In this document: positions 1 through 64,000 of the stretch, one piece after another | Layout: the number at the start of each line of letters is the position of its first letter | How positions within the stretch are numbered: the first letter of the stretch is position 1 | NCBI RefSeq assembly: GCF_902498785.1 | Contig: NZ_LR701493.1 | Span: 729,459-793,458, forward strand | Length of the DNA stretch: 64,000 nt | DNA from: Sphingomonas sp. EC-HK361 | GTDB taxonomy: Bacteria > Pseudomonadota > Alphaproteobacteria > Sphingomonadales > Sphingomonadaceae | Reading direction: 5' to 3' | Program-made: the position numbers and the translations under genes | Notes under the pieces: generated by a model | The model's database searches: none | Told to the model about the DNA's origin: nothing | Seen by the model: only the letters and a program-made list of their open reading frames with translations

Positions 1-1
1 C

Positions 2-1453
2 CTCGTCATCGATCACGATCGCGCGGGCGGCTATTGGGGCGCGGTCTACGCCTTTACCGCGATCAAGGGGCTGCAGGTCATCATCGACGGACCCGTGGGG
101 TGCGAGAACCTGCCGGTCACCTCGGTGCTGCATTATACCGACGCCTTGCCGCCGCATGAGCTGCCGATCGTCGTCACCGGGCTTGGCGAGCAGGAACTCG
201 GCCGCGACGGGACCGAGGGCGCGATGAAGCGCGCATGGAAGACGCTTGATCCCGATCTGCCCGCAGTCGTCGTGACCGGGTCGATCGCCGAGATGATCGG
301 CGGCGGGGTGACGCCCGAGGGCACCAACATCGTCCGCTTCCTGCCGCGCACAATCGACGAGGATCAGTGGCAGTCGGCCGACCGCGCGCTGACATGGCTA
401 TGGACGCAGTTCGGGCCGAAGAAGGTTCTCGCGCCCAAGCCGCTAAAGGATGGGCAGAAGCCGAAGGTCAACATCATCGGGCCGATGTACGGGACGTTCA
501 ACTGCCCTTCGGACCTGCACGAGATCCGCCGCCTGATCGAGGGGATCGGCGCCGAAGTGAACATGGCGTTCCCGCTGGGCGCGCATCTCGCCGATGTCCG
601 CAAGCTCGCCGACGCGAGCGTCAACGTCTGCCTGTACCGCGAGTTCGGACGCGGGCTGTGCGAGACCCTGGAGCGGCCGTATTTGCAGGCGCCGATCGGA
701 CTCGAGAGCACGACGCTGTTCCTGCGCAAGCTGGGCGAGCTGACCGGGCTCGATCCCGAGCCGTTCATCGAGCGCGAGAAGCACACGACGATCAAGCCGC
801 TCTGGGATCTGTGGCGGTCGGTGACGCAGGACTTTTTCGGCACCGCAAGCTTCGGCATCGTCGCGACCGAAACCTATGCCCGCGGCGTGCGGCATTTTCT
901 CGAAGACGATATGGGGCTGCCCTGCACGTTCGCCTTCCAGCGGACGGCAGGGATTAAGCCCGACAACCAGGCGATCCGCGATGCGATCCGCGCAACGCCA
1001 CCGCTCGTCCTGTTCGGCAGTTTCAACGAGCGGATGTACATGGCCGAAGCCGGCGGGCGCGGCGTGTATGTGCCCGCAAGCTTCCCCGGCGCGGTGATCC
1101 GCCGCCACACCGGCACGCCGTTCATGGGCTATGCCGGCGCGACCTATCTCGTCCAGGAGGTGTGCAACGCGCTGTTCGACGCGCTCTTCCACATCCTGCC
1201 GCTCGCCGGCCAGCTCGACGCGGTCGAGGCGACGCCGGCGCGGCCAGAATCGACCGGCCAGCGCGCGATCGCGTGGGAGGACGCCGCCAAGTCCGAGCTC
1301 GACGCAGTCGTCGAGCGCGAGCCGGTGCTCGTGCGCATTTCCGCCGCCAAGCGCATCCGCGATGCCGCCGAGCGCGGCGCGCGCCGCGCCGGCGAGCCCG
1401 CCGTCACGGCCGAGCGCCTGGCGCTCGCGATAGCAGAAAGTCGCGTGGCATGA
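2..1453 (+). CDS. bchZ: Chlorophyllide reductase subunit Z (5' end outside window)
   Basis: Catalytic subunit of chlorophyllide a reductase (BchXYZ), the nitrogenase-like enzyme that reduces ring B to make bacteriochlorin pigments; it pairs with BchY and takes electrons from BchX. The frame is open from the first bases of the window and reads [20 protein letters not shown] upstream of a GTG at 95. That GTG is therefore internal and the true start lies before the window. The conserved [20 protein letters not shown] stretch near the N terminus and the C-terminal helical region fit BchZ. pufB follows after 100 bases, the classic bchZ-puf arrangement. Confidence 0.95.
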
Positions 1454-1553
1454 CCGCGCACAACAAATCCCCGCCGGCACGGTGCCTGCGTGGATGCCGC
1501 CAGGGAGCGCGTTCCACGCTCCTGTCCTCTTCGAAGACCATGGAGACGGAGAA

Positions 1554-1793
1554 ATGAGCGATCTCAGAGACAGAGACGAAAGGATGGGGCCGGGCACGTA
1601 CCTGACCCCGGAAGAAGCCAAGGAATTCCACAAGCTGTTCATGATGAGCTTCATCATCTTCACGGTTGTGGCGATCATCGCGCACTTCCTCGCGTGGCAA
1701 TGGCGGCCGTGGCTGCCGGGTCCGCAGGGCTATGCGATGGTCGAACACGGGCTGAACGTGGCGCAGGCCGCGCTCGGCACCCTCAAGGCATAG
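1554..1793 (+). CDS. pufB: Light-harvesting complex 1 beta subunit
   Basis: Beta polypeptide of the LH1 core antenna, 79 residues, one membrane helix (about 32-50). His44 in IIAHFLAW is the expected bacteriochlorophyll axial ligand, followed by the aromatic WQWRPW motif of LH1 beta chains. The start at 1554 has GGAGACGGAG just upstream. An earlier in-frame ATG at 1482 would add 24 residues unlike any antenna N terminus, so it was not used. The N terminus is somewhat longer than in many LH1 beta proteins; Met11 (1584) is an alternative start. pufA follows after 12 bases. Confidence 0.95.
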
Positions 1794-1805
1794 GAGGACG
1801 GGACC

Positions 1806-1988
1806 ATGTGGCGCATGTGGATGATCTTCGATCCGCGCAGGACGCTGATCGCACTCTTCATCTTCCTGTTCGTGCTGGCATTGCTGATTCACTTCATCCT
1901 GCTCAGCACCGACCGGTTCAACTGGCTCGACGGCCCGAAAACGGCGCCTGCCGCCGTGACGGCCCCGGCCCCCGCACCGGCATCATAG
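1806..1988 (+). CDS. pufA: Light-harvesting complex 1 alpha subunit
   Basis: Alpha polypeptide of the LH1 antenna, 60 residues. It has the typical short basic-aromatic N terminus ([12 protein letters not shown]), one membrane helix (about 13-34) with His29 in LLIHFILL as bacteriochlorophyll ligand, and an Ala/Pro-rich tail. It forms alpha/beta pairs with PufB around the reaction centre. It lies 12 bases after pufB and is separated from pufL by 108 bases that fold into a strong hairpin (see the entry at 1999). Confidence 0.96.
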
Positions 1989-1998
1989 CGGGCGCGTC

Positions 1999-2040
1999 CG
2001 GGCGGGTAGCGGCGGGTCCACATCCGCCGCCGCCCGTCCG
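1999..2040 (+). promoter_or_regulatory. Intercistronic hairpin between pufA and pufL
   Basis: Bases 1999-2015 pair with 2024-2040 around an 8-base loop: a stem of about 17 positions with two G-U pairs and one mismatch, almost all G-C. There is no U-run after it. Hairpins at this position in Rhodobacter protect the 3' end of pufBA mRNA, so antenna subunits outnumber reaction-centre subunits. The same role here is inferred. Confidence 0.5.
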
Positions 2041-2096
2041 CCCACGCGGACAATCCTGACGCAGACCTGCCGGATAACCGGGGGCGGAGACATGTC

Positions 2097-2936
2097 ATGG
2101 CGCTGCTGAGCTTCGAGCGAAAATACCGGGTCCGGGGGGGCACGCTGATCGGCGGCGACCTCTTCGATTTCTGGGTCGGGCCCTTCTATGTAGGCTTCTT
2201 CGGGGTGACGACCGCGCTGTTCGCGGCGCTGGGCACGGCGCTCATTTTCTACGCGGCATCGCTGGGGCCGACGTGGAACCCGTGGCTCATCAGCATTGCG
2301 CCGCCCGACATCAGCTACGGCCTAGCACTGGCGCCGCTCAGGGAAGGCGGCTTCTGGCAGATCATCACGATCTGCGCGATCGGCGCGTTCGTATCCTGGG
2401 CACTCCGGCAAGTGGAAATTTCCCGAAAGCTCGGCATGGGCTATCATGTGCCGTTCGCGTTCAGCGTGGCCATCTTCGCCTATATCTCGCTCGTCGTGAT
2501 CCGCCCGATGATGCTCGGTGCCTGGGGGTTCGGCTTCCCCTACGGCATCTTCAGCCATCTCGATTGGGTGTCGAACACCGGCTATCAATACCTCCATTTC
2601 CACTACAATCCCGCGCACATGCTGGCGGTGAGCTTCTTCTTCACGACCACGCTCGCGCTCGCGCTCCACGGCGCGCTGATCCTCTCCGCGGTCAACCCGC
2701 CCGCCAATCGCGACGGCAGTCCCGGCGAGGTGAAGTCGCCCGAATATGAAGACGCGTTCTTCCGCGACACGATCGGCTATTCGATCGGCACGCTCGGCAT
2801 TCACCGGCTCGGGCTGTTCCTGGCCTTGAGCGCCGGCTTCTGGAGCGCGGTCTGCATCATCATCTCCGGGCCTTTGTGGTCACGCGGCTGGCCCGAGTGG
2901 TGGACGTGGTGGCTCAACCTGCCGATCTGGCGCTGA
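2097..2936 (+). CDS. pufL: Photosynthetic reaction centre L subunit
   Basis: Core subunit of the type II (quinone) reaction centre, 279 residues, five membrane helices. Together with PufM it binds the special pair, accessory pigments, quinones and the non-haem iron. Visible ligands are His154 (FSHLDW, accessory pigment), His174 (NPAHM, special pair), His191 (ALHGA, iron) and His236 (GIHRLG, iron). The ATG at 2097 follows a GGGGGCGGAGA ribosome-binding stretch. pufM starts 10 bases after its stop. Confidence 0.97.
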
Positions 2937-2946
2937 GGAGGGGGCG

Positions 2947-3921
2947 ATGGCACGCTATCAGAACATCTTCACGCAGGTACAGCTCAGGAGCGTCCCCGAA
3001 CTCGGGCCGCCGATGCACGACGCGACCTTCGAGCGGACCGGTCGCGGCAGCTATTCCTACTGGATCGGCAAGTTCGGCAACGCGCAGCTCGGGCCGATCT
3101 ATCTCGGCCGGCTCGGCATCGCCTCGATCATCTTCTTCTTCCTGGCGTTCGAGATCACCGGGCTGAACATGATGGCCTCGGTCAACTGGAACCCGATCCA
3201 GTTCGTCCGCCAGCTGCCCTGGCTCGCACTCGAGCCGCCGGGACCGGAATGGGGGTTCACGCTCTTCGTGCCGCTGGCGCAAGGCGGGTGGTGGCAGATC
3301 GCGGGTTTCTGCATGACGACGAGCGTGATCCTGTGGTGGGCGCGCACCTATGCCCGCGCCCGCGCGCTCGGCATGGGGACGCATGTCGCCTGGGCGTTCG
3401 CGAGCGCGATCTGGCTGATGCTCGTTCTCGGTTTCATCCGGCCGATGTTGATGGGCAGCTGGGCGGAGAGCGTGCCGTTCGGCATCTTCCCGCACCTCGA
3501 TTGGACCGCGGCCTTTTCGATCCGCTACGGCAACCTGTTCTACAATCCCTTCCACTGCCTTTCGATCGCGTTTCTCTACGGGTCGACGCTGCTGTTCGCG
3601 ATGCACGGCGCGACCGTCCTCGCGACGGGGCGCTACGGAAGCGAGCGCGAGATCGAACAGATCACCGATCGCGGCACCGCGTTCGAGCGCGGGGCGCTGT
3701 TCTGGCGCTGGACGATGGGGTTCAACGCGACCGCCGAGTCGATCCACCGCTGGGCCTGGTGGTTCGCGGTGCTGACCACGCTGACCGGGGGGATCGGCAT
3801 CCTGCTGACCGGCACCGTCGTCGACAACTGGTATCTCTGGGCGGTGCAGCATCACTATGCGCCGGGCTATCCGGGCACCGGTCCGCTCGATCCCGCCACG
3901 CTTGCGGGAGCAGGGCAATGA
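2947..3921 (+). CDS. pufM: Photosynthetic reaction centre M subunit
   Basis: Second membrane subunit of the type II reaction centre, 324 residues, five helices. Key histidines are at His183 (FPHLDW, accessory pigment), His203 (NPFHCL, special pair) and His220 (AMHGAT, iron ligand). It is preceded by GAGGAGGGGCG at good spacing. Its stop overlaps the pufC start in an ATGA, suggesting coupled translation. The length and C-terminal extension match reaction centres that carry a PufC subunit. Confidence 0.97.
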
Positions 3922-5054
3922 TCCGCTACCAGATCGCCGCCGCGCTGACCGTCGCCGTCAGCCTTTCCGCCTGCGAACCCGGCGCCAAGAGTTCGGTGCA
4001 GACCGGCCCGCGCGGGACGGGGATGGACCAGATCGTCGATATCAGCGCGATGAAGAAGGCGTCCGCGGTCCCGGCGCCGCCCTATCCACTACCCGCGGAT
4101 GGCGGCCAGACCGCCGGCGCCGCCTATCAGAACGTCAAGGTTCTGGGCGGGATCAGCAAGGACCGGTTCGATCATCTGATGGCATCGATCACCCAGTGGG
4201 TCGCGCCGCCCGAGCAGGGCTGCAACTACTGCCACAATCCGGAAAACCTCGCCTCGGACGAGAAATATACCAAGGTCGTTGCGCGCAAGATGTTGCAGAT
4301 GACGCGCAACATCAACACGCGCTGGTCCAGCCACGTCCAGAACGTCGGCGTCACCTGCTATACCTGCCACCGCGGCAATGCGGTGCCCGAGTATAAATGG
4401 GCGATCGCCGGGGGCACACCCAACCCCAACTCGATCCTGGGCAACAAGCGCGGGCAGAATGCGCCCGATCCGAACGTCGCCTACGCATCGCTGCCGCACG
4501 ATCCGTTCGATGCGTTTCTGAGCAGCAACGGCCCCGACAATATCCGCGTCGCGGGCAAATCCGCCTTTCCGAATGGCAAGGGCGCGTCGATCAAGGACGC
4601 GGAGGCGAGCTATGGCCTGATGATGCATCTGTCCGGTGCGCTCGGGGTCAACTGCACCTTCTGCCACAACACCCAGTCGCTTGGGTCGTGGGCGCTCAGC
4701 CGCCAGCAGCGCGCGACCGCCTATTACGGCATCCGCATGGTCCGCGATATCAACGCCGACTATATCTCGACGTTGCAGACCGTGTTCCCCGCCTATCGCA
4801 AGGGGCCGCATGGCGACCCCTACAAGGTCAATTGCATGACCTGCCACCAGGGCCAGTCGAAGCCGCTGGGCGGGGTGAGCATGCTGGCGCAGGCGCCGGG
4901 GCTGAAGGGGCCGCCGATGGCGACCGCGCAGGATGTCGGCGGTGCGGCCGGGGCCGCAGCGACACGCGCGACCTTCGATAATCCGCAGGCCGTCAACAGC
5001 GGGCAGACCCCGGTCGCGCGGCCGACGCCGGCGGCGCCACCGACCGGCCAATGA
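3918..5054 (+). CDS. pufC: Reaction centre tetraheme cytochrome c subunit
   Basis: Periplasmic cytochrome subunit that re-reduces the photo-oxidised special pair; 378 residues. The N terminus is a lipoprotein signal with lipobox LSAC and acceptor Cys19, so it is anchored by lipid. Four CxxCH haem sites are at 102-106, 147-151, 246-250 and 306-310, the full complement for PufC. The ATG at 3918 overlaps the pufM stop (ATGA). The tail after residue 330 is Ala/Pro/Gly-rich and low in complexity. The frame is open far upstream inside pufM, but the lipoprotein signal fixes this start. Confidence 0.96.
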
Positions 5055-5124
5055 CAAAGGCCACTGACGGCGTGGCGGTGATGCGGGGCTGATCGGCGCG
5101 CGGGCGCCGCGAAGGGAGGCGCCG

Positions 5125-6384
5125 ATGCCCTATGATCTGGCGCGCAGCCATCCGCTGCGTGCGGCGCTATCGGCGGAGATGCACGTCCGGCGGCTGCCGC
5201 GCTTCGTGAGCCCCTGCCGACTGATGCAGGTCGTGACGTTGCTCGACGACGGACTCCATGCCGACCGCGCCTTCGTGACGCAGATCGGCGATGCCCGCGG
5301 CGTCACGATCGCCGATACCGCGCGCTACGCGGTGGTGCCGCTCGGCGAGGTCACGCTCGTCTGGGAGGGACATACCGAGTTCGCGACCTACACCTTCATC
5401 CGCGAAGGCGCGTTCGACGAGCCGTTCGATCCCGTGATGCTGGGCGAGGAGGTGGCGCGGATTGCGGCGGCGTTGCCCGGGAACGTCATCCGCGCGACGC
5501 AGATCGCGGTTGCATCGCGCGGAGCATCGGCGCCGGATCGCGCGGCGCTGGAGCAGATGTTCGAGGCCAAGGCACTGATCGTCTGCGACGTCGCCGACGG
5601 CCGCGCGCAGATCGCGTCCGATTTCACCCTGCATGATGACGGCTTCGGGCGCTTGCTGGTGCTCGATCGCGGGCTGGAGGGGGACGAGACGGGGCAGCTC
5701 GTCGTGCGGCTTCAGGAGCTTGGCAACTACCGCAACATGGCGCTCCTCGGGCTGCCGGTCGCGCAAGGGCTGACGGCGGAGGTTTCCGCACTGGAACAGC
5801 GGTTGTCCGTCCTGACCCACAAGGTGTCCGAACGCTCGTCGAGCGACGACGTGCTGCTCGACGAGCTGACGTTCGTGTCGGCCGAACTCGCCCGGCTGGC
5901 GGCGACGACGCGCTATCGGATGAGCGCGACCCGTGCCTATGCCGATCTCAGCCTTGAGCGGCTGAAGAGCCTCGCGATCGCACCGGTCCGCGGCTATCAG
6001 ACGCTCGCCGATTTCACCGAACGACGGCTGGTGCCGGCGGTCAGGACGTGCGAATCCTTTGTCGGGCGGCTGGATGACCTGTCGCAGCGCGCGGCCTGGA
6101 CGAGCGAGCTGCTGCGCACCCGCATCGATATCGCGCTCGCGCTCCAGAACCGTGACCTCCTCGCCTCGGTCGACAAGCGTGCGCAGATCCAGCTTCGGCT
6201 GCAACAGACGGTGGAGGGGCTGTCGGTCGTCGCGATCAGCTATTACCTCGTCGCGCTGATCGGTTACGTGGTGGGGGTGATGCCGGACGTCGATCACCGC
6301 ATCGCGACTGCCGTTTCGGTGCCGATCGTGCTGACGCTGGTATGGCTCGCCGTGCGCCGCATCCACCGCGGTCTGATTGATTAG
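5125..6384 (+). CDS. DUF3422 family membrane-anchored protein
   Basis: 419 residues, recognisable as DUF3422 by the N-terminal HPLRAALSAEMHVRRLPRF motif and the long soluble region followed by two closely spaced membrane segments at the C terminus (about 363-382 and 387-405). The family is widespread in proteobacteria and has no established function. The ATG at 5125 follows GGGAGGCGCCG. It lies 70 bases after pufC in the same direction, so it could be read from the puf transcript. A role in phototrophy is not shown by the sequence. Confidence 0.8.
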   Translation: MPYDLARSHPLRAALSAEMHVRRLPRFVSPCRLMQVVTLLDDGLHADRAFVTQIGDARGVTIADTARYAVVPLGEVTLVWEGHTEFATYTFIREGAFDEPFDPVMLGEEVARIAAALPGNVIRATQIAVASRGASAPDRAALEQMFEAKALIVCDVADGRAQIASDFTLHDDGFGRLLVLDRGLEGDETGQLVVRLQELGNYRNMALLGLPVAQGLTAEVSALEQRLSVLTHKVSERSSSDDVLLDELTFVSAELARLAATTRYRMSATRAYADLSLERLKSLAIAPVRGYQTLADFTERRLVPAVRTCESFVGRLDDLSQRAAWTSELLRTRIDIALALQNRDLLASVDKRAQIQLRLQQTVEGLSVVAISYYLVALIGYVVGVMPDVDHRIATAVSVPIVLTLVWLAVRRIHRGLID

Positions 6385-6839
6385 GGGGGGATGAAGCGGA
6401 ATTGAATCGCAGGACGAAGGGAAGCTGCTCCATGAGCCACCCCGAACACGCGCCCTCTGTCCTACAGCCCGGCTTTTGGGCGATAACCGTGATCGCTCTT
6501 TCAAACCGTCGATACCGGCTGTCCTACAGCCGCACCTTTGTGCAACGCGCGGGCGCGCCCGCACCCGCGCCTAGGTGTCAACCGTGTAAACCTGCGGTGA
6601 TTTTTGCCAGCGATACCGGGTGATAGCGAACGGCGTCGGCTTGTGCGAACCGGCGCGCGATCCGTCATGTTTCCCGCGAACGGCGCCGCTGCGCCAATGA
6701 CAAAAGAGAACTCGCTCAGCCCGAAGTAGCTTGGGTAGGATTGCGTCGATAAGGCAGCTTACGCCCCATCTCTTGCCGTTCCCCATCACGATCCCGCTTT
6801 CCGATTGCAGACGGTCGTTCAGCAAGGCAGTTTGAAGCA
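6385..6839. other. 455-base intergenic stretch, lower GC, with a 13-base direct repeat
   Basis: No convincing gene. The base composition looks lower in GC than the neighbours. A 13-mer, CTGTCCTACAGCC, occurs twice (6457-6469 and 6519-6531), 62 bases apart. Its core TGTCCTACA has short inverted arms (CTGT/ACAG) and recurs at 58972. An open frame on the minus strand (6571-6825) resembles no family I recognise and has no clear ribosome site. Confidence 0.4.
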
Positions 6840-7136
6840 GTGAGGATCGCTCGGCCCCTAATGACCCGCATCGTTCTATGGTGCCTTGCCTACCTCTGGA
6901 CGGCTTCCGCTGCGCTCGCCATCAGCTATTTCGCCGGGTGGCAGTATGACGGTGATGCGGGCTGGTGGTTGGTAACAGCCTACAGCTTTCCGGCTCTAGC
7001 TATCGCGAGCCCGCTGTTGTGGATGGCTGGTGATCCTGACCTTAGCGCGACCTATTGTATAGTCGCTTTGGCGGCTCTGACGGTGGCAGCGGCCGGTGTT
7101 ATACGTCGCCCCGCCAAACAGCCTACCGGCAGCTAA
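6840..7136 (+). CDS. Small hypothetical membrane protein
   Basis: 98 residues from a GTG at 6840, or 91 from the ATG at 6861; neither has a strong ribosome site. About three hydrophobic segments are visible (roughly 9-29, 41-62 and 71-87), so it is probably an integral membrane protein. I do not recognise the family. Codon choice is less GC-biased than in the photosynthesis genes on either side, and it sits in the low-coding gap between the puf and hemA units. It may be an acquired or lineage-specific gene. Confidence 0.5.
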   Translation: MRIARPLMTRIVLWCLAYLWTASAALAISYFAGWQYDGDAGWWLVTAYSFPALAIASPLLWMAGDPDLSATYCIVALAALTVAAAGVIRRPAKQPTGS

Positions 7137-7154
7137 GCGGTGCGACTGCCCGAA

Positions 7155-7212
7155 AGCGGTCGGACCGCTGCCCACCCAAAACCGGCTATTCCTACCGCGC
7201 GCGATTGCGCGG
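7155..7212. terminator. Two hairpins between converging transcripts
   Basis: AGCGGT/ACCGCT (7155-7169, 3-base loop) and CCGCGC/GCGCGG (7195-7212, 6-base loop) lie between the ends of the small membrane protein gene and hemA. On the minus strand the first hairpin is followed by only a short T stretch (TTTC). They are plausible ends for the converging transcripts but not canonical intrinsic terminators. Confidence 0.3.
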
Positions 7213-7219
7213 CGTCACC

Positions 7220-8470
7220 TCACGCCGCCATTTTCTTCCGCGCCAGCTCGCACTGCGACCAGATTTCGCTCAGCGCCTCGACGAGCTTGTCGATATCGGC
7301 GTCGGAATGCACCGGCGAGGGCGTCAGCCGCAGGCGCTCGGTGCCGACCGGGACGGTGGGGTAGTTGATCGGCTGGACGTAGATGCCGTGATGTTCGAGC
7401 AGCCAGTCGGAGATGCGTTTGCACTTGTGGGCGTCGCCGACCATCACCGGGATGATGTGGCTGGGGTTGTCGAGCGTGGGGATGCCCATCGCGTTCAGCC
7501 GCAGGCGAACCTTGGCGACCTGTTCCTTCTGCCGATCGCGCTCGACATTGCTGTTCTTCAGGTGGCGGATCGAGGCGGCGGCGCCGGCGGCGAGCGCTGG
7601 CGGCAGCGCGGTGGTGAAGATGAAGCCGCTCGCGAAGCTGCGGACGAAATCGACGAGCGCGGTGGAGGCCGCGATGTAGCCGCCCATCACCCCGTACGCC
7701 TTGCCGAGCGTGCCCTCGATCACGTCGATCCGGTCCATCAGCCCTTCGCGCTCGGCAACGCCGCCGCCGCGCGGGCCGTATAGGCCCACCGCGTGGACCT
7801 CGTCGATATAGGAGAGCGCGCCGTGCGCCTCGCAGACGTCGAGGATTTCGGCGATCGGCGCGATATCGCCGTCCATCGAATAGACGCTTTCGAACGCGAC
7901 CAGCTTCGCGCGGCCGGGCGCGACTTGGGTGAGGCGGCGGTTGAGGTCTTCGGGGTCGTTATGCGCGAACCGCTGGCATTCCGCGCGGCTGTGGCGGATG
8001 CCCTCGATCATCGACGCGTGGTTGAGCGCGTCCGACATGACGACGCAATCGGGCAGTCGCGCGGCGAGGGTGGAAAGCGCCGCCCAGTTCGACACATAGC
8101 CGCTGGTGAACAGCAATGCCGCGTCCTTGTTGTGCAGGTCCGCCAGTTCGCGTTCGAGCAGGACATGCGCGTGGGTCGTGCCTGAGATGTTGCGCGTGCC
8201 GCCCGCGCCAGCGCCGCACTGGTCGAGCGCCGTGTGCATCGCGTCCAGCACGACCGGATGCTGGCCCATGCCGAGATAGTCGTTGGAGCACCACACGGTG
8301 ACCTCGCCGACGCCGTCCTCGGTATGGTGCGCGGCGCGGGGGAACGCGCCGGCCTTGCGTTCCAGCTCGGCGAAGATCCGGTAGCGGCCGTCCTCGTGCA
8401 ACTTCGCCAGCTCGCCTTCGAAGAACGCTTCGTAATCGGTCACCGCGCTGACGAACGTCTCATGAGCCAT
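7220..8470 (-). CDS. hemA: 5-aminolevulinate synthase
   Basis: Condenses glycine and succinyl-CoA to 5-aminolevulinate, the first step to haem and bacteriochlorophyll in alphaproteobacteria; PLP-dependent. 416 residues. Lys257 in EGTLGKAYG is the PLP lysine, and [12 protein letters not shown] carries the usual PLP-binding Asp and His. The start at 8470 follows GGAGGGGAGG; a longer frame upstream lies inside puhE. It is the last gene of the bchF-to-hemA operon and its start overlaps puhE by 11 bases. Its place in the cluster ties precursor supply to pigment synthesis. Confidence 0.96.
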
Positions 8471-9251
8471 GACGGGCCTCCCCTCCAGAAATCGGTGCGA
8501 CCTCCGTCGCGGTGTTCGATGCCCAGCGCCACATTGCCCCATCCTTCATGGGTAGCACCAGAAAAAGATGTTCGACGACGCCGAGAACCGCGAGTCCCGC
8601 GATCAGCGTCGCCGTCACGGCGCCGCCGCCGCTCGATGCCTCGGCGGTGATCCAGGACCAGGCCGCGACGCCCGACCCCAGCAGGATCGACAGCGGAAAC
8701 AGCGGATTGAAAGCGCGGACCGCGAAATAGGACTTGAGATAGGCGAGGTGCGCCGGGAAGACCTCGTCGCTGAGGTTCGGCACGCCGAGGAACAGGTTGA
8801 GTTTCGCGCTCAGCCTGGCCGCGAAGAGCAGCAGGAAGGTCAGCGGCGCGGCCTGGTTGGGCTGGCCCCAGGTCAGCGCGAAGAGCACCACCGCCGTCGC
8901 GGCGAGCGCGATCTCGTGGTGGATGACGGTCGCGGTCGCGAGGCGAAAGCGGCGCCAGCCGGTGGTCCCGGCCGGCATCGGCGCGCGGTTGGGTCCGGCG
9001 ACGAAGCCCATCAGGAACCCCATTTCGTGCCAGCCCCAGATGAGGATCGCTGCGGCGAACCCCATATAGGCCCCGGCGCTGCTGGCATCGTCGGCCCGCA
9101 ACCAGACAGCGATCGCGGCCCCCGCAGCGACGAGGCCGGCGAGCGTGAAACTCGTCCGGAAGGTCGCGCGGGGGCGGCTGTCGAGCCAGACGACCGCAGC
9201 GGTGCCGACGAACCACATCAGCAGCGCGAAAAGGAGCGGGGGGATCGTCAC
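8460..9251 (-). CDS. puhE: Photosynthetic complex assembly protein PuhE (DUF3623)
   Basis: 263 residues with about seven hydrophobic segments, an integral membrane protein. The HEMGFLMGF and HHEIALA stretches and the position between acsF and hemA identify PuhE. In Rhodobacter, puhE mutants have altered reaction-centre and LH1 assembly; the molecular role is not settled. Its start overlaps the acsF stop by 4 bases (ATGA). Confidence 0.9.
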
Positions 9252-10315
9252 CAGGCGGGGACCAGCCGGACTTGCGCGGGTGCTTCGCTCTTCTCGACCG
9301 GGGTCAGATAAAGCCGGGCGAACGCCACCGCCGCTGCCGCGACGCCGGCAATGCGCTTCAGCCCGCCGCCCACACCGCCCTGCGCCTTGCCCGCCTCGAT
9401 CCGCGCCGCGGCGCGGCGCATCGCCTCGAGTCCGCTACGGAAGCGCGCGCCCTCGGTGTCGAGCGTCATCGGAAAGACCTGCCGGCTGATCGTCGAGCAG
9501 ATGCGGAACACCCGCTGATCGTAGTCGGTCGGATCGATGCCCAGCGCCTGGTGGAAGGCGGGCCGGTTGTGATCGCGCACATACATCGTCGCATAGACCG
9601 CGACGAGGAAGAAGCGGACCCACAGCGCGTTGTGCCCGCTGAGCAATTTGGGGTTCGCGCGCATCAGCAGCGCGAACGCATCGCCGTGGCGGAACTCGTC
9701 GTTGCACCACAGCTCGAACCAGTCGAAGATCGGGTGGAAGCGCAGTTCCGGATGCGCCGCGAGGTGGCGGTAGATGGTGATGTAGCGCGCATAACCGATC
9801 TTCTCGCTCAGATAGGTCGCGTAGAAGATGAATTTCGGCCGGAAATAGGTATATTTCTTGGTCCGCGTCAGGAAGCCGAGATCGACGCCGATGCCCGCAT
9901 CCTTCAGCGTCTCGTTGATGAAGCCGGCATGCCGGCTCTCGTCGCGGCTCATCAGCTTGAAGAGCTGGCGGATATCGGGATTGGTCACCCGCTTGGCGAT
10001 CTCGGCATAGAGGATGCAGCCGGAGAATTCCGCGGTGAGCGAGCTGACGAGGAAATCGGTGAATTCCTGCCGCAAGCCATCGGGCAGGCTTTCGATGACG
10101 CCGGCAAAGGCGTCGGTCTTGCGGAAATGGCGCTTGTTGGGGTCGCTCGCCATCTCCGCGATCAGCGCGTCCCATTCGGCGCGAACGGGGGTGACGTCGA
10201 GCCGATCCATCGCCGCGAAATCGGTCGTGTAGAAGCGCGGCGAGAGCACCGTGTCTTCCTGCGCGATGGCAAGAGTGTCGGGCTTCTCGGCGACGATCGG
10301 CGTGACGGCGTTCAT
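9248..10315 (-). CDS. acsF: Mg-protoporphyrin IX monomethyl ester oxidative cyclase
   Basis: Di-iron oxygenase that forms the fifth ring of chlorophylls using O2. 355 residues. Iron-binding motifs are DESRH (125-129) and DEFRH (206-210), with the first helix Glu in [10 protein letters not shown] (about 105). Use of AcsF is expected in an aerobic phototroph; no anaerobic BchE is seen in this window. The start at 10315 follows the GGGAGG of the preceding gene's end and overlaps its stop by 4 bases. Confidence 0.96.
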
Positions 10316-10602
10316 TTGACCCTCCCGGGGCTGAAGCTCACTTCGTAAAGCTCGGTCATCTCGAAATGACCGGCGATCTTCGTCCACAGCCGCTCGACCA
10401 TGCTGGCGCGCTCAACGGTCGCGACGCGGTCGAACACGCGGCGTTCGCCGAACGGCACGTCGAACCCTGCGCCGTGGACGCGAACCTGATCGCCAGGATT
10501 GATGGCGACGCCGTCGGCCAGCTCGACATGCGCGCAGAGGAACTCGTCGCTATGCTCGATCTCGACCCGGCACGGCGTTTCGAAGCGGGTGCGGCCGATC
10601 AT
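10312..10602 (-). CDS. Conserved small protein of the puhC-acsF interval
   Basis: 96 residues starting [20 protein letters not shown], soluble, with beta-rich character and no signal or membrane segment. A small protein at exactly this place (puhABC-orf-acsF-puhE-hemA) is common in sphingomonad photosynthesis clusters and is usually left as hypothetical. 4-base overlaps at both ends make it part of the operon. A longer frame reaching 11139 is ruled out because it would cross puhC. The function is unknown; an assembly or cyclase-related role is only suggested by context. Confidence 0.8.
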
Positions 10603-11060
10603 GGCAGCAGCTCCGCAAAGGCCTGGCGATTGGTGCCGCCGAACGCCGTCAGCTCGATGTTGCGCCCGGTCGCGGTGTCGACAAGCGAGAGTTCGCCGTC
10701 GCGCCATGCGGTGAGCGTGAAGGGCGGACGATCGCCGATCCCGCGCATCCGCCGGTCGCGCGCCAGCCCGCGCATCACCCCGCGGATGAAGCCGGTCTGC
10801 CCGCCGGGTTCGATGACCTTGGCGATGCGCCCCGTCGTCGCGTCCTGGATCACGACGGCCCCGTCGGCGCGGTCGAGGAAGCGCAGATCGCGCGACTGCA
10901 CCGGCGCCACCTTCTCCTCTGCGCGCAGCAGCACCGGGGATGCGCTCGGCGCGATGTGCCCGACGCGGACGATCGTGGTGGCGGCAAGCGCGAACAGAAC
11001 GAGTGCGCCGGCGATCGTCAGTGCGCCTTTGGGAAGCGTGTCGGCGGGGCCGTGTGTCAT
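10599..11060 (-). CDS. puhC: Photosynthetic complex assembly protein PuhC
   Basis: 153 residues with one N-terminal membrane segment (about 13-33) and a periplasmic domain. The sequence DGAVVIQDATTGRIAKVIEPG is typical of PuhC, which in Rhodobacter is needed for normal reaction-centre/LH1 levels. It overlaps the genes on both sides by 4 bases and sits in the conserved puhA-puhB-puhC order. Confidence 0.92.
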   Translation of the reverse strand: MTHGPADTLPKGALTIAGALVLFALAATTIVRVGHIAPSASPVLLRAEEKVAPVQSRDLRFLDRADGAVVIQDATTGRIAKVIEPGGQTGFIRGVMRGLARDRRMRGIGDRPPFTLTAWRDGELSLVDTATGRNIELTAFGGTNRQAFAELLP

Positions 11061-11680
11061 GCCGCGACCGCTTGACCATAAGCGGGCGCGGCGCCCGGTG
11101 TCTCAAGCGGTGCGATCGCGCCATCCGGATTGGCGGCAAGGCACGTGCGGGCGATCAGCGCGCCGACGCGCTCGGCATCGGGGATCGCGCGCAGCATCGG
11201 CTGCGGCACGGCGAGGTGCCACGGTCGCGCGTGCGGCCAGAGCCCCGCATAGCCGATCCGCTGCGCGCCCGCGACGTGGAGCGGCAAGTCGCCACTGCCG
11301 TCGCTGCGCACCGTCGCATCGACCGCGCCGATGACACCGAGCGGCAGGTTGATGCACTTGGGCAGCGCGATGCCGATGCGGAATACGATCCGCCGATTGG
11401 TGAGCGTGTAGATCGTCGCGCGTGCCGATGCCCAGGCGAGGACGTGGAGCAAAGCGACGCCGACAAGCCCGACACCGACCGTCGCTGCGGCGCCGAGCGT
11501 CCCGCCGCTGGCCAGCGCGGCCAGCGCGAGCACCGCGAAATACCCGGCGGTCAGCCGCGTATGAAATGCCGTCCGGGCCAGCACGCGCCAGTCGGGCGAT
11601 CCCTGCCATAGGATGCGTTCGTCCTTGGGGAGCAATCCCGGCAGGCCGGGGATCGGCTCGTTGTCATATTCGGTTATCAC
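11057..11680 (-). CDS. puhB: Photosynthetic complex assembly protein PuhB
   Basis: 207 residues: a short cytoplasmic N terminus (GLPGLLPKDERILWQGSPDW), about two or three membrane segments (40-85), and a PH-like domain (TIYTLTNRRIVFRIGIALPK onwards). PuhB dimers act in reaction-centre assembly in Rhodobacter. Its stop overlaps the puhC start by 4 bases, and its own start overlaps the puhA stop. Confidence 0.93.
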   Translation of the reverse strand: MITEYDNEPIPGLPGLLPKDERILWQGSPDWRVLARTAFHTRLTAGYFAVLALAALASGGTLGAAATVGVGLVGVALLHVLAWASARATIYTLTNRRIVFRIGIALPKCINLPLGVIGAVDATVRSDGSGDLPLHVAGAQRIGYAGLWPHARPWHLAVPQPMLRAIPDAERVGALIARTCLAANPDGAIAPLETPGAAPAYGQAVAA

Positions 11681-12444
11681 AGGAAAGGCTCCTGCCGGGC
11701 GTCGTTGGCGTAAAGATAGCCGCCGCCGAAATAGGCCTGGACGCGGTCTTCCTCATACAAGGTGATCGTGCCGTCCGCGCCGGCGCCGGGCGCGCCCGCG
11801 AACTGATGCGCGTTCAGCGCGTCGATTATGACGCGGTCGCGCTTCACCTTGGCCATCGTCATCGGTGCGAGGACCGATCCGGGGACGCCCTCGACATCGA
11901 GTTGGAGGTAGCGGATCAGGCGATCGGCCTTGTCGATCCACAGATCGGTGACACGCCCGGCAATCTTGCCGTCGGCGCCGAAGACCGACATCCCGCGCGG
12001 ATCGCGATCGCGATTGGCGATCCAGAAGTCGCCCGCGGCGCTGATCGGGACGATGCGGGGTTTGCCCTCCCAATCGAGATCGGGGTGCTTGGCGCGGTCC
12101 GCCCAGGCGGCGGGGCCGATGCCGTCGGCAAGCGGGTTGCCGGTGGGGACGAGCGGCGCGCCGGGGAAGCGATCGGTGCGCCGGGCGGCGATATCGACCG
12201 GCTCGCGGCCCTTGGTCGGCGCGGTCACCGAACCCCGGCCGAAGGGCAGGTAAAAGGTCTTGGTCGATGCGGTGTGGAGCGCGCCGCCGACGCTGTCGAT
12301 CCGTCCGGTGACGGTGTCCTCGAGCGGATAGCCCTCGCGCCGGTCCTCGCGGCGGAGGTAGAAGACGAGGCAGATGAAGAACAGGACGAACGCCCAGAAG
12401 ACCAGCAGGGCCACATCGATGCTTTGGGTGATTTGGACGTGCAT
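11677..12444 (-). CDS. puhA: Photosynthetic reaction centre H subunit
   Basis: Caps the cytoplasmic face of the L/M core and shapes proton delivery to the secondary quinone. 255 residues: one N-terminal membrane helix (about 11-30), the basic FYLRREDRREGYPLE stretch after it, then a beta-rich soluble domain with PRC-barrel-type sequence (GRVTDLWIDKADRLIRYLQ). Length and motifs match PuhA. It starts 12 bases after the lhaA stop. Confidence 0.96.
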   Translation of the reverse strand: MHVQITQSIDVALLVFWAFVLFFICLVFYLRREDRREGYPLEDTVTGRIDSVGGALHTASTKTFYLPFGRGSVTAPTKGREPVDIAARRTDRFPGAPLVPTGNPLADGIGPAAWADRAKHPDLDWEGKPRIVPISAAGDFWIANRDRDPRGMSVFGADGKIAGRVTDLWIDKADRLIRYLQLDVEGVPGSVLAPMTMAKVKRDRVIIDALNAHQFAGAPGAGADGTITLYEEDRVQAYFGGGYLYANDARQEPFL

Positions 12445-12456
12445 GGGTCCGTCTCC

Positions 12457-13880
12457 TCAGATCGGGAATTCGCTAAGGCCGAAACGGGTGGAAGGGATGG
12501 CGTCGCCGCGCCCGCGCACCAGCGGGCCAAGCGCCACCAGCGTACCGAGCAGCAGCAGGATTTCGGTGCAGTAGACAAAGGCGTAGCCGGTCGATGGCCC
12601 GGCGAGCGTCGGGCCAAGATCGTGCGCGACCGCTGCCGCCGATACCAGATCGCGCGCTAAGGCGCCGAGCGCGATGGCGAGGCCAGCCGCCGTCGCCTGC
12701 ACCGCCCCCCAGGCGCCGAGCGCAAGGCCGGTGCGCCCGTCGAGATCCTTTGCGTCGGAGATCGCCATCGCCGCGGTCAGCGTGCCGACCGAGAACAGGC
12801 CCCCGCCAAAGCCGATGATCGTCGCGCCGATCGCGAGCAGCGCGGTCGCGTGGAGCGGGCCGGCGAAGATGACGAACAGGAACGCCGCGATCCCCGCGAC
12901 GCCGCCAAAGCCCGCAATGCGGTGTGGATCAGCGCCTTGCCCAAGATACCGCGCTGCAAGCCCGAAGCCGACGAGCATCCCGAACGCCCAGAGCGCGGTG
13001 AGCGAGGTCGTCGCGCCGACCGAGAGTCCGAGGACCTGTCCGCCATAGGGTTCGAGCAGCACATCCTGCATCGAGAATGCCGCGGCGCCCAGGCCCACCG
13101 CGACGAGCAGCCGGATCGTCTTCGGGCGCGCGATGAAGATCGCCCAGACCTCGCGGAACGCGGGACGGTCTTCGCGCATCGCGGTCGCGTCGCGGTTGCG
13201 CGCTTCCTGTTTCCACAGCGCGATGAGGTTGAGCACCATCGTCAGCGCCGCCGCGCCCTGGACGATCTTGACGAGCTTGGTGGGCGAGAAATCGGCCAGC
13301 AGCCGCCCGATCACGATCGCACTCACCATCGTGCCGATCAGCAGCATGACGTAAAGGAGCGCGACAACGCGCGGGCGCGCGTCCTCGGGCGCGAGGTCGG
13401 TGGCGAGCGCGAGGCCGGCGGTCTGGGTCGTGTGCATGCCGGCGCCGACGAGCAGGAAGGCGATCGCAGCGCCGATATGCCCGAACAGGGCGGGGCCGTT
13501 GCCGCCGCCGGACATGACGAGCAGCGCGAAGGGCAACACGGCCAGACCGCCGAACTGGAGCAGCGTCCCAAACCAGATATAGGGCACCCGCTTCCAGCCC
13601 AGCAGCGACTGGTGATGGTCGGACTTGAAGCCGATCAGCGCGCGCAGCGGGGCGAAGAGGAGAGGGAGCGAGACCATCGCCGCGACGAGGCTCGCCGACA
13701 CGCCGAGCTCGACGATCATCACCCGGTTGAGCGTGCCCGTCAGCAGCACCGCGGCCATCCCGACCGACACCTGAAACAGCGACAGCCGCAGGATGCGCCT
13801 GAGCGGCAGCTCCGTGGTTGCGGCGTCCGCAAACGGCAGGAAGCGCGTTCCGACCTTGTTCCAGAAGGCATGCGAGCGGC

Positions 13881-13884
<4 letters not shown>
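12457..13884 (-). CDS. lhaA: LH1 assembly protein LhaA (PucC/Bch1-type transporter fold)
   Basis: 475 residues with twelve predicted membrane segments, a major-facilitator-like fold of the PucC family. In Rhodobacter LhaA promotes LH1 assembly and may deliver pigment at the insertion site. The FKSDHHQSLLGWKRVPYIW loop between early helices is diagnostic. The start at 13884 is fixed by a 4-base overlap with the bchM stop. A related protein is encoded at 26139. Confidence 0.93.
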
Positions 13885-19089
<5,205 letters not shown>

Positions 19090-19100
<11 letters not shown>

Positions 19101-20727
19101 AATGCGCCTTCGCGTCGTAGAGTGTGTCGAGGGTGATCGTCGCGAGGCCGTGTTCGGCGGCGAATTTCTCGGTGTTGCGACGCGCCTTGCCGCGCACGAA
19201 GAAGGGGATTTTCAGGAGTTCACGTTCGGCGTCGGAGGACCACAAATCCTCCCCGAGCTTGTCTCGGGGAGGGGGACCGCCGGCAATGCCGGTGGTGGAG
19301 GGGCTGGCGATGTCCTCGGCGCTGCGCGCCGCCCCTCCACCATCGCTGCGCGACGGTCCCCCTCCCCGAGCAAGCTCGGAGAGGACTTTAGCATGCCCCA
19401 GATGGCTCGCCCCCGCGTCGTCCGAAAACTCGAAATCGTCGCGGAACATCGTCAGCAGATGCTCCTCCAGCCCCATAACAAGCGGATGGACCCAGGTGTC
19501 GAACAGCACATTCGCGCCCTCGAACCCCATCTGGGGCGAGTAGCGCGCCGGGAAATCCTGGACGTGGACCGGCGCGGAAATCACCGCGCACGGCACGCCG
19601 AGCCGCTTGGCGATGTGGCGCTCCATCTGCGTGCCCAGCACCAGCTCGGGCTGGAGCGCGGCGATCGCGGCCTCGACCTCCAGATAGTCGTCGGTGATCA
19701 GCGGCTCGACATCGTAGAGTTTCGCCGCCTCTCGCACGTCGCGGGCGAACTCGCGGTTGTAGCAGCCGAGGCCGACGACCTGGAAACCAAGCTCGTCGCG
19801 GGCGACGCGAGCGGCGGCGACGGCGTGGGTCGCGTCGCCGAAAATGAAGACGCGCTTGCCGGTGAGATAGGTCGAATCGACCGACCGGCTCCACCAGGGA
19901 AGGTTCGAGGTGTCGAGCGCGGGTGCGGGGTCGACCCCGGCCAGCGCGGCGACTTCGGCAAGGAACTCGCGCGTGGCGGCGTGGCCGATCGGCACGGTGC
20001 GGACCGTCTTCTGGCCGAACTGGCGCTCGAGCCAGCGGCACGTCGTGTCGGCGATCTCGGGATAGAGGCAGATGTTGAAATCGGCGTCCGGCAACCGGGC
20101 GATGTCGGCAGGCGAGGCGCCGAGCGGGGCGACGACGTTGATATCGATGCCGAGCGTGCCGAGCAGCCGCGTCACCTCGATCACGTCATCCCGGTGGCGA
20201 AAGCCGAGTGCGGTCGGGCCGAGGATATTGGCGGTAGGTTTGTGTCCCCGCGAAGGCGGGAGCCCAGACTGGGTCCCCGCCTTCGCGGGGACACAAATAG
20301 CGCGCACTAGCTGATAAAACGTCTCGCTCGCGCCCCAATTCTCCTTGCGCTGATAGCTCGGCAGTTCGAGCGCGACGACCGGGCAGGGGAGGCGCATCGC
20401 CTCAGCGAGGCCGGCGGGATCGTCCTGGATCAACTCGGCGGTGCACGATGCGCCGACCAGCATCGCCTGCGGCTGAAAGCGCTCATACGCGTCGCGCGCG
20501 GCACGCTGGAACAGTTCGGCCGTGTCCTTACCAAGATCGCGCGCCTGGAAGGTGGTGTAGGTGACCGGCGGGCGCTTGCCGCGGCGCTCGATCATCGTGA
20601 AGAGCAGGTCGGCATAGGTATCGCCTTGCGGCGCATGGAGAACGTAATGCACGCCCTCCATCGCGGTAGCGATCCGCATCGCGCCGACATGGGGTGGCCC
20701 CTCATAGGTCCAGACGGTCAGCTGCAT
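19090..20727 (-). CDS. bchB: Dark-operative protochlorophyllide reductase subunit B with two in-frame palindromic insertions
   Basis: Catalytic subunit with BchN; reduces ring D of protochlorophyllide without light. 545 residues from the ATG at 20727. Asp36 in [13 protein letters not shown] matches the unusual aspartate ligand of the N/B iron-sulphur cluster. The C-terminal domain has [20 protein letters not shown]. Two stretches look foreign to the family: residues about 144-163 ([18 protein letters not shown]) and about 447-494 ([13 protein letters not shown] to [20 protein letters not shown]). Both are encoded by palindromic DNA elements (20239-20297 and 19245-19388). The flanking sequence is normal BchB and the frame is intact. 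Confidence 0.93.
19245..19388. repeat. 144-base nested palindrome inside bchB
   Basis: Outer arms of about 34 bases (from 19245 and ending near 19388) are inverted copies with a few differences; both contain CGAGCTTG and GGGGAGGGGGACCG. An inner pair, GGTGGTGGAGGGGC against GCCCCTCCACCATC, continues the symmetry. Each outer arm can also fold on itself (CTCCCCGAGCTTG with CTCGGGGAG). The whole unit is translated as about 48 extra residues of BchB. Confidence 0.8.
20239..20297. repeat. 59-base perfect-armed palindrome inside bchB
   Basis: 22-base arms at 20239-20260 and 20276-20297 are exact inverted complements, beginning TTTGTGTCCCCGCGAAGG. Inside them CCCAG and CTGGG continue the symmetry around a single base. 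It has the same CCCGCCTTCGCGGG core type as the bchM element. It is translated as about 20 residues between the QLVRAI and [14 protein letters not shown] segments of BchB. Confidence 0.88.
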
Positions 20728-20748
20728 GTGACCGTCCCTTCCCCACAC

Positions 20749-20828
20749 CCGTTCGGGCTGAGCTTGTCGAAGCCCTGTTCTTTCTTCCGAAGAGAAGGAC
20801 GGCCCTTCGACAAGCTCAGGGCAAACGG
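20749..20828. repeat. REP doublet in the bchN-bchB gap
   Basis: Inverted arms CCGTTCGGGCTGAGCTTGTC (from 20749) and GACAAGCTCAGGGCAAACGG (ending 20828), sharing the core GAGCTTGTCGAAG/CTTCGACAAGCTC. It fills most of the 115-base gap between the bchN stop and the bchB start. All other junctions of this operon overlap or are 12 bases or shorter. Confidence 0.85.
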
Positions 20829-20842
20829 GGAGAGGACTGCGC

Positions 20843-22633
<1,791 letters not shown>

Positions 22634-22654
22634 TCACCGCCTCCTTGTGCCAGG

Positions 22655-22696
22655 AAGGTAGGCGCCGCGGCCCGTGAGTGTCAAACAAAAGTGACG
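22655..22696 (-). promoter_or_regulatory. bchF promoter with overlapping PpsR-type operator
   Basis: Minus strand: -35 TTGACA (complement of 22679-22684), 18-base spacer, -10 TACCTT (complement of 22655-22660). Plus strand 22679-22696 reads TGTCAAACAAAAGTGACG, which is TGTCA-N8-TGACG, one base off the CrtJ/PpsR consensus TGT-N12-ACA. The site covers the -35 box and lies between the divergent bchF and ppaA genes, so PpsR could repress both. Confidence 0.65.
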
Positions 22697-22842
22697 TAAA
22701 ACAAAATGGACATATGCTGCGCCGCGCAAACTTTCTGCAGTTGTCAGCGCGTTGCGAGAGGCATAGGGTCTCGAGTCGGCGGGGGATGCCGTTGCGGCAG
22801 GATTATCCGCCTAGTGCGTGTGACCAGGCGGGAGAGCCGGGC

Positions 22843-23730
22843 ATGGCGAGCAGCAGTGGATATGGGCAGGCCGCGCCCACAAGCTTTCCTCGCGACCGCT
22901 ACCGCGACAACATATTCGTTGCCGAGCCGATGGCGTGCGCGCGCGCGCCGAGGTGGCTCGATGCCGGCCGCTCGCTTACCAGCCTGATCGAAGGTCAGAT
23001 CATCCCGCGATTGATCGTCGCACATCCCTCCGCGCAGATCATGGCAGACGATTGTGTCGATCTGGCCGATGAGGTGCTGACCTTTGCCCCGCTGGCGCTG
23101 CATGTCGAGGCGGACGCGCTGATCGAACATGTCGAGGCCTATCTGGTGCGCGGCGCAACGGTCGAGGCGCTGCTTGTCGACCTGCTGGCGCCGGCCGCGC
23201 GGCGACTCGGGGAATATTGGGAGGAGGATCGCTGCGACTTCGTCGACGTGACGATGGGGCTGTGGCGGTTGCAGGAAGTCGTCCACGAGCTCGCCGCGCG
23301 CGGCCCGGTCGACCGCCGGCATGCGGCACCGCGCGCGCTGTTCGCGGCAATGCCGGGCGACCAGCACAGTTTCGGCGCGGTCGTGATCGAGGATGTGTTC
23401 GCGCGCGCCGGCTGGGCGACGGATCGGCTTGGCGATGCCGCGATGCCCGAACTGCTCGACCGCGCCGGCGAAGACTGGTTCGACGTGATCGGATTGACGG
23501 TGAGTTGCGACTCCCATACAGCCGCGCTGCCATCGGCAATCGTTGCGCTTCGCAACGTGTCCCGCAATCCGCGCGTCGTCGTCATGGTCGGCGGCCGCGT
23601 GTTCGCCGAGAATCCTCGGCTTGCATCGGATGTGGGGGCGGACGGCACGGCGCGCGACGCGCGCAGCGCCGTGAAGATGGCGCAGGAGTTGATCGACGCG
23701 GTTGCGCGTGAGGTCGTTTCCTGCAGTTGA
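22843..23730 (+). CDS. ppaA: Cobalamin-binding photosynthesis regulator PpaA/AerR
   Basis: B12-dependent antirepressor-type partner of PpsR. 295 residues from the ATG at 22843, which follows GGGAGAG; the frame is open back to 22678, but that would start inside the operator. The helical cap has LGEYWEEDRCDFVDVTMG, typical of B12-binding regulators (about 122-139). The Rossmann-like domain has GDQHSFG, the DxHxxG cobalamin motif with His175. It is divergent from bchF and 30 bases before ppsR. Confidence 0.9.
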   Translation: MASSSGYGQAAPTSFPRDRYRDNIFVAEPMACARAPRWLDAGRSLTSLIEGQIIPRLIVAHPSAQIMADDCVDLADEVLTFAPLALHVEADALIEHVEAYLVRGATVEALLVDLLAPAARRLGEYWEEDRCDFVDVTMGLWRLQEVVHELAARGPVDRRHAAPRALFAAMPGDQHSFGAVVIEDVFARAGWATDRLGDAAMPELLDRAGEDWFDVIGLTVSCDSHTAALPSAIVALRNVSRNPRVVVMVGGRVFAENPRLASDVGADGTARDARSAVKMAQELIDAVAREVVSCS

Positions 23731-23760
23731 TGTCCTTTCCTGGAGCGTTGCGGCCGTTCG

Positions 23761-25185
23761 ATGACTACGCATCACGCCCCCGCCATCCCCAAGGGCTTTA
23801 CCGCACCTGATACGGTGCCCGGCGCACTTTCCGCAGATGCCGCGGCGCGCATTCTCGGCGCGGTCGGCGACATCACGCTTGTGGTCGATAGAGACGGCGT
23901 GGTGCTCGACACCGCGATCGCCGACCGCGACCTTGCCCAATATGGCGTCGCGACCTGGATCGGGCGGGCATGGTCGGAAACCGTGACGATCGAGAGCCGG
24001 CCCAAGGTCGCGGAGATGATCGCCGGTGCGGGTGACGAGGGCCGCTGGCGGCAGGTCAACCACGTCACCGACAATGGCGAAGTGCCGATCCGCTACCTCA
24101 CGATGGCGCTGGGCGACGGACGGCTGATCGCCGTGGGGCGCGACATGCGCAGCGCCGCTGCCACGCAGCAGCGTCTGCTCCAGACCCAGCAATCGCTGGA
24201 GCGCGACTATATCCGGCTGCGACAGGCCGAAGCGCGCTACCGGATGCTCTTCGATCTGGCGCACGAGCCGGTGCTGATCGTCGATGCCGCATCGCGCCGC
24301 ATACGCGAGGCGAACCCCGCGGCGCACCGCTTGCTGGGCGTGAAGGACGGCGCGCTTGCCAACCAGCCGGTGACAGCGATCGTGGCAGCCGATGCCCGCG
24401 AGGCGCTGGTCGGGTATCTGGGCGCGGCGGAGGCGGTCGAGGGCGCGGCGCCAGCGACGATGCGGCTCGCCCGGCAGGGGGGCGTCGCGCAGATCGCCGC
24501 AAAGCTGTTCCGCCAAGCGCGGGTCGCGCTGCTGCTGGTGCGGATCGAGCCGCTGGAAGCCGCGGCGAACACCGACGTGGTTTCCGATGCGCGACTGGCC
24601 GATGTCGTCGAGCGGATGCCCGATGCGTTCGTCCTCGTCGATGGCGATATGGCGATCCTTGCGGCGAACGCGGCGTTCGTCGAACTCACCCAAGCGCCGT
24701 CGGCCGATCGCCTGATCGGCGCATCGCTCGGGGACTGGCTCGGCCGCCCGGGAATCGATCTCGATCTGATCCTCGGGCAGATTCGCGAGCATGGCGCGGT
24801 GCGCAACGTCGCGACGATCCTGCGCAGCTCGGGTGGTGGCCAGGAGGAGATCGAGGTGTCGGGCGTGGCGGCAAGCGACGCGCACGGCGCCTGCTTCGGC
24901 TTCACGATTCGCGACGTCGGCCGGCGGTTGCGCGCGATTCCGGAACCGGGGCTGGACCTGCCGCGCTCGGTCGATCAACTCACGCAACTCGTCGGGCGGA
25001 TGAGCCTGAAGGAAATCGTGCGCGAATCAACCGATCTCATCGAGCGGCTCTGCATCGAGGCGGCGCTCGCCTACACGGACGACAATCGCGCGTCTGCGGC
25101 GGAAATCCTGGGCGTCAGCCGGCAGAGCCTGTATTCCAAGCTTCACCGTCACGGCTTGGGAAGCCTTCCGTCCGGGCCGGAATGA
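23761..25185 (+). CDS. ppsR: Transcriptional repressor PpsR/CrtJ
   Basis: Redox- and light-linked repressor of photosynthesis genes under oxygen. 474 residues: an N-terminal PAS-like domain, a glutamine-rich linker helix (about 130-160), two further PAS domains, and a C-terminal Fis-type helix-turn-helix (NRASAAEILGVSRQSLYSKL). Two cysteines are visible in the C-terminal half, one in HGACFGF and one in ERLCIEAAL just before the HTH; the latter fits the redox cysteine position of PpsR. It follows ppaA, and a PpsR-type site lies right after its stop. Confidence 0.93.
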   Translation: MTTHHAPAIPKGFTAPDTVPGALSADAAARILGAVGDITLVVDRDGVVLDTAIADRDLAQYGVATWIGRAWSETVTIESRPKVAEMIAGAGDEGRWRQVNHVTDNGEVPIRYLTMALGDGRLIAVGRDMRSAAATQQRLLQTQQSLERDYIRLRQAEARYRMLFDLAHEPVLIVDAASRRIREANPAAHRLLGVKDGALANQPVTAIVAADAREALVGYLGAAEAVEGAAPATMRLARQGGVAQIAAKLFRQARVALLLVRIEPLEAAANTDVVSDARLADVVERMPDAFVLVDGDMAILAANAAFVELTQAPSADRLIGASLGDWLGRPGIDLDLILGQIREHGAVRNVATILRSSGGGQEEIEVSGVAASDAHGACFGFTIRDVGRRLRAIPEPGLDLPRSVDQLTQLVGRMSLKEIVRESTDLIERLCIEAALAYTDDNRASAAEILGVSRQSLYSKLHRHGLGSLPSGPE

Positions 25186-25186
25186 G

Positions 25187-25227
25187 TGTCAGTTTGATTT
25201 GACGCGTCCGCCTGTCAGGCATAGCGT
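25187..25227 (+). promoter_or_regulatory. bchG promoter with overlapping PpsR-type operator
   Basis: TGTCAGTTTGATTTGACG at 25187-25204 is TGTCA-N8-TGACG, the same variant as at bchF. It overlaps a possible -35 TTGACG (25199-25204) with TAGCGT (25222-25227) 17 bases on. The operator over the -35 box suggests repression of the bchG-pucC-bchP-tspO unit. The -10 is weak and so close to the bchG ATG at 25234 that a leaderless message, or a start at 25270, is possible. Confidence 0.55.
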
Positions 25228-25233
25228 CCTGCC

Positions 25234-26142
25234 ATGGCTCGCTCGACCACATCGACGCCGGGACTGCCCATGCCGCGGCTGCGCGACGTGGTGGAATTAT
25301 CGAAGCCGATCACCTGGTTTCCGCCGATCTGGGCCTTCCTTTGCGGCGTTGTCTCTTCCGGCGTTCCGGTCACCGACCGGCTGCCGTTCCTGATCGCCGG
25401 CGTGGCGCTGACCGGGCCGCTGGTTTGCGGGACGAGCCAGGCGATCAACGACTGGTTCGACCGGCATGTCGATGCGATCAACGAGCCGGCGCGGCCCATC
25501 CCATCGGGCCGGATTGCGGGGCAATGGGGGCTGTGGATCGCGTGTTTCGGCACGCTGGTGTCCGCGGTCGTCGCATGGGCTACGGGGCCGTGGGTCTTTG
25601 CCGCGACCCTGCTGGGACTCGCCTGCGCCTGGGCCTATAGCGCGCCGCCGTTCCGGCTGAAGGCGAGCGGCATCTGGGGGCCGGCGGTCGTCGCGTTGAC
25701 CTATGAGGGGCTGACCTGGTTTACCGGCGCGAGCGTGATGGCGGGCGCGCTGCCCGCAACGCCAGTGCTCGTGATCCTTGCGCTCTACAGCGTCGGTGCG
25801 CACGGCATCATGACCCTCAACGATTTCAAGGCGGTGGAAGGTGATCGACAGACCGGCATCCGGTCGCTGCCCGCGGTCGTGGGGGTCGATCGCGCCGCGC
25901 GGCTGGCCTGCGTCGTGATGACGGTGCCGCAACTCGTCGTCGTCGCGCTGCTCGCATTCTGGGGGCATCATCTCGTCGCGGCGATCGTCGCGCTGCTGAT
26001 CGCGGGGCAGATTCGCGCGATGATGCGCATGCTCGGCGATCCGGTTGCGCGCGCGCCGTGGTATAACGCGGTCGGCACGTCGATGTATGTGGTCGGGATG
26101 CTCGCAAGCGCGTTCGGCCTTGGCGCGGTGTTCGGGCTGTGA
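25234..26142 (+). CDS. bchG: Bacteriochlorophyll synthase (chlorophyll a synthase family)
   Basis: Esterifies bacteriochlorophyllide a with geranylgeranyl or phytyl diphosphate; UbiA-family membrane prenyltransferase. 302 residues, about eight or nine membrane helices. KPITWFPPIWAFLCG and the Asp-rich NDWFDRHVDAINEP motif, followed by RPIPSGRI, are diagnostic. A start at 25270 (MPRLRDVVELSKP) would give a more typical N-terminal length. It overlaps the next gene by 4 bases. Confidence 0.94.
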   Translation: MARSTTSTPGLPMPRLRDVVELSKPITWFPPIWAFLCGVVSSGVPVTDRLPFLIAGVALTGPLVCGTSQAINDWFDRHVDAINEPARPIPSGRIAGQWGLWIACFGTLVSAVVAWATGPWVFAATLLGLACAWAYSAPPFRLKASGIWGPAVVALTYEGLTWFTGASVMAGALPATPVLVILALYSVGAHGIMTLNDFKAVEGDRQTGIRSLPAVVGVDRAARLACVVMTVPQLVVVALLAFWGHHLVAAIVALLIAGQIRAMMRMLGDPVARAPWYNAVGTSMYVVGMLASAFGLGAVFGL

Positions 26143-27455
26143 ACGACGCGCGGACCGGGATGGGCTGGGTCTCGATCGTCCGGCTCGGCCTCGTCCAGAG
26201 CGCGATCGGCGCGATGGTGATGCTCGCGACCTCGCTGCTCAACCGGGTGATGGTGGTCGAATATGCGCTGCCCGCCGCGCTCCCGGCGGGGCTGGTGGCG
26301 TGGCATTATGCGGTGCAGCTGTCGCGGCCAGCCTGGGGACACGGGTCGGACAAGGGCAGGCGGCGGACGCCGTGGATCGTCGGCGGCATGGGCATGCTGG
26401 CACTGGGCTCGGTGCTCGCGGTGGATACGCTGACGCTGCTCGCAGCGCGGTCATGGTCCGGCTATGCGCTGGCGATCGGGGCGTTCGCGATGATCGGGGC
26501 CGGGGTCGGCGCGGCGGGCACCTCGCTGCTCGCGCTCCTCGCCGCGAAGGTCGATCCGGCGCGGCGGCCCGCGGCGGCAGCGATTACCTGGATCATGATG
26601 ATCGCCGGGATCGTGGTGACCGCGGGGATTGCCGGCGCGCTGATCGATCCGTTTTCGCAAGGCCGGCTCGCGCTCGTCGTCGGCGGTGTCGCGCTTGCCG
26701 CGTTCCTAGTCTCGCTGCTGGCTGTCATCGGGGTCGAAGGCGTCGCCACGCCGGTTGCGGAAGCGGCGGATGCGCCGGCGCCCGACATGCGCGCGGCGCT
26801 CGTCGAGATGTGGAGCGATGCGGAGGCACGGCGTTTCACGGTCTTCGTCTTCGTCTCGATGCTCGCCTATTCGATGCAGGACATGATCCTGGAGCCCTTT
26901 GCGGGGTTGCTGTTCGGCTACACGCCCGGCCAATCGACCCAATTGTCGGGCGTTCAGCATGGCGGTGTGCTCGTCGGCATGATCCTTGTGGGGGTGGGGG
27001 CGAGCGCGTTCGGCGGACGCAGTGCTGCGGGGCTGAGACGGTGGATCTTCGCGGGTTGCGTGGGGTCGGCGGTGGCGCTGGCCGGGCTGGCGATCGGCGC
27101 GCGGATGGGCGCGGCGTGGCCGCTTGCGGCGAACATTGCGCTTCTCGGTTTTGCGAACGGCGTGTTCGCAGTAGCGGCGATCGGCGCGATGATGTCGCTC
27201 GCCGGTGCAGGCGGTGCACGGCGCGAGGGCATCCGCATGGGGGTGTGGGGCGCGGCGCAGGCGATCGCCTTCGGCCTCGGTGGACTGACCGGCGCGGCGG
27301 GGGTGGACGCCCTGCGCGTGCTGATCGGCAAGACCGATCGCGCCTTCACGCTGGTGTTCGCGGCCGAAGCGCTGCTGTTCCTCGCCGCCGCTGCGCTGGC
27401 GCTGCGCGCGACCGGACCGCGACCCGCGCCGCGCCTTGCGGAACTGGCGGCGTGA
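26139..27455 (+). CDS. PucC/Bch2-family transporter-like protein
   Basis: 438 residues with about twelve membrane segments, related to LhaA and PucC (RLGLVQSAIGAMVMLATSLLNRVM, FVSMLAYSMQDMILEPFAG). The gene between bchG and bchP in many clusters is named bch2, orf428 or pucC. Related proteins assist light-harvesting complex assembly. No LH2 genes are present here, so a role in pigment handling or LH1 assembly is more likely than a PucC role proper. It overlaps bchG and bchP by 4 bases each. Confidence 0.88.
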   Translation: MNDARTGMGWVSIVRLGLVQSAIGAMVMLATSLLNRVMVVEYALPAALPAGLVAWHYAVQLSRPAWGHGSDKGRRRTPWIVGGMGMLALGSVLAVDTLTLLAARSWSGYALAIGAFAMIGAGVGAAGTSLLALLAAKVDPARRPAAAAITWIMMIAGIVVTAGIAGALIDPFSQGRLALVVGGVALAAFLVSLLAVIGVEGVATPVAEAADAPAPDMRAALVEMWSDAEARRFTVFVFVSMLAYSMQDMILEPFAGLLFGYTPGQSTQLSGVQHGGVLVGMILVGVGASAFGGRSAAGLRRWIFAGCVGSAVALAGLAIGARMGAAWPLAANIALLGFANGVFAVAAIGAMMSLAGAGGARREGIRMGVWGAAQAIAFGLGGLTGAAGVDALRVLIGKTDRAFTLVFAAEALLFLAAAALALRATGPRPAPRLAELAA

Positions 27456-28633
27456 CGCCCGAATACGATAATGTTATCGTCGGTGGCGGTCCGGCGGGCG
27501 CGACGGCGGCAACGGACCTCGCGCGGGCGGGGCGGCGCGTGCTGCTTCTCGATCGCGGCGGGCGGACGAAGCCGTGCGGCGGCGCGATCCCGCCGCGCGC
27601 CATCGCCGATTTCGACATCCCCGATCATTTGCTCGTCGCGCGCGCAACCTCCGCGCGGATGATCGCGCCGTCCGATGCGCGGGTCGACATGCCGGTCGGC
27701 GACGGGTTCGTCGGGCTCGTCGACCGCGACACATTCGACGAATGGCTCCGCGCGCGGGCGGCGCTGGTGGGGGCCGAGCGAAGGACGGGCACGTTCCGGC
27801 GGATCGAACGCGACACCGATGGCTGCGCGCTCGTCGTCTATGCCGAGGACCGTGGCGGGGCGGAGCACCGCGTCCGCGCGCGCAGCGTGCTCGGGGCGGA
27901 CGGCGCGCGCTCGGCCGTCGCCCGCGCGGCGATCGACGGCGCCGACAATCCCAAATGCGTGACTGCCTATCACGAGATCATCCGGTCGCCGGCCAATGGC
28001 GGTGATGGCTTCGAGGCGTCACGCTGCGACGTCTATTATCAGGGCAAATTGTCACCCGATTTCTATGCCTGGGTCTTTCCCCACGGCGACACCGCCAGCA
28101 TCGGCGTCGGCAGTGCGGTCAAGGGCTTTGCCCCGCGCAGTTCCGTCGCGGCGCTGCGCGAAGCCTGCGGGCTTGCGGATTGCGAGACCGTTCGGCGGGA
28201 AGGCGCCCCGATCCCGCTCAAGCCGCTTCGCCGGTGGGACAATGGCCGCGACGTGCTGGTCGCAGGCGATGCAGCTGGCGTGGTGGCGCCTGCGTCGGGC
28301 GAGGGAATCTACTACGCGATGGCAAGCGGGCGGATCGCCGCGGAGACGCTCGATGCGTTCCTGACGACCGGCGATGCGCGGGTGCTGCGCGGTGCGCGCA
28401 AGCGCTTCCTGCGGGCGCACGGCCGGGTGTTCCGGATCCTCGGGATCATGCAGTATTTCTGGTATTCCAGCGACAAGCGGCGCGAACGCTTCGTCGCGAT
28501 GTGCGCCAACCCGGACGTCCAGGCACTGACCTGGCAGGCCTATATGCACAAGCGCCTCGTCCGCGGCCGGCCGCTCGCCCACATCCGCATCTTCTTTCAG
28601 GATTTGCGCCATCTTCTGGGTTCGGCAAGCTGA
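27452..28633 (+). CDS. bchP: Geranylgeranyl diphosphate/geranylgeranyl-bacteriochlorophyll reductase
   Basis: FAD-dependent reductase that saturates the geranylgeranyl tail to phytyl. 393 residues. It has an N-terminal dinucleotide fold VIVGGGPAGATAA, the CGGAIPPRA motif of the family, GADGARS, and the second FAD motif VLVAGDAAGVVAPASGEGIYYA. The GTG start at 27452 overlaps the previous stop (GTGA). The C-terminal FWYSSDKRRERFVAMC segment is typical of BchP. Confidence 0.94.
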   Translation: MTPEYDNVIVGGGPAGATAATDLARAGRRVLLLDRGGRTKPCGGAIPPRAIADFDIPDHLLVARATSARMIAPSDARVDMPVGDGFVGLVDRDTFDEWLRARAALVGAERRTGTFRRIERDTDGCALVVYAEDRGGAEHRVRARSVLGADGARSAVARAAIDGADNPKCVTAYHEIIRSPANGGDGFEASRCDVYYQGKLSPDFYAWVFPHGDTASIGVGSAVKGFAPRSSVAALREACGLADCETVRREGAPIPLKPLRRWDNGRDVLVAGDAAGVVAPASGEGIYYAMASGRIAAETLDAFLTTGDARVLRGARKRFLRAHGRVFRILGIMQYFWYSSDKRRERFVAMCANPDVQALTWQAYMHKRLVRGRPLAHIRIFFQDLRHLLGSAS

Positions 28634-28638
28634 AGGAT

Positions 28639-29118
28639 ATGGTCCGCCTGTTTCCGATCGTCGTGGTCGCAGCCGTCATGGTCGCGATCGTCGCGCTGGT
28701 CGGCATGACGCTTACCGAATTGGGCCCATGGTATCACGCGCTGCGCATGCCGCGCTGGGCGCCGCCCGATGCGGCCTATGGCGCGGCGTGGACCGCGATC
28801 TTCGCGCTGAACGTCCTCGGTGTCGTCACCGGCTGGCAGGCGATGGAGGGGCGGCGCGAGCAGGACTGGCTCATCGGCGTCTTCGCGCTGAACGGGTTCC
28901 TCAATATCCTGTGGAGCCTGTTGTTCTTTAGGCTCCACCGTCCCGATCTGGCGCTGTTCGAGCTTCTGGTGCTGTGGGTGTCGATCCTGGCGCTGATCCT
29001 TTTGATCTGGCGACGATCGATCGTCGGGGCCGTCCTGCTGCTGCCCTATCTCGGCTGGGTCACCTTTGCGGGTTATCTCAATATGACGATCGTCAAGCTG
29101 AACGGGCCGTTCCACTGA
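28639..29118 (+). CDS. tspO: TspO/MBR family outer-membrane tryptophan-rich sensory protein
   Basis: 159 residues with five membrane helices. PRWAPPDAAYGAAWTAIF, NGFLNILWSLLFF and the C-terminal PYLGWVTFAGYLN are signatures of TspO, a tetrapyrrole-binding protein that modulates photosynthesis gene expression in Rhodobacter. The start ATG at 28639 lies 5 bases after bchP, preceded by AAGGAT. Its place at the end of the bchG-bchP unit supports a pigment-related role. Confidence 0.93.
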   Translation: MVRLFPIVVVAAVMVAIVALVGMTLTELGPWYHALRMPRWAPPDAAYGAAWTAIFALNVLGVVTGWQAMEGRREQDWLIGVFALNGFLNILWSLLFFRLHRPDLALFELLVLWVSILALILLIWRRSIVGAVLLLPYLGWVTFAGYLNMTIVKLNGPFH

Positions 29119-29381
29119 TCGACTGGCTGTTCCGCCATGGCCACGCCGCCGATCTGGTGCTTGCGGTCATGCTGGTCGAATTCATCTGGCTGACCACGCG
29201 TGGCGGATGGCGCACGCGCGACGCGGCGCTGCGACTCCTTCCCGGGGCGTTGATGATGGTTGCGCTACGCGGCGCGTTGACCGGCGCTGCATGGCCGTGG
29301 ATCGCGGCGCCGCTGATGATGGCATTCCCCGTCCACCTCGCCGACCTCCGCCGGCGAGGGGACGCGGGCAAGGTTATTTGA
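29115..29381 (+). CDS. Small hypothetical membrane protein after tspO
   Basis: An open frame continuing from tspO encodes about 88 residues (IDWLFRHGHAADLVLAVMLV onwards) with about three hydrophobic segments. No ATG is available at the 5' end; candidates are a CTG at 29115 overlapping the tspO stop, GTG at 29157 and ATG at 29169. The sequence looks like a real membrane protein rather than noise, and it would be translationally coupled to tspO. I do not recognise a family. Its end overlaps the converging cytochrome gene by 8 bases. Confidence 0.55.
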   Translation: MIDWLFRHGHAADLVLAVMLVEFIWLTTRGGWRTRDAALRLLPGALMMVALRGALTGAAWPWIAAPLMMAFPVHLADLRRRGDAGKVI

Positions 29382-29907
29382 GCGTGCCCAGATAGGCGAT
29401 GACGTCGGCGCGCTTCTGCGGATCGCTGATCCCGGCGAAGGTCATCTTGGTGCCGGGAACCACCCGCTGCGGATTTTCCAGATACTGAAACAGCTTTTCG
29501 GGCGTCCAGGTGATGCCGCTGTTCTTGTTGGCGGGCGAATAATTGAAATCCGCGACACTGCCCGCCTTGCGTCCGACGACGCCCTGCAGATGCGGGCCGA
29601 TCTTGTTCACGGCGACGTCGTGACAGGTCTTGCACTGGATGAAGACGGTCTGGCCCTTCGTCGCGTCGCCGGTGAAGCTGGCGAGCTTGGCGCCGCTCAC
29701 CGTATCGGTGTTGTCGGCGGCCGGCGCGGGGGCCGTCGTCGTTGTGGTGGTCGTCGTCGCGGTGTTGCCCGCGGCGCTGGTGCTCGCGGTTTCGGTCGTC
29801 GTCGTGGCGGTATCGTCCGCCTTTTTGGAACACGCAGCGAGCGCGAAGGTCACGCACGCGGCGCCGATCGCCAGATGGCCGAAACGTCTCATCGGTCGGG
29901 ATTGCAT
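29374..29907 (-). CDS. Membrane-anchored (lipoprotein) class I cytochrome c
   Basis: 177 residues. The lipoprotein signal ends at LAAC (acceptor Cys26), followed by a Thr/Ala/Pro-rich flexible linker (about 27-68) and a cytochrome c2-like domain with haem site CKTCH (92-96) and axial Met155 (GTKMTF). The start at 29907 has AGGAG 7 bases upstream. Lipid-tethered cytochromes of this type can shuttle electrons from the bc1 complex to the reaction centre or to oxidases. A PpsR-type palindrome 69-86 bases upstream supports a link to phototrophy (inference). Confidence 0.9.
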   Translation of the reverse strand: MQSRPMRRFGHLAIGAACVTFALAACSKKADDTATTTTETASTSAAGNTATTTTTTTTAPAPAADNTDTVSGAKLASFTGDATKGQTVFIQCKTCHDVAVNKIGPHLQGVVGRKAGSVADFNYSPANKNSGITWTPEKLFQYLENPQRVVPGTKMTFAGISDPQKRADVIAYLGTLK

Positions 29908-29975
29908 TCTCACACTCCTCACCTGCCAGTTATCGACTCTCCCGTTCGGTTCAGTTGACACCATTCTCCGGGACT

Positions 29976-29993
29976 TGTCCAATTGCCTTGACA
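29976..29993. promoter_or_regulatory. PpsR-type palindrome upstream of the lipoprotein cytochrome c
   Basis: TGTCCAATTGCCTTGACA fits TGT-N12-ACA exactly, with one full TGACA half-site. It lies 69-86 bases upstream of the cytochrome start at 29907 and just after the stop of the triheme cytochrome gene. A -10/-35 pair is not obvious. Confidence 0.5.
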
Positions 29994-29994
29994 A

Positions 29995-31221
29995 TCATTT
30001 CGCCGCCGCCCGGCTCTTTCTCACCGGCAGCGAGGCATAATAGGCTGCGACCGCATCGATCTCGCGGTCGTTCATCCGCGCCGCGATCGCGAGCATCGGA
30101 TTGCCCGCCGGCCGCTCCTGCGCGCGGCGGTCGCGGAAGCGGTTCATACGCTGGCGCAGATACAGCGCGTGCTGACCGTCGAGACTGGGGAAGGCCTTGG
30201 CCGAGGCGCGGTTGATGTCGTGGCAATTGGCGCACGCATCCTGCCGCCGCGCGCCGAGACCGCCCGTTGCGATGCTTTCTCCCATCGCGACGAGCGCCGG
30301 GGACGGGGCGGGTCCCGAAGGGCCGGGGCGCGGCTGCGCGGTGTAGTAGCGGGCGAGCGCGTCGATCTGCGCGGGGCTGAGCTGGGTCGCGACGGGCAGC
30401 ATGAAGCCGCTGTGCCGCGCACCGGTCGCGAATTTGGTAAGCGTATCGCGGAAATAGGTCGGATCGAGCAGCGTGATGTTGGGCAGCAGCCCGCCGGGAT
30501 AGCCCGTGCCTTGCGGCCCATGGCACCGCGCGCACGTAGCCGTCACTGTCCCGCCTATCGCAAACTCGTCGAACCCGTAAGCCGGCGCCGTGTAGCGGCT
30601 GTCGAGCGGATATTCGCCCACATTGGGCATGGTGTAAGGGCGGCTCGCCGAACCGGCGACGACAGGGCCGATCGGGTCGGGCTTGGTCGCTGTCCCAGTC
30701 CGTCCGTAAGCGACGGAGACGAAGCGCTGCGGCGAAAGCTTCGGCAGCACGCGCAGGAACGAGACCACCGACCAGACTTCGTCGTCGCGGTCCTGCACCG
30801 TCCACGCCGGCATCGCGCTGTATTTGACGCCGTGCTTGACGATCCAAAACAGTTCGCGGTCGCTGAACCGCGAGAGCACTTCCGGGAAATGCTGCGGACG
30901 GGGGCGCATCGACAGGACGACGGGGTTCTGGCCGAAACCCGGCCCGGCATGGCAATGCGCGCAAGCCATGCCGTAATAGCGCGCGCCTTTCGCCGCCATC
31001 GCGGGCGTTCCGAAATCCGCCGGAACAGCGACATCGCTGGCATGATGCGCTGTCGACCGCGAAAACACCGAATGAAGAAACGACGCCCAGCCCGCGGGGT
31101 GCGGCGTCGAGGCGGAGAGATCGGCGATTCCGCTGGTAAGCACGATGACCGCGACCAGCACCGCCGCGGCGCCAGCGGCGAACAGGGGACCCAGCCATTG
31201 GCCGAGCTTCGGCGGGAACAT
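29995..31221 (-). CDS. Triheme cytochrome c family protein
   Basis: 408 residues. An N-terminal uncleaved signal anchor (about 12-31) leads to a periplasmic part with three cytochrome c domains: CAHCH (87-91), CARCH (230-234) and CANCH (330-334). The start at 31221 (MFPPKLGQWLG) places the membrane segment at the N terminus; a longer frame upstream adds only low-complexity basic sequence. The last domain resembles cytochrome c4/c553 (MNDREIDAVAAYYASL). It is probably a membrane-bound electron carrier; its partner is not visible. Same direction as the following lipoprotein cytochrome. Confidence 0.82.
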   Translation of the reverse strand: MFPPKLGQWLGPLFAAGAAAVLVAVIVLTSGIADLSASTPHPAGWASFLHSVFSRSTAHHASDVAVPADFGTPAMAAKGARYYGMACAHCHAGPGFGQNPVVLSMRPRPQHFPEVLSRFSDRELFWIVKHGVKYSAMPAWTVQDRDDEVWSVVSFLRVLPKLSPQRFVSVAYGRTGTATKPDPIGPVVAGSASRPYTMPNVGEYPLDSRYTAPAYGFDEFAIGGTVTATCARCHGPQGTGYPGGLLPNITLLDPTYFRDTLTKFATGARHSGFMLPVATQLSPAQIDALARYYTAQPRPGPSGPAPSPALVAMGESIATGGLGARRQDACANCHDINRASAKAFPSLDGQHALYLRQRMNRFRDRRAQERPAGNPMLAIAARMNDREIDAVAAYYASLPVRKSRAAAK

Positions 31222-31342
31222 CGCCGATGCTAACGGCCCTTTGCGAAAACCTGTGCCCAAGCGATGCTTCCCACATCCTGTCCCGTCGTCAGCGGGATGA
31301 CGTTTGGAAGGCGAAACGGTTCCGTCGTCGACGGGCGTGGGA

Positions 31343-31825
31343 TCAGCGCGCGGGGCGCTGGAGCACGTCACGCCGCATCGGCGCCAGCTTGGCCAGAAAC
31401 CGGTTCTGCGCGGCAAAGGCGACATGCTCGGCGCGCATCGCGGCCTGGAGATTCTCGACCAGCGCGGTCATGTCGGCGGTCTGGATGCCCATATCCTTGT
31501 GCGCATCGCGCATCGTCCGGCCGGTATAGGCGCAGCCGCCGTTCAGGATGTAGCAGAACTGCTCGTTCAGCGTGCGGCGCAGCCGGACGAGGTCCTGGTT
31601 CTTGAAGATGTCGGAGATACGCGGATCGGCGAGGTTACGGGTCACCATGCCCTCCACGATCCGCGCCACGCCCTCGCGCTCGCGGAAGGCGCGCCACATG
31701 CTGTCGCCCGTGAACGGGGTCGCGCCGGCATTGGCGTTGCTTTGGGTGTAGGGATCGACCGGGTCCTCCCCGGCGGGAACGGCCTGTGCGGCGAGGATAG
31801 GTGCGAGCAGGAGGACGGCGATCAT
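31343..31825 (-). CDS. Exported group 1 truncated hemoglobin
   Basis: 160 residues. A hydrophobic signal-like N terminus (MIAVLLLAPILAAQAVPA) precedes a truncated globin domain: FKNQDLVRLRRTLNEQFCYILNGGCAYTG-like helix region and proximal His109 in MRDAHKDMGI. Most truncated hemoglobins are cytoplasmic, so export is unusual. Cysteines at 91 and 98 could form a disulphide in the periplasm. The start overlaps the stop of the DUF3034 gene (TGATG), so the two are cotranscribed. Confidence 0.85.
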   Translation of the reverse strand: MIAVLLLAPILAAQAVPAGEDPVDPYTQSNANAGATPFTGDSMWRAFREREGVARIVEGMVTRNLADPRISDIFKNQDLVRLRRTLNEQFCYILNGGCAYTGRTMRDAHKDMGIQTADMTALVENLQAAMRAEHVAFAAQNRFLAKLAPMRRDVLQRPAR

Positions 31826-32703
31826 CAGAAACTCCCCTGGATCGAGGCGAAAAGCCCGTTCTGACGCTTGAACGTCGCGATGCTGCCAAGCGCTGTGTAG
31901 GCGGCTGTCACCGCTACGCGGCGCCCGACCGCCCAGGCTGCGAAAAGATCGTAGCTGTCGTCTTCCTTCGCGAAGCCGAGATTGTCGGGCTTCGTGCGAT
32001 ATTCCCCGCCGACGAGCAATTTGCGGGTGACGAGCATGCCCGCCGAGCCTTCGAACTGCGCCGCGCGGTTCGCCTGTCTGTCGCCGCCGAAGCCGAGCAG
32101 CCCGAACTGGTTGGCTTTCGTGAACCGCACCGTCGCGTCGAGCACGATGCTCCGCGAGAGAATCACCTTCGTCGCCGACGCGTAGAAATCCGTGCCGCGG
32201 CTTTCCTTGCCGCCGACCGCATGGATGATCGTCGCCTTGTCCGCGCGCTTGTGCTGCACGCCGATCGCGATCTGCGGCAGGATGCTGTCCTGATCCCACA
32301 CCGCATCACCAAGAACGCGGACCTTCGCCCCGAAGACGTCCTGCGCGAAGGTGAAGCCGCGACCCAGCCCGAGCGCCGCACCCGCCGAGCGCGTGTCGAA
32401 GCTCTGGTGCGCATAGGTAAGCTCTACCCGGTCGCGCCAGCCGATCGCCGCGCCATAGCTCGTCAGGTCGAAATCGGGCAGCGCGACATAGGTGGCGTGG
32501 GCGCTGCCGCCGATGCCGTCCTCGGTTTCGTTGCCGCCGATCACCGCCCAGCTCGCAAGCCCGCCGCCGGCCGCGCCCTCGACGCTCGACACGCCGCCGG
32601 TGAGCAGCAGCTTCCCGCCATCGCGGCGTTCGCGTGCCGCAGCGGGCGTCGCGAGGACGGACAGCGCGGCGGCGGCGGGCAATAGCCTTGCAAGGGGAAT
32701 CAT
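31825..32703 (-). CDS. DUF3034 family outer-membrane beta-barrel-like protein
   Basis: 292 residues with a cleavable signal peptide (about 1-24, ending TPAAA). The mature part has alternating beta-strand character and an aromatic C terminus ending in Phe (GLFASIQGSF), as in outer-membrane barrels. GVSSVEGAAGGGLASWAVIGG is typical of DUF3034, for which no function is established. The start at 32703 follows AAAGGCGG; 32724 is an alternative. It is divergent from the cupredoxin gene across 105 bases and forms an operon with the truncated hemoglobin. Confidence 0.8.
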   Translation of the reverse strand: MIPLARLLPAAAALSVLATPAAARERRDGGKLLLTGGVSSVEGAAGGGLASWAVIGGNETEDGIGGSAHATYVALPDFDLTSYGAAIGWRDRVELTYAHQSFDTRSAGAALGLGRGFTFAQDVFGAKVRVLGDAVWDQDSILPQIAIGVQHKRADKATIIHAVGGKESRGTDFYASATKVILSRSIVLDATVRFTKANQFGLLGFGGDRQANRAAQFEGSAGMLVTRKLLVGGEYRTKPDNLGFAKEDDSYDLFAAWAVGRRVAVTAAYTALGSIATFKRQNGLFASIQGSF

Positions 32704-32808
32704 TGTGGCCGCCTTTGAAAACACAGGCCTCGATTTGATCCATTATGGTTGAAATCGCCTTAACGCGGCTTTTACCGGTTGGAAGTTGCTGCGCTGTACG
32801 AGCGGCTT

Positions 32809-33408
32809 ATGCGCGCCATCCTTTTCGCAGCCCTTGCCATTCTGTGCCCGACGTTCGGCGCTTCGGTGGCGCGCGCCTCGCCAGTAACGGTTGTCGTGAC
32901 GGGCAGCGACGGGAAGCCGCTGGCGAATGCGGTCGTCACCGTCGAAGTGGCGGGCGTCCCCGCGCCTGCGCCGCGCGGTACCTATGTGATGGCACAGCAA
33001 AGGATCGCGTTCGACCCCCATATCATCGTCGTGCCGGTGGGGGCGACGGTCAGCTTTCCCAATCGGGACAAGGTGCGCCATCACGTCTATTCCTTTTCCG
33101 CGCCGAAGAAGTTCGATCTGAAACTCTATGGCCGTGACGAGACGAAGACGGTGACCTTCGACAAGCCGGGCGCCGTCGCGCTCGGGTGCAACATCCATGA
33201 TTCGATGAGCGGGTTCGTCTTCGTGACCGCGACGCCCTTTGCCGCGATTTCCGACGCATCGGGCCGGGTGACGATCAACGGTGTGCCCGCCGGGAAAGCG
33301 ACGCTCAGCGTCTGGCATCCGTCGATCCGCGCGGCACGCAACATCCTGTCGCAGCCCGTCGCCGTGGCTGCGTCGGGGCTGAGCACGGCGGTCAACATCC
33401 GACGATGA
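32809..33408 (+). CDS. Cupredoxin-like periplasmic protein (methylamine-utilisation-protein-like)
   Basis: 199 residues with a signal peptide (about 1-23). The plastocyanin-like fold has type 1 copper ligand candidates His91/92 (RHHVYSF), Cys127, His130 and Met133 (CNIHDSM). It is often annotated as a methylamine utilisation protein, but no methylamine dehydrogenase genes are here. The ATG at 32809 begins the signal peptide; the frame opens earlier without a better start. The stop overlaps the start of the GGDEF-EAL gene (ATGA). It may be a small redox or copper-sensing partner of that protein (inference). Confidence 0.82.
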   Translation: MRAILFAALAILCPTFGASVARASPVTVVVTGSDGKPLANAVVTVEVAGVPAPAPRGTYVMAQQRIAFDPHIIVVPVGATVSFPNRDKVRHHVYSFSAPKKFDLKLYGRDETKTVTFDKPGAVALGCNIHDSMSGFVFVTATPFAAISDASGRVTINGVPAGKATLSVWHPSIRAARNILSQPVAVAASGLSTAVNIRR

Positions 33409-35750
33409 CCCTGCGACCAATCCGCTTCACGCACCTGCGCACGCGGCTGGCGGTGCTCTACGCCGGGCTGTTCGCGATCGGCTTCGTCGTCGTGGCCGTC
33501 GTCGCGCAGGTGGTGATCCAGGATCGGGCGCGGCAATCGGTGAACGGTGAACTCGCGGCAAGCGGCACGGTCTATGACCGGCTTTGGGCCATGCGCGAGC
33601 GGTCGCTCGCCGGATCGGCCGACGTGCTCGCGCGGGATTTCGGCTTTCGCTCGGCTGTCGCGAGCGGCGATGCGGCGACGATCGTCTCCGCGCTGGCGAC
33701 GCTGAAGGCGCGGGCTGGCACATCGATCGCGGCGGTGGTCGGTTTGGACGGGCATGTGACCGGCGCGAGCGGTGCGCTCGCGGCGGCGATTGCGCGCCTG
33801 CCCGACGATCTGCCCGACGGGCGCCGGGATGCGGTGGTTACGGTCGGCCGCGAGACTTATCGCCTGATCCAGTCGCCGATCCTTGCACCGACCGCGATCG
33901 GGTGGGTGGTTTTCGCCGTGCGCCTCGACGCGGGCGAGATGCGCAATCTTGAGAAACTATCCGCGATCCCGCTGGTCGCCACGATCCTGCAGCGCGACGA
34001 CAGGGGGCACTGGCACGCGGCGGACGGATCGATCGCGGCGGGGCCTGCGATCGACGAACTGGTCGCGCGCGCGAATGTCCGACGGATTCCGACCACGCTC
34101 GATCTGCGCGAGGGGCGCGCCTTCGCGCTCGCCCGCCCGCTCGCCGGACCCACAGGACCGGCCGAGGCCGCTTTGCTCCTGCGCTACCCGACCGACCTTG
34201 CGCTCGCGCCGTTCCGGCCGATCCAGATCGGCATCATCCTCGCCGGCCTTATCGTTCTGGTGATCGTCGTGCTCGGCAGTCTGCGTCTTGCACGCACTAT
34301 CGCGCAGCCGGTCGCCGCCCTCCAGCGGGCCGCACAGACGCTGGAAGAGGGCACGCGCACCGAGGTCTCGGTGACGGGTATCGACGAGATCGGGCAGCTG
34401 GCGGAAAGCTTCAATCGCATGTCGGCGGGCATCGTCGAGCGCGAGCATCGCATCACGCACTTGGCCTTCCACGACTCGCTGACCGACCTGCCTAATCGTA
34501 CCTTCTTCCGCCAGTCGCTCGACCAGAGCATCGCGCGGCTGACGCGGACGGGCGACCGGGTCGCCGTGCTGTGCCTCGATCTCGACGGGTTCAAGGGCAT
34601 CAACGACACGCTGGGCCACCCGGTCGGCGACGCGCTGCTGCGCCGCGTCGGACTGATGCTGCTCGACCTGGCGCCCGATGGGCTGGTCGCGCGGCTAGGC
34701 GGTGATGAGTTCGCGATCATCCTGGCCGAAGCGTTCGACGATGACCGGCCGCGCGCGCTTGCGCAGACGATTCTCGATGCGCTCGTCGAGCCGATCGACG
34801 TGCAGGGGCATATCATCCCGACCGGGGTCAGCGTCGGGATCGCGATCGGCCCGGGCGACGGCGTCGATGCCGACCAGCTGCTCAAGAACGCCGACCTCGC
34901 GCTCTACCGTGCCAAGCAGGACGGGCGCGGGGTGTATCGCTTCTTCGAAACCTCGCTCGACCAGGCGGCGCGGGCGCGGCGGCAGCTCGAGCTCGACCTG
35001 CGAACCGCGCTGAAGACCGGCCAGTTCCGGCTGAACTACCAGCCGATCTACGATCTGAAATCCGACAGCATCAGCGGGTTCGAGGCGCTTTTGCGCTGGG
35101 ATCACCCGACGCGCGGACTGGTATCGCCGGTCGAGTTCATCCCGGTCGCCGAGGACACCGGCCTGATCATCGCGATCGGCGAATGGGTGCTCCACGAGGC
35201 ATGCCGGGAGGCGAAATCCTGGCCGAGCACCGTTCGGATCGCGGTGAACGTGTCGCCGATCCAGTTCCGCAATCCGGGGTTCGCCGCGGTCGTGATGCAG
35301 GCGCTCGCACGCAGCGGCCTAAACCCGCAGCGGCTGGAGATCGAGATCACCGAATCGGTGTTTCTCGACGGAGAGGAACCGGTCGTGGCGCTGCTGCACC
35401 AGCTTCGCGCGATGGGCATCCGCGTGGCGCTCGACGATTTCGGCACGGGCTATTCCTCGCTCAGCTATCTGCGCAGCTTCCCGTTCGACAAGATCAAGAT
35501 CGACAAGTCCTTCGTCGACAGCGTCGCGCAGGATAGCGGTGCAGCGGCGATCGTGCGCGCGATCGTCGATCTGGCGACCGCGCTGCATATGGAAACGACC
35601 GCCGAGGGCGTCGAGGATTCGAGCCAGCTCGACCGGCTGCGCAGCCAGGGATGTTCGAGCATTCAGGGCTATCTGTTCAGCCGCCCGATCGATGGTGCGG
35701 CCGCGGGGCGTCTGATCGAGTCTGCCTGCGGAAGCGTCGCCGCGGCCTAA
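33405..35750 (+). CDS. Membrane GGDEF-EAL protein (cyclic di-GMP turnover)
   Basis: 781 residues. Membrane segment 1 (about 15-37), a periplasmic sensor-like domain (about 40-270), membrane segment 2 (about 273-292), HAMP linker (to about 350), GGDEF domain with intact GGDEF at 432-436, and EAL domain with EALLRW at 560 and DDFGTGYSSLSYL. Both cyclase and phosphodiesterase motifs look complete, so either activity is possible. It overlaps the cupredoxin gene by 4 bases, which makes the cupredoxin a candidate input. An exopolysaccharide locus, a frequent target of cyclic di-GMP, follows. Confidence 0.9.
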   Translation: MTLRPIRFTHLRTRLAVLYAGLFAIGFVVVAVVAQVVIQDRARQSVNGELAASGTVYDRLWAMRERSLAGSADVLARDFGFRSAVASGDAATIVSALATLKARAGTSIAAVVGLDGHVTGASGALAAAIARLPDDLPDGRRDAVVTVGRETYRLIQSPILAPTAIGWVVFAVRLDAGEMRNLEKLSAIPLVATILQRDDRGHWHAADGSIAAGPAIDELVARANVRRIPTTLDLREGRAFALARPLAGPTGPAEAALLLRYPTDLALAPFRPIQIGIILAGLIVLVIVVLGSLRLARTIAQPVAALQRAAQTLEEGTRTEVSVTGIDEIGQLAESFNRMSAGIVEREHRITHLAFHDSLTDLPNRTFFRQSLDQSIARLTRTGDRVAVLCLDLDGFKGINDTLGHPVGDALLRRVGLMLLDLAPDGLVARLGGDEFAIILAEAFDDDRPRALAQTILDALVEPIDVQGHIIPTGVSVGIAIGPGDGVDADQLLKNADLALYRAKQDGRGVYRFFETSLDQAARARRQLELDLRTALKTGQFRLNYQPIYDLKSDSISGFEALLRWDHPTRGLVSPVEFIPVAEDTGLIIAIGEWVLHEACREAKSWPSTVRIAVNVSPIQFRNPGFAAVVMQALARSGLNPQRLEIEITESVFLDGEEPVVALLHQLRAMGIRVALDDFGTGYSSLSYLRSFPFDKIKIDKSFVDSVAQDSGAAAIVRAIVDLATALHMETTAEGVEDSSQLDRLRSQGCSSIQGYLFSRPIDGAAAGRLIESACGSVAAA

Positions 35751-35912
35751 TCCTAGCGGTTCGGATAACTCGCGAATCGACCCGTCGGCGCGCCAGCGAC
35801 ACCGTCCACCGCCGGTAGGTTGACGGTTGCACCGACCTTCGCAAGTGCAGCATATGCTTTCGGCGATCGGCCCAGGAATACGCGTCATTGGCGTTCGGGG
35901 AGGACGACGCAC

Positions 35913-37055
35913 GTGAAGACTGCGCCACCCCCGATCTGCGTCACGGGCTTGCGCGGGTTTCCCGATGTGATGGGCGGGATCGAAAGCCACTGCGAGGAAC
36001 TGCTGCCGCGGATCGCGGCGCTCGCGCCCGAGCAGCGGATCGTGGTGCTCGGTCGCGCGCCATATCTCGCCGAGCCGAAGCGGATGTGGCGCGACGTCGA
36101 GATCGTCGGGCTTCCCTGTCCGCGGTCGAAGAACTTCGAAACGATCCTGAGCACGCTGGGCGCGGTGTTCGAAGCGAAGCGGCGCGGCGCGCGGGTGCTT
36201 CATATCCATGCGATCGGGCCGGCGATCCTCACCCCGCTCGCGCGCGCACTCGGCCTGCGGGTGATCGTGACGCATCACGGCACCGATTACGACCGCGCGA
36301 AATGGGGACCGTTCGCAAAGGCGGTGCTGCGCGCCGGCGAGCGCGCGGCGCTAGCCTATGCCGATCGGATCATCGCGATTTCGCCCTCGCTCGCCGATCA
36401 GTTGCGGGCGAACTTTCCGCGCAAGGCCATGGCGGTCCACTATATCCCCAATGGCGCCCCGAAATTGCCGCAGGATGACGCGCCCGATGCGATGCTGGCG
36501 CGGCTGGGGATTGGCGATGCGCCCTTCCTCCTCGCAGTCGCGCGGCTGGTGCCGGAAAAGGGGCTGCACGATCTCATCGCCGCGCACCGGCTGGCGCCCG
36601 CTGGACGAAAGCTCGTCATCGTCGGCGGGGCCAACCATGACAGTCCTTACGCGCGCGATCTGATGGCGAACGCCGGGGCGGACGTGATCTTTGCCGGCGT
36701 GCAATCGCGCGCGGTGCTCGCGATGCTGTATCGCCGCGCCGCGATGTTCGCCATGCCGTCCTACCACGAAGGCCTGCCGATCGCCGCGCTGGAGGCGGCG
36801 AGCGAGGGCGCGGCGATGGTGCTGAGCGATATTCCCGCGAATCGCGATATCGGTCTGCCGGCGGCGAATTACTTTCCGGTCGGCGATGTCGATGCGCTGG
36901 CCGCGATGCTTTCGCGCGATCCTGGGGCATTGCGCGCGGATTCCGCCGGAGTCCGCGCGCGTTTCTCGTGGGACCGGGCGGCGGAGGAAACGCTAGGTCT
37001 TTACCGCGCGCTTCAGCCTGCAATGTCGCCGGAAATCCGCACCAGCGCGGCCTGA
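35913..37055 (+). CDS. Glycosyltransferase family 4
   Basis: 380 residues, GT-B fold. The N terminus CVTGLRGFPDVMGGIESHCE is the glycine-rich acceptor-domain motif; the donor domain has PSYHEGLPIAALEAASEGAAMVLSD, the E-x7-E motif of retaining GT4 enzymes. The GTG at 35913 has GGGGAGGA 8 bases upstream; an ATG at 35820 would add a stretch with no similarity. It is probably a cytoplasmic sugar transferase for the exopolysaccharide repeat unit. Its 3' end overlaps the converging Tat-signal gene by 43 bases. Confidence 0.87.
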   Translation: MKTAPPPICVTGLRGFPDVMGGIESHCEELLPRIAALAPEQRIVVLGRAPYLAEPKRMWRDVEIVGLPCPRSKNFETILSTLGAVFEAKRRGARVLHIHAIGPAILTPLARALGLRVIVTHHGTDYDRAKWGPFAKAVLRAGERAALAYADRIIAISPSLADQLRANFPRKAMAVHYIPNGAPKLPQDDAPDAMLARLGIGDAPFLLAVARLVPEKGLHDLIAAHRLAPAGRKLVIVGGANHDSPYARDLMANAGADVIFAGVQSRAVLAMLYRRAAMFAMPSYHEGLPIAALEAASEGAAMVLSDIPANRDIGLPAANYFPVGDVDALAAMLSRDPGALRADSAGVRARFSWDRAAEETLGLYRALQPAMSPEIRTSAA

Positions 37056-37306
37056 AGCGCGCCCGTATCGCGGCGGTCGGGGTGTCCCATCACCTGCAGG
37101 CGCGCCCCGTCCGAGACGATTTCGCCGGTCAACGGACGCCAGGCGCCCGCCTCCCACGTCCAGCTTCGGAACTGCCACGCACCGGCAGAGGCTCGCGCGA
37201 TGTGAAAGGGCGGGCGTAACGGATCCTCGGCGACAGCCACCGCCAGCGATCCGGCGGGAAGTGCTGCAATCGCGCCGCCGATCAGGCCGCGTCTCGATAC
37301 GTCCAT
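37013..37306 (-). CDS. Small hypothetical protein with Tat-type signal
   Basis: 97 residues starting MDVSRRGLIGGAIAALPAGSL, which reads as a twin-arginine signal (SRRGLIGG) followed by a short, tryptophan-containing exported domain. I do not recognise the family. An inverted repeat TTAGCGCGCCGCTAA (37326-37340) lies just upstream. It overlaps the end of the glycosyltransferase gene on the other strand, which lowers confidence, but the signal peptide is hard to explain as chance. Confidence 0.5.
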   Translation of the reverse strand: MDVSRRGLIGGAIAALPAGSLAVAVAEDPLRPPFHIARASAGAWQFRSWTWEAGAWRPLTGEIVSDGARLQVMGHPDRRDTGALQAALVRISGDIAG

Positions 37307-37496
37307 CGCGTGCGCTCCATCATGCTTAGCGCGCCGCTAATAACGCATGTTGACCCTTTGGGCAGGCGCATCGTGACAGACAGACCCTCACGAGCGGCGG
37401 ACTGACACGGCCGGGGGCGGCATCCGCGATCACGTCAGCCGGACTTTGACAAGGCGTCGCCGCGGCGGCGCCACGGTCCGAACGCGAGTGAAAACC

Positions 37497-39698
37497 ATGG
37501 GTACGCGCTACATCTCGCCCACCGGCGCCGGCGACAAATCGGGATCGAGCATCGAGAATGCAGCGCCGATCGGCGCGCTCGATACGCAGATCGTCAAGGC
37601 GGGCGCTGGCGGGCAGGTGCTGTTGATCGCCGATGCTGGCATCTATCAGACGAGCGGGATCATCCCCGTCGCGCACGGCGGCGCGGACGGGCTTCCCGTC
37701 ACGATTCGCGGGATCGATCACTTCGGCAATGCGATGGCGGCGCAGTTCAACGGCACGCGGCCGGTCGACTGGCATGCGGGCGACGCCGCCGGCAACGAGC
37801 TGTTCAAGCTCGGCAGCGGTACCAACCATCTGGTCTTTCAGGATATCGACATCAGCAATGTTGGGACCGCGTTTCGCGCAAGTGCCGACATCGCCGACAT
37901 CACGATCGATCAGGTCGATGTCCATAATGCGCGCCGCTTCTTCGAGAATCTGGCGAGCGGCACCAGCGCGACGATCTCCGGCCTCACCATCCGCGATGTG
38001 ACGGTGACCGGCTTCTCGCGCGAGGCGATTCGCCTGCAATACGATACCCACGACGTGGTGATCGAGAATGTGCGCGCCGACATGGCGGGGCAGGTGGGGG
38101 ACGATCTGCCGGAGGGCATCCACCTCGACGGCACGGTGCACGGCGTCGTGATCCGCAACACCGTCATGGCCAATGTGCAGAGCGCAGGGAGCGGCAGCAC
38201 CTATCTGAACGGCGACGGCTTCGCGACCGAGCGCGGGGTTTACGGCGTATTGTTCGAAAATACCGTCGCGAGCGGCAACAGCGACGGTGGCTATGATCTG
38301 AAATCCAGCGACACGGTGCTGATCGGCGCGGTCGCATCGGAGAACGCGCGGAACTACCGGTTCTGGGGCGAGATCACGATGAGCGATTCGATTGGCCTCA
38401 ACCCCGTCTGGCGGGGCGGGTCGTCCGAGCAGAACCAGCTTTGGATCGCCGCCGGGGCGAAGGTGGCGATCAGCGACAGCGCCTTTGCGGATGCCGGGTC
38501 GCGGACGAAGGTGATCTCGTCGGAGGGCGCGTTGGTTCTGGATGGGGTGCAGATCGTCCATGCCGCGGACTCGATCCTGCTGACGTTGAGCACGCTGCTG
38601 TCGCTCGTCGGGCTGCCGACGCTTGCCGAAAGCAGTGTCGCGGCGGTGGGCAGCGCGTCTGCAGGGTGGTCGGCGAACGATCCGGCGATCTCGGCGTGGG
38701 TATCGTCGGTCCTTCGCGGGGCCAGCGACGACCATTTCTTCGGAACGGCGGCGGACGATCACTTCTTCGTCGATTCCGCGCGCGACACGATTGCCGAGGC
38801 TGCGCCGGGCGGGATCGACCATGCGGCGACGACGCTCGCGCGCTACACGCTTGGTGCGAACCTGGAGAACCTGACGCATATCGGTCCCGGCGATTTTACC
38901 GGCACTGGCAACGCGCTTGCCAACATCATCACCGGCGGCATCGGCCACGACACACTGATCGGACTCGATGGCAACGACACGCTCAATGGCGGGGCGGGCA
39001 ACGATTCGCTTCAGGGCGGCAACGGCAACGACACGCTGAACGGCGGCGACGGCCATGACATGCTGCTCGGCGGATGGCAGGCCGATACGCTGGATGGCGG
39101 CGCGGGCGACGATCGGCTCATCGGTGACGTCAATTGGCTGAGCACGACCGGTGCGCGCGACATGCTGCGCGGGGGCGACGGCAACGATATCCTGTTCGGC
39201 GACGCAGAGACGATGGGTGGCACCGCGCATGGCGGAGTCGACAACCTGTCGGGCGGGGCCGGCAACGACACGCTCTACGGTGATGCGATGACGATGACCG
39301 GTAACGCGGTCGGCGGGCGGGATACGCTTTACGGCAATGATGGCGATGACCGGCTCTACGGCGACGGCGCGATCATGGCGGCGGGCGTCACGGGGGGCGA
39401 CGACCGGATCGACGGTGGCGCGGGCAACGACATGATTGTCGGCGGCGGCGGTCACGACACGCTGATCGGGGGCACGGGCGCGGATCATTTCGTCTTCGCG
39501 CCCGGATCGGGGATCGACGACATCCTCGATTTCTCGTCGGCGGAGGGGGACAAGATCGATCTCTCCGCCTTCGGGGCCGCAGCGGCGGCCTATACGACGA
39601 CGATGACCAGCGACGGACTCGTGGTGCATGTCGGCGACAGCAGCATCGTGCTGCACGATGTCTTCGCGCTGCATTCCTATGATCTGATCCTGATGTAG
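37497..39698 (+). CDS. Right-handed beta-helix protein with RTX calcium-binding repeats
   Basis: 733 residues. The N-terminal half (about 20-330) is a parallel beta-helix (ISPTGAGDKSGSSIENA; repeated IxNxxVxxx turns). Residues about 480-665 carry GGxGxDxLxGG calcium-binding nonapeptides, and the C terminus (VVHVGDSSIVLHDV) resembles RTX export ends. There is no N-terminal signal, as expected for type I secretion. This layout resembles secreted polysaccharide lyases and C5-epimerases, so action on the exopolysaccharide is plausible but unproven. The beta-helix core is related to the protein at 54354. The ATG at 37497 was chosen because it begins the fold; GTG 37488 is close by. Confidence 0.82.
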   Translation: MGTRYISPTGAGDKSGSSIENAAPIGALDTQIVKAGAGGQVLLIADAGIYQTSGIIPVAHGGADGLPVTIRGIDHFGNAMAAQFNGTRPVDWHAGDAAGNELFKLGSGTNHLVFQDIDISNVGTAFRASADIADITIDQVDVHNARRFFENLASGTSATISGLTIRDVTVTGFSREAIRLQYDTHDVVIENVRADMAGQVGDDLPEGIHLDGTVHGVVIRNTVMANVQSAGSGSTYLNGDGFATERGVYGVLFENTVASGNSDGGYDLKSSDTVLIGAVASENARNYRFWGEITMSDSIGLNPVWRGGSSEQNQLWIAAGAKVAISDSAFADAGSRTKVISSEGALVLDGVQIVHAADSILLTLSTLLSLVGLPTLAESSVAAVGSASAGWSANDPAISAWVSSVLRGASDDHFFGTAADDHFFVDSARDTIAEAAPGGIDHAATTLARYTLGANLENLTHIGPGDFTGTGNALANIITGGIGHDTLIGLDGNDTLNGGAGNDSLQGGNGNDTLNGGDGHDMLLGGWQADTLDGGAGDDRLIGDVNWLSTTGARDMLRGGDGNDILFGDAETMGGTAHGGVDNLSGGAGNDTLYGDAMTMTGNAVGGRDTLYGNDGDDRLYGDGAIMAAGVTGGDDRIDGGAGNDMIVGGGGHDTLIGGTGADHFVFAPGSGIDDILDFSSAEGDKIDLSAFGAAAAAYTTTMTSDGLVVHVGDSSIVLHDVFALHSYDLILM
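38940..39495 (+). repeat. RTX nonapeptide-coding tandem repeats
   Basis: Degenerate repeats coding for GGxGxDxL units (GNDTLNGG, GNDSLQGG, GDDRLIGD and similar). The DNA copies are diverged, so the repetition is at protein level. Two longer spacers carry GDAETMGGTAHGG-like and GDAMTMTGNAVGG-like units, suggesting an older duplication of a larger block. Confidence 0.8.
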
Positions 39699-39813
39699 CG
39701 ACGGGTTGCCCGCGCAAAGCGACGGGCGCCCCCGGCCATGGTGCATTGCAGCACGCGCGCGTGATATCCTCCGCGCGCGGCCGATCTTGCGGTCGCGCCG
39801 CGCATGAGGGCTC

Positions 39814-41004
39814 ATGGTCGCACGGGCGACGATCTTGTTCGTCATCAATTCGCTCGCCGGCGGCGGGGCGGAGCGGGTGCTCGCGACGATTCTTGGCGCG
39901 TCGGCGCCGTGGCGGGATCGCTACGATATGCATCTCGCGCTGCTCGACGATGAACCGCGCGCCTATGCGTTACCGGACTGGATCGCGGTGACTCAGCTCG
40001 ATTCGCGGCACCGGCTAGGGGCGAGCATCCTCCAGCTGCGTCGATTGGTCGGGCGGCTGAACCCCGACACGGCGCTGTCCTTCCTGACGCGCGCGAATGT
40101 CGCGACCGCGGTTGCAATGGCGGGGCGGGGGCGGCCTTGGCTGTTGAGCGAGCGGGTGAATACGAGCGCGCATCTCGGCAGCGGGGCGGGCGCAATGGCG
40201 GCGCGCGCGATGGTCCGGCTGGCCTATCCGCGCGCGTCGCATGTGATCGCGGTGTCGGACGGGGTTGCCGACGATCTGGTGGAAAATTTCGGCGTCGCGC
40301 GGGCGCGGGTCAGCGCGTTCGCGAACCCGGTCGATCATGACGCGATCGCGGCGCAGGCGGCGGCGCGGCCGCTTCTGGCGATCGACGGCGACTATATCGT
40401 CGCGGCAGGCCGGCTGGTGCCGAACAAGAACTTTGCGCTGTTGATCGACGCGTTCGCCGCGTCCGGATTGACGCATGATCTCGTCATCATGGGCGAGGGG
40501 CTAGAACGTGCCGCGCTCGAGGCGCGGGTCGCCGCGCGCAGGCTTGTCGGCCGCGTGCATCTGCCGGGCTTCGTCGAAAATCCCTTCGCGGTTCTGGCGC
40601 GTGCGCGGCTGTTCGCGATGTCGTCCAATGCGGAAGGCTTTCCGAACGGGCTGGTCGAGGCGATGGCCTGCGAGCTGCCGGTCGTCGCGACCAACTGCGC
40701 GTCGGGACCGTCGGAAATTCTGGCCGATCTGCCACGCGGTGTCGTTAGCGAAGCGCGGCCGGTCGCGGCCGGTGCGCTGGTGCCGCCCAACGATGTCACC
40801 GCCTTTGCGGCGGCCTTGCGCGAGGTCGCCAGTGAGCCGCGCCGCACCCAGGCCGCGGACGCCGCTCGCCGCCGCTCGCTCGATTACGGCGTGGCGCAGG
40901 CGACCGAACGCTATTGGCGTCGCATCGACGCCGCACTGGCGCCATCGCGCGCTGGCGGCGCGACCCCATCCTCCCTTTCCCTGTCGTCAGGAATCGTCCG
41001 ATGA
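39814..41004 (+). CDS. Glycosyltransferase family 4
   Basis: 396 residues, GT-B fold. The N terminus ILFVINSLAGGGAERVL is a classic GT4 start; the donor domain has GRLVPNKNFALLIDAF and SNAEGFPNGLVEAMACELPVVAT (E-x7-E). It is probably a cytoplasmic transferase of the exopolysaccharide repeat. The stop overlaps the start of the export lipoprotein gene (ATGA), the first step of a three-gene unit. Confidence 0.9.
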   Translation: MVARATILFVINSLAGGGAERVLATILGASAPWRDRYDMHLALLDDEPRAYALPDWIAVTQLDSRHRLGASILQLRRLVGRLNPDTALSFLTRANVATAVAMAGRGRPWLLSERVNTSAHLGSGAGAMAARAMVRLAYPRASHVIAVSDGVADDLVENFGVARARVSAFANPVDHDAIAAQAAARPLLAIDGDYIVAAGRLVPNKNFALLIDAFAASGLTHDLVIMGEGLERAALEARVAARRLVGRVHLPGFVENPFAVLARARLFAMSSNAEGFPNGLVEAMACELPVVATNCASGPSEILADLPRGVVSEARPVAAGALVPPNDVTAFAAALREVASEPRRTQAADAARRRSLDYGVAQATERYWRRIDAALAPSRAGGATPSSLSLSSGIVR

Positions 41005-41549
41005 AGTTTGCTTTCGCCCTAGCGCTCATGCTGCTTTCCGCTTGTGTCGGGCAGACCCCGGTGCCGGGCGGCGGCCCGCCGCCAGCGGCCGATGCGCTGA
41101 AACTGGCGTCGGGGGACAAGCTGAAGATCACGACCTATGGCGAGCCGACGCTGACCGGCGAGTTTCAGGTGACGCCAGCGGGTACCGTCGCCTTTCCGCT
41201 GATCGGTGACATGCAGGCGGCCGGGCTCGATCCCGCAGCCTTCGCCCGTTCGCTTGAGGCAAAGCTGGGCGGCGGCTATCTGCTGAACCCCAAGGTCGCG
41301 GTCGAGGTGCTGAACTATCGCCCCATCTATGTGCTGGGCGAGGTGCAGAAGCCGGGTGAGTATCCCTTTACCCCCGGGCTGACGGTGCGCGGTGCGATCG
41401 CCAAGGCGGACGGCTACACCTACCGCGCGAACCAGAACAAGGTGTTCGTGAAGCGTGCCGGCGAGGCGGGCGAAACCGAATATCCGATGACCGCCGATTT
41501 CGCGATCATGCCCGGCGACACGGTGCGCTTTTCGGAACGGTATTTCTGA
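41001..41549 (+). CDS. Short polysaccharide export lipoprotein (Wza/OMA family)
   Basis: 182 residues. The lipoprotein signal ends at LLSAC. A polysaccharide-export domain (SGDKLKITTYGEPTLTGEFQVTPAG) and one SLBB-like domain (RPIYVLGEVQKPGEYPFTPGLTV) follow. It lacks the extra domains and C-terminal amphipathic helix of E. coli Wza (about 380 residues), so it may need a separate outer-membrane partner such as the barrel protein at 42261. The start at 41001 overlaps the previous stop (ATGA). Confidence 0.88.
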   Translation: MKFAFALALMLLSACVGQTPVPGGGPPPAADALKLASGDKLKITTYGEPTLTGEFQVTPAGTVAFPLIGDMQAAGLDPAAFARSLEAKLGGGYLLNPKVAVEVLNYRPIYVLGEVQKPGEYPFTPGLTVRGAIAKADGYTYRANQNKVFVKRAGEAGETEYPMTADFAIMPGDTVRFSERYF

Positions 41550-42235
41550 TGGAGGAGACGGGCGAGCCGCATCTGCGCGGGTGCGCGGTCAGCTTCGCCA
41601 AGCTGAAGGCGCTGCTCGCCGCGGATCTCTACCGCTATGCTGGGCGCGTCGATCTGAAGAGCTTCGTGCGCCATTATGCCTTCACGCCGGGATACAAATA
41701 TACCGTGCTGATGCGGACGTGCGGCTGGCTGAAGCGCAAGCCGGCTAAGGCGTTCGGGCTCTATCCGCTGTCGAAACTGCTGCTGCTGCGCGCGCGCTAC
41801 AAATATGGTTTCGCGATTCCCGAATATACCGAGATCGGGCCGGGGCTGTTCCTCAACCGGTTCGGCGGTTTCTACATTCACGGTGACGCGGTGCTGGGGA
41901 GCAACGTCAACCTGACCCACGGCGTCGTGCTCGGTTATATGAACCGTGGCGCGCGCACGGGCGCGCCGGTGGTCAAGGATCGCAGTTTTCTGGGATCGGG
42001 CGCGAAGATCATCGGCGGGATCGCTGTGGGTCCGGATGCGGCGATCGGCGCCAATGCCGTGGTGACGAAGGACGTGCCCCCGCACGGGGTCGCCGTTGGT
42101 ATTCCGGCAAAGATCGTGTCGGATCAAGGGTCGGACGGATATATCAACCGCATGGCGCCGCCTGCGCTGCTGGCGGCGTGCGTCGATGCCTATCCGGGCG
42201 TCGGCAAGCGGGTGCTGGAGGCGACACCAGCCTGA
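41549..42235 (+). CDS. Left-handed beta-helix acyltransferase (serine acetyltransferase-like)
   Basis: 228 residues. The C-terminal half has hexapeptide repeats (IGPGLFLNRFGGFYIHGDAV, GSGAKIIGGIAVGPDAAIGA, VVTKDVPPHGVAVGIPAKIV) typical of CysE/WcaB-type acetyltransferases. The start overlaps the previous stop by one base. Its place in the locus suggests transfer of an acetyl group to the polysaccharide or a nucleotide sugar rather than cysteine synthesis; this is inferred. Confidence 0.85.
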   Translation: MEETGEPHLRGCAVSFAKLKALLAADLYRYAGRVDLKSFVRHYAFTPGYKYTVLMRTCGWLKRKPAKAFGLYPLSKLLLLRARYKYGFAIPEYTEIGPGLFLNRFGGFYIHGDAVLGSNVNLTHGVVLGYMNRGARTGAPVVKDRSFLGSGAKIIGGIAVGPDAAIGANAVVTKDVPPHGVAVGIPAKIVSDQGSDGYINRMAPPALLAACVDAYPGVGKRVLEATPA

Positions 42236-42260
42236 CGCTCTGCTGTAAGGGCGGGAGAGG

Positions 42261-43562
42261 TCAGAGCCCCGATATCGTCACGCCGAGCGACACGCGGGTC
42301 TTTTCGAACTCGCGACCCGCCAGCAGCCCGGCGCTGTCCTGCGTCCGCCGCAGCACATCGGCGCGCAGCGCGACGCGCGGGCTGAGGCGGTAGACGCCGA
42401 AGGCGCGGTAGTTCCAGCGATCGTCGTCGCGGTCGATGTTGTTGTAGTTGCGCCGCTCCTTCTCGACACTGGCGCTGAGGATAAGGTTGCGCAGCAATTC
42501 GTAATCGGCGCGCACCGACGCGGTCGTCGCAAGATAGCCTGCGGCGTCGAGGATGCCCGTTTCGTTGACGCTGCGATCGACATTGGCGGTGAGCGTGACG
42601 AGAGGCGTCAGGAAATATTCCAGCTCGCCGCGCACCAGCAGGCCCGAAATGTCCTGGAAGAACGGATCGCGGTAATGCTGCGCCAGATAGCCGGCGCGCA
42701 GCGATCCGCGCATCTTCGCGCCGAGCTCGAAGCTGGAGCCGGCGGCGATCTCGTAACCGCGCGAGTCGCGTGCGGGCACGGGGCCGACCCGCGTGCGATA
42801 GTCCCGGATGTTGTAGGACACTGCGCCGAAGAGCGAGAGGCTCGGGCTGAACGCGTATTCGCCAGTGCCGGTGCCGGTGTAGGTCGTGCGGTCTCGGAAA
42901 TCCTGATCGACCACGCCGCCCAGCGGATCGGTGCCGTCGCGGTAATCGCGCTTTTCCGCGCTGATTTGCGCCCGCAGGCGGACACGGTTGAAGACCTGGC
43001 TCAGCGTCCCCGATCCTTCGGTGATCGTGAAGCGGATCGGCCGGGTCGCGAGCACCGGCGAATCGGGATCGGTGCGCTCCTGAGCGAAACGGCCGTGGAG
43101 CGCGGACAGGTCGAATGTCGTCGCGTTGCTGATGACGTAATGCGCAGAGCCATCGACGCGGTAGTTGGTCTGGTTCTCGCTGGTGCGATTGGCGTAGCGG
43201 GTGAGATCGAACTGGCCGCTCAGCGTCCATTTCAGGTTGGGTGACGGCCGCACGATCTTCAACCGCGGGACGACATGGAGATAGGCGTCGTCGATGCGCG
43301 GCGCGCCGACCGCGAAGAGATTGTCGTCATAGCCGGTGCCGATCGCCATCGACGGGGTGAGCTCGAGGATGCCGAGGTGCATCGGCACCGGCTCATATTC
43401 GGGATGCTCGCGCTCCATCACGCTGATGTTGCGATCGCGGCCGAAGGCGCTCGCCGAACTCGCGCGGCCGGCAAGGTCGGTAGCGTCGGAGGTTTGCGCG
43501 TGCGCGACGCCCGCGCATAGCGCGTTCGCCATGCCGGCAAAGACAATCAGTTTCGGCCTCAT
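42261..43562 (-). CDS. Outer-membrane beta-barrel protein of the exopolysaccharide locus
   Basis: 433 residues. A signal peptide (about 1-22, ending VAHAQ) is followed by many amphipathic beta-strands and a C terminus ending in SLGVTISGL. Such barrels accompany short Wza-like proteins in some export systems and could form the outer-membrane pore. The start overlaps the stop of the next gene upstream (ATGA). It is the last gene of a four-gene minus-strand unit. Confidence 0.8.
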   Translation of the reverse strand: MRPKLIVFAGMANALCAGVAHAQTSDATDLAGRASSASAFGRDRNISVMEREHPEYEPVPMHLGILELTPSMAIGTGYDDNLFAVGAPRIDDAYLHVVPRLKIVRPSPNLKWTLSGQFDLTRYANRTSENQTNYRVDGSAHYVISNATTFDLSALHGRFAQERTDPDSPVLATRPIRFTITEGSGTLSQVFNRVRLRAQISAEKRDYRDGTDPLGGVVDQDFRDRTTYTGTGTGEYAFSPSLSLFGAVSYNIRDYRTRVGPVPARDSRGYEIAAGSSFELGAKMRGSLRAGYLAQHYRDPFFQDISGLLVRGELEYFLTPLVTLTANVDRSVNETGILDAAGYLATTASVRADYELLRNLILSASVEKERRNYNNIDRDDDRWNYRAFGVYRLSPRVALRADVLRRTQDSAGLLAGREFEKTRVSLGVTISGL

Positions 43563-44482
43563 CGGCGCCCTAACGTTACAAGCAGAGGAAGATGGTCGGA
43601 GCCCGCCGCGGCCAGCCGCGTCACGCCGATCACGCCCCAGGCTGGACCGGCATAGAGCTGGTCGATCGGCAGGAACGCGAAGCCGCTCGGCCAGCTCCAC
43701 GCCGCGCACGTCATCCGAACGAGCGGCGCTAAGGCGGTGTCCTGGTGGCGCATCGCGGCGCTCCACGGCGTCAGGTTCATGTCGCCGCCGAGGATGAGCG
43801 CATTGCGATCGATACGGCCGAGCGCGCGCGCCATCGCTGCACGGGCGGATGCTGCCCGTGCGGCGGGAAGCGGCCAGGGATAGTGGAGCGTCGCAACGGT
43901 GACCGGCGCGCCGCCGGGCACCGCGATCGTCGCCCACAGGATCGGCGGACCGAAGGCGAGTCCGTGCGCGTCCTTCAGGAAATAGCCAGAGGCGCGGATC
44001 GGCCAGCGCGACAGGATCGCGAGGCCGCAGCGGTTGTTCGGGCACCGCGTGGCGTAAGGGAGGGTTCCGGCAGCCGCAGCGAGCAGCAGGGGGCGGCTGC
44101 GCGACGTTTCCTGCAGCAGCGCGATGTCCGGCGCCGCCGCCGCGATCGCCGCGCCGGTCGCTCCCGGGGTGGCATTATCGACCCAGACATTATGCGTAAG
44201 GACTCGAAGCGGCCGTGCGGTCGTGGTCGCTGCGGGGATGGCGCGCATCGCTTCGTGCGTGGTGGCGAAAGCCACCGGCGCGGCGGCGACCGCAGCGAGC
44301 GGAAGCAGCCAGCGAGAGGAGCGCCCGGCGAGGATCACGCCGACCAGCAGCGCTGCGCCGATGAGCGGAAGGAAGGACGCGAGCACATCGAGCGTCGGCA
44401 CCCAGATGCCGAGCAGCGCCAGCCATGCGAACAACGCGGCGGCAACGACGAGCGTCCGCCCAAGCATCGGCAACGCTCTCAT
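43559..44482 (-). CDS. Endonuclease/exonuclease/phosphatase family protein
   Basis: 307 residues. Two or three N-terminal membrane segments (about 9-75) lead into a metal-dependent phosphohydrolase domain: LRVLTHNVWVDNA, ALLQETSRS, GDMNLTPWS and GSDHLPLLVTL are the ordered EEP motifs with catalytic Asn, Glu, Asp and His. The family includes DNases and phosphodiesterases acting on lipids or sugar phosphates. The membrane anchor and locus suggest an envelope substrate. ATGA overlaps link it to both neighbours. Confidence 0.85.
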   Translation of the reverse strand: MRALPMLGRTLVVAAALFAWLALLGIWVPTLDVLASFLPLIGAALLVGVILAGRSSRWLLPLAAVAAAPVAFATTHEAMRAIPAATTTARPLRVLTHNVWVDNATPGATGAAIAAAAPDIALLQETSRSRPLLLAAAAGTLPYATRCPNNRCGLAILSRWPIRASGYFLKDAHGLAFGPPILWATIAVPGGAPVTVATLHYPWPLPAARAASARAAMARALGRIDRNALILGGDMNLTPWSAAMRHQDTALAPLVRMTCAAWSWPSGFAFLPIDQLYAGPAWGVIGVTRLAAAGSDHLPLLVTLGRR

Positions 44483-45447
44483 CGGCGTGCGGCCAGCATC
44501 TGGCGCAATCGGTGTCCGCGCCGGCGCAGGCCTGCCGGCACGATCTGCGCGGCGAGAACGAGCGCGGCGATGCCCAACCCTTCAGGCAGATACACATCGC
44601 GCGCCCGGATCGCTGTGCGGCCGGGATATTTCATCGCGTAGCGCGCGTAATGCGCGATCTCCTGGTTCGCGAGCCGGCGGAGCAGCGCGGCCTCGTGCGG
44701 GGCGGAATCGGCGATCAGCATGCGCGCGGTGTGGACCAGCAGCGGCAGGTCGAGCGTCGTCGTCGATTTGCTGACCTTGTTGTCCGAATCGCGGTGGAAG
44801 TCGGCGGTGGTGTCGGGAAGGTAGCGCAGCCGGCCAACACGCAGGACGCGCAGCCACAAATCCTTGTCGCCGCCGCGCACTGCCTTGCCATGAGGAAAGC
44901 CGCCGGCCGCGAGGATGGCAGACCGCCGGATCGCGATCGCGCCCGTCCACATCGGGCATTCGCGCACTGCCAGCCAGTTTTCGAGGAAGCCGGCGAAATC
45001 GAGCGTCACTGCGTCGGTCAAAGCCGGTGCGATGCGCTGCGGCTGACGGCGATCGGCGAAGACATGATCGAACCGTGTCGCGGCGGCATCGACATCCGGC
45101 GCGTCGGCGATGCCGCGGGCGAGCACCGCGAGATGATCGGGGTGCCACAGATCGTCTGCATCGAGAAAGGCGATCCAGTCGCCGGTCGCGGCTTCGATGC
45201 CGAGATTGCGCCCGGCATAACCGCCCGGTCCCGGCGTCGCGAGATCGAGCAGGCGGATCGTCGGGTCGTTGATCGCCGCAGCAATCGCTCGCCCTTCGTC
45301 GCTAGAGGCGTTATCGACGACGATGATCTCGTGCGCCGGCAGGGTCTGGCGCTGGACGCTTGCGATCGCATCCCGGACATGCGCGGCCTTGTTGTAGAGC
45401 GGCATGACGACGGAAAAGCGCGGCGGCGCTATTGGCGGCGGCGCCAT
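44479..45447 (-). CDS. Glycosyltransferase family 2
   Basis: 322 residues, GT-A fold. FSVVMPLYNKAAHVRDAIAS, VVDNASSDEG and the DADD metal-binding motif (IAFLDADDLWHPDH) define family 2; GGDKDLWLRVLRVG contains the acceptor-side Asp region. It is probably an inverting transferase of the exopolysaccharide repeat. It starts one base inside the stop of the preceding GT2 gene (TGATG). Confidence 0.9.
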   Translation of the reverse strand: MAPPPIAPPRFSVVMPLYNKAAHVRDAIASVQRQTLPAHEIIVVDNASSDEGRAIAAAINDPTIRLLDLATPGPGGYAGRNLGIEAATGDWIAFLDADDLWHPDHLAVLARGIADAPDVDAAATRFDHVFADRRQPQRIAPALTDAVTLDFAGFLENWLAVRECPMWTGAIAIRRSAILAAGGFPHGKAVRGGDKDLWLRVLRVGRLRYLPDTTADFHRDSDNKVSKSTTTLDLPLLVHTARMLIADSAPHEAALLRRLANQEIAHYARYAMKYPGRTAIRARDVYLPEGLGIAALVLAAQIVPAGLRRRGHRLRQMLAARR

Positions 45448-46337
45448 CAGTCGCGCGCCGCCTTGTGGCCACGCGCGAGCCGCACGAACTCACCCGTCGC
45501 GACGCTGGCGAGCGACAGCGTCAGCCGCATCATCGCGAGCCGCTGGCCAAAGGAAAAGCCGGGCGAGACGGCGGCGCGGCGCAGGCGACGCAGCGTGTCC
45601 ACCGCGGTCACGCCGAGAACACGCGCGAGGCGCGGTGCGTCGCGGGTGCGGTCCCAGCGCCCGCCGCTCAGCCGGCGGCGCTTGCGGACGAGCTCGGCGC
45701 GGTCGGCGCGCACCGGGTGGCGCACGACCATCTGCGGCACATAGATGAGCGGGTGCCCCGCGTCGCGGATGCGGAGCGCCATCTGGCGGTCGCCGCCCGA
45801 TTTCAGCGCCGCGTCGAATCCGCCCAGCGCGCGCAGCACTTCGGCGCGGCTGATCCAGTTCGCTGTCGCGCAATTGCCGCGCGCGGCATGGACCTGCGGG
45901 AAGCTGAACAGGCGTTCGTAATCGGCATAGACGCGCGCGCCGGGAGCACCTTCCTCGAACAGGTCGATCTGTCCGGCAAGGACCCCGAAGTCGGGGTTCG
46001 CCGCTGCCGCAGCGAGCCCGGCCTCGAGCCAGTCGGGCGCGGGTACGCAATCGGCATCGGTAAAGGCGATCAGCGTCGCGCCCGCGGCCGCGATGGCGGT
46101 GTTGCGCGCAGCATAGGAGCCGGGGGTTAGTTCGGCGAGCAGGGTGATGTCCGGATATTCGCGCACGATGTCGGCGGTGCGATCGCTCGAACCGTTGTCC
46201 ACCACGATGATGTCGTAGCGCGCGCGATCGATCGTCTGACGCGACAGCGCGTCGAGGCAGCGACGGATCACTGCCTCGCCGTTCCAGACGGGCACAACGA
46301 CGCTCATCAATGGGACGCTCACCACTGCGCGCGTCAC
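45447..46337 (-). CDS. Glycosyltransferase family 2
   Basis: 296 residues, GT-A fold. SVVVPVWNGEAVIRRCLDAL, IVVDNGSSDRT and FTDADCVPAP (DxD) are the family 2 motifs; the C terminus is basic and may associate with the membrane. It is the first gene of the minus-strand unit GT2-GT2-EEP-barrel. Divergent from the GT25 gene across 213 bases in which I see no other gene. Confidence 0.9.
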   Translation of the reverse strand: MTRAVVSVPLMSVVVPVWNGEAVIRRCLDALSRQTIDRARYDIIVVDNGSSDRTADIVREYPDITLLAELTPGSYAARNTAIAAAGATLIAFTDADCVPAPDWLEAGLAAAAANPDFGVLAGQIDLFEEGAPGARVYADYERLFSFPQVHAARGNCATANWISRAEVLRALGGFDAALKSGGDRQMALRIRDAGHPLIYVPQMVVRHPVRADRAELVRKRRRLSGGRWDRTRDAPRLARVLGVTAVDTLRRLRRAAVSPGFSFGQRLAMMRLTLSLASVATGEFVRLARGHKAARD

Positions 46338-46550
46338 GACTCGTCACCTCGTCCGACGTCCTGCATCCGCATCGTCCTTCCGCGCGACGAACCGAGCGTC
46401 AAGAAATTGCTGCGTCTGCGAAGGTGAAGCGCCCCGTCATGCCGATGACCCGATATTCGAATTCTGCGTGCACCTTGGCCGTCGCGCGTATCGCTCGTTA
46501 CGTCGCACCGGCGCCTTGCGCTGCACCGCGGAATAATCTCTCCACGGTTC

Positions 46551-47324
46551 GTGGTTTCGATCCAGACTGATCCGGCGGCCGCGGAGGGATTCGCGACCGA
46601 AATCCTCGTGGTGTCGCTGGCGGACGCTGCGGATCGCCGCGCGGCCTTCGCGGATCGCGCGCGCGGCGCCAATGCTGCGTGGCGGTTCGTCGATGCCGCG
46701 ACCGGGTTGATCCCTGCGCTGACGCTCGACGAAGCGGCGGTGCGCCGCAACAAGGGCCGCGCGCTGACCAAAGGCGAGATCGGCTGCTACGCCAGCCATT
46801 TCGCGATCTGGGACGACATGGTGGCGCGCGGGATCGCGCAGGTGATCGTGCTGGAAGACGATACGATCGTGGACTGGGCATATCTGGAGCGGCTGGGGGC
46901 GATCGATCTTGCAGCGCGCGGGTTCGATTATCTTCGGCTGTATGCGAAGCGCCCCACCTCCTACCGCGTGGTCGCGAAGGATTTCCTCCAGCATTCGCGC
47001 ACCGTCGTCGAGCTGATCGGGCTCGCCTACGGCACGCAAGGCTATGCGATCACCCTGAAGGGCGCTCGCGCGCTCGCAGGCGAATGCCGCGTGATCCGGC
47101 GGCCGATCGACGATGCAATGGACCGGTCCTGGGCGCACGGTGTGCGTAATCTCGCGCTGGTGCCGGCGCCGATCCTGGAAGCGACGGTGCCGTCCGCCAT
47201 CGGAGCGGCGCGTTTCACCGGGAAGGACGATCCGGCATTTCACACCGTTCGCCAGCGGGCGTGGCGGCGGCTGGAACGCATGCGGATGCGGCTGCTGAAG
47301 GTGAGGCGAATCCTTGGCCGCTGA
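46551..47324 (+). CDS. Glycosyltransferase family 25
   Basis: 257 residues. ILVVSLADAADRRAAF, KGEIGCYASHFAIWDDMV and VLEDDTIV (DD metal site) are the order typical of family 25, the LOS/LPS sugar transferases. It starts at a GTG (46551) without an evident ribosome site; no better start is in frame. It leads a unit with the flippase and pyruvyl transferase genes, overlapping the next gene by 11 bases. Confidence 0.85.
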   Translation: MVSIQTDPAAAEGFATEILVVSLADAADRRAAFADRARGANAAWRFVDAATGLIPALTLDEAAVRRNKGRALTKGEIGCYASHFAIWDDMVARGIAQVIVLEDDTIVDWAYLERLGAIDLAARGFDYLRLYAKRPTSYRVVAKDFLQHSRTVVELIGLAYGTQGYAITLKGARALAGECRVIRRPIDDAMDRSWAHGVRNLALVPAPILEATVPSAIGAARFTGKDDPAFHTVRQRAWRRLERMRMRLLKVRRILGR

Positions 47325-48795
47325 CCCAGCCCGTTTCGACACCGACCTGCGTCGGCGGAGCAAGAGCTCGATCGGCTGGACGCTGGTGCGGTTCCTGTCC
47401 GATCAGGTTTTTTCCTTCATCGTTTTCGTGCTTCTCGCGCGGCTGCTGTCGCGTGCCGAAGTCGGTGCGTTCGCGGTCATTGCGGTCACGTCGGAGGCGT
47501 TCCGGATCGTCTCGACCGCGGGACTGCTTCAGACGATCGCGCGACGGCGCGAACTGACGCCGGCGTTCCTCGATACCATCCACCGGTCGCAACAGGCGTT
47601 TTCGCTTGTGTCGTGCGGGATCATCATCCTGCTGGCCAGGCCGATCGCGGCGCTGATGGGTGCGCCGAACATCGCGCTGCCGCTGGCAGTGCAAAGCCTG
47701 GTGCTGCCGCTCGCCTCGCTAGGCGTCACGCATATGGCGCTGCGCCTGCGCGAGTTCGGGCATCGCACGACCGCGCTGCGATCGGTGGTCAGCGGGCTGC
47801 TCGGCGGGGGAGCGGCGGTAGCGGCGGCGTTCTTCGGGCTCGGGCTGTGGGCGCTGGTGATCCAGCGGCTGGTGTCCGAGGCCGTGGGCGTCGTGCTGTC
47901 GCGCAATTCCTATGACTGGACGCCGGGGTGGCAGTTCGAATGGCCGATCCTGCGCGGCAATCTGATGCTGAATGCGAGTCTGATCTACGTCCAGCTCGTG
48001 TTCCTGGCGACGGTGCGCGTGCAGGAAATGGCGATCGGCGCGGGTATCGGGCTCGCTGCGGTCGGCGTCTATCGCACCGCGTGGCGGACGGTGGAGCTGA
48101 TCGCGCGCGGCGCCATCCAGCCGTTCACGACGGTCGCGACGCAGACGCTTGCGCGGGTGAAGGACGATACCGCGCAGCTGGCGCGCGCCTATCGCTGGAT
48201 GATCGGGCGGGCGGCGGCGATATCCTTCCCGGCGCTGGTCGGATTCGGTGCGCTGGCGCCGATCGCGGTGCCGTTCGTGTTCGGGGCGAAGTGGAACGAG
48301 GCCGGCGAGCTGGCGCAGATCTTTGCGTTCATGGCGCTGCCGTTCACGCTCAACTTCTTCGCGTCGCCATCGCTGTCGGCGCTCGGCGCGGGACGGAGCC
48401 TCATCGCGCTGTCGACGACGCAGCTCGTGCTCAGCGTCGTGCTGACGCTGCTTTCGCTGCCGTTCGGTCTGTTCGCGGTCGCGATCTCCTATGTGGCGCG
48501 GGCATATCTGACGGTGCCGCTGCAAATCTGGCTGTTGCGGCGCGCGTCGGGGATCGGGCCGGCGACGACCTTTGCCGCGGTCGGCGCGCCGCTCGGCGCA
48601 TCGACGGTGATGGGCGTGGCGCTGTTCGCCGGTCTGCGCGGGCTGGAGATGATGGGAGCGAGCCCGCTCATGACGCTAGCCGCGCTCGTTCCCCTGGGTG
48701 TCGCGATCTACGCCGCCGTGCTGCTCGCCATTGGCCCCGAATGGCGCACGATGATCCTCGGCCTCGCCCATCGTCTGAGAAAGGCCCGTATTTGA
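47314..48795 (+). CDS. Wzx-type polysaccharide flippase (oligosaccharide flippase family)
   Basis: 493 residues with 12-14 membrane segments; SSIGWTLVRFLSDQVFSFIVFVLLARLLSRAEVGAF is typical of the RfbX/Wzx family. It moves lipid-linked repeat units across the inner membrane. It starts at a TTG (47314) overlapping the GT25 gene. The stop overlaps the TTG start of the pyruvyl transferase gene (TTGA). Confidence 0.9.
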   Translation: MAADPARFDTDLRRRSKSSIGWTLVRFLSDQVFSFIVFVLLARLLSRAEVGAFAVIAVTSEAFRIVSTAGLLQTIARRRELTPAFLDTIHRSQQAFSLVSCGIIILLARPIAALMGAPNIALPLAVQSLVLPLASLGVTHMALRLREFGHRTTALRSVVSGLLGGGAAVAAAFFGLGLWALVIQRLVSEAVGVVLSRNSYDWTPGWQFEWPILRGNLMLNASLIYVQLVFLATVRVQEMAIGAGIGLAAVGVYRTAWRTVELIARGAIQPFTTVATQTLARVKDDTAQLARAYRWMIGRAAAISFPALVGFGALAPIAVPFVFGAKWNEAGELAQIFAFMALPFTLNFFASPSLSALGAGRSLIALSTTQLVLSVVLTLLSLPFGLFAVAISYVARAYLTVPLQIWLLRRASGIGPATTFAAVGAPLGASTVMGVALFAGLRGLEMMGASPLMTLAALVPLGVAIYAAVLLAIGPEWRTMILGLAHRLRKARI

Positions 48796-49793
48796 CGCCC
48801 CCATCTACACCCGCACATGCCACTGCAGATCAGGTCGTTTCCGGCCTGGCCGATCGGTTCGCGGCGACGCTCGATCGCATCCTGCCGCCGGGCAAGCTCG
48901 CGCTCGTCGATTTCCCCGACCACAGCAATGTCGGCGATTCGGCGATCTGGCTCGGCGAGATGGCGTATCTGCGCAGCGCCGGGCGCTTGCCGTCCTACGT
49001 CTCTTCACTCGGCGATCAGGACGATGCCGTGATGGCGGAGGCGATCGGCGACGGCACGATCCTGATCCATGGCGGCGGCAATTTCGGGACCCTGTGGCCA
49101 AAGCACGAGGCATTCCGTCTGCGCATGCTGCGCGAGCATCCCGGCCGCGCGATCGTCCAGATGCCGCAGTCGATCCATTACGACGCGCCCGAACGCGCCG
49201 ACGAGATGGCGGCGGCGATCCGCCAGCATGGCCGCTTCACGCTGCTGGTGCGCGACGCGAAGTCGCTGGCGTTCGCGCGCGAACGGTTCGAGTGTGCGGT
49301 CGAGCTTTGCCCCGATGCCGCGCTGATGCTGGGACGGTTGCCGCGGCCAGCGGCGGCGGCGGCGCCGGTGTTTGCGCTGCTGCGCACCGATCATGAGCGG
49401 GCGGCGGGCGGCGACGCCGCGCTGCCCGCGGGCGTCATTGCCGACGACTGGCTGGACGAGGACGAAGGCGAGCGGCGGCGGATCCGGCTTTCGCTCAAGC
49501 TGCGCCGGTTGCTCGTGCGCGACGCGCAGGCGCGGCGGCTGATGCGCCAGCGGACGCTCGCCGAATGGCGGTTGGAGCGCGGGCTCGCGATGCTGGCGCA
49601 GGGCGATCGGGTCGTGACCGACCGGCTCCACGCGCACATCCTGTCGCTGCTGCTCGACATCCCCCACGTCCTGCTCGACAACAGCTACGGCAAGGTCGCG
49701 GGCTTCGCCGATCAATGGACGGCGGGCTATGCCGGGCTTTCGCGCGCGACGTCACGCGCGGAGGCGATCGCAAAGGCCCTGCGCGCGGGGTAG
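48792..49793 (+). CDS. Polysaccharide pyruvyl transferase family protein
   Basis: 333 residues. DFPDHSNVGDSAIWLGEMAYL, ILIHGGGNFGTLWPKHE and the C-terminal VVTDRLHAHILSLLLDIPHVLLDNSYGK match the ExoV/CsaB-type family, which adds ketal pyruvate to sugars. The polymer is therefore probably pyruvylated and acidic. The TTG start at 48792 overlaps the flippase stop. Its last 67 bases overlap the end of the O-antigen-ligase-like gene on the other strand. Confidence 0.88.
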   Translation: MTPPSTPAHATADQVVSGLADRFAATLDRILPPGKLALVDFPDHSNVGDSAIWLGEMAYLRSAGRLPSYVSSLGDQDDAVMAEAIGDGTILIHGGGNFGTLWPKHEAFRLRMLREHPGRAIVQMPQSIHYDAPERADEMAAAIRQHGRFTLLVRDAKSLAFARERFECAVELCPDAALMLGRLPRPAAAAAPVFALLRTDHERAAGGDAALPAGVIADDWLDEDEGERRRIRLSLKLRRLLVRDAQARRLMRQRTLAEWRLERGLAMLAQGDRVVTDRLHAHILSLLLDIPHVLLDNSYGKVAGFADQWTAGYAGLSRATSRAEAIAKALRAG

Positions 49794-51112
49794 TCATCCG
49801 GTCGCGGTCGCCGCTCCGACTGGCTCTTCCGATAGATCGTGTAGCCGCAGAGGAAGCCGTAGAGGCCGAGCCCCTCGACCTGCCAGAACGGCATCGTCGC
49901 CATGTTGAGCAGCAGGAACGAGGCGTGGGCGGAGATCAGCATCAGCCGCTCGCCCTTCGCGGTGATCGCCGCCCATAGCATCGTCCCCCACAACAGCAGC
50001 ATGCCGAGCACGCCGAGGAGGCCGAGTTCGTAGACGGTGCTGACGAGCGTGTTGTGGGGATAGACCTTGAACAGCCCGGCCCAGCTTTCCGGTCCGAAGC
50101 CGAAAACGTGCTGGACTGGGCCGCCCTCCTTCCAGGCGTAGAGGTAGCTCGACCAGATATAGGCGCGGGCGGACATGACCTGCTTGTCGGCCCAGGTGAA
50201 GTCGGACGGCGGCTTGATGAGTGCGCCCGGATGCGCGGCGAAGGTCGCGATGTCGGCGAACTTGCTGCCGTAGAAAACCACTGCCACGCCGACGAGGATG
50301 ACGGCGAGCGCCGCGCCGACCCCGGCCATGAACGGGCGCTGGTCGCGCCGGACGCTGGTGGTGATCCCGACCCACAGCGTCGCGAGCGCCAGCGGCCCCA
50401 TCGCGAAGATCGCGGTGCGGTAGCCGGCAAGCTGGATGCCGACGAGCATCGCCAGCAGGAAGACCAGCCGGGGCAGCGGGTGCGCCGCGCGCGCGAAGCA
50501 GCCGACGACGAACCCCGCCACGAGCGCGACCGAGAAGGCGGCTTCGTGGTTGTAGCCGCCGATCCAGACGAGCCCGTCCTCAAGCTCCGACCCCTTGGGC
50601 AAGTGAAGGATGACCGACAGCCACTGGAAGACCGCGAGCGGCAGGAAGGCGACCATCAGCCAGCCGACGAAGCGCCCTTCGGGATCGCGGCGGTGCGCCT
50701 GATACACGGCGATCGCGATGACGACGTAGTAGAGATATTTGACGATCGCGTTCACCGCCCCGGTCGGATCGTCGTTGAGGACGGCGCTCGCCAGCAGCAT
50801 CGCCATCAGGAGGTAGACCGGCAGCAGCCAGCGGACCGCGAGGTTGGCGAAGCGGACGATGAACAGCAGCCCGATCGCGGTGGTCGCGATCGAAAGCACC
50901 GCATTGCCGGAAAGCCCCGCGACGAGCGGGCGGAACATCCACAGATGATACGCACCCGCGATGTAGCGCAGCCACAGCGCGACGAGGACGAAGCGCGCCG
51001 CGGTGCTCGTCGAGCGGGCAAACGCAAGCGCGAGCGGCACGAGCAGCAGGAGCGTGACGGGGACGAGAATCTCGAGCCCGAAGGACGGGCCGAAACTGGT
51101 GCTTTCGTTCAC
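49727..51112 (-). CDS. O-antigen ligase / polymerase family membrane protein (Wzy-like)
   Basis: 461 residues with about ten to twelve membrane segments and a large periplasmic loop (about 285-345, containing MSARAYIWSSYLYAWKEGGP and PHNTLVSTVYELG). The PHN motif after the loop is typical of WaaL/Wzy proteins. As no other polymerase candidate is present, it probably polymerises the repeat units. The start lies 12 bases after the stop of the autokinase gene. Confidence 0.86.
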   Translation of the reverse strand: MNESTSFGPSFGLEILVPVTLLLLVPLALAFARSTSTAARFVLVALWLRYIAGAYHLWMFRPLVAGLSGNAVLSIATTAIGLLFIVRFANLAVRWLLPVYLLMAMLLASAVLNDDPTGAVNAIVKYLYYVVIAIAVYQAHRRDPEGRFVGWLMVAFLPLAVFQWLSVILHLPKGSELEDGLVWIGGYNHEAAFSVALVAGFVVGCFARAAHPLPRLVFLLAMLVGIQLAGYRTAIFAMGPLALATLWVGITTSVRRDQRPFMAGVGAALAVILVGVAVVFYGSKFADIATFAAHPGALIKPPSDFTWADKQVMSARAYIWSSYLYAWKEGGPVQHVFGFGPESWAGLFKVYPHNTLVSTVYELGLLGVLGMLLLWGTMLWAAITAKGERLMLISAHASFLLLNMATMPFWQVEGLGLYGFLCGYTIYRKSQSERRPRPDDYPARRAFAIASARDVARESPA

Positions 51113-51124
51113 GCGCGCTCTCGA

Positions 51125-53320
51125 TCAGGCTGTGTGATAGCTCTCGACGTCCCGGTAGTAATAGCCGGCGTCGCCGAACCCGGCGCGCGCCTGCTCGACG
51201 ACGTTGACCTGGGTCTGCGCGACGCCGAGGACGTTGGCGTCGACATCGGCAAGCCGGTTGAGCGCGATCTCCGCCGCTTTCGCCGGGGTCGTGCGCCAGC
51301 GCAGCAGGAAGACGACGCCGTCCGCAAGACTGGCGACGACCCGCGCTTCGTCGATCGCGAGAACGGGGGCGGTATCGAGGAGGATCAGCTCGAACCGCTC
51401 GCGTAGCTGCGCCAGCAGGGCGGCAAAGCGCCCGCCTTCGGTCAGCGTCAGTTCGGCGGCGTCGATGCGTTGCGGCAGCAGCCACGCGCCGGTCGCGGTG
51501 TCCTTGACCAGCACCTGATCGAGCTGTGCCGACCCGGCGAGCACTTCGTTCAGCCCTGCCTTGACCTGTCCCCCGAACTGGCGACTGGTCGCGCGACGCC
51601 GCGGGTCGCAATCGATGAGCAGCGTCGTGATCCCGGCCGCCGCGGCGGTGCGGGCAAGGCAGATCGCGGTCGTCGTCTTGCCCTCACCGGGCACCGACGA
51701 GGCGATCGCGATGACCCGGTGGCGCAGATCGGGCGTCGCGAACTGGATCGAGGTGCGCAGCGACCGGAACGCCTCCGCCAGCAGCGATTGCGGACGCTGC
51801 AGGACGAGATCCATCGGCTGCGCGGGCAGGCCGCCCTTGCGATATTCGGGCAGCGTGTTGGCATCGGGGATCGACGCCAGCACCGGCAGGCCGAGCCGCT
51901 TCTCGATTGCGTCGCTCGTCTCAAGTCCGCGCTCGAGCAACTGGAGCAGCAAGACGACAAGCGCCGCGATGCCGAGGCCACCAACGAGCGCGGCGGCGGC
52001 GTAGAGCAGCAGATTGGGCGAGCTCGGTACCGCGGGCACGCGTGCAGTGGCGACGATGTAGCTGTCGCTCTGCTCCAGCCCTTCCTGCGCGACGGTCTGA
52101 CGATAGCGATCAAGGAACGAGCGGTAGAGCGTGCGCGCGGACTCGGCGTTGCGCTCCAGCTCGTTCAGCCTGACAGACGCATTGTTGTCGGCGGCAAGCT
52201 TGCCCTCGGCGCGACCGATCGACCCTTGTAGCGAGGCAGCGCGCTGGCTCGCGATGTTCGCCTGGATCGAGGTGTTGGCGACGATGCGGCGGACCTCTGC
52301 CGCGATCTGTGCGTCGGTGTTTGCCTGCGCCTTTTCCGCCCGCTGCAGATCGGGATGGAGCGGGCCGTAGCGCTTTTGCAGGCTGGCGACCTCGCGGCCG
52401 ATCTCGGCGCGCTGCGCGCGAAGCTGACTGACGACCGGGGAGTCGAGCGCCTCGCCGAGCTCCTCGCCACTGCGACCGCGGGCAAGCTGCGCGCGCGCGG
52501 TCGACAGGCGCGCCTGCGCCGCGGCGTTCTCCGCCTTCGCCTGGGCCAGCTGGGTCGACAGGTTCGACAGTTCGTCCTGGCTCACCGTGCTGAGGTTCGA
52601 TACCGCAAACAGGCTGTTCGCGGCGCGGAAGTCGGCGACCGCCTTTTCGGCGGCGAGAACCTGGCCGCGCATCTGCTGCAAGCGCCCTTCGAGGAAGCGG
52701 CTCGCGCGCTTGGTCGCGCCCGATTTCGTGCCAACCTGGCCTGCGACATAGGTCTGGGCGATGGTGTTGACGATCTGGGCCGCAAGGGTCGGTGACGGCG
52801 ATTCGTAGGAGATGCTGATCGCGTAGGACAGGCCGTCGCGCTTCACCGTCAGGTTGCCGAGCACGTTGCCGATCGCGCGCGCGCGGGCAATGGGATCGGG
52901 CTTCGCGTTGGGGGCAGCGGCAATCGCGAGTCCGCCGTTGAAATCGGCGTTGCGATCGAGCCGCAGCGTATCGACGACGGTGCCGATGAGCGCGGGCGAG
53001 CGCAGCGCCTCGACCTCGGTATCGACCGCGGCTGAGTCCGGATCGACGGTCGGGGTCACCTGATCCTCGGCGATGACCTTTTCGGCGGTCCGCTCGAGCG
53101 CGACCTGCGCGGTCGCGACATAGCGCCGCTCGGCAAGCATGTAGGCGACGAGCGCAAGCGCGGCCGCCACGGCGAGAATGACGCCGATGACGAGCGCACG
53201 GCGGCGGATGATGCGGCCGATCCCGCGAACATCGATCAACGTCGATTCATCGACGTCCGACTGCGTGCCGATCGCATGGGTGCGAGCGCGGGTGCGGGTT
53301 GCGCCATCCATTGCGGTCAC
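51125..53320 (-). CDS. Polysaccharide chain-length/tyrosine autokinase (Wzc-like)
   Basis: 731 residues. Wzz domain with membrane segments at about 41-64 and 435-457, a long periplasmic coiled coil between them (about 200-400), then a cytoplasmic BY-kinase domain with Walker A SVPGEGKTTT (541-550), Walker A' TLLIDCDPRR and Walker B LILLDTAPVL. The C-terminal cluster GYYYRDVESYHTA is the expected autophosphorylation tail. The GTG start at 53320 overlaps the galU stop (GTGA); ATG 53311 is the alternative. It controls chain length and export with the Wza-like lipoprotein. Confidence 0.93.
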   Translation of the reverse strand: MTAMDGATRTRARTHAIGTQSDVDESTLIDVRGIGRIIRRRALVIGVILAVAAALALVAYMLAERRYVATAQVALERTAEKVIAEDQVTPTVDPDSAAVDTEVEALRSPALIGTVVDTLRLDRNADFNGGLAIAAAPNAKPDPIARARAIGNVLGNLTVKRDGLSYAISISYESPSPTLAAQIVNTIAQTYVAGQVGTKSGATKRASRFLEGRLQQMRGQVLAAEKAVADFRAANSLFAVSNLSTVSQDELSNLSTQLAQAKAENAAAQARLSTARAQLARGRSGEELGEALDSPVVSQLRAQRAEIGREVASLQKRYGPLHPDLQRAEKAQANTDAQIAAEVRRIVANTSIQANIASQRAASLQGSIGRAEGKLAADNNASVRLNELERNAESARTLYRSFLDRYRQTVAQEGLEQSDSYIVATARVPAVPSSPNLLLYAAAALVGGLGIAALVVLLLQLLERGLETSDAIEKRLGLPVLASIPDANTLPEYRKGGLPAQPMDLVLQRPQSLLAEAFRSLRTSIQFATPDLRHRVIAIASSVPGEGKTTTAICLARTAAAAGITTLLIDCDPRRRATSRQFGGQVKAGLNEVLAGSAQLDQVLVKDTATGAWLLPQRIDAAELTLTEGGRFAALLAQLRERFELILLDTAPVLAIDEARVVASLADGVVFLLRWRTTPAKAAEIALNRLADVDANVLGVAQTQVNVVEQARAGFGDAGYYYRDVESYHTA

Positions 53321-54174
53321 GCCCTTTCCAGAAGATCATGGAGGGCGGGCGCGATATCGGGTCGCGAGAGCGCGACCGCGATCGTCGCGCGAACGAAGCC
53401 GCGCTTGTCGCCGCAATCGTGCCGAGTCCCCTGAAAGGTGACGCCGTGGAAGGGCTGGCGGCCGATGAGCTGGGCGAGCGCGTCGGTCAGCTGGATTTCG
53501 CCGCCGGCGCCTTCCTCCTGCTGCGCGAGGATGTCCATGACCTCGGGCTGGAGGATGTAGCGGCCGATAATGCCAAGGTTCGACGGAGCGACCGCGGGCG
53601 CCGGCTTTTCCACCAATCCCTTTACCTCGGTCAGAACTCCGTCAGCGCTGCCCGGCGTGATGATGCCGTATTTGTCGGTCTGGTCGGGCGCGACTTCCTC
53701 GGCGCAGATCAGGTTGCCGCCGACCCGGGCATAGGCATCGACCATCTGCTTCAGACAGCCGGGGCGGCCCAGCATCAGATCGTCGGGCAACAGCACCGCG
53801 AACGGCTCGTCGCCGACGATGCGGCGCGCGCACCATACCGCATGGCCAAGGCCGAGCGGCTCCTGCTGACGAACGATCGCGATGTCGCCCGGCGCAAAGC
53901 GCGTGTCGGCGAGAATGTCGAGCGATTTGCCCCGGCGCTCCATCGTCTCCTCAAGCTCAAAGGCGTGGTCGAAGTGATCCTCGATCAGCGACTTGCCGCG
54001 GCTGGTGACGAAGATGAACTGCTCGATGCCCGCCTCACGCGCCTCGTCGATGGCATATTGGATCAGCGGCCGATCGACGACCGGCAGCATTTCCTTGGGC
54101 ATCGCCTTCGTCGCAGGAAGAAAGCGCGTGCCCAGCCCGCCGATGGGGAACACTGCCTTGCGCACCTTGTGCAT
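53317..54174 (-). CDS. galU: UTP-glucose-1-phosphate uridylyltransferase
   Basis: Makes UDP-glucose, a sugar donor for the polysaccharide. 285 residues. KAVFPIGGLGTRFLPATKAMPKEMLPVVD is the nucleotide-binding N terminus, with LLPDDLM and VEKPAP as further family motifs. The start at 54174 has AGAGGAG at good spacing; the frame extends upstream without similarity. It leads the galU-wzc-wzy unit. Confidence 0.95.
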   Translation of the reverse strand: MHKVRKAVFPIGGLGTRFLPATKAMPKEMLPVVDRPLIQYAIDEAREAGIEQFIFVTSRGKSLIEDHFDHAFELEETMERRGKSLDILADTRFAPGDIAIVRQQEPLGLGHAVWCARRIVGDEPFAVLLPDDLMLGRPGCLKQMVDAYARVGGNLICAEEVAPDQTDKYGIITPGSADGVLTEVKGLVEKPAPAVAPSNLGIIGRYILQPEVMDILAQQEEGAGGEIQLTDALAQLIGRQPFHGVTFQGTRHDCGDKRGFVRATIAVALSRPDIAPALHDLLERA

Positions 54175-54353
54175 GAACGATCTCCTCTGCGGAGCGCGGG
54201 TGCCAACAGGCCCCGTGCGCGCGTGATCCGACCCTGCCCGCGAATCACGGTTAATTCGGTTCAGAAATGATTGCGCCCGTCTGCTGCACCGCAACAAGCA
54301 CACAACGTCGAGCCGTGCCGTGCTTGCGCTTAAGCCGTCGTTTGGGGGGGCGG

Positions 54354-55301
54354 TCAGAGCCGCGGCGGTGGCCCGCCCCACTGGATTCCGCCCGGTACAC
54401 TGCCCTTTCCGCGAGGACGGATGAGCGGGGTGCCGGTCGGAACATTGATGTCGTGCGAGTCGATGATGATCCGCACCGGCCCGTCATGCACGTCGAAGAG
54501 CGGCCAGGCCTTTGTGCTCCGCACGGAGAGATGCGCGATTCGGATGACGATCGGCGCGCCGCCCGCGGTCTTTGCGCCCATCAAGGCGAAATGGACGGTA
54601 TCGCCGATGCCGCCGATCTTGACCGGCTCGATGCTGGTCAGCCGGGTCGCGCGGATGCTCGACCACAGCCGGTAGTTGCGCGCGTTGCGCCCCGATACGC
54701 AGTCGTCGAGAAGCGAATCGCTCGCCTTCAGGTCGAAGCCGCCATCGCTATTGCCCCAAGCGGCACAATTGCGAAAAATCAGTCGCTTGTTGCCGCGTTC
54801 GGCGGAGAAGCCGTCGCCATTCCAGTATTGGGCGTCCTTTCGCTTCCAGCGGAAACCGCGCATCGTGCAGCGTTCGAAGCGGAAATCCGATGCTTCGTCG
54901 GCGATCGCGATGCCGCAGGGGAGGTCGTGCGCGCCCGTCGTCAGCCCGCCGCTGGCGGTAATGTCGGCGAAGAGGCCGTCGCGGCTGGCATAGCGGATGC
55001 GCGCGAAGCCGCGGCGCAGGTCGGTCGCGGTGACGTTCGAAACCCTGAGCCCGGTGCATGGCGCGGGCATGCGGCCAGCGCCGGTATTCTCGATCACACG
55101 GTAGGCGCCATCGACGCGGACGTCGTCCACGATGACGCCGCGGGTGGGGGTGTCGAGGACGACCAGCCCATTGCCCACATCGCGCGCGGTGATGTGCCGG
55201 TAATTCGCGTGATCGCGGGCGTGATAGACCGGCTCGCCCCCGGCGGCGATCGGGGTTCGACCCTTGGCTTCGACCAGCATGCCGATCGGTATCGACGACA
55301 C
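54354..55301 (-). CDS. Right-handed beta-helix protein, paralogue of the RTX beta-helix protein
   Basis: 315 residues from a GTG at 55301. The frame is open further upstream (WWPCAVSSIPIGM) without a good start, so the N terminus is uncertain and no signal peptide is visible. The segment WNGDGFSAERG ... GNSDGGFDLKASDSLLDDCV ... NARNYRLW closely parallels LNGDGFATERG ... GNSDGGYDLKSSDTVLIGAV ... NARNYRFW of the protein at 37497. It lacks the RTX repeats. It is probably a carbohydrate-acting protein (lyase or epimerase type), by fold and context only. Confidence 0.75.
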   Translation of the reverse strand: MSSIPIGMLVEAKGRTPIAAGGEPVYHARDHANYRHITARDVGNGLVVLDTPTRGVIVDDVRVDGAYRVIENTGAGRMPAPCTGLRVSNVTATDLRRGFARIRYASRDGLFADITASGGLTTGAHDLPCGIAIADEASDFRFERCTMRGFRWKRKDAQYWNGDGFSAERGNKRLIFRNCAAWGNSDGGFDLKASDSLLDDCVSGRNARNYRLWSSIRATRLTSIEPVKIGGIGDTVHFALMGAKTAGGAPIVIRIAHLSVRSTKAWPLFDVHDGPVRIIIDSHDINVPTGTPLIRPRGKGSVPGGIQWGGPPPRL

Positions 55302-55444
55302 GGCGCAAGGCCACCAGCCTGCTGCGGCGGTTTGCGATCCCGGTCCGGCAAAGCGATGGTTAACGCGTGCGAGAGCATGCCGCTTAACGGTCTTGCAGGG
55401 GCGCGCGGTGCATCAGTGCCGCAACCCGAAGAGGAGTTCGCGCC

Positions 55445-55591
55445 ATGCGCCAGTCCATGACCGCCGCGTCCAAAGCGCTCGGCGAAGACCAGAATATCGC
55501 GCCCGCAATCCTGTCCGCATGGCTCGCGCCGCGGGTAACCGCGCGCCGCAGGCTTGTGCCGGATTTCAAGCGCTTGATGAAGCTTTCTTAA
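55445..55591 (+). CDS. Possible 48-residue basic protein
   Basis: Reads MRQSMTAASKALGEDQNIAP ... VPDFKRLMKLS and ends in TAA. AGGAG lies 9 bases before the ATG, a good ribosome site. It is basic, with no signal or membrane segment, and I know no family for it. It lies in the gap between the beta-helix gene and the sugar-transferase gene. It could be a chance frame. Confidence 0.35.
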   Translation: MRQSMTAASKALGEDQNIAPAILSAWLAPRVTARRRLVPDFKRLMKLS

Positions 55592-55680
55592 TCTTTTTCG
55601 GCTTCACTCATCGACTGAACCCAGCTAAGCAACGACTCGGCTCAGCGGCATAAGCGATGAGCGGGGAGAGGATGGACGAA

Positions 55681-55857
55681 ATGTCGGATCATGCGCTCGG
55701 CGGTCCGCTGGACCGGATCGCGCCCCCGGTGGCGCCAGCGCCCGCGGCGCAAGAACGCGACCGAGTCGAATCCTTCGTGCGCAGCCTGTCTCGCCTCGCG
55801 GGCTACGCCTCGCTCGCAGCGGCGGTTGTCGGCATCGCGTATCTGGTGATTCGCTAA
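55681..55857 (+). CDS. Small single-span membrane protein
   Basis: 58 residues: a polar, Pro/Ala-rich N-terminal part, then one C-terminal membrane helix (LAGYASLAAAVVGIAYLVIR), a tail-anchored layout. The ATG at 55681 has GGAGAGGA at good spacing; ATG 55657 and 55672 are alternatives. I do not recognise the family. It lies upstream of the priming sugar transferase in the same direction. Confidence 0.5.
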   Translation: MSDHALGGPLDRIAPPVAPAPAAQERDRVESFVRSLSRLAGYASLAAAVVGIAYLVIR

Positions 55858-56056
55858 CCACGAGCGTTGCCGACGGCGGCATTTTGCTGCGGCGCGGCAA
55901 GATGACAAACCAGTCATCCTTTCTCTGAAACGGGTGGTCCTGCGTTTGGCCGATACGGCCGCGACCGGCATTGCCTAGCGGCGCCGGATCAATGAATTGC
56001 CTTCCCAACGGACCTGGATCGGGACTCCGACCCCGGCGTCGAAGGGAAGGTTTGCG

Positions 56057-57427
56057 ATGAGCGTTTCGACGCTTGGAGACTTCGCGACGCCGCGCATACG
56101 TTCCAAACGTATCCAGCGGCTTCGCTTATATGCCGAACTCGTCGCGGTGGACTGCGCAGCGATCATCGCCGCCTTCGTGATATCGAGCGGGCTTCATACC
56201 GGGCCGCGAACGTTCGATGGCTGGCAATTGTCGCTGATGGTGCTGATCGGGTATCTGGGCATCGCGCTCGCGGCCGAGGTGTATAGCGCATCCGTCTTCA
56301 CCAATCCCAGGCTGAGCCTGAAGCGGTCGGTAACGGCGCTGATCTACGCGCTGATCGCCGTCATCGTCTTCACCTATGTTGCGCATGCGAGCCAGCAGAT
56401 TTCGCGCCTGAACTTCGCGATCGGTTCGCCGCTGTCCCTCGTCCTGCTGGTGACGGGTCGGCTGATCTTCGTGCGCCACGGCCTCAGGCGGCTGTCGGGT
56501 TCGCTCTATAACGAGCTGCTGATAGTCGACGGGGTCGATGCGCCCGGCCTCGCCTGGGCACACCGGCTGAACGCGCGCAAGGCAGGGCTGTCGCCTGACC
56601 TCGAGGATCCGGTGATGCTCCACCGGATCGGCGACGAACTGGCCGGGTTCGACCGGGTCATCGTCTCCTGCGAAGCCGACCGACGCCATGCGTGGAGCAC
56701 GGTGCTGCGCGGCGCGAACATCAATGGCGAATTGCTGCTGCACGACCGAAGCTATGCCGATGTGATAGGGATCGGCCGCGCGGCGGGACAGGCGACTCAC
56801 GTGGTGTCGCGCGGGCCGCTGAGCATGAGCAATCGCATCATGAAGCGCCTGCTCGATCTCGCGCTCACCGTGCCGGCGATCATCGCTCTGTCGCCGGTTC
56901 TGCTGATCGTCGCGATCGCGATCAAGCTCGACAGCCGCGGCCCCGTCTTTTTCCGGCAGGACCGGGTGGGGCGGCGCAACCAGCTGTTCCGGATCATGAA
57001 GTTCCGCACGATGCGGCATGAACTGGCGGACGGGAGCGGAAACCGCTCGGCGAGCCGCGACGACGACCGGATCACGCGTGTCGGCCGGTTCCTGCGGCGA
57101 ACAAGTCTGGACGAGCTTCCGCAACTCCTGAACGTGCTGGAAGGCGACATGAGCCTTGTCGGCCCGCGGCCGCACGCACTGGGTTCGCTGGCGGGCGACC
57201 AGCTGTTCTGGCAAATCAGCCACGAATACTGGATCCGCCACGCGTTGAAGCCCGGGATCACCGGCCTTGCGCAGGTGCGCGGGCACCGCGGCGCGACCGA
57301 GAGGCGCGAGGATCTGGAACGGCGTCTGGAAGCCGATCTCGAGTATCTCGATCAGTGGTCGATCACGCGCGATATCGGCATTCTGGCCTCGACCGTCATG
57401 GTGCTGGTCCACCGCAACGCCTATTGA
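56057..57427 (+). CDS. Polyprenyl glycosylphosphotransferase (exopolysaccharide priming enzyme)
   Basis: 456 residues. Four N-terminal membrane segments (about 25-140), a soluble middle domain (about 150-265), then a fifth segment and the catalytic domain with KRLLDLALTVPAIIALSPVL, KFRTMR, RRTSLDELPQLLNVLEGDMSLVGPRP and KPGITGLAQV. It transfers a sugar-1-phosphate (probably glucose or galactose) to undecaprenyl phosphate, the first step of repeat-unit assembly. It is the same family as WbaP, GumD and sphingan SpsB. The ATG at 56057 follows GGGAAGG. Confidence 0.93.
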   Translation: MSVSTLGDFATPRIRSKRIQRLRLYAELVAVDCAAIIAAFVISSGLHTGPRTFDGWQLSLMVLIGYLGIALAAEVYSASVFTNPRLSLKRSVTALIYALIAVIVFTYVAHASQQISRLNFAIGSPLSLVLLVTGRLIFVRHGLRRLSGSLYNELLIVDGVDAPGLAWAHRLNARKAGLSPDLEDPVMLHRIGDELAGFDRVIVSCEADRRHAWSTVLRGANINGELLLHDRSYADVIGIGRAAGQATHVVSRGPLSMSNRIMKRLLDLALTVPAIIALSPVLLIVAIAIKLDSRGPVFFRQDRVGRRNQLFRIMKFRTMRHELADGSGNRSASRDDDRITRVGRFLRRTSLDELPQLLNVLEGDMSLVGPRPHALGSLAGDQLFWQISHEYWIRHALKPGITGLAQVRGHRGATERREDLERRLEADLEYLDQWSITRDIGILASTVMVLVHRNAY

Positions 57428-57494
57428 ACTCCGACCCGGCCGCGCGCGTCATCGCGCTTGCCCTGAGCGGTGAGGCGGCTATTGGGGGCGGCGA

Positions 57495-57570
57495 GGGCGC
57501 TTAGCTCAGTTGGTAGAGCATCTCGTTTACACCGAGAGGGTCGGCGGTTCGAGCCCGTCAGCGCCCACCA
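57495..57570 (+). tRNA. tRNA-Val (anticodon UAC)
   Basis: 76 bases. Acceptor stem GGGCGCT/AGCGCCC with encoded CCA, D-arm TTAGCTCAGTTGGTAGAGC, anticodon stem TCTCG/CGAGA with loop TTTACAC (anticodon TAC), T-loop GGTTCGAGCCC. All arms fold normally. It lies between the priming-transferase gene and the converging cyclase gene. Confidence 0.97.
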
Positions 57571-57591
57571 TCCCTCCTCAAAGCCGACAGA

Positions 57592-58374
57592 TCATGCGCC
57601 GGCAGGCGGAAGCTTGATTTCGAAGAGTTTCGGCCAGTTCTTGCCCGTCACGTAGAGGTGATGGCCGGTGCGGTCATAGGCGATGCCGTTGGCGACGGAA
57701 TCGGGGTCGGTCGCGGCCACTTGCGCGACCAGATCGGAAAGATCGATCAGCCCCTTCACGACGCCGGTCTGCGGGTCGATCCGCGCGATGGCAGGCGTCA
57801 TCCAGATGTTGGCGAGGATCTCGCCGTTCACATATTCCAGTTCGTTGATGCGCGGCAGCGGCTTGCCGTCGATCGTGACGCGCAGCGTGCCGGTGACCTT
57901 CATCGAGGCCGGATCGAGAAGACGCAGCGTCGGCGTGCCGTCGGACAGATAGATGCGGCGACCGTCATCGGTCATCGCCCAGCCTTCGCCGGTGTAGCGG
58001 AAACCCCCGGTGCGCTTGAGCGCGGGCAGGCTCCAGCGATAGCCCTGCCCGCCGTGCCAGGTGACGGAACGCAGCTCGTCCTTCCAGACGACGATCCCCT
58101 CGCCGAACTGACCGGTTGGCACCGCGACCTCGCGCAGCTTGCGCCCGGTCTTCACATCGACTTCGCGGATAAAGGACTGTCCCTCGCGCCCGGTGCTTTC
58201 GTAGAGGTGGCCGCGATCGACGAGCAGCCCTTCGGTAAAGGCGGCGGTGTCGTGTGGATAGGTCGCGACCACCGTCGGTTTGGCGACCGGGATCGGCGGC
58301 GGCGCCGCGCCGGCAAGTGCCAGAAGCGGCGCGAGGAGCAGCGCAAGGGATGAGTGGGCGAGGAGCCGTCTCAC
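57592..58374 (-). CDS. Glutaminyl-peptide cyclotransferase (plant-type beta-propeller)
   Basis: 260 residues with a signal peptide (about 1-24, ending LALAGAAP). The domain has YPHDTAAFTEGLLVDRGHLYESTG and WGGQGY-like and LNELEYVNGEILANIWMT-like motifs of the plant-type glutaminyl cyclase family, which forms N-terminal pyroglutamate on exported proteins. The GTG start at 58374 overlaps the stop of the XRE gene (GTGA), so the two are cotranscribed. Confidence 0.87.
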   Translation of the reverse strand: MRRLLAHSSLALLLAPLLALAGAAPPPIPVAKPTVVATYPHDTAAFTEGLLVDRGHLYESTGREGQSFIREVDVKTGRKLREVAVPTGQFGEGIVVWKDELRSVTWHGGQGYRWSLPALKRTGGFRYTGEGWAMTDDGRRIYLSDGTPTLRLLDPASMKVTGTLRVTIDGKPLPRINELEYVNGEILANIWMTPAIARIDPQTGVVKGLIDLSDLVAQVAATDPDSVANGIAYDRTGHHLYVTGKNWPKLFEIKLPPAGA

Positions 58375-58934
58375 AGCGCGCGGACCAGCGTTGCGACGCG
58401 CGCGACCCAGGCGGGATCGGTCACGACTTGCTGGCGACTGCCGGGGCCGGGGGGCAGGAGCTGCACCCGCCCGTCCTCGCGGCCGATGAGACGGCCAAAG
58501 GCGAAGCGGCCACCGGGGCGGGGGACGAGGACATCGCGGTTCATCGCCTCGCCAAACGCATCGGGCGCGAGCGGGATGCACCACAGCGCATCGCCCGCGC
58601 GGTAATCGCCGACGCCGGCGGTCACCGTGACCGCGACCTGACCGGGCTGGATCGCGGGCGGGGTGAGCAGTTCGGTGCGGCGCGGGGCATGCGCGCCATC
58701 GGTATCGAGGACGGCCGCGACGGGCAGGTCCGGGCGCTCAGGAAGCTGGACGAGATCGGCCGCGGTGACGCCGAGCGCGGGGGCGATGCGGTTGAGCCAG
58801 GCGACCGACACGGTGCGAGTGCCGAGTTCCAGGCGACCGATCTGCTGCGCGGTCGTCGGCGGATCGCAGCGGGCGGCGACGTCTTCGAGGGTAAGCCCCT
58901 TCGCACGACGCACTTCGCGGATTGCGGTAATCAT
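58371..58934 (-). CDS. XRE-family transcriptional regulator
   Basis: 187 residues. The N-terminal helix-turn-helix (about 1-62: ITAIREVRRAKGLTLEDVAARC ... TAQQIGRLELGTRTVSVAWL) is of XRE type; the C-terminal part (about 95-187) may be a peptidase-S24-like or sensing domain (GDYRAGDALWCIPL). It is divergent from the DUF6456 gene across 56 bases holding TGTCCTACA at 58972, a possible operator. Confidence 0.85.
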   Translation of the reverse strand: MITAIREVRRAKGLTLEDVAARCDPPTTAQQIGRLELGTRTVSVAWLNRIAPALGVTAADLVQLPERPDLPVAAVLDTDGAHAPRRTELLTPPAIQPGQVAVTVTAGVGDYRAGDALWCIPLAPDAFGEAMNRDVLVPRPGGRFAFGRLIGREDGRVQLLPPGPGSRQQVVTDPAWVARVATLVRAL

Positions 58935-58990
58935 CGGCGGCGTCCTATTTAACCAAATCGGTTTTCATCCTGTCCTACAAAAGTGCCCTC

Positions 58991-59503
58991 ATGGCAAGGC
59001 TGATCCTGAAACGAGACGATCAGGAGACGGTGATGCGCGATGTGACGGAAATGCGGATCGATGGCGAGGGGCGGCGATCGCCGATGAGCGGCGGCGCGCG
59101 GACCGGGCGCACGGTCATGGTAAACCGCGCCGAATCGCCGCTCGCCTGGCTGCGCGCGCGGGGCCTGATCGATGTGCGGCAATTCGAGGCGGGCGAGCGG
59201 TTGCGTGCCGATTACGAGCGGGCGTCGATCGCGCCATCGGTGACGATGCGCTGGACGCCGCGCGTCGACGGCGGAGAGGCGGACGGGCTCGATCCGACGA
59301 CGGCGCAGATCGCGGCGAAGCGCCGGTTCGACGCTGCGATGGCGGCGGCGGGGCCGGGGCTGAAGGATGTGGCGTGGCGGGTGATCTGCGCGGGCGAAAC
59401 GCTGCCGGTATCGGAAAAGGCGCTGGGGTGGCCGGCGCGTGCCGGGCGCCTCGTCCTGACGCTGGCGCTCGACCGGCTGGCGGATCACTACGGGCTGCGG
59501 TGA
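58991..59503 (+). CDS. DUF6456 domain protein
   Basis: 170 residues. The NRAESPLAWLRARGLIDVRQFEAGERLRADYERA segment and the C-terminal VCAGETLP-like and LVLTLALDRLADHYG region fit the DUF6456 family, whose function is unknown but whose members look like replication-initiator or regulator-type proteins. No membrane or signal sequence. Divergent from the XRE gene, with which it may share control. Confidence 0.75.
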   Translation: MARLILKRDDQETVMRDVTEMRIDGEGRRSPMSGGARTGRTVMVNRAESPLAWLRARGLIDVRQFEAGERLRADYERASIAPSVTMRWTPRVDGGEADGLDPTTAQIAAKRRFDAAMAAAGPGLKDVAWRVICAGETLPVSEKALGWPARAGRLVLTLALDRLADHYGLR

Positions 59504-59600
59504 GGGCGGCTGCGTGTGGAAAAACGGGGCACGGCGACGCCAGGGACGCGCCGTGCCCCGCCTCGCACGGTTCGGGGAAGGCCGGGGGTGGGCCTGTGTC

Positions 59601-60512
59601 CTACCGGGCGATGCCGATGAGCGCCGTCGCAGTGTAGCCGGTGGCAGCTGCGGTGAAGGTAGGCGTCTGCTGGGTGAGTTGTGCTGCGGTGTTGTCGCCA
59701 AAAACATTGTCGCTCGAAAGCGAAACCTGCGCGAAGTTGGTCTTGCTCGACGGATAGGTCGTCGTATCGGCAAAGAGCGTGTTGCACAGCGCCGCCGGCA
59801 TGGCGAGCTGTGAGGTCAGAATCGCATATTTTCCGCCCAGCGCATTGGACAGGCTCGAAAATATCTCGAAGTGCATATGCGGCCAGCGCCCGGAATAGCA
59901 GGCGGGAAAGATGGTGGTGAAGGTCACCTGGCCGTTGGCGTCGGTCACCTGGACGCCGCGCAGGTAGCTTTCCGCAGGCGCGCTGTAGAGCGAGTAGTTG
60001 CCGCTGCGATCGCAGTGCCACAGATAGACCGCATAGCCCGAAAGGGCCGCGCATGCCGAATTCACGTTGACCAGCGTCAGCGTGATGACCACCTGGACGC
60101 CGGTCGCGACCGTGGTCGAGCTGATGAAGCTGGAACGGATGTCGCTACGCTGGATGCCGCTGACGGTCAGGATGTTGCTGGTCGACCCGCTCGATGTGTT
60201 GGCGCCGTCGGCAGGATAGGGGCCAGCGGTTTCGGTCGGATCGGCGATGCAACTGCCGGTTGCGGTCGATGTGGGCGTAGGGGTTGGCGTCGAGGTCGGA
60301 GTGGGGGTCGGCGTTGGCGTTGGCGTCGCACCGGTGACGACGCCGACGCCGGAGCTCGACTCGCCGGCGCCGCCGCATCCGGCGACGAGCGCGACGGTGC
60401 CGGCCCCGGCCAGGAGGCGCAGCGCGCGGCGGCGTTCGACCATCGCCTGCATCAGCTTCATGTCTTCGGCAAGGCTATGGCCGTGGTCTTCATGATGAGG
60501 GTCGTGTGACAT
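59601..60512 (-). CDS. Intradiol-dioxygenase-like exported lipoprotein
   Basis: 303 residues. The N-terminal RRRALRLLAGAG followed by LVAGC suggests an exported (possibly Tat) lipoprotein; a Thr-Pro repeat linker (about 63-87) follows. The catalytic-type domain has YLWHCDRSGNYSLY and IFPACYSGRWPHMHFEIF, which hold the two Tyr and two His iron ligands of intradiol dioxygenases. Secreted members of this family are widespread and often have no known aromatic substrate. Confidence 0.85.
   Translation of the reverse strand: MSHDPHHEDHGHSLAEDMKLMQAMVERRRALRLLAGAGTVALVAGCGGAGESSSGVGVVTGATPTPTPTPTPTSTPTPTPTSTATGSCIADPTETAGPYPADGANTSSGSTSNILTVSGIQRSDIRSSFISSTTVATGVQVVITLTLVNVNSACAALSGYAVYLWHCDRSGNYSLYSAPAESYLRGVQVTDANGQVTFTTIFPACYSGRWPHMHFEIFSSLSNALGGKYAILTSQLAMPAALCNTLFADTTTYPSSKTNFAQVSLSSDNVFGDNTAAQLTQQTPTFTAAATGYTATALIGIAR
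60259..60330 (-). repeat. Thr-Pro coding microsatellite
   Basis: Hexamer-like repeats (GTTGGC and GTCGGA types on the plus strand) encode alternating Thr-Pro in the linker of the dioxygenase-like lipoprotein. The tract is a likely site of copy-number change that keeps the frame. Confidence 0.7.
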
Positions 60513-60592
60513 GCGCGGTTCCCCGGATGGTTATGCCGTCCTGGCTACCGCGCGTTGCGCACCGGCTTATGTCGCGATTGTTGCGGAATGTT

Positions 60593-61873
60593 TCAGCGGG
60601 CGACGGGCAGCGAAATACGCACCCGGCCACCGGTGGGCTGATTGTCCAGCACAACAGAGCCGCCATGCGTTTCCGCGATCGAGCGCACGATCGCGAGGCC
60701 GAGGCCGGTACCTCCGGTTCCACGATTGCGCGAAGGGTCACCACGCACGAAGGGCTCGAACAGGCGATCCGCCGTGGCAGGATCAAAGCCCGGACCGTGA
60801 TCGTCGACCGCGATGCTCACCCGACCATCGGTTGTGTCCCACGATATGATCGCCGCCCTGCCGTAACGGATCGCGTTTTCGAGCAGGTTGGCGAACAGCC
60901 GGCGTAGCGCGTGCGGATCGCCGCGCACGATCACGCGCGGTCCCGGCTCGATCGAAACCGTTGCGCCGGAGACGGTCATGTCTTCGACGAGGCTGTCGAG
61001 GAGGCTGCCGAGATCGATCCGCGCGTCGGCGTTTTCGGCCGCCTCGTCACACGCGAAGCGCAGGACCGAGCCAAGCATCGCGCGCATCTCGTCGAGGTCG
61101 GCGGCGGCGCGGGTGCGCGCGTCGTCCGGCAATTTCTCCACCCAGAAGGCGAGACGCGAAAGCGGCGTGCCGAGATCATGCGCGATCGCCGCAAGCATCA
61201 CCGTGCGTCCCTCTGCGTGGCGCGCGAGGCGGCGATGCATGTGGGTGACCGCGCCGGCGAGCAGCCGTACCTCACGCGGGCCGCCTTGCGGCATCGGCCC
61301 CAGCGGCGCCCCGGCCCGCGCGGCGACGGCATGGTCGGCGATCGCGCGTAGCGGCCGCGAGATCGCGCGGGCGATGAGCCAGGCCGGCAGCGCGAGGATG
61401 AGAATGGCGGCCAGCATTGCGGTGAGCGTCACCCAGTGCCAGCGCGTGAACAGCGGGATCGGGCTGTTTTCCACGACGCGCCACGCGCTGCCGGTGCGCC
61501 AGGCAAAGGTGAACTTGCCGACGAGCGCGCTTCCCATGCCGCGCGGTTGGGGGCGGACGAGCGCCACGACGCGGTCGGCGGGGGTATGAAGGATCACAGC
61601 CATTCGCGCCGCCGCCGCGCGATCACGGCGCAGCGTGTCGTCGGGAACGGGCGCGTGCGGTCGCGTGGTGATGCGCAGCGGCGGACCCGGATCGCCGGGC
61701 TGGTTCCCTGTCTGCAAGGCATGGGCGATGCTATCGATACTGCGCGGAGGGTCCTTTGGCGGGGGTCCGTTGAAGGTGATGATAAAGAAGATCGCGGTCG
61801 CCGCCACGACCGAGCCGATCACGAGCGCGAGGATCGACAGCGCGATCGAGGCGGCGCGCGGTTGCGCGCCCAT
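60593..61873 (-). CDS. Two-component sensor histidine kinase
   Basis: 426 residues. Two membrane segments (about 10-33 and 147-169) flank a periplasmic domain; HAMP; dimerisation domain with His232 in IAHDLGTPLSRL; ATPase domain with NLLENAIRYG, DDHGPGFDP and GTGLGLAIV. The phospho-acceptor box has Gly where most EnvZ-like kinases have Arg (HDLRTPL). The start overlaps the response-regulator stop by one base. The stimulus is not evident. Confidence 0.92.
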   Translation of the reverse strand: MGAQPRAASIALSILALVIGSVVAATAIFFIITFNGPPPKDPPRSIDSIAHALQTGNQPGDPGPPLRITTRPHAPVPDDTLRRDRAAAARMAVILHTPADRVVALVRPQPRGMGSALVGKFTFAWRTGSAWRVVENSPIPLFTRWHWVTLTAMLAAILILALPAWLIARAISRPLRAIADHAVAARAGAPLGPMPQGGPREVRLLAGAVTHMHRRLARHAEGRTVMLAAIAHDLGTPLSRLAFWVEKLPDDARTRAAADLDEMRAMLGSVLRFACDEAAENADARIDLGSLLDSLVEDMTVSGATVSIEPGPRVIVRGDPHALRRLFANLLENAIRYGRAAIISWDTTDGRVSIAVDDHGPGFDPATADRLFEPFVRGDPSRNRGTGGTGLGLAIVRSIAETHGGSVVLDNQPTGGRVRISLPVAR

Positions 61874-62589
61874 CAGCGCACGGTCACTTCGGCGGTCAGC
61901 ATATAACCTTCGTTGCGCACCGTGCGGATCGAATCCTCGATACCGTCGCGGTGCATCTTCTTGCGGAGCCGGCTGACCTGGACGTCGATCGCCCGGTCGA
62001 AATGCTCGGCATTCGCGCCGCGCGAGAGATCGAGGAGCTGGTCGCGCGTGAGGACGCGGCGCGGATGCTCCACCAGCGCGAGGAGGAGACGGAACTCGCC
62101 ATCGGAGAGATGGATGATAATGTCGTCGGGGTCGATCAGCTCCCGACCCAGCGGATCGAGGCGCCAGCCCGCGAAACATCGCCAGCTGCGCGCCGGCTTC
62201 GCGGGGTGTGTGATATTCACGTGTCCGCGGCGCAGGACGGACCGGATCCGCGCAAGCAGTTCGCGCGGGTTCGCTGGCTTTGCGATATAATCGTCGGCGC
62301 CCATTTCCAGTCCGACGATCCGGTCTACCTCCTGCCCGATGACCGACATGATGATGACCGCCGGACTCGCTGCGCGGTCGAGCGATCGCAGGATCGTCAG
62401 CCCGTCCTCGCCGGGCATCATCACGTCGAGCACGACCAGGGCATAGCGTTCGCGCTGCAGCGCGGCGCGCATCGCCGGGCCGTCGGCCGCGGTATCGACG
62501 CGGTAGCCGTGCTGGTTCAGGAACGCGGCGGTCAGCTCGCGGATGCCGGGATCGTCGTCGACGATCAGGAGGCGGGTTTCGAGATCCAT
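61873..62589 (-). CDS. OmpR-family response regulator
   Basis: 238 residues. The receiver domain has acidic pocket DDD (11-13), phospho-acceptor Asp55 (VVLDVMMPG) and Lys in YIAKPANPREL; the C-terminal winged helix has RAIDVQVSRLRKKMH. Partner of the adjacent kinase. The start at 62589 begins exactly at the conserved RLLIVDDD region, so the longer open frame was not used. Confidence 0.93.
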   Translation of the reverse strand: MDLETRLLIVDDDPGIRELTAAFLNQHGYRVDTAADGPAMRAALQRERYALVVLDVMMPGEDGLTILRSLDRAASPAVIIMSVIGQEVDRIVGLEMGADDYIAKPANPRELLARIRSVLRRGHVNITHPAKPARSWRCFAGWRLDPLGRELIDPDDIIIHLSDGEFRLLLALVEHPRRVLTRDQLLDLSRGANAEHFDRAIDVQVSRLRKKMHRDGIEDSIRTVRNEGYMLTAEVTVR

Positions 62590-62763
62590 GGGTTCGGCGC
62601 GCTGAAGCATCCCGGCTGGCTGGCCATGGAGCGTATCCGCCGCATTGCGACGCTGCAACATCAGACGATTTACGCAGAATGTGGCCTCCGCGCCACGCGC
62701 GGATATCGGTTCCGCCGTCGCCGCGAACGGCGTAGGGAGCGGCGACAGCTGATGGAGGCCCCG

Positions 62764-63426
62764 ATGATCCTGTACGGTTCGAGTGTTTCGCCCTTCGTGC
62801 GCAAGGTGCTGGTCGTTGCGCGGGAGAAGGGGATCGATCTGGAGTTGCGGCCGGCGGGCATGGGCCGGGGCGGCCCTGAGTTCGACGAGGCGTCCCCGTT
62901 CCGCAAGATGCCCGCGCTGCGCGATCCGGGCGCCGATCACGGTCGCGATTTCCTGCTGTGCGATTCGACCGCGATCGTCACCTATCTGGAGGCGAAATTC
63001 CCCGAGCCGGCGATGATTCCGGCCGAGCCGATGGCGCGGGCGCGCACGATCTGGTTCGAGGAATTCGGCGACACGATCGTGGCCGCGACCGGCGGGCGGA
63101 TCGTGTTCAACCGCCTCGTCGCGCCGAAGGTGCTGAAGATCGCGGGCGACGAGGCGGTGGCAGCAAAGGCGCATGTCGAGGAAGTGCCGCCGCTGCTCGA
63201 CTATCTGGAAGGCGTCGCGCGGCCGGGCGGGTTTCTGGTCGGCGATGCGCTGACGGTGGCGGATATCGCGGTCGCGTCGCCCTTTGCGACGATGGCGCAT
63301 GCGGGGGTGACGATCGATGCGGCGCGCTGGCCGAACGCGGCGGGCTACATCGCGGCGATCCTCGCGCGGCCGAGCTTTGCCGATCTGATCGCGGTGGAGC
63401 AGCGGATGATGGCGGCGATGGCATAG
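62764..63426 (+). CDS. Glutathione S-transferase family protein
   Basis: 220 residues. The thioredoxin-like N-terminal domain has YGSSVSPFVRKVLVVAREKGI, FRKMPALRD and DSTAIVTYLEAKFP (glutathione-binding Asp-Ser), then the helical C-terminal domain with GDALTVADIAVASPF. The ATG at 62764 lies 5 bases after GGAGG; ATG 62752 is an alternative. The dapF-like gene starts 11 bases after the stop. Substrate unknown. Confidence 0.9.
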   Translation: MILYGSSVSPFVRKVLVVAREKGIDLELRPAGMGRGGPEFDEASPFRKMPALRDPGADHGRDFLLCDSTAIVTYLEAKFPEPAMIPAEPMARARTIWFEEFGDTIVAATGGRIVFNRLVAPKVLKIAGDEAVAAKAHVEEVPPLLDYLEGVARPGGFLVGDALTVADIAVASPFATMAHAGVTIDAARWPNAAGYIAAILARPSFADLIAVEQRMMAAMA

Positions 63427-63437
63427 GCGCGCGAACG

Positions 63438-64000
63438 ATGCGGCTCAGGATCATCAAGTGCCACGGATCGGGGAATGATTTTCCCCTTATCGATGCACGG
63501 CGGTTGGCGCTCGATGATGCGACGTGGGCGGGCGTCGCGCGGGCGCTGGCGGACCGGCGCGGGCCGGTCGGCGGGGACGGGATGCTGCTGCTGACCGAGG
63601 GAGACGGACAATACGCGTTTGGATTCCGCATGTTCAATTCGGATGGCTCGGAATCGGAGACTTGCCTGAACGGTTTGCGGTGCGTGGCGCGGGCGGGGTT
63701 TGCGGCGCTGGGGATCGAGGCGGCGCGGGTGCGGTTGAAGACGAGCGAGGCAGACGTTGCGCGCGACGACGATCTGGCGGACGGGGTCTATACGGTGCGC
63801 GAGACGGCGGGGCCGGTGTCGCTCGACGTCGCGGCCTGGCCGATGCGGGGGTTGGGCGAGCGGGTGATCGAAACGCCGATCGCCGCGACCGGCAGCGCGC
63901 GCGCCTTCACCGCGATCGCGATTCCCAACCCGCATCTGGTGGCGTTCGTCGAAGCGGTCGACGAGGCGGAACTGGTCGCGGTGGGCGGAGTCTGCGAGGC
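63438..64000 (+). CDS. dapF: Diaminopimelate epimerase-like protein (3' end outside window)
   Basis: Open to the window edge, 187 residues visible. MRLRIIKCHGSGNDFPLID is a DapF start (usually HGxGNDF), and NSDGSESETCLNGLRC holds the first catalytic cysteine (Cys76). DapF interconverts LL- and meso-diaminopimelate for lysine and peptidoglycan. The catalytic motif reads CLNG where most DapF have CGNG, so an epimerase with another substrate cannot be excluded. The second catalytic cysteine lies beyond the window. Confidence 0.82.
   Translation, partial: MRLRIIKCHGSGNDFPLIDARRLALDDATWAGVARALADRRGPVGGDGMLLLTEGDGQYAFGFRMFNSDGSESETCLNGLRCVARAGFAALGIEAARVRLKTSEADVARDDDLADGVYTVRETAGPVSLDVAAWPMRGLGERVIETPIAATGSARAFTAIAIPNPHLVAFVEAVDEAELVAVGGVCE

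Follow-up and report, generated by a model that had tools for sequence, protein, structure and literature searches.

REPINs, whose usual mobilising agent is a Y1 transposase (RAYT), pair two palindromic modules in inverted orientation, with a variable stretch between them, and are dispersed in the genomes that carry them. Palindromes read in frame are known from Rickettsia, where the Rickettsia palindromic elements (RPEs) are repeats of about 150 bp that lie in frame in unrelated genes and add an extra peptide, which is said to be conserved; nearly half of the RPEs of R. conorii are coding (PMC10969869). Intragenic GTAG and CGTC REPs were described in 2013; in E. litoralis and S. alaskensis their targets include truB and genes for tRNA synthetases, and different REPs were reported at about one site of the Xanthomonas recB gene (PMC3733652). 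The CGTC REPs are alphaproteobacterial palindromes, often arranged as dimers, for which the same description gives no dedicated transposase as known (PMC3733652). The principle that intragenic palindromes can be read in frame is already known, and below we compare a palindrome in the bchB gene of a Sphingomonas with these systems.

In the 64,000-nucleotide stretch of DNA that we analysed (the window), a nested palindrome lies at about 19244-19389 inside bchB, which encodes light-independent protochlorophyllide reductase subunit B (19090..20727, minus strand, 545 aa, intact frame). We consider it very probable that this is a non-autonomous REPIN-like repeat of Sphingomonas relatives, named F1 here, which inserted into the variable interdomain linker of BchB. 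The outer arms of the palindrome (19263-19282/19351-19370) are 20 nt long and 95% complementary, the inner arms (19290-19304/19331-19345) are 15 nt long and 93% complementary, and a small hairpin (19248-19257/19263-19272) stands at its left end. The initial annotation had described a nested palindrome of 144 bases at 19245..19388; the palindrome is real, and its ends had been placed 1-2 bases off. The assignment of BchB residues 447-494 to the palindrome agrees with 19389-19246 read in frame. Normal BchB sequence had also been said to resume on both sides, and the frame is indeed open throughout, with the Pfam domain Oxidored_nitro (residues 12-416) before the element and PCP_red (496-540) following it. 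The two known domains that flank the element are thus intact, and the element stands, as proposed, just before the C-terminal domain.

The predicted fold of the element was very stable. Its minus-strand RNA (147 nt) folded at -124 kcal/mol (z -13.7), compared to -67.6 ± 4.1 kcal/mol for shuffled versions, and none of 200 dinucleotide shuffles gave an RNA fold as low. The z score with DNA parameters was -12.0. Along bchB the window of 180 nt that covers the linker was the extreme among 25 such windows (z -11.4). An Rfam search of the 64,000 nucleotides at the gathering threshold gave nothing at the element, and its sole match was a tRNA at 57495-57567.

The bchB element is a full-length member of the dispersed family F1. 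The plan of the family is two inverted modules, each composed of a hairpin A, GGGACC, a covarying hairpin B, and GGTGGAGGGG. Hairpin A reads TCCTCCCC-loop-GGGGAGG in the aligned copies, while hairpin B varies in both length and sequence. Module 1 of the bchB element, with hairpin A, GGGACC, hairpin B and GGTGGAGGGG in this order, occupies 19247..19303 on the plus strand (69.7 bits, E 1.6e-14), and the inverted module 2 occupies 19332..19385 on the minus strand (57.9 bits, E 1.5e-11); both scores refer to R1, a covariance model of the F1 module that had these two modules among its building sequences. The middle between the modules (19304..19331) is variable in an alignment of 16 copies. Modules were 43-62 nt long, and paired copies (n = 43) measured 127-203 bp.

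We examined covariation in 33 modules, which were aligned by sequence and whose structure was named from the same sequences, a procedure that favours the structure. In these modules 97.0% of 537 helix cells were paired, and two-sided changes were seen in 50 cells versus 13.2 in shuffles. Pairing fell to 42-71% in slid registers. Two of the five measures (double-change pairs and further pair types) were not above the shuffles. All 33 aligned modules start with TCC[T/C]CC, a start that was itself used in cutting the modules out. The copies are bounded by terminal inverted repeats (TCCTCC...GGAGGA), often with A residues before them, and the flanks showed no consensus apart from these few A residues at the ends. 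Across the listed copies, 2 to 6 of the 6 frames were open; avoidance of stop codons was rejected as an explanation, since this is roughly what G+C-rich sequence gives by our estimate.

To place F1 among genomes, we searched nine relative genomes with the element, scoring at most the best 40 candidates, and found matches in seven, the full-length ones with 72-78% identity. The search for genomic copies that had been proposed as a check thus gave matches in the genomes of relatives. With R1, 48 of 80 relatives of G003, the genome to which locus L005 belongs, gave matches, as did 158 of 298 genomes in the G003 family and 7 of 289 genomes drawn from its class, where the best 74, 19 and 20 candidates per genome were scored, respectively; three of the seven class matches (G003, G019, and G100) are also in the family sample. 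F1 is therefore largely confined to the family of G003, which is taken to be Sphingomonadaceae. A scan of 81 bchB-centred sources, 1.6 Mb in all, gave strong R1 matches only in two linkers, that of the window and that of L005, and L020 gave one weak match (E 0.0025).

F1 shares features with several known systems. With two inverted REP-like modules and a variable middle it resembles REPIN/RAYT systems. However, there is no GTAG tag in the F1 modules or in the 20-base flank consensus, and a Y1 transposase was unmatched in most of the genomes with a high F1 copy number. F1 resembles the CGTC REPs in its intragenic copies and in having no dedicated transposase matched in the Y1 search, but its modules are without the CGTC tag, the 8-9 bp stem and the CCA tail, and form instead a two-hairpin unit of 43-62 nt with a variable, covarying second hairpin. 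F1 is also similar to a MITE, being short, apparently non-autonomous and bounded by terminal inverted repeats, but differs from one in showing no excess of target-site duplications.

Of the 43 F1 pairs, 4 had target-site duplications of at least 4 bases (9%, against 7.7% when shuffled), and because these are not in excess, insertion has left no direct trace of itself. Taken with the hairpins and the REPIN-like plan, the missing excess suggests that F1 moves as folded single-stranded DNA, and some host or transposase protein would help it to do so. In the Y1 family search, Y1_Tnp was unmatched in 8 of 9 relative genomes. In the larger set, Y1_Tnp was matched in 12 of the 80 relatives and was present in 8 of the 32 without F1. 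It was unmatched in 22 of the 24 relatives with at least 20 F1 modules; the genomes are drafts, in which single absences are no proof. We rejected a RAYT as the general mobiliser of F1, as a Y1 transposase was found in only 2 of these 24 high-copy relatives. We also looked for an autonomous parent between distant inverted modules in two multi-module regions (L195 and L196). Inspected by eye, the frames there look like host genes, one of them a glyS that itself carries an insert, and neither a transposase nor a parent insertion sequence was recognised.

The linker that holds the element (19222..19401, minus strand) is 60 aa long, anchored between ...GASH and the 10-residue anchor that follows, and 48 of its residues come from the element. 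BchB homologues at 80 loci carry, between ...SH and EL.KIPFFVR, a largely unrelated linker of variable length (25-84 residues, a range that leaves out the frame-broken L017 with 65 nt), and in many species it is low-complexity. The nearest BchB row, L166 (89% identity over 470 tree columns), has a linker of 35 aa in which the element is absent, so the element entered the natural linker or replaced part of it. Linkers differ between species, and a clean empty site is absent at the DNA level. The initial annotation had read the segment as an insertion and proposed an alignment of BchB from relatives as a check. That reading holds in so far as the segment is absent from near relatives, L166 included, and belongs to a dispersed family, but the homologues do not close up without a gap, since they have an unrelated, variable linker at this place.

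Modelling of BchB had been proposed as well, and we obtained an AlphaFold model of the protein with the segment, from an alignment of 38 sequences that drew on 37 of the best 80 homologue loci. The pLDDT was 32-43 over the segment and 81-95 over residues 491-540, so that a segment of very low confidence stands beside a confident C-terminal domain. However, pLDDT was below 50 over residues 385-405 and 410-491, conserved residues included. The low values are compatible with a disordered element, no proof of it, and constitute weak evidence because the low stretch begins well before the element.

We then compared the linkers of 125 BchB rows, including that of the window. These were collected from the best 80 of 584 loci, the best 30 of 78 genomes with a match, and 20 hand-picked genomes of the same 78; L225 was dropped for having no C-terminal match and 5 identical rows were merged. 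F1 or another palindrome family matched in 23 of the 125 linkers, a count that is partly circular because the references came from the very linkers compared (F2 from L173, F3 from L023, F4 from L172, F5 from L059 and L171) or from copies of F1. All 23 family-bearing linkers were among the 87 rows taken as Sphingomonadales (42 so named, 44 from the family of G003, and the window), and this contrast with the 38 others is partly built in because the families were defined in Sphingomonadales rows. Of these 38, 31 belong to other orders by name and 7 bear no order in the title; at least one of the 7, L070 (identical to L181), is a sphingomonad.

F1 was present in 6 of the 87 Sphingomonadales linkers, or 5 without the remnant in L168. 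Besides the window, in-frame copies were found in the BchB linkers of L005, L179, L185, and L194, the last three of which, like the L168 remnant, came from the 30 loci added from the family. The copy in L005 (Sphingomonas sp. TREG-RG-20F-R18-01) is in frame, belongs to another subtype, sits at another position in the linker than that of the window, and is closest to copies in L087 (same genome as L005) and L086. F2 (RHAELVSAS...PEQVRGD) was found in 7 of the 125 linkers, F3 (SSEVET...) in 4, with L004 a partial match, and the F4/F5 group (PLPLAGG and similar peptides) in 6. In the genomes searched, F2, F3, and F4 are dispersed as well: F2 gave 18, 10, 10, and 24 matches in four of four genomes, F3 gave 45, 21, and 4 in three of three, and F4 gave 84, 9, 80, 25, and 77 in five of five, with both strands of the palindromes counted, so that copies are fewer than matches. 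By eye, F2 resembles the CGTC REPs, with a CGTC tag, an 8-bp stem starting AT, a 4-base loop and a CCA tail.

A measure that is independent of the families gave a fold z score of -3 or lower for the linkers of 14 of the 87 Sphingomonadales versus 1 of the 38 others. This bears on the idea that the symmetry arose by chance in a low-complexity, G+C-rich linker or is an assembly artefact. The linker is indeed of low complexity in many species, but with 0 of 200 shuffles folding as well, family copies in many assemblies, and the contrast in z scores, we regard the probability of this explanation as negligible. The z score stays above -3 in several linkers that bear a family, L001 among them. Three of the 14 linkers at -3 or lower, those of L003, L008, and L188, have no match to F1-F5, and may hold further palindromes or reflect chance.

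We mapped the families on a BchB tree of 89 rows with the linker columns excluded, built by a quick method that left 30 of 86 forks open. F1 needed 5 changes on this tree, at least 4 of them forced by starred branches, and F2, F3, and F4/F5 needed 3, 4, and 5 changes, respectively; such changes may be losses or linker exchange and not gains. L005, with F1, and L017, with an F4 hairpin, are sister rows (support 100) that have different families in the linker. Judged from these sequences, several unrelated repeats appear to have entered the BchB linker separately, and it looks like a recurrent landing site for palindromes. In L017 (Sphingomonas sp. PAMC 26605) the linker, at 11312-11376, has a short F4 hairpin together with a frame shift, which is either a real truncation of BchB or a misread base in a C run of the assembly.

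Such recurrence could also mean that the linker is an active target preferred by the mobiliser, for example as G+C-rich, hairpin-prone DNA, beyond being a place where insertions are tolerated. Four palindrome groups (F1, F2, F3, and F4/F5) in one linker, the different families in the sister rows L005 and L017, and the finding that the only strong R1 matches of L005 in 21.7 kb are those in the linker all point in this direction. However, photosynthesis genes offer few other tolerated places, F1 is also found in linkers or loops of other proteins, and the flank consensus is limited to a few A residues at the ends; we therefore consider a preferred target rather unlikely. Tolerance most simply explains survival in linkers. 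Since its G+C-rich sequence has few stop codons, F1 would be readable on a given strand whatever the frame. Insertions in the linker would survive because an extra peptide rich in Gly, Pro, Ser, and Arg is tolerated there, and insertions elsewhere in bchB would be removed by selection, with no special function of the F1 peptide required. As the element is in frame within a flexible linker that several unrelated repeats appear to have entered, it probably becomes part of BchB rather than breaking it.

We next evaluated F1 in other genes. Eleven of 76 F1 copies were in frame in genes, in a test that demanded a frame open for 80 codons and coding-type codon periodicity, both on either side, and that misses inserts close to gene ends. 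The 76 copies were pairs or single modules, taken as best-scoring matches and not at random, after 2 near a locus end had been dropped. Pfam supported the identity of the gene for 9 of the 11. The host genes were trmD (L083), truB (L084 and L097), methylmalonyl-CoA mutase (L087), glyS (L095, L129, L196, and L204, of which L196 and L204 were identified by eye through their similarity to L129), ligD (L098), and 2-oxoacid dehydrogenase acyltransferase (L125 and L198). The glyS gene was a repeated target, at about one place (after LARWLVEEG) in L129, L196, and L204, and elsewhere in L095.

Residues 493 and 544 of the methylmalonyl-CoA mutase query align to residues 532 and 535 of 8gju_J, and residues 157 and 202 of the TruB query align to 155 and 163 of 1sgv_A. 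The residues that flank the insert thus align close together, and in both proteins F1 occupies a position where the solved structures have only a short stretch. In the remaining host proteins the inserts fall between Pfam domains, which suggests that these places are linkers. Three different entry frames were seen (ILP, SSP, and NPP).

These copies allow a comparison with RPEs as they have been described. Like them, F1 is an in-frame palindromic insert in unrelated genes, and truB is a target common to both (PMC3733652). However, F1 occurs in another lineage, the nearest bchB relatives of the window marking its host as a sphingomonad, and is G+C-rich, it uses three entry frames in place of a conserved peptide, and 11 of 76 copies are coding by our strict test versus nearly half in R. 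conorii (PMC10969869). The initial annotation had called such insertions rare outside Rickettsia, which overstated the case: REPs within genes, some of them from sphingomonads, had been published in 2013, and F1 is found in several genes.

The same counts bear on whether the palindrome is kept for a regulatory or processing role of its RNA hairpin in bchB, be it in ribosome pausing between domains, as an RNase site, or in segmental mRNA stability. The very stable predicted RNA fold and the covariation of the hairpins across the family would fit such a role. Against it, only 6 of 87 Sphingomonadales linkers have F1, with other families or none in the rest, and 65 of the 76 copies were not called coding by the strict test. 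We consider an RNA role very unlikely, and because of these 65 copies the structure of F1 is probably conserved for reasons outside bchB.

Substitution ratios in the linkers with F1 and F2 hint at protein-level constraint. Among the seven linkers with F2, five were used (L177 and L234 were excluded), and pooled pN/pS over their 10 pairs was about 0.28. For F1, the pair L179/L185 showed 6 changes at 44 synonymous sites versus 5 at 121 nonsynonymous sites. The insertions may thus have been domesticated, the peptide being under selection at the protein level and contributing to linker function. However, the counts are small, non-independent and without a non-coding orthologous control, the signal could be mimicked by stop avoidance, codon bias or gene conversion from other copies, and most species lack the element. 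Domestication is a doubtful explanation, although a possible one.

Our literature search returned, among the reports listed, none on palindromes in BchB, and an earlier report is possible; neither the architecture of F1 nor its occurrence in BchB nor the repeated occupation of this linker was found in it, and the word 'protochlorophyllide' is absent from the main text of PMC3733652. We tentatively propose, as a plausible reading that falls slightly short of probable, that F1 is an undescribed class of two-hairpin, covarying mobile repeats with a non-Y1 mobiliser, and that the BchB linker is a landing platform which F1 entered independently about four times and which at least three unrelated palindrome groups entered, so that Sphingomonadales would have rebuilt the linker of an essential enzyme from selfish DNA, which sometimes then came under protein-level selection. 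The supply of protein sequence by selfish palindromes, which has been discussed mainly for Rickettsia, would extend to free-living bacteria. Different families appear to have used one linker repeatedly, which provides replicated natural experiments on how much an enzyme linker tolerates. With covarying hairpins, and with Y1 transposases unmatched in most genomes of high copy number, the movement of the repeat could be tested in culturable Sphingomonas.

A second palindrome was found in frame in bchB at 20239..20297, with 29-nt arms that are 93% complementary (z -6.9 for the 180-nt window that covers it). It encodes about 19 residues, which are extra relative to the homologues in the alignment, and may be a REP dimer of what we presume to be the CGTC/dRS3 type. 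Related extra residues stand at this site in L005 and perhaps also in L017. A palindrome at 14554-14631, just past the 3' end of the bchL frame, resembles this second palindrome (GTGTTCCCGCGAAGGCGGGAACCCAGA), and another at 20748-20829, with 35-nt arms and of another kind, lies just upstream of the bchB start. At 38933-39469 of the window, seven repeats of 30 nt encode a GGxGxDxL-like pattern, which we take to be similar to RTX-type calcium-binding repeats.
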